This document shows positions 1 through 10,374 of a DNA stretch of 10,374 nt, piece after piece (position 1 is the first letter of the stretch; every line of letters starts with the position of its first letter). Below the pieces are notes generated by a model, which searched no databases, was not told where the DNA came from, and saw only the letters and a program-made list of their open reading frames with translations. The position numbers and the translations under genes are program-made. The stretch comes from Acidobacteriota bacterium. Lineage in GTDB: Bacteria; Acidobacteriota; Aminicenantia; UBA2199. The stretch lies in NCBI GenBank assembly GCA_021817755.1, contig JAKAGC010000081.1, positions 1 through 10,374 of the forward strand, given 5' to 3'.

Positions 1-1061
1 TTATCAATTGTAATATCATCGATTGTATTAAAATCAATAAAATCATATTCAACCCAATTCCAACTTGTAAGTAGCAAGGATTTCAGGTATGAACCCGCCC
101 ATTTCGAATAATTATAAGGAATAGAGTTAGTGCTGGCAATTCGTAATAATTTCATTCCTTTTTGTAAATCACCGTTTTTAATAAAAAAATATGCTTTCCA
201 GCTATCCAGGATAGCAGGTTTCTCTTTGAAAACAGATTTTTGTTCTAATTGACTTAAGATATCGAGAGACTTATCAAATTCTCCATCAAGTGCTAATAGC
301 TGAGCTTTTAGTATTTGAGCATCTTCTGAATGTTCATCCAATTTTAACGCTTCATCAAGATTGAAATATGCTTGATTTTTCATTATTTCTGCCTTAATTT
401 CCCAATCTTTAGCATTTTCTTCATACGTCGGCAACTCTATTTCACTTAATTTTCGAGGAGACGCTTTTCCCTTTTTCTCAACACTTGAAGTTACTCCCAC
501 CGCACCACTAGCATTTAAAGATTGAGTGGATGGATTCTGAGTTTTATTCATAGACACAGATGCCTCTCCGGTTATTTCCATTTGAAGATTTGTAGACTCA
601 GTCGCCGCTTCGGTTTTTTCTGTCTGAGTTTGAGTAGAATTTTGAGTCAAAGAATTGTCATCATACTTTAGAAATCCAATGTATTTCTCTGGCCTGGAAT
701 AGATAGAGTAAAGGGCTGTTTGGGTTGTTGCCAAATAAAGACGATATACCAAATCGTTTTTACTCTCTTTAATTTTTTGCCCCCAATCGTCCCTCAGTTG
801 AGTAAGTTGATTGAGTATTTCATTCAGAGCATGAAAACGATTTTTATACAAATCGATAACCTTTGCTTCATTCGATGTAAAAAGAGCGTTGAAGCGCTGA
901 ACTGGATACGATAATTCTTCCAACTTTTCCAAACATTCCTGAGTGGATTTTTGTAGTTCAAGTTTGTCTCTTGTGTTATACACAGCTGACAAATGAGGTG
1001 AAATAGCAATAAAAGCCAAAACAATAAATAGACAGACACATGTTTTTTTTAGTTTACTCAT
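1..1061 (-). CDS. Exported coiled-coil / TPR-like protein, 3' end missing
   Basis: An open frame runs from ATG at 1061 to the left edge without a stop, giving 353 residues of an incomplete protein. Residues 1-26 form a signal peptide: a KLKK n-region, a hydrophobic core at about 9-20, and a signal peptidase I site after HLSA. Residues 30-105 are charged, helical and probably coiled-coil. Residues 136-205 are a low-complexity Ser/Thr/Gln/Asn linker. Residues 220-310 are helix pairs with a TPR-like look, including AQILKAQLLALDGEFDKSLD at 248-267. The start is fixed by AAGGAG five bases upstream and by the ATGA overlap with the CHAT gene, which implies translational coupling. It is therefore probably a periplasmic or outer-membrane-facing scaffold working with the CHAT membrane protein. 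The TPR call is from helix spacing only, the specific function is unknown, and the missing C-terminus may hold another domain. Confidence 0.85.
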   Translation of the reverse strand, partial: MSKLKKTCVCLFIVLAFIAISPHLSAVYNTRDKLELQKSTQECLEKLEELSYPVQRFNALFTSNEAKVIDLYKNRFHALNEILNQLTQLRDDWGQKIKESKNDLVYRLYLATTQTALYSIYSRPEKYIGFLKYDDNSLTQNSTQTQTEKTEAATESTNLQMEITGEASVSMNKTQNPSTQSLNASGAVGVTSSVEKKGKASPRKLSEIELPTYEENAKDWEIKAEIMKNQAYFNLDEALKLDEHSEDAQILKAQLLALDGEFDKSLDILSQLEQKSVFKEKPAILDSWKAYFFIKNGDLQKGMKLLRIASTNSIPYNYSKWAGSYLKSLLLTSWNWVEYDFIDFNTIDDITID

Positions 1062-2740
1062 AGTTTCTCCTTTTTTATTTTAATTTTAAAATTTACTATT
1101 ACAATAATTTCATCAGTTGGTAATATGCCCCTCACACTACACCTACCAATCTCTATATCATCTTCATTCAAACTAAGTTTTTCAGAATGGTTTTGATTAT
1201 ATTCCTCAATTGCCTTTTTAATTGCATTATCACATGCTTCATTCTGGTTTTTTCCGATTCCTTCAGCAGTAAGCGGTATTTCCACGATGATAAAATCCTT
1301 ATGATTAACTTTATTTTCACTAGTAGGTTTCTTTTTTTCTACTTTTGTATTTTCTGTGTTTCTAATACCCAATTTTTTACTATTATCCTGACTAATAATG
1401 CTTTTTGAATTAGTTGTATATTTGCGATTTAAATCAGGACGTAAGCTTTCAAAATTCATAACTGTTTTTATTTCTGGGAATAATAAAAATACGAACGTCA
1501 AAACTATAATAACCATACTTAAAATTTTAATCCCTTCAGCAGTTTTTCGTTTTATATTTATTTTTGATTTGGAATCGATAAAAATAATATTAAAGACCGA
1601 TAAAGTGGGAATTAATATTTGAAGAAATGAATTAGATGCCCAATATGATTTTAAAAAACAGTTATAAGTTTTTAAAACGATCGGGAAAAAAAGAATGAAT
1701 AGAAATATCTGAAAAATCAATTTTGCAGGTTGATTTGTACAATATCTAATACTTCGAATAAAAAAGTCTTTTAAAAAATTTTTTAACCCATCCGTCTTAA
1801 ATTTTTGAAACGACTCTTTTAGGTTTTCCAAAGAAATTAAAATTAAGTATAGTGCTTCAAGTAAAATGATTATGCAAAACGCAATCAACTCAACTTCAAT
1901 AAAACGATCTATGAAGTTGGAATCTCTCACAAATAATTTTAAAATAGGTTCCGATACTAGCAAGACTATATTAAGTAACCAGTATTGGAAGTTTATATAT
2001 TCAAATATTTTATTTTTTTCTTTTTTGAGAACAGGAATAGTTGTCGTATTACTATACCGATAGGTATTCTGGGTAGGTTTTTCAATAATGGACCGCCCAA
2101 CGGGTATTTCCTGGATAAAACCCGGATATGAAGGTTTTTTTTCATTTTGCAGGATGAATGTATTATCCGGATCCACTCCATCTTTTACCAATAAGTCCGG
2201 GATATCGGCTTCCGATATGTTCTCAAATAATAATGCGGTTCTACCCTGTTCGAATGCTTTTTTAACAGAACAACCAAAACCGATAGCCCTATAGAATGCA
2301 GCGGAGAAAACAATAGCAGCATTATCAGTAATGGTTGATTTCATTCCAATTACACAATCGATAACATTTCGAATGGCAAGTGCCTGTACCTTTGAATAAC
2401 AGGCATTTAAAATTACAACACGAATATTATCTTTTAAAGTTTCAAATAAAGTATTAATTGCATTGGCACTTACAGGTTTGGGGTTTCCTGTTTTATCGAG
2501 AAGCAAAAGCTCCCCCGCAGATGTGCCATGTGCACTAAAATGCACAATATGCGGTTTATATTCATTCAATTTCTGAAGAAGATCATCTGGCTGCGCTGCC
2601 ATTGAAGGAATCAAAACGATTGAATCACGATGTTTCGATCTACGAATTTTCTCAGTAATTTCCCGGATTTCATCTTCCAGGTTTAAACGTGTCATGAGCA
2701 TAGGATTTGCCGCAAAGAAGAGCGCTTCAATTTTTTCCAT
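1058..2740 (-). CDS. CHAT-domain (caspase-like) protease fused to a five-span membrane region and a C-terminal extracytoplasmic domain
   Basis: This 560-residue protein begins with a CHAT domain (clan CD cysteine protease, caspase-HetF-associated with TPRs) at about residues 1-197. The catalytic pair is visible: His71 in HFSAHG and Cys114 in LNACYS, each after a hydrophobic strand. The opening (LFFAANP), followed by RLNLEDEIREI and later VIGMKSTITDNAA, matches the common CHAT type seen fused to NTPases in cyanobacteria and other bacteria. Hydrophobic segments lie at about 253-270, 280-304, 341-359, 371-388 and 405-424. Loops 305-340 and 389-404 are Lys/Arg-rich, so the N-terminus should be cytoplasmic and the C-terminus outside. 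After a Lys-rich linker, residues 480-560 form a small alpha/beta domain (GIGKNQNEACDNAIKKA) that faintly recalls LPP20/FlgT-like domains; this is a weak guess. The start is supported by AGGAGT at 2753-2748. The protease class is well supported; substrate and trigger are unknown. Confidence 0.9.
   Translation of the reverse strand: MEKIEALFFAANPMLMTRLNLEDEIREITEKIRRSKHRDSIVLIPSMAAQPDDLLQKLNEYKPHIVHFSAHGTSAGELLLLDKTGNPKPVSANAINTLFETLKDNIRVVILNACYSKVQALAIRNVIDCVIGMKSTITDNAAIVFSAAFYRAIGFGCSVKKAFEQGRTALLFENISEADIPDLLVKDGVDPDNTFILQNEKKPSYPGFIQEIPVGRSIIEKPTQNTYRYSNTTTIPVLKKEKNKIFEYINFQYWLLNIVLLVSEPILKLFVRDSNFIDRFIEVELIAFCIIILLEALYLILISLENLKESFQKFKTDGLKNFLKDFFIRSIRYCTNQPAKLIFQIFLFILFFPIVLKTYNCFLKSYWASNSFLQILIPTLSVFNIIFIDSKSKINIKRKTAEGIKILSMVIIVLTFVFLLFPEIKTVMNFESLRPDLNRKYTTNSKSIISQDNSKKLGIRNTENTKVEKKKPTSENKVNHKDFIIVEIPLTAEGIGKNQNEACDNAIKKAIEEYNQNHSEKLSLNEDDIEIGRCSVRGILPTDEIIVIVNFKIKIKKEKL
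1067..1072 (-). promoter_or_regulatory. Ribosome binding site of the TPR-like gene, inside the CHAT gene
   Basis: AAGGAG reads on the minus strand five bases before the ATG at 1061. It lies within the last CHAT codons (Lys-Lys-Glu-Lys-Leu). Together with the four-base ATGA overlap it fixes the start and points to coupled translation of the two proteins. Confidence 0.8.
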
Positions 2741-2803
2741 TTGGAATACTCCTAATTAATGTTTTCTTATCAGGTTCTTATAAACTCGAAAGTTCTTCGA
2801 TGC

Positions 2804-3142
2804 TCATTCCGGCTCATTATCCCTTAATTCTATTTTTACATTGGCTGCTATATCCGATAAAAAAAGATTGGGAGGAATTCTAAATGTCCAGGCAGAATTA
2901 GCTCTACAATATAAAATTTTTATATTAGAATCGGATATTACATTTATAAAAAAATTCTCTATTTTCTCATTTTTAGGTTCTCTAATAATTAAAGCAGCTT
3001 CAGGATTCGGGATACCGACTTTTACTCGGCTTTCCTTTTCCAAAGTTATTTCCAGATCAAAAATCCCCCTTTCAACCTCTCTAAAAATTTTTACGTTTCT
3101 AAATGAAGAATTTTTCACAAGAATATCGGCACTATTTGCCAT
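2804..3142 (-). CDS. Small soluble protein of unknown function at the head of the CHAT cassette
   Basis: I do not recognise this 112-residue protein. It has no signal peptide or membrane segment. It is rich in alternating hydrophobic/charged strands (DILVKN, NVKIF, FDLEITLEKESRVKVGI, ALIIREP, NFFINVI, IKILYC, WTFRIP, NVKIELRD), so it is probably a compact all-beta fold. It has one cysteine (Cys79). The start is supported by a very strong Shine-Dalgarno. It lies 63 bases upstream of the CHAT gene on the same strand with no terminator between, so the two are probably cotranscribed. Because it is cytoplasmic and next to a CHAT protease, it could be an adaptor, inhibitor or substrate, comparable in position to the small 'effector-associated' components of CHAT conflict systems. 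That role is inference from position. An antisense TTG-start frame over the same stretch lacks a ribosome site and was rejected. Confidence 0.8.
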   Translation of the reverse strand: MANSADILVKNSSFRNVKIFREVERGIFDLEITLEKESRVKVGIPNPEAALIIREPKNEKIENFFINVISDSNIKILYCRANSAWTFRIPPNLFLSDIAANVKIELRDNEPE

Positions 3143-3147
3143 CTGTA

Positions 3148-3157
3148 ACCTCCTTTT
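3148..3157 (-). promoter_or_regulatory. Strong Shine-Dalgarno of the 112-residue protein
   Basis: AAAAGGAGGT reads on the minus strand five bases upstream of the ATG at 3142. It is the strongest ribosome site in the window. It fixes the start and settles the strand against an overlapping antisense frame. It suggests the small protein is made in excess of the CHAT protein, whose site is weaker. Confidence 0.8.
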
Positions 3158-3257
3158 GGTTAAACGCTTTACTCAATTTGTTTAGTTACAGATTATATTC
3201 GATGATGAAAATCGGTTCATTCGCTTAAGTACCAAAAACTTATGGTAAAGTTCCATC

Positions 3258-3290
3258 TTTGAAAATGCCTTATAATTGTAGATTTTCAAA
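3258..3290. repeat. Perfect 9-base inverted repeat upstream of the CHAT cassette
   Basis: TTTGAAAAT (3258-3266) and ATTTTCAAA (3282-3290) are exact reverse complements around a 15-base spacer. The repeat lies between the end of the hybrid sensor gene and the start of the 112-residue gene. The stem has only one G:C pair per arm, and no T-run follows on the minus strand, so it is a poor intrinsic terminator. An operator for the downstream cassette is possible. In DNA this AT-rich, chance is also possible. Confidence 0.45.
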
Positions 3291-3355
3291 TTGAATTATT
3301 TAAAAAATACCTGGAAAAAGATAAAGAAATTTGACTAATTGAAACTATAAAATTA

Positions 3356-6300
3356 TTACTCTGATTCTGATTCCGTCACTTTATATTGATGGGGAGAGAC
3401 ATGGAATTTTTTTTTGAAACATTCCGAAAAATAAGAAGGAGTGGAAAAACCCACAGCCATAGCAACTTCAGTAACATTTCCGAAATTCTTTTTTAACAAT
3501 TGTGCTGCTCTTTCCAGACGGTAAGATTGGATAAATTCCATTGGATTTTCTCCGGTTAACGCTTTCACTTTCCTGAATAATGTGGTACGTCCCATTAAAA
3601 GTTTTCTATGCAATACATCGATATCCAGGTCTGTACTTGATAAATTCTCTTCTATTATTTGTTGGAAATCCTTAAGAAATTGATCATCCTGTGAAGAGAC
3701 AGTTATTTCAGCCGGTAATAACATTTTCCGGCGTTGAATTTTTAACTGTAATTGCCGTCTTAACTCGATTAGATTTCGGATTCGAGCTAGTAATATCTGA
3801 GTATTAAACGGTTTTGTCACGTAATCATCTGCCCCAGTATCCAAACCACGTATAACACTCTCCTCAGATACCCTTGCAGTTAATAAAATAATGGGAATGT
3901 GACTGGTTGCCATATCCTTCTTTAATATTTTGCATAATTCGAATCCCTCTTTCCCAGGCATCATAATATCGCTAAGTATCAAATCGGGAATAATTGCCCT
4001 TGCTTTCTGAATTCCTTCATCTCCATCGATGGCTTCAACAACTTCATATTTTTCAGCCCGCAGAGGTCCACTTATATATTGCCTCATATCAGCATTATCC
4101 TCTACAACCAGGATAACTTGTTGTTCCTGTTCAGAAATTTTTTTCTCTTGTGATTTATCTTTAACTGATACTATTTTTTTATTTGATGTATCCAGTTTAT
4201 CTAATTCTTCAGGTGTACCCCCCTCCACACTTTCAAGCTCAACGCTCTCTATATTAGATAGTAATTTTTCTATATTAAAGGAAATGACGGGAGTGGTGGA
4301 CGAAATTTCATCCATTTCCAGGTGAGTAGACCCGGAAGGCAAACGAATAATAAATTCAGTACCTTTTCCCTCATGGCTAAAAACTTCTATTGTACCTTTA
4401 TGCAACTGAATAATTTCTTTAGATAAGGCAAGCCCGAGTCCTGTACCACGGTATTGAGCCGTGTTTCTGTTGTCAGCCTGATAAAAACGGTCAAAAATAT
4501 AATCCAATTCCTCCTCCGGTATTCCTGTTCCGGTATCTTTCACAGAAATCAAAACATCGCCGTTAGAGATATTACCCTCATTTATTCCGGAAGGTGCAAA
4601 AGAGAGAGATATAGTGATGCTTCCACCCTGTGGAGTAAACTTTATTGCATTTATAAGGAGATTATACATAACTTCCTCCATTCTATGGGGATCAAAAAAA
4701 AGGAATAATTCTTTTTCTGCGGAAATCATTTTTAATTCAAGGTGATTCTTCTGGACCAGGACCTCAAATGCGTTTATAATTCCTTTCAGAAATACTACTA
4801 AATCCAGGTGTACCGTATTTAATTTCATTTTTCCGCTATCAACACGCGAGAGATCCAATAATTGATTTATTAAATTCAACAACCGTTGTGCATTTCGAAG
4901 CATCAAACGGAAATCTTTTTTCTGCTGCTTATCATCACTAATTGACAACATCTGTTCCAGAGGACTTATAATCAACGTTAAAGGGGTTCGAAATTCATGT
5001 GAGATATTGGCAAAAAACCGAGATTTCACCTTGTCCATTTCCTTTAATCTTTCAGACTGATCGCTTAATTGCCGGTTTTTTTCATTAATTTCTTTCGTCC
5101 GGTCCTTGACAGCTTGTTCCAATTTCTTTTTTTCTTTTATCAATTTTGCAGACCGTAGTTGTACAACAGTGTAAGTTGTTAAGATTAACCCTGCACCATA
5201 AAAAAAAAACGCCCACCAGGTTAGAAACCAAGGGGGTAAAATCTTAAAACAATATTCTGCATCCTGTCCTATTTCACCATAAACATTCCGCGCTTGTACC
5301 CGAAAAGAATAATTCCCAGGACTTAAATTTGAAAAATTCTTCCGTGTGTTTTTACTCCACTTAGACCATCTATCTTGGTATCCATTAAGAATATAACGAT
5401 ACTCCGTTTCTGTTTCCGCTTCAAAAAAGGGAGCAGCAAACTCAAAATCGAGATAACGATTTTTATATTCAAGTATTTTTGTATTTACTTGAGATGCCTT
5501 ACCGATTTGGTTTGTCCATCCTCCAAATAGTTGAGCTTCCGTTTTCCGGTTTTCATTGGTTACTACCTTTCGAATCAAGGTAGGAAATGTTTGTTTTTTA
5601 TCTCTGATTTTAGTTGTATCGATTCTTATCAAACCTTCTAATCCGGCGAGCCAAATAGACTTCCCTTTCGGATCGGAATAGATAGAATTTATTGTGGTTA
5701 TTGGAATTCTTAAAAAAGGCCGTAAATCGATATCATAACTTCCGTCACCTCTGGGAATAGCCCGGAAATTTCCTGTTTTTGATTGAACCCATAAATTATT
5801 CTCTTCATCTTCTACATACTGAAAAATGGGTATACCATTCACTCCTCCTGCAAATTCCTGGCCCAATACCGCTGAGGGTGATATGGTATATTTAAGCGAA
5901 TCAGGTTTAAATAATCCTTTATTTGTACTTAAAATTACATTTCCGTTTATGGTAGATGTAAAAATATTATTAATGGTGTATTTAGTTGGTGTAGAATAAT
6001 GCGAAATATTTGGTGAATCGGTGTTAATAGGCGCAGTAATTTTGGTTAGCCGGTTAGATGACGTACTTAACCATAGATTCCCATTTCTATCTTCCGTAAT
6101 GCTTTTTATTGGATTTTGTATTTGAGGGAATTGTTTTTCAACAACCCATTGCCCATTTTTATACGACAAGATACTTAAGCCGTTTACCATTCCACACCAG
6201 ACCCTATTGGGATAATACGTTGATAATAATAATACAGTAGACATCCCCGCAGTAACTAATCGAGTGCGGTTGTTTTGAATTTGAAATATGCCATCATCTG

Positions 6301-7543
6301 TTGCAGCCAATATGGAATCATCCACTGAAATTAAATTGGTGCAGTTTGCATGGATTGAATTGACAGTTTGAAATTTTAATAACGACTGATAATAGTATAG
6401 ACCTTTTTCCGTACCGACATAAAGGTTATTCTGATGCCGGAGAACTGATAAAACAATACCATTTAAACCGGTCCGTTTATCAAAAATGGAAATGGGCGAG
6501 CCGAATTCAATTTTTGTAATCCCATTATCTAAGCATAACCACAAATTTCCTTCTTTATCCTGAAACACAGAATTAACTCTTTCATCTTGTAATCCGAAAT
6601 TCTTATCGAAAATTGAAATAATCTGTCCTTTAGAATTTATAACAATAAGGCCTCCACCCAATGTTGCAAGGGCGAATTTGGGAGTATTGGATTGAAGCCG
6701 GATACCTTGTGAAAGTTTATTATTTTTTAGATAAAGATCTGCCTCTGTTTTGAAAAAAACTGCACTTTTTCCATCATATAGGTATAATCCTTTGGAATGG
6801 GTTCCAATAAGAAAGCGATTTGTATTATTTTCAAATGGTACCATCATCTCAACCTTTTCATTGGTAAATTGTTCACCTCCAGGTATCAATTGAGTTTCAT
6901 CACCATTTATTTTCATTAGTCCTATCTCTGATTGTTGAACATAATATTCATGCATGCATTCAAATGCAGATATAAATTTCCCGGGAATATTACTCATCGT
7001 GTTATTTTTCGTATTCCATTTAAAAAGATTATCTGTTGTCTGAAAATAAACATTATCCTTTATGGCATGTATTTGCCTTATGGAGAAAGATTTCTTTGCA
7101 GGTCCTTTGATATAGTTTAATAAAGAAATATAATACAATTGTCCTTCCGAAGTTGAGGTCAGGTAACCAATTTTATTTATTCCTCCTAAATATATAGTTC
7201 CTTCCTCATCAATGGCAATAGATCTGACTAAAGCATTCCCTTGTGTAGCAATAATTCGCCAACTTACACCGTCATATTCAAGGATTCCGCCATTAGTGGC
7301 GACATGGAGTAATCCATTCTTTGACTGTAGTATCTGCCAATTTTGGGTTTGACGATAATATTCCGAGTAATTATAATTCTTTAGAAATTTGAACCCCTCT
7401 TCCTGGCAAAAGACACTTAATTCTGTTGAAATACCAAGACTTAAAACAATAATAATTAATACAACCCAAATAAATATGGGAATATTTTTTATTAGCTCTG
7501 ATTTAACTTTCATTGATTTTGGTTCTATTTTGGTGTTTTTCAT
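3356..7543 (-). CDS. Hybrid two-component system: periplasmic propeller sensor, histidine kinase, receiver and AraC-type regulator in one protein
   Basis: This 1395-residue one-piece signalling protein has an N-terminal signal/anchor at about 21-38. Periplasmic propeller repeats span about 45-690, with typical blades such as SVFQDKEGNLWLCLDNGITK (326-345) and SITEDRNGNLWLSTSSNRLT (481-500). A Y_Y_Y domain follows at about 695-768, then a membrane span at about 774-796 and a coiled-coil linker. The HisKA domain carries phospho-acceptor His849 (SHEFRTPL). The ATPase domain has an N-box (NLLINAIKFT), DTGTGIP and GTGLGLAL. The receiver, about 1143-1260, has Glu1148/Asp1149, acceptor Asp1192 (SDIMMPG), Thr1222 and Lys1244. 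The AraC-type DNA-binding domain spans about 1290-1390 (VAMAVGFSTPSYFSECFKKK). All key residues are present. In Bacteroidota such proteins usually sense glycan fragments and regulate neighbouring carbohydrate genes, but none is visible here. The linker between ATPase and receiver (about 1072-1140) is long and acidic. The start has only a weak AGAAG upstream; Met11 is an alternative. Confidence 0.95.
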   Translation of the reverse strand: MKNTKIEPKSMKVKSELIKNIPIFIWVVLIIIVLSLGISTELSVFCQEEGFKFLKNYNYSEYYRQTQNWQILQSKNGLLHVATNGGILEYDGVSWRIIATQGNALVRSIAIDEEGTIYLGGINKIGYLTSTSEGQLYYISLLNYIKGPAKKSFSIRQIHAIKDNVYFQTTDNLFKWNTKNNTMSNIPGKFISAFECMHEYYVQQSEIGLMKINGDETQLIPGGEQFTNEKVEMMVPFENNTNRFLIGTHSKGLYLYDGKSAVFFKTEADLYLKNNKLSQGIRLQSNTPKFALATLGGGLIVINSKGQIISIFDKNFGLQDERVNSVFQDKEGNLWLCLDNGITKIEFGSPISIFDKRTGLNGIVLSVLRHQNNLYVGTEKGLYYYQSLLKFQTVNSIHANCTNLISVDDSILAATDDGIFQIQNNRTRLVTAGMSTVLLLSTYYPNRVWCGMVNGLSILSYKNGQWVVEKQFPQIQNPIKSITEDRNGNLWLSTSSNRLTKITAPINTDSPNISHYSTPTKYTINNIFTSTINGNVILSTNKGLFKPDSLKYTISPSAVLGQEFAGGVNGIPIFQYVEDEENNLWVQSKTGNFRAIPRGDGSYDIDLRPFLRIPITTINSIYSDPKGKSIWLAGLEGLIRIDTTKIRDKKQTFPTLIRKVVTNENRKTEAQLFGGWTNQIGKASQVNTKILEYKNRYLDFEFAAPFFEAETETEYRYILNGYQDRWSKWSKNTRKNFSNLSPGNYSFRVQARNVYGEIGQDAEYCFKILPPWFLTWWAFFFYGAGLILTTYTVVQLRSAKLIKEKKKLEQAVKDRTKEINEKNRQLSDQSERLKEMDKVKSRFFANISHEFRTPLTLIISPLEQMLSISDDKQQKKDFRLMLRNAQRLLNLINQLLDLSRVDSGKMKLNTVHLDLVVFLKGIINAFEVLVQKNHLELKMISAEKELFLFFDPHRMEEVMYNLLINAIKFTPQGGSITISLSFAPSGINEGNISNGDVLISVKDTGTGIPEEELDYIFDRFYQADNRNTAQYRGTGLGLALSKEIIQLHKGTIEVFSHEGKGTEFIIRLPSGSTHLEMDEISSTTPVISFNIEKLLSNIESVELESVEGGTPEELDKLDTSNKKIVSVKDKSQEKKISEQEQQVILVVEDNADMRQYISGPLRAEKYEVVEAIDGDEGIQKARAIIPDLILSDIMMPGKEGFELCKILKKDMATSHIPIILLTARVSEESVIRGLDTGADDYVTKPFNTQILLARIRNLIELRRQLQLKIQRRKMLLPAEITVSSQDDQFLKDFQQIIEENLSSTDLDIDVLHRKLLMGRTTLFRKVKALTGENPMEFIQSYRLERAAQLLKKNFGNVTEVAMAVGFSTPSYFSECFKKKFHVSPHQYKVTESESE

Positions 7544-7584
7544 ATGGATATCTTCTATAGACCTCTTTTGGACTTAAAAATTAA

Positions 7585-7599
7585 GATATTATAGATATC
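7585..7599. promoter_or_regulatory. Candidate promoter/operator of the hybrid sensor gene
   Basis: Reading toward the sensor gene, TATAAT (7593-7588) lies about 45 bases before its ATG, and no good -35 box is at standard spacing. The -10 is embedded in an inverted repeat, GATAT-N5-ATATC (7585-7599). The adjoining 10-mer TATAGATATC (7590-7599) recurs with one change as TATGGATATC at 7543-7552, overlapping the start codon. A regulator site, perhaps for autoregulation, is possible but unproven. Confidence 0.3.
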
Positions 7600-7681
7600 A
7601 CACAGGGTAGTAAAAATCAAACCAAAATATCAGAATTCTATTTGAAATTATAAATATGAGCTTTATATATGTCTTTTTGGA

Positions 7682-8968
7682 TTATTTTTTGTAAAAAAAC
7701 TTTAAAATACATTGAGGAAGTATTAGCAATGAAGATAGAATTGTTTTTTTATAATTCCTCTTACCCATGATCATTTCACTTACTCGTTTCCGAGCAGAAA
7801 GATCAATACAGGCAAGACGAACGGCAAATTCCATACGCTCTTTTGTTTTATAAATTGTATTTCTCAGATTAAATCCCCAAAAATTCAAATCATATCCGAA
7901 TGCTTTTTTCCACTTTTGTTGATATAAAGATAGCGATAGATTATGTTTAATATTATTAAAGATGCTTTCAGCAGCCAATTGCCCACTTTTTATACTGTAA
8001 TAAATTCCTTCCCCAGTAACAGGACTGACAAAACCTGCTGCATCTCCAACTAGTAATATATTTCCAAATACTGTTTCTCTCGCAGTATGTTTGAATGGGA
8101 GTGGATAAACTCGCGGACTATTTAAAACCAAGCCTTGGGGAATAATATGAGCCACTCTTAAGGTATTTAAAAAAGAGTCATACGCATTCTTGATTTTAAC
8201 CTGATTAAGCAAGGACGCGGTACACCCAACCCCGATATTGATATAACCATCTTTGGTAAAACACCAACCGTAACCATTGGGCACTGCACCAAAAAAAATA
8301 CCGAGGGTTTTCGGAGTAAATCCTGATTCTGAATCGTTCAATAGATTGTTATCGATTTCAGACTCGGAATTCATACAAATAGCAAGGTAGTCTTTCTCAT
8401 TCTGAGGGCATATAGCTTGAAGGTAATTACCGTTTTTATCTTTGATATGTTTAATTAACCGGTTATCCTGTAGTCCGCAGGCAAGAATGACGAACCTTCC
8501 GGTTACTGCCTGCTCTTTCTGCCCGGCGGAGATTACATCGACAGTGTACATTCCTCCTAAAGTGAGAATTATAGAAATCGCTTTTGTTTCATACCGGATA
8601 TCGGTGCCTGCATTTTGTGCATCCCGAACCAGTGCTTGGTCAAAAACCCTACGCAGAACAAAACTACCCTGATTTTTAACAAATCGAAAACTTTTCAAAT
8701 CCGGGCTATATACACGAAGTTCCTCTATCCTGCAATTAATTGCATTTCGAGCATTCTCACCCAGAAGCGGCAGGCATCGATCAGACAATGCACCACCGCA
8801 TGGTTTATCTCGACTTTGTACTTGTTTTTCTAACAGTATAGTCTTTAATCCCAGCTTTGAACAATGATAGGCGCTAGAAGCACCGGCAGGACCACCACCG
8901 ATTACTATAACATCATATTCCATATTTCGATTATACTGGTTTGATTCAATAATTTCAAGACAAATCAT
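7682..8968 (-). CDS. Geranylgeranyl-reductase-family FAD-dependent oxidoreductase
   Basis: This 428-residue flavoprotein has an N-terminal Rossmann motif IGGGPAGASS (23-32) for the FAD ADP moiety, and Glu47 ends the second strand. Next comes KPCGGALS (55-62), the Cys-Gly-Gly signature of the geranylgeranyl reductase family. A P-x-GYGWxF motif follows (VPNGYGWCF, 229-237), then the second FAD motif GDAAGFVSPVTGEGI (308-322). The family reduces isoprenoid double bonds in chlorophyll, archaeal lipids or quinone side chains, and many bacterial members have other or unknown substrates, so the reaction cannot be named here. No membrane span is clear, but the C-terminus is hydrophobic and basic (ILKFFYKK), suggesting membrane contact. 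Met1 has GGGAAG upstream; Met16 (position 8923) is where the family usually begins but has no ribosome site. It is 138 bases upstream of the hybrid sensor on the same strand, so cotranscription is possible but not shown. Confidence 0.9.
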   Translation of the reverse strand: MICLEIIESNQYNRNMEYDVIVIGGGPAGASSAYHCSKLGLKTILLEKQVQSRDKPCGGALSDRCLPLLGENARNAINCRIEELRVYSPDLKSFRFVKNQGSFVLRRVFDQALVRDAQNAGTDIRYETKAISIILTLGGMYTVDVISAGQKEQAVTGRFVILACGLQDNRLIKHIKDKNGNYLQAICPQNEKDYLAICMNSESEIDNNLLNDSESGFTPKTLGIFFGAVPNGYGWCFTKDGYINIGVGCTASLLNQVKIKNAYDSFLNTLRVAHIIPQGLVLNSPRVYPLPFKHTARETVFGNILLVGDAAGFVSPVTGEGIYYSIKSGQLAAESIFNNIKHNLSLSLYQQKWKKAFGYDLNFWGFNLRNTIYKTKERMEFAVRLACIDLSARKRVSEMIMGKRNYKKTILSSLLILPQCILKFFYKK

Positions 8969-8974
8969 AATTAA

Positions 8975-8980
8975 CTTCCC
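8975..8980 (-). promoter_or_regulatory. Probable ribosome binding site of the flavoprotein
   Basis: GGGAAG reads on the minus strand six bases before the ATG at 8968. It is a moderate match that favours the longer start over the internal Met16, which has no Shine-Dalgarno-like sequence in front of it. Confidence 0.45.
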
Positions 8981-9123
8981 GGAGCCATGAACCCAGATTC
9001 GATATTATTAAATATAGTGTTTTACTTTATTTCATTCATCAGGCAAAAGGATTTCAAATGCTCATTTATCAAAAAGTAGATCCTTTTTTTCTCTTTATCC
9101 GGTTTGATGTTGAGAATTCCTTT

Positions 9124-9153
9124 TTGACCCAAACGTTTTGACTGAGATACTAT
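9124..9153 (+). promoter_or_regulatory. Candidate sigma-70-like promoter
   Basis: TTGACC and TACTAT are separated by 18 bases and point toward the cysteine-rich peptide gene. The predicted transcript would have a leader of about 190 bases. The boxes are fair matches to the E. coli consensus, but the housekeeping consensus of this organism is unknown, and AT-rich DNA yields such matches by chance. Confidence 0.25.
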
Positions 9154-9311
9154 CGTCTTTTCGTTTCTTTATTAGTCATTACAAGAAAGTCAAACATTCC
9201 GGGAGATCGATTGAGTTTGTCAAGCTGATTTCTTTTTAAACTCAAAAAATAAATATATAATTATTATAATAATTTCATAAAAAAAAATTTTATTCTTGAC
9301 TATTAAACTTC

Positions 9312-9331
9312 TTGTATGTTAACCTATACAA
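9312..9331 (+). repeat. Inverted repeat in the leader of the cysteine-rich peptide gene
   Basis: TTGTAT (9312-9317) and ATACAA (9326-9331) are perfect inverted arms around GTTAACCT, which itself contains the palindrome GTTAAC. The element lies between TTGACT (9296-9301) and the GGAGG ribosome site (9342-9346). It is therefore placed where an operator or a short 5' leader hairpin would act. Its arms are short, so it could be chance. Confidence 0.35.
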
Positions 9332-9341
9332 AGCCTGCCTT

Positions 9342-9346
9342 GGAGG
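9342..9346 (+). promoter_or_regulatory. Ribosome binding site that sets the peptide start at 9352
   Basis: GGAGG lies five bases before ATG 9352. An in-frame upstream ATG at 9316 has no such site and would add twelve residues ahead of a signal peptide, so 9352 is the supported start. Confidence 0.8.
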
Positions 9347-9351
9347 AATAT

Positions 9352-9576
9352 ATGAAAGTAATATTATCAACAAAATGGTGGATAGGAATTTGTATCTTTT
9401 TAATCCTCACGTCGTACTTTTTAATCCCTTGTTCTGCAAATAAGAGTTGCGGGGGAGGGAAAATTGCCGGTTGCAACACAGGAACATGTACCGGCGGTTC
9501 GTGTTCTCAGACTGCATGGGGAGTAACCTGCTCATGTGATGGCAGAACAACCGAGGATTATTGCCCTATTTACTAA
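9352..9576 (+). CDS. Small exported cysteine-rich peptide, unrecognised family
   Basis: The product is 74 residues. Residues 1-29 are a signal peptide: basic start (MKVILSTKWW), hydrophobic core at about 11-25 (IGICIFLILTSYFLI), and a likely cleavage after PCSA at 29. Lipidation at Cys27 is unlikely because the residue before it is proline, which does not fit a lipobox. The mature part, about 45 residues, is Gly/Ser/Thr-rich and has seven cysteines at 33, 41, 46, 51, 60, 62 and 71 (SCGGGKIAGC, CTGGSC, TCSCDG), ending in YCPIY. Such cysteine density after export suggests disulfides, metal binding or a modified peptide. The next gene, 10 bases downstream, encodes a six-bladed-propeller protein. 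That arrangement recalls Bacteroidota NVEALA-type peptides, but the NVEALA signature is absent and no modifying enzyme lies in the window. The gene is real by ribosome site, signal peptide and operon spacing; its role is unknown. Confidence 0.85.
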   Translation: MKVILSTKWWIGICIFLILTSYFLIPCSANKSCGGGKIAGCNTGTCTGGSCSQTAWGVTCSCDGRTTEDYCPIY

Positions 9577-9586
9577 ATAGTTTTAA

Positions 9587-10374
9587 ATGAATAAGGCTAA
9601 AGCATTTCTATCTTTTAAAGCATTTCTATATATTTTTTTTATTTCCCTTTCGGGAATCCTAATTCAAAACTTTCAAGATGCTCCACAGATTCAATCGAAT
9701 TTATCGGTAACGATCATTCCAGTAAATAAAGATGTGATCTATCATTCTGGTGTGAAACTGGATTCCTTTATCGATTATCGAACACATCTTCATCCGGGTT
9801 TTATTAAACAGGAAATGAGCGGTCATCCCATAAAATTGAGAGAACCTCTTCCTCTTGAATTATCTGACGAATCCCCGGTTATTTTTGGAGAAGAAGAAAA
9901 CTCTGATGGAACAACTGGGTTATTGTCGGAAATACGTTGCATGGGAATCGATTCCAGAGAGAATCTAATCATAATTGACTGGAATCAATCTTCGATTCTC
10001 CGATTTAATAAAAACGGAACTCCATTACCCTTTATTGGTCGCGAAGGTCCAGGTGGCCCCGGAGATTTTCTCATTCCTGCAGCATTAACTATTTCCAGCA
10101 ATGACACACTTCTCATCTTTGATCAACAGTTGGAGAGATTTAGTTTAATTTCTAACGAGCTAAAATGTACAACTAATTTCCGGTTTACTCATTATTTAAC
10201 TTCTGACTGGCTTTATTCCGATTCTCATAACAATGTATACTGTATGATTTCGGATTATTCGGAATCGAACCGATTACGCTGGCAATCCCTTGATAGATTT
10301 GATTTATCCGGTCAAAATAAAACAACTATCGCATCATATAACTGGCAAGATTATAAAGGTTCAGTATGGGGCTG
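9587..10374 (+). CDS. Six-bladed beta-propeller protein (NHL-like), 3' end missing
   Basis: The frame opens at ATG 9587 and is still open at the right edge (262 residues seen). An in-frame TAA directly before the ATG (9584-9586) rules out an earlier start. Residues about 7-27 are hydrophobic (FLYIFFISLSGILI), a signal peptide or N-terminal anchor, so the protein is exported or membrane-tethered. NHL-type blades follow: residues 114-141 (IDSRENLIIIDWNQSSILRF) and 142-189, including GREGPGGPGDFLIPAALTIS and LLIFDQQLERF. The G-x-G-P-G-D/E-F pattern followed by a strand and a D-x-x-x-x-R turn is the hallmark of the '6-bladed beta-propeller' family (DUF5128-like) abundant in Bacteroidota and relatives. 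Members usually run to about 400 residues, so roughly a third is missing. It has no obvious ribosome site and follows the peptide gene by 10 bases, consistent with one operon. Its ligand is unknown; the peptide is an obvious candidate partner, by position only. Confidence 0.85.
   Translation, partial: MNKAKAFLSFKAFLYIFFISLSGILIQNFQDAPQIQSNLSVTIIPVNKDVIYHSGVKLDSFIDYRTHLHPGFIKQEMSGHPIKLREPLPLELSDESPVIFGEEENSDGTTGLLSEIRCMGIDSRENLIIIDWNQSSILRFNKNGTPLPFIGREGPGGPGDFLIPAALTISSNDTLLIFDQQLERFSLISNELKCTTNFRFTHYLTSDWLYSDSHNNVYCMISDYSESNRLRWQSLDRFDLSGQNKTTIASYNWQDYKGSVWG
9598..9629 (+). repeat. 14-base direct repeat inside the propeller signal sequence
   Basis: TAAAGCATTTCTAT occurs at 9598-9611 and again at 9616-9629. 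The period is 18 bases, exactly six codons, so the protein repeats KAFLSF / KAFLYI. It looks like an in-frame tandem duplication that lengthened the signal sequence. Confidence 0.7.

Follow-up and report, generated by a model that had tools for sequence, protein, structure and literature searches.

Csx29, the TPR-CHAT protein of type III-E CRISPR, is a CHAT protease fused to TPR and encoded beside a Cas effector. Caspase-superfamily proteases of bacteria have also been described at the membrane. In the EACC1 systems ('System 4'), a small 5' gene accompanies a 3' gene for a caspase-superfamily protein with a variable C-terminus, at least 33% of these caspase proteins have spans, and some of them carry an outside periplasmic-binding domain (PMC7159879). 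EACC2 caspases can bear outside CHASE2 domains (PMC8195603), and a 2012 survey presents a metacaspase-CHASE2 membrane protein of T. erythraeum whose protease is predicted to lie inside (PMC3501461). Among CHAT proteins themselves, HetF has one predicted span (PMC8406250), and a CHAT-TIR protein is the target of a diversity-generating retroelement (PMC10907252). The published EACC1, EACC2 and metacaspase-CHASE2 proteins are thus precedents for a caspase receptor in the membrane. An earlier note on the DNA studied here, made from the letters alone, had stated that CHAT proteases are mostly soluble or fused to other domains; the statement is too broad, as it omits the published membrane caspases and the one-span HetF.

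The window analyzed here, a stretch of 10,374 nucleotides from an Acidobacteriota bacterium, encodes on its reverse strand an intact CHAT-membrane protein of 560 aa (2740..1058), which has the appearance of a receptor that may turn on a protease. We lean, cautiously, towards reading it as a signalling protease in the inner membrane of a bacterium that also has an outer one, consisting of a cytoplasmic CHAT domain, about five spans and an outside domain, with a secreted TPR partner. Like the EACC1 proteins, it has an N-terminal caspase-superfamily protease, a variable C-terminal part and spans. It differs from them in that its protease is CHAT (the model for the EACC1-associated caspase, NF047832, scores 14.4 bits against a cut-off of 140) and in that a downstream gene encodes a secreted TPR-like protein. 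A further difference is that the EACC1 5' gene is described with a single membrane helix, whereas the 112-aa protein encoded upstream in the window is without one, a comparison in which this protein was judged by hydrophobicity and Pfam and in which the coverage of EACC1 by Pfam is unconfirmed. With EACC2 and metacaspase-CHASE2 proteins it shares a protease predicted inside, spans and a receptor-like domain outside; those proteins combine a caspase or metacaspase with CHASE2, and the accessible parts of their descriptions mention neither a dodecin-like domain nor a secreted TPR partner. HetF likewise joins CHAT to a predicted membrane segment, but it has one span, TPR within the same protein and a cell-division role. 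Csx29 shares the combination of a CHAT protease with a TPR theme; the TPR part of the window is instead a separate secreted protein. Pfam gave no TPR match in the window CHAT protein, and none of its matches in the seven window proteins scanned was to a Cas family. In the open-access literature searched, we found no description of a CHAT version with a multi-span relay, of the dodecin-like outside domain, or of a secreted TPR-like protein that partners a secreted caspase as well.

Results

The CHAT domain and its relatives

The CHAT (caspase-like) protease domain occupies residues 1-192 (2165..2740, reverse strand, as for all window features below). The CHAT family PF12770 matches residues 22-171 (E 2e-9, 37.8 bits, above the curated cut-off of 24), the PADLOC 'chat' model matches the protein with E 1.6e-14, and the closest solved structure by sequence is the CHAT protein 8tl0 in the PDB (E 3e-13). 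In the alignment of relatives, the positions of the catalytic-type His71 (codon 2530-2528) and Cys114 (codon 2401-2399) are H and C in 120/120 matches listed, the window protein counted in. The intact CHAT domain with these two residues that had been noticed from the letters is thus borne out, and the sequence identifies the ORF product as a putative protease of the CHAT family (caspase fold) with conserved His and Cys.

To place this protein among its relatives, 5.8 billion proteins were searched and 7993 scored; 562 were found at E<=0.001, and the best 120 of these 562 were listed. Among the matches listed, the full architecture (CHAT, membrane region, linker and C-terminal domain) is present in four metagenomic proteins, P0002-P0005, with 40-53% identity to the window protein over 98-100%. 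In the remaining listed matches the alignment is mainly to CHAT and spans 33-44% of the query (67% for P0009); the Pfam accessions on these proteins include those that we take to be TIR, FGE, FHA, NTPase and WD40. Of the 120 matches listed, 11 have strong hydrophobic segments beyond residue 180 and the other 109 have none, so that in this CHAT group only a minority is tethered to the membrane. The 11 tethered proteins are the window protein, P0002-P0005, P0006 (three segments), P0007 (one) and P0017, P0020, P0021 and P0024, each of the last four with one strong segment followed by about 450 aa. In P0007, CHAT is followed by a single strong span (dG -4.9) and then by the C-terminal domain known from the window protein. 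It had been proposed that homologues in which the membrane region is absent and His and Cys are not conserved would speak against a membrane switch; most listed homologues do lack the region, but their His and Cys are invariant, and the four full-length relatives retain it. A search with a profile of linker, membrane region and C-terminal domain recovered, among 7994 candidates scored, just the window protein and P0005; because it missed P0002-P0004, which are themselves in the alignment, and because only 7994 were scored, its silence means little. In viral contigs, 0 of 105 pattern matches were confirmed, and the genome-contig search gave two cyanobacterial loci that match the CHAT part only.

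Conservation along the protein is uneven. The CHAT domains of the window protein and P0002 are identical at 192/192 residues, and past CHAT the two share 37% of the linker, 32% of the membrane region, 18% of the second linker and 31% of the C-terminal domain. Either of them compared with P0003-P0005 has 65-72% CHAT identity at 27-36% membrane-region identity. When 60 pairs were listed by CHAT identity, long tails on both sides occurred in four, and the pair of window protein and P0002 was alone in having a divergent tail; in the other 56 pairs CHAT is C-terminal and the heads were left out of the comparison. The pattern fits either a recent exchange of CHAT between old alleles or an assembly chimera. 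Two stretches are particularly variable between the window protein and P0002-P0005: the linker from CHAT to the membrane, residues 193-250 (1991..2164; 15-37% identity, with a pLDDT of 26-38 for residues 201-250 in the full-length AlphaFold model), and the linker at residues 424-480 (1301..1471; 12-24% identity, with a pLDDT <50 for residues 420-484).

The C-terminal domain and a secreted TPR-like protein

Residues 481-560 (1061..1300) form a C-terminal domain that is common to the four full-length relatives and P0007 and that, modelled alone, reaches a pLDDT of 81.6, in agreement with the domain earlier placed at about 480-560. Its predicted structure is beta-alpha-beta-beta, nearest to dodecin folds. 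We do not claim descent from dodecins: a Pfam scan gave no row for Dodecin PF07311 at E<=1 with the whole protein or with residues 476-560, and the profile comparison with dodecin scored 21.1, where the best of 300 shuffles scored 20.6. When the PDB was searched by sequence with this domain, nothing credible emerged (best E 0.32).

Directly downstream, the gene of the secreted TPR-like protein (3..1061, incomplete at the contig end) overlaps the stop of the CHAT ORF by 4 bp (ATGA). Its product has a predicted signal peptide of about the first 26 residues, read by eye, and a weak match to TPR_19 (E 1.1e-3, below cut-off); the homologues P0121-P0123 likewise begin with a signal-peptide-like stretch, by eye. 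For P0003, which has the CHAT form, and P0121, a TPR protein, the same longest contig of 9694 bases is given, which suggests, as a link still unproven, that they are neighbours on one contig; compared with each other, the two showed no significant similarity.

A second locus, in a genome of the same family and another genus (G005), seems to link similar elements to a different protease. The TPR homologue there (33% identity, E 5.8e-49) comes after a Peptidase_C14 caspase; the part of it encoded on this contig matches the end of the family (3.6e-12). The first half of the caspase lies at the end of contig C264 (Peptidase_C14 match 1.2e-19), and the two contigs with the caspase halves share 42 identical residues. 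Its N-terminus is signal-peptide-like by eye and could be an anchor, and no span precedes its C-terminal domain. In the second half, residues 138-206 of 212 (69 residues) align to the C-terminal domain of the window family; hhalign against the family profile gave 30.5, a score reached by 0 of 400 shuffles (best 18.8), and among 292 C-termini scored against the profile only the six family members stood above it, the next below being at 21.8. The similarity concerns one sequence, at an hhalign probability of 57-74%. In G005, not only the TPR protein but also the protease with its C-terminal domain would be located beyond the inner membrane. From these alignments, it seems that the C-terminal domain keeps company with the secreted TPR-like protein in two settings, each with its own family of caspase-fold protease. 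When 142 genomes of the class were scanned with the TPR profile, the hits came from the window genome and G005, with weak partial matches in five others that we take as generic TPR; the pairing thus rests on these two loci and the one 9694-base coincidence.

These loci bear on an alternative that we consider unlikely, namely that the membrane region is the effector: a cytoplasmic trigger would lead CHAT to cut its own linker and free a multi-span unit that acts as a pore or damages the membrane, much as proposed for EACC1 and EACC2 caspases with variable C-terminal parts. Autoproteolytic effector release and multi-TM C-terminal parts have been proposed for EACC proteins (PMC7159879, PMC8195603), and a poorly conserved linker 193-250 of low model confidence, together with a CHAT domain better conserved than the remainder in 10/10 pairs, would suit such a design, but the C-terminal domain is kept in the one-span P0007 and, in similar form, in the span-less G005 caspase, which makes the outside domain, and not a pore, the kept element; the co-encoded secreted partner also argues against a pore.

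The membrane region and its topology

The membrane region covers residues 251-423 (1472..1990), as delimited by hydrophobicity scans, model helices and its presence in P0002-P0005, and comprises segments at about 251-270 (TM1, weak), 285-304, 339-358, about 371-389 (TM4, weak) and 403-422. In a hydrophobicity scan, four segments pass in the window protein alone and TM1 fails; in the family average only 285-304, 339-358 and 403-422 pass, while in single-sequence scans TM1 passes in 3/5 family members and TM4 in 4/5. Of the five hydrophobic segments noticed earlier, three are therefore strong, with TM1 and TM4 weak. The full-length AlphaFold model suggested in the earlier note, run with 6 sequences, is poor (pLDDT 52.8) and serves only as a helix hint; in this low-confidence model, helices are placed at 251-270 and 371-387.

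Lys/Arg-rich loops lie at residues 305-338 and 389-404, in agreement with the loops 305-340 and 389-404 noticed earlier. With segment borders placed by hand on the family alignment, K+R counts in predicted inside and outside loops are 17/7 in the window protein and 17/8, 15/6, 17/6 and 14/5 in the others, a bias in the same direction in 5/5 family members. The inside loops together exceed the outside ones in length, and the 20 residues past TM5 hold 3-4 K/R in every family member, so that the charge bias alone is modest evidence. Several lines of weak to moderate strength support a topology with the N-terminus in and the C-terminus out, with CHAT in the cytoplasm and the C-terminal domain outside, in keeping with the orientation first proposed: the positive-inside bias, the single span of P0007, the secreted TPR-like protein encoded by the overlapping gene, and the G005 caspase with its signal-peptide-like start. 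The C-terminal domain is thus probably extracytoplasmic. Evidence for an outer membrane comes from a match to Omp85 (E 5.1e-40).

If exactly one of the weak TM1 and TM4 does not span the membrane, the C-terminus lies inside. We regard it as improbable that there are four real spans with both ends cytoplasmic, the C-terminal domain then being a cytoplasmic regulator that makes no contact with the secreted TPR neighbour. A window TM1 below the cut-off and the K/R-rich residues past TM5 are what such an arrangement would lead one to expect, yet dropping TM1 would put both Lys/Arg-rich loops outside, and the single span of P0007 together with the G005 start places the related C-terminal domains outside.

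Gene neighbourhood and other CHAT designs

The gene of the 112-aa protein (2804..3142) lies upstream of the CHAT ORF, across a 63-bp gap. No hydrophobic segment was seen in its product by the hydrophobicity scan, and no Pfam family scored above cut-off. Five relatives of this protein occur in three genomes of the family, and 4/5 have a C14 caspase, trypsin-like or WD40 gene in their vicinity (G006:C147, G006:C255, G008:C913 and G005:C600), the caspase and trypsin neighbours being assigned by Pfam where scanned and the rest by eye; the 3.3 kb viewed around the fifth (G006:C123) held no caspase, trypsin-like or WD40 gene. By analogy, this setting resembles that of published conflict systems. Further upstream lies a gene for a hybrid two-component regulator (3356..7543; propeller, Y_Y_Y, HisKA, HATPase, receiver and AraC by Pfam), which may possibly control the CHAT gene, a link that is unproven. 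A propeller/AraC-type regulator is found, by reading and as a post hoc count, near 4/7 loci (the window, G006:C123, G005:C600 and G005:C264) and is absent from view at G006:C147, G006:C255 and G008:C913; such regulators are abundant in these genomes, with 30 (G000), 72 (G006), 42 (G008) and 18 (G005) Y_Y_Y matches. A promoter scan was uninformative (16 sites against 13.5 expected, and 3 terminator-like sites against 1.1 expected).

Other membrane CHAT designs also occur. In the same genus, G006:C378 encodes a parallel arrangement, span-CHAT-span-FGE, in which each span is flanked by a Lys/Arg run on the side facing CHAT; its frame begins at GTG, and the first span may lie outside the gene. At G003:C905, two adjacent CHAT genes have hydrophobic segments in their C-terminal half but lack an evident domain outside (the gene scanned is a CHAT-TIR), so not every membrane CHAT here has such a domain. 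A simple motif filter applied to 21 loci gave nine CHAT frames, three of them with strong hydrophobic segments.

A housekeeping or developmental envelope protease, with a role like that of HetF at the divisome instead of a stress or conflict switch, is very improbable. HetF, with its one predicted span, does sit at midcell and cell junctions (PMC8406250), but its model NF045509 gives no match to the window protein (16.7 bits, cut-off 1200), the membrane and outside regions change fast, and occurrence is patchy, with the C-terminal profile in 2 of 396 sampled genomes of the phylum (its own and one weak, partial match in G015, E 0.008).

Discussion

We propose that the window protein acts as a signalling protease of the inner membrane. 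The CHAT domain would sit in the cytoplasm, tied by about five spans to the predicted beta-alpha-beta-beta domain outside the inner membrane, and this domain would work together with the co-encoded secreted TPR-like protein. The cue outside may be a ligand, a damaged part of the envelope, contact or an invader. The TPR protein and the C-terminal domain, which would touch one another, would read this cue and relay a change inwards through the spans; the cytoplasmic CHAT protease would thereby be turned on and would then cut a substrate or itself. The protein may be a switch, as the earlier note had suggested, and may serve stress, phage defence or cell death.

It is also conceivable, though doubtful, that the outside sensing pair has been shuffled either onto CHAT by way of a membrane relay or onto a secreted C14 caspase, and that recombination at the boundary of CHAT and linker keeps the protease while diversifying the receptor.

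If the signalling reading is true, this locus would provide a concrete case of a bacterial receptor acting through the inner membrane on a caspase-fold protease and having a named partner outside, and what a membrane caspase senses would become a testable question. It would further suggest that one outside module has been combined with two families of caspase-fold protease.

Identity of the CHAT domain between the window protein and P0002

In a protein comparison, all 192 CHAT residues of the window protein (2740-2165, minus strand) were identical to residues 1-192 of P0002, a full-length metagenomic relative with the same architecture, and identity outside this domain was about 30% across some 370 residues. 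Such an identical CHAT domain joined to a diverged remainder may reflect recombination or an assembly chimera.

Neighboring small proteins

The 112-aa protein encoded upstream (2804-3142, minus strand) matched no Pfam family above the cut-off, and C14 caspase, trypsin-like or WD40 genes lie near four of its five relatives (L040-L044). We also observed another small protein family at three loci (L060:1861-2334, plus; L061:3567-3986, minus; L044:2124-2525, plus), each time near a 112-aa gene or a trypsin-like gene. Elsewhere in the window, the plus strand encodes a peptide of 86 aa that is rich in Cys and Gly and hydrophobic in its N-terminal part (9316-9576), followed on that strand by a six-bladed propeller protein matching DUF5128 (9587-10372); these are possibly a precursor peptide and its partner.

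Other likely membrane CHAT proteins

On contig G003:C905 (L033), two CHAT genes are adjacent, and both products carry hydrophobic segments in their C-terminal half; the gene of this pair that was scanned encodes a CHAT-TIR protein. In the CHAT relatives P0017, P0020, P0021 and P0024, the CHAT domain is followed by one strong span and then about 450 aa; P0017, the only one of these four scanned against Pfam, matched CHAT and nothing else. A span-CHAT-span-FGE protein from the same genus as the window (L030:4769-6346, minus strand) bears basic runs on its CHAT side and is likely a further membrane CHAT protein with an outside domain.
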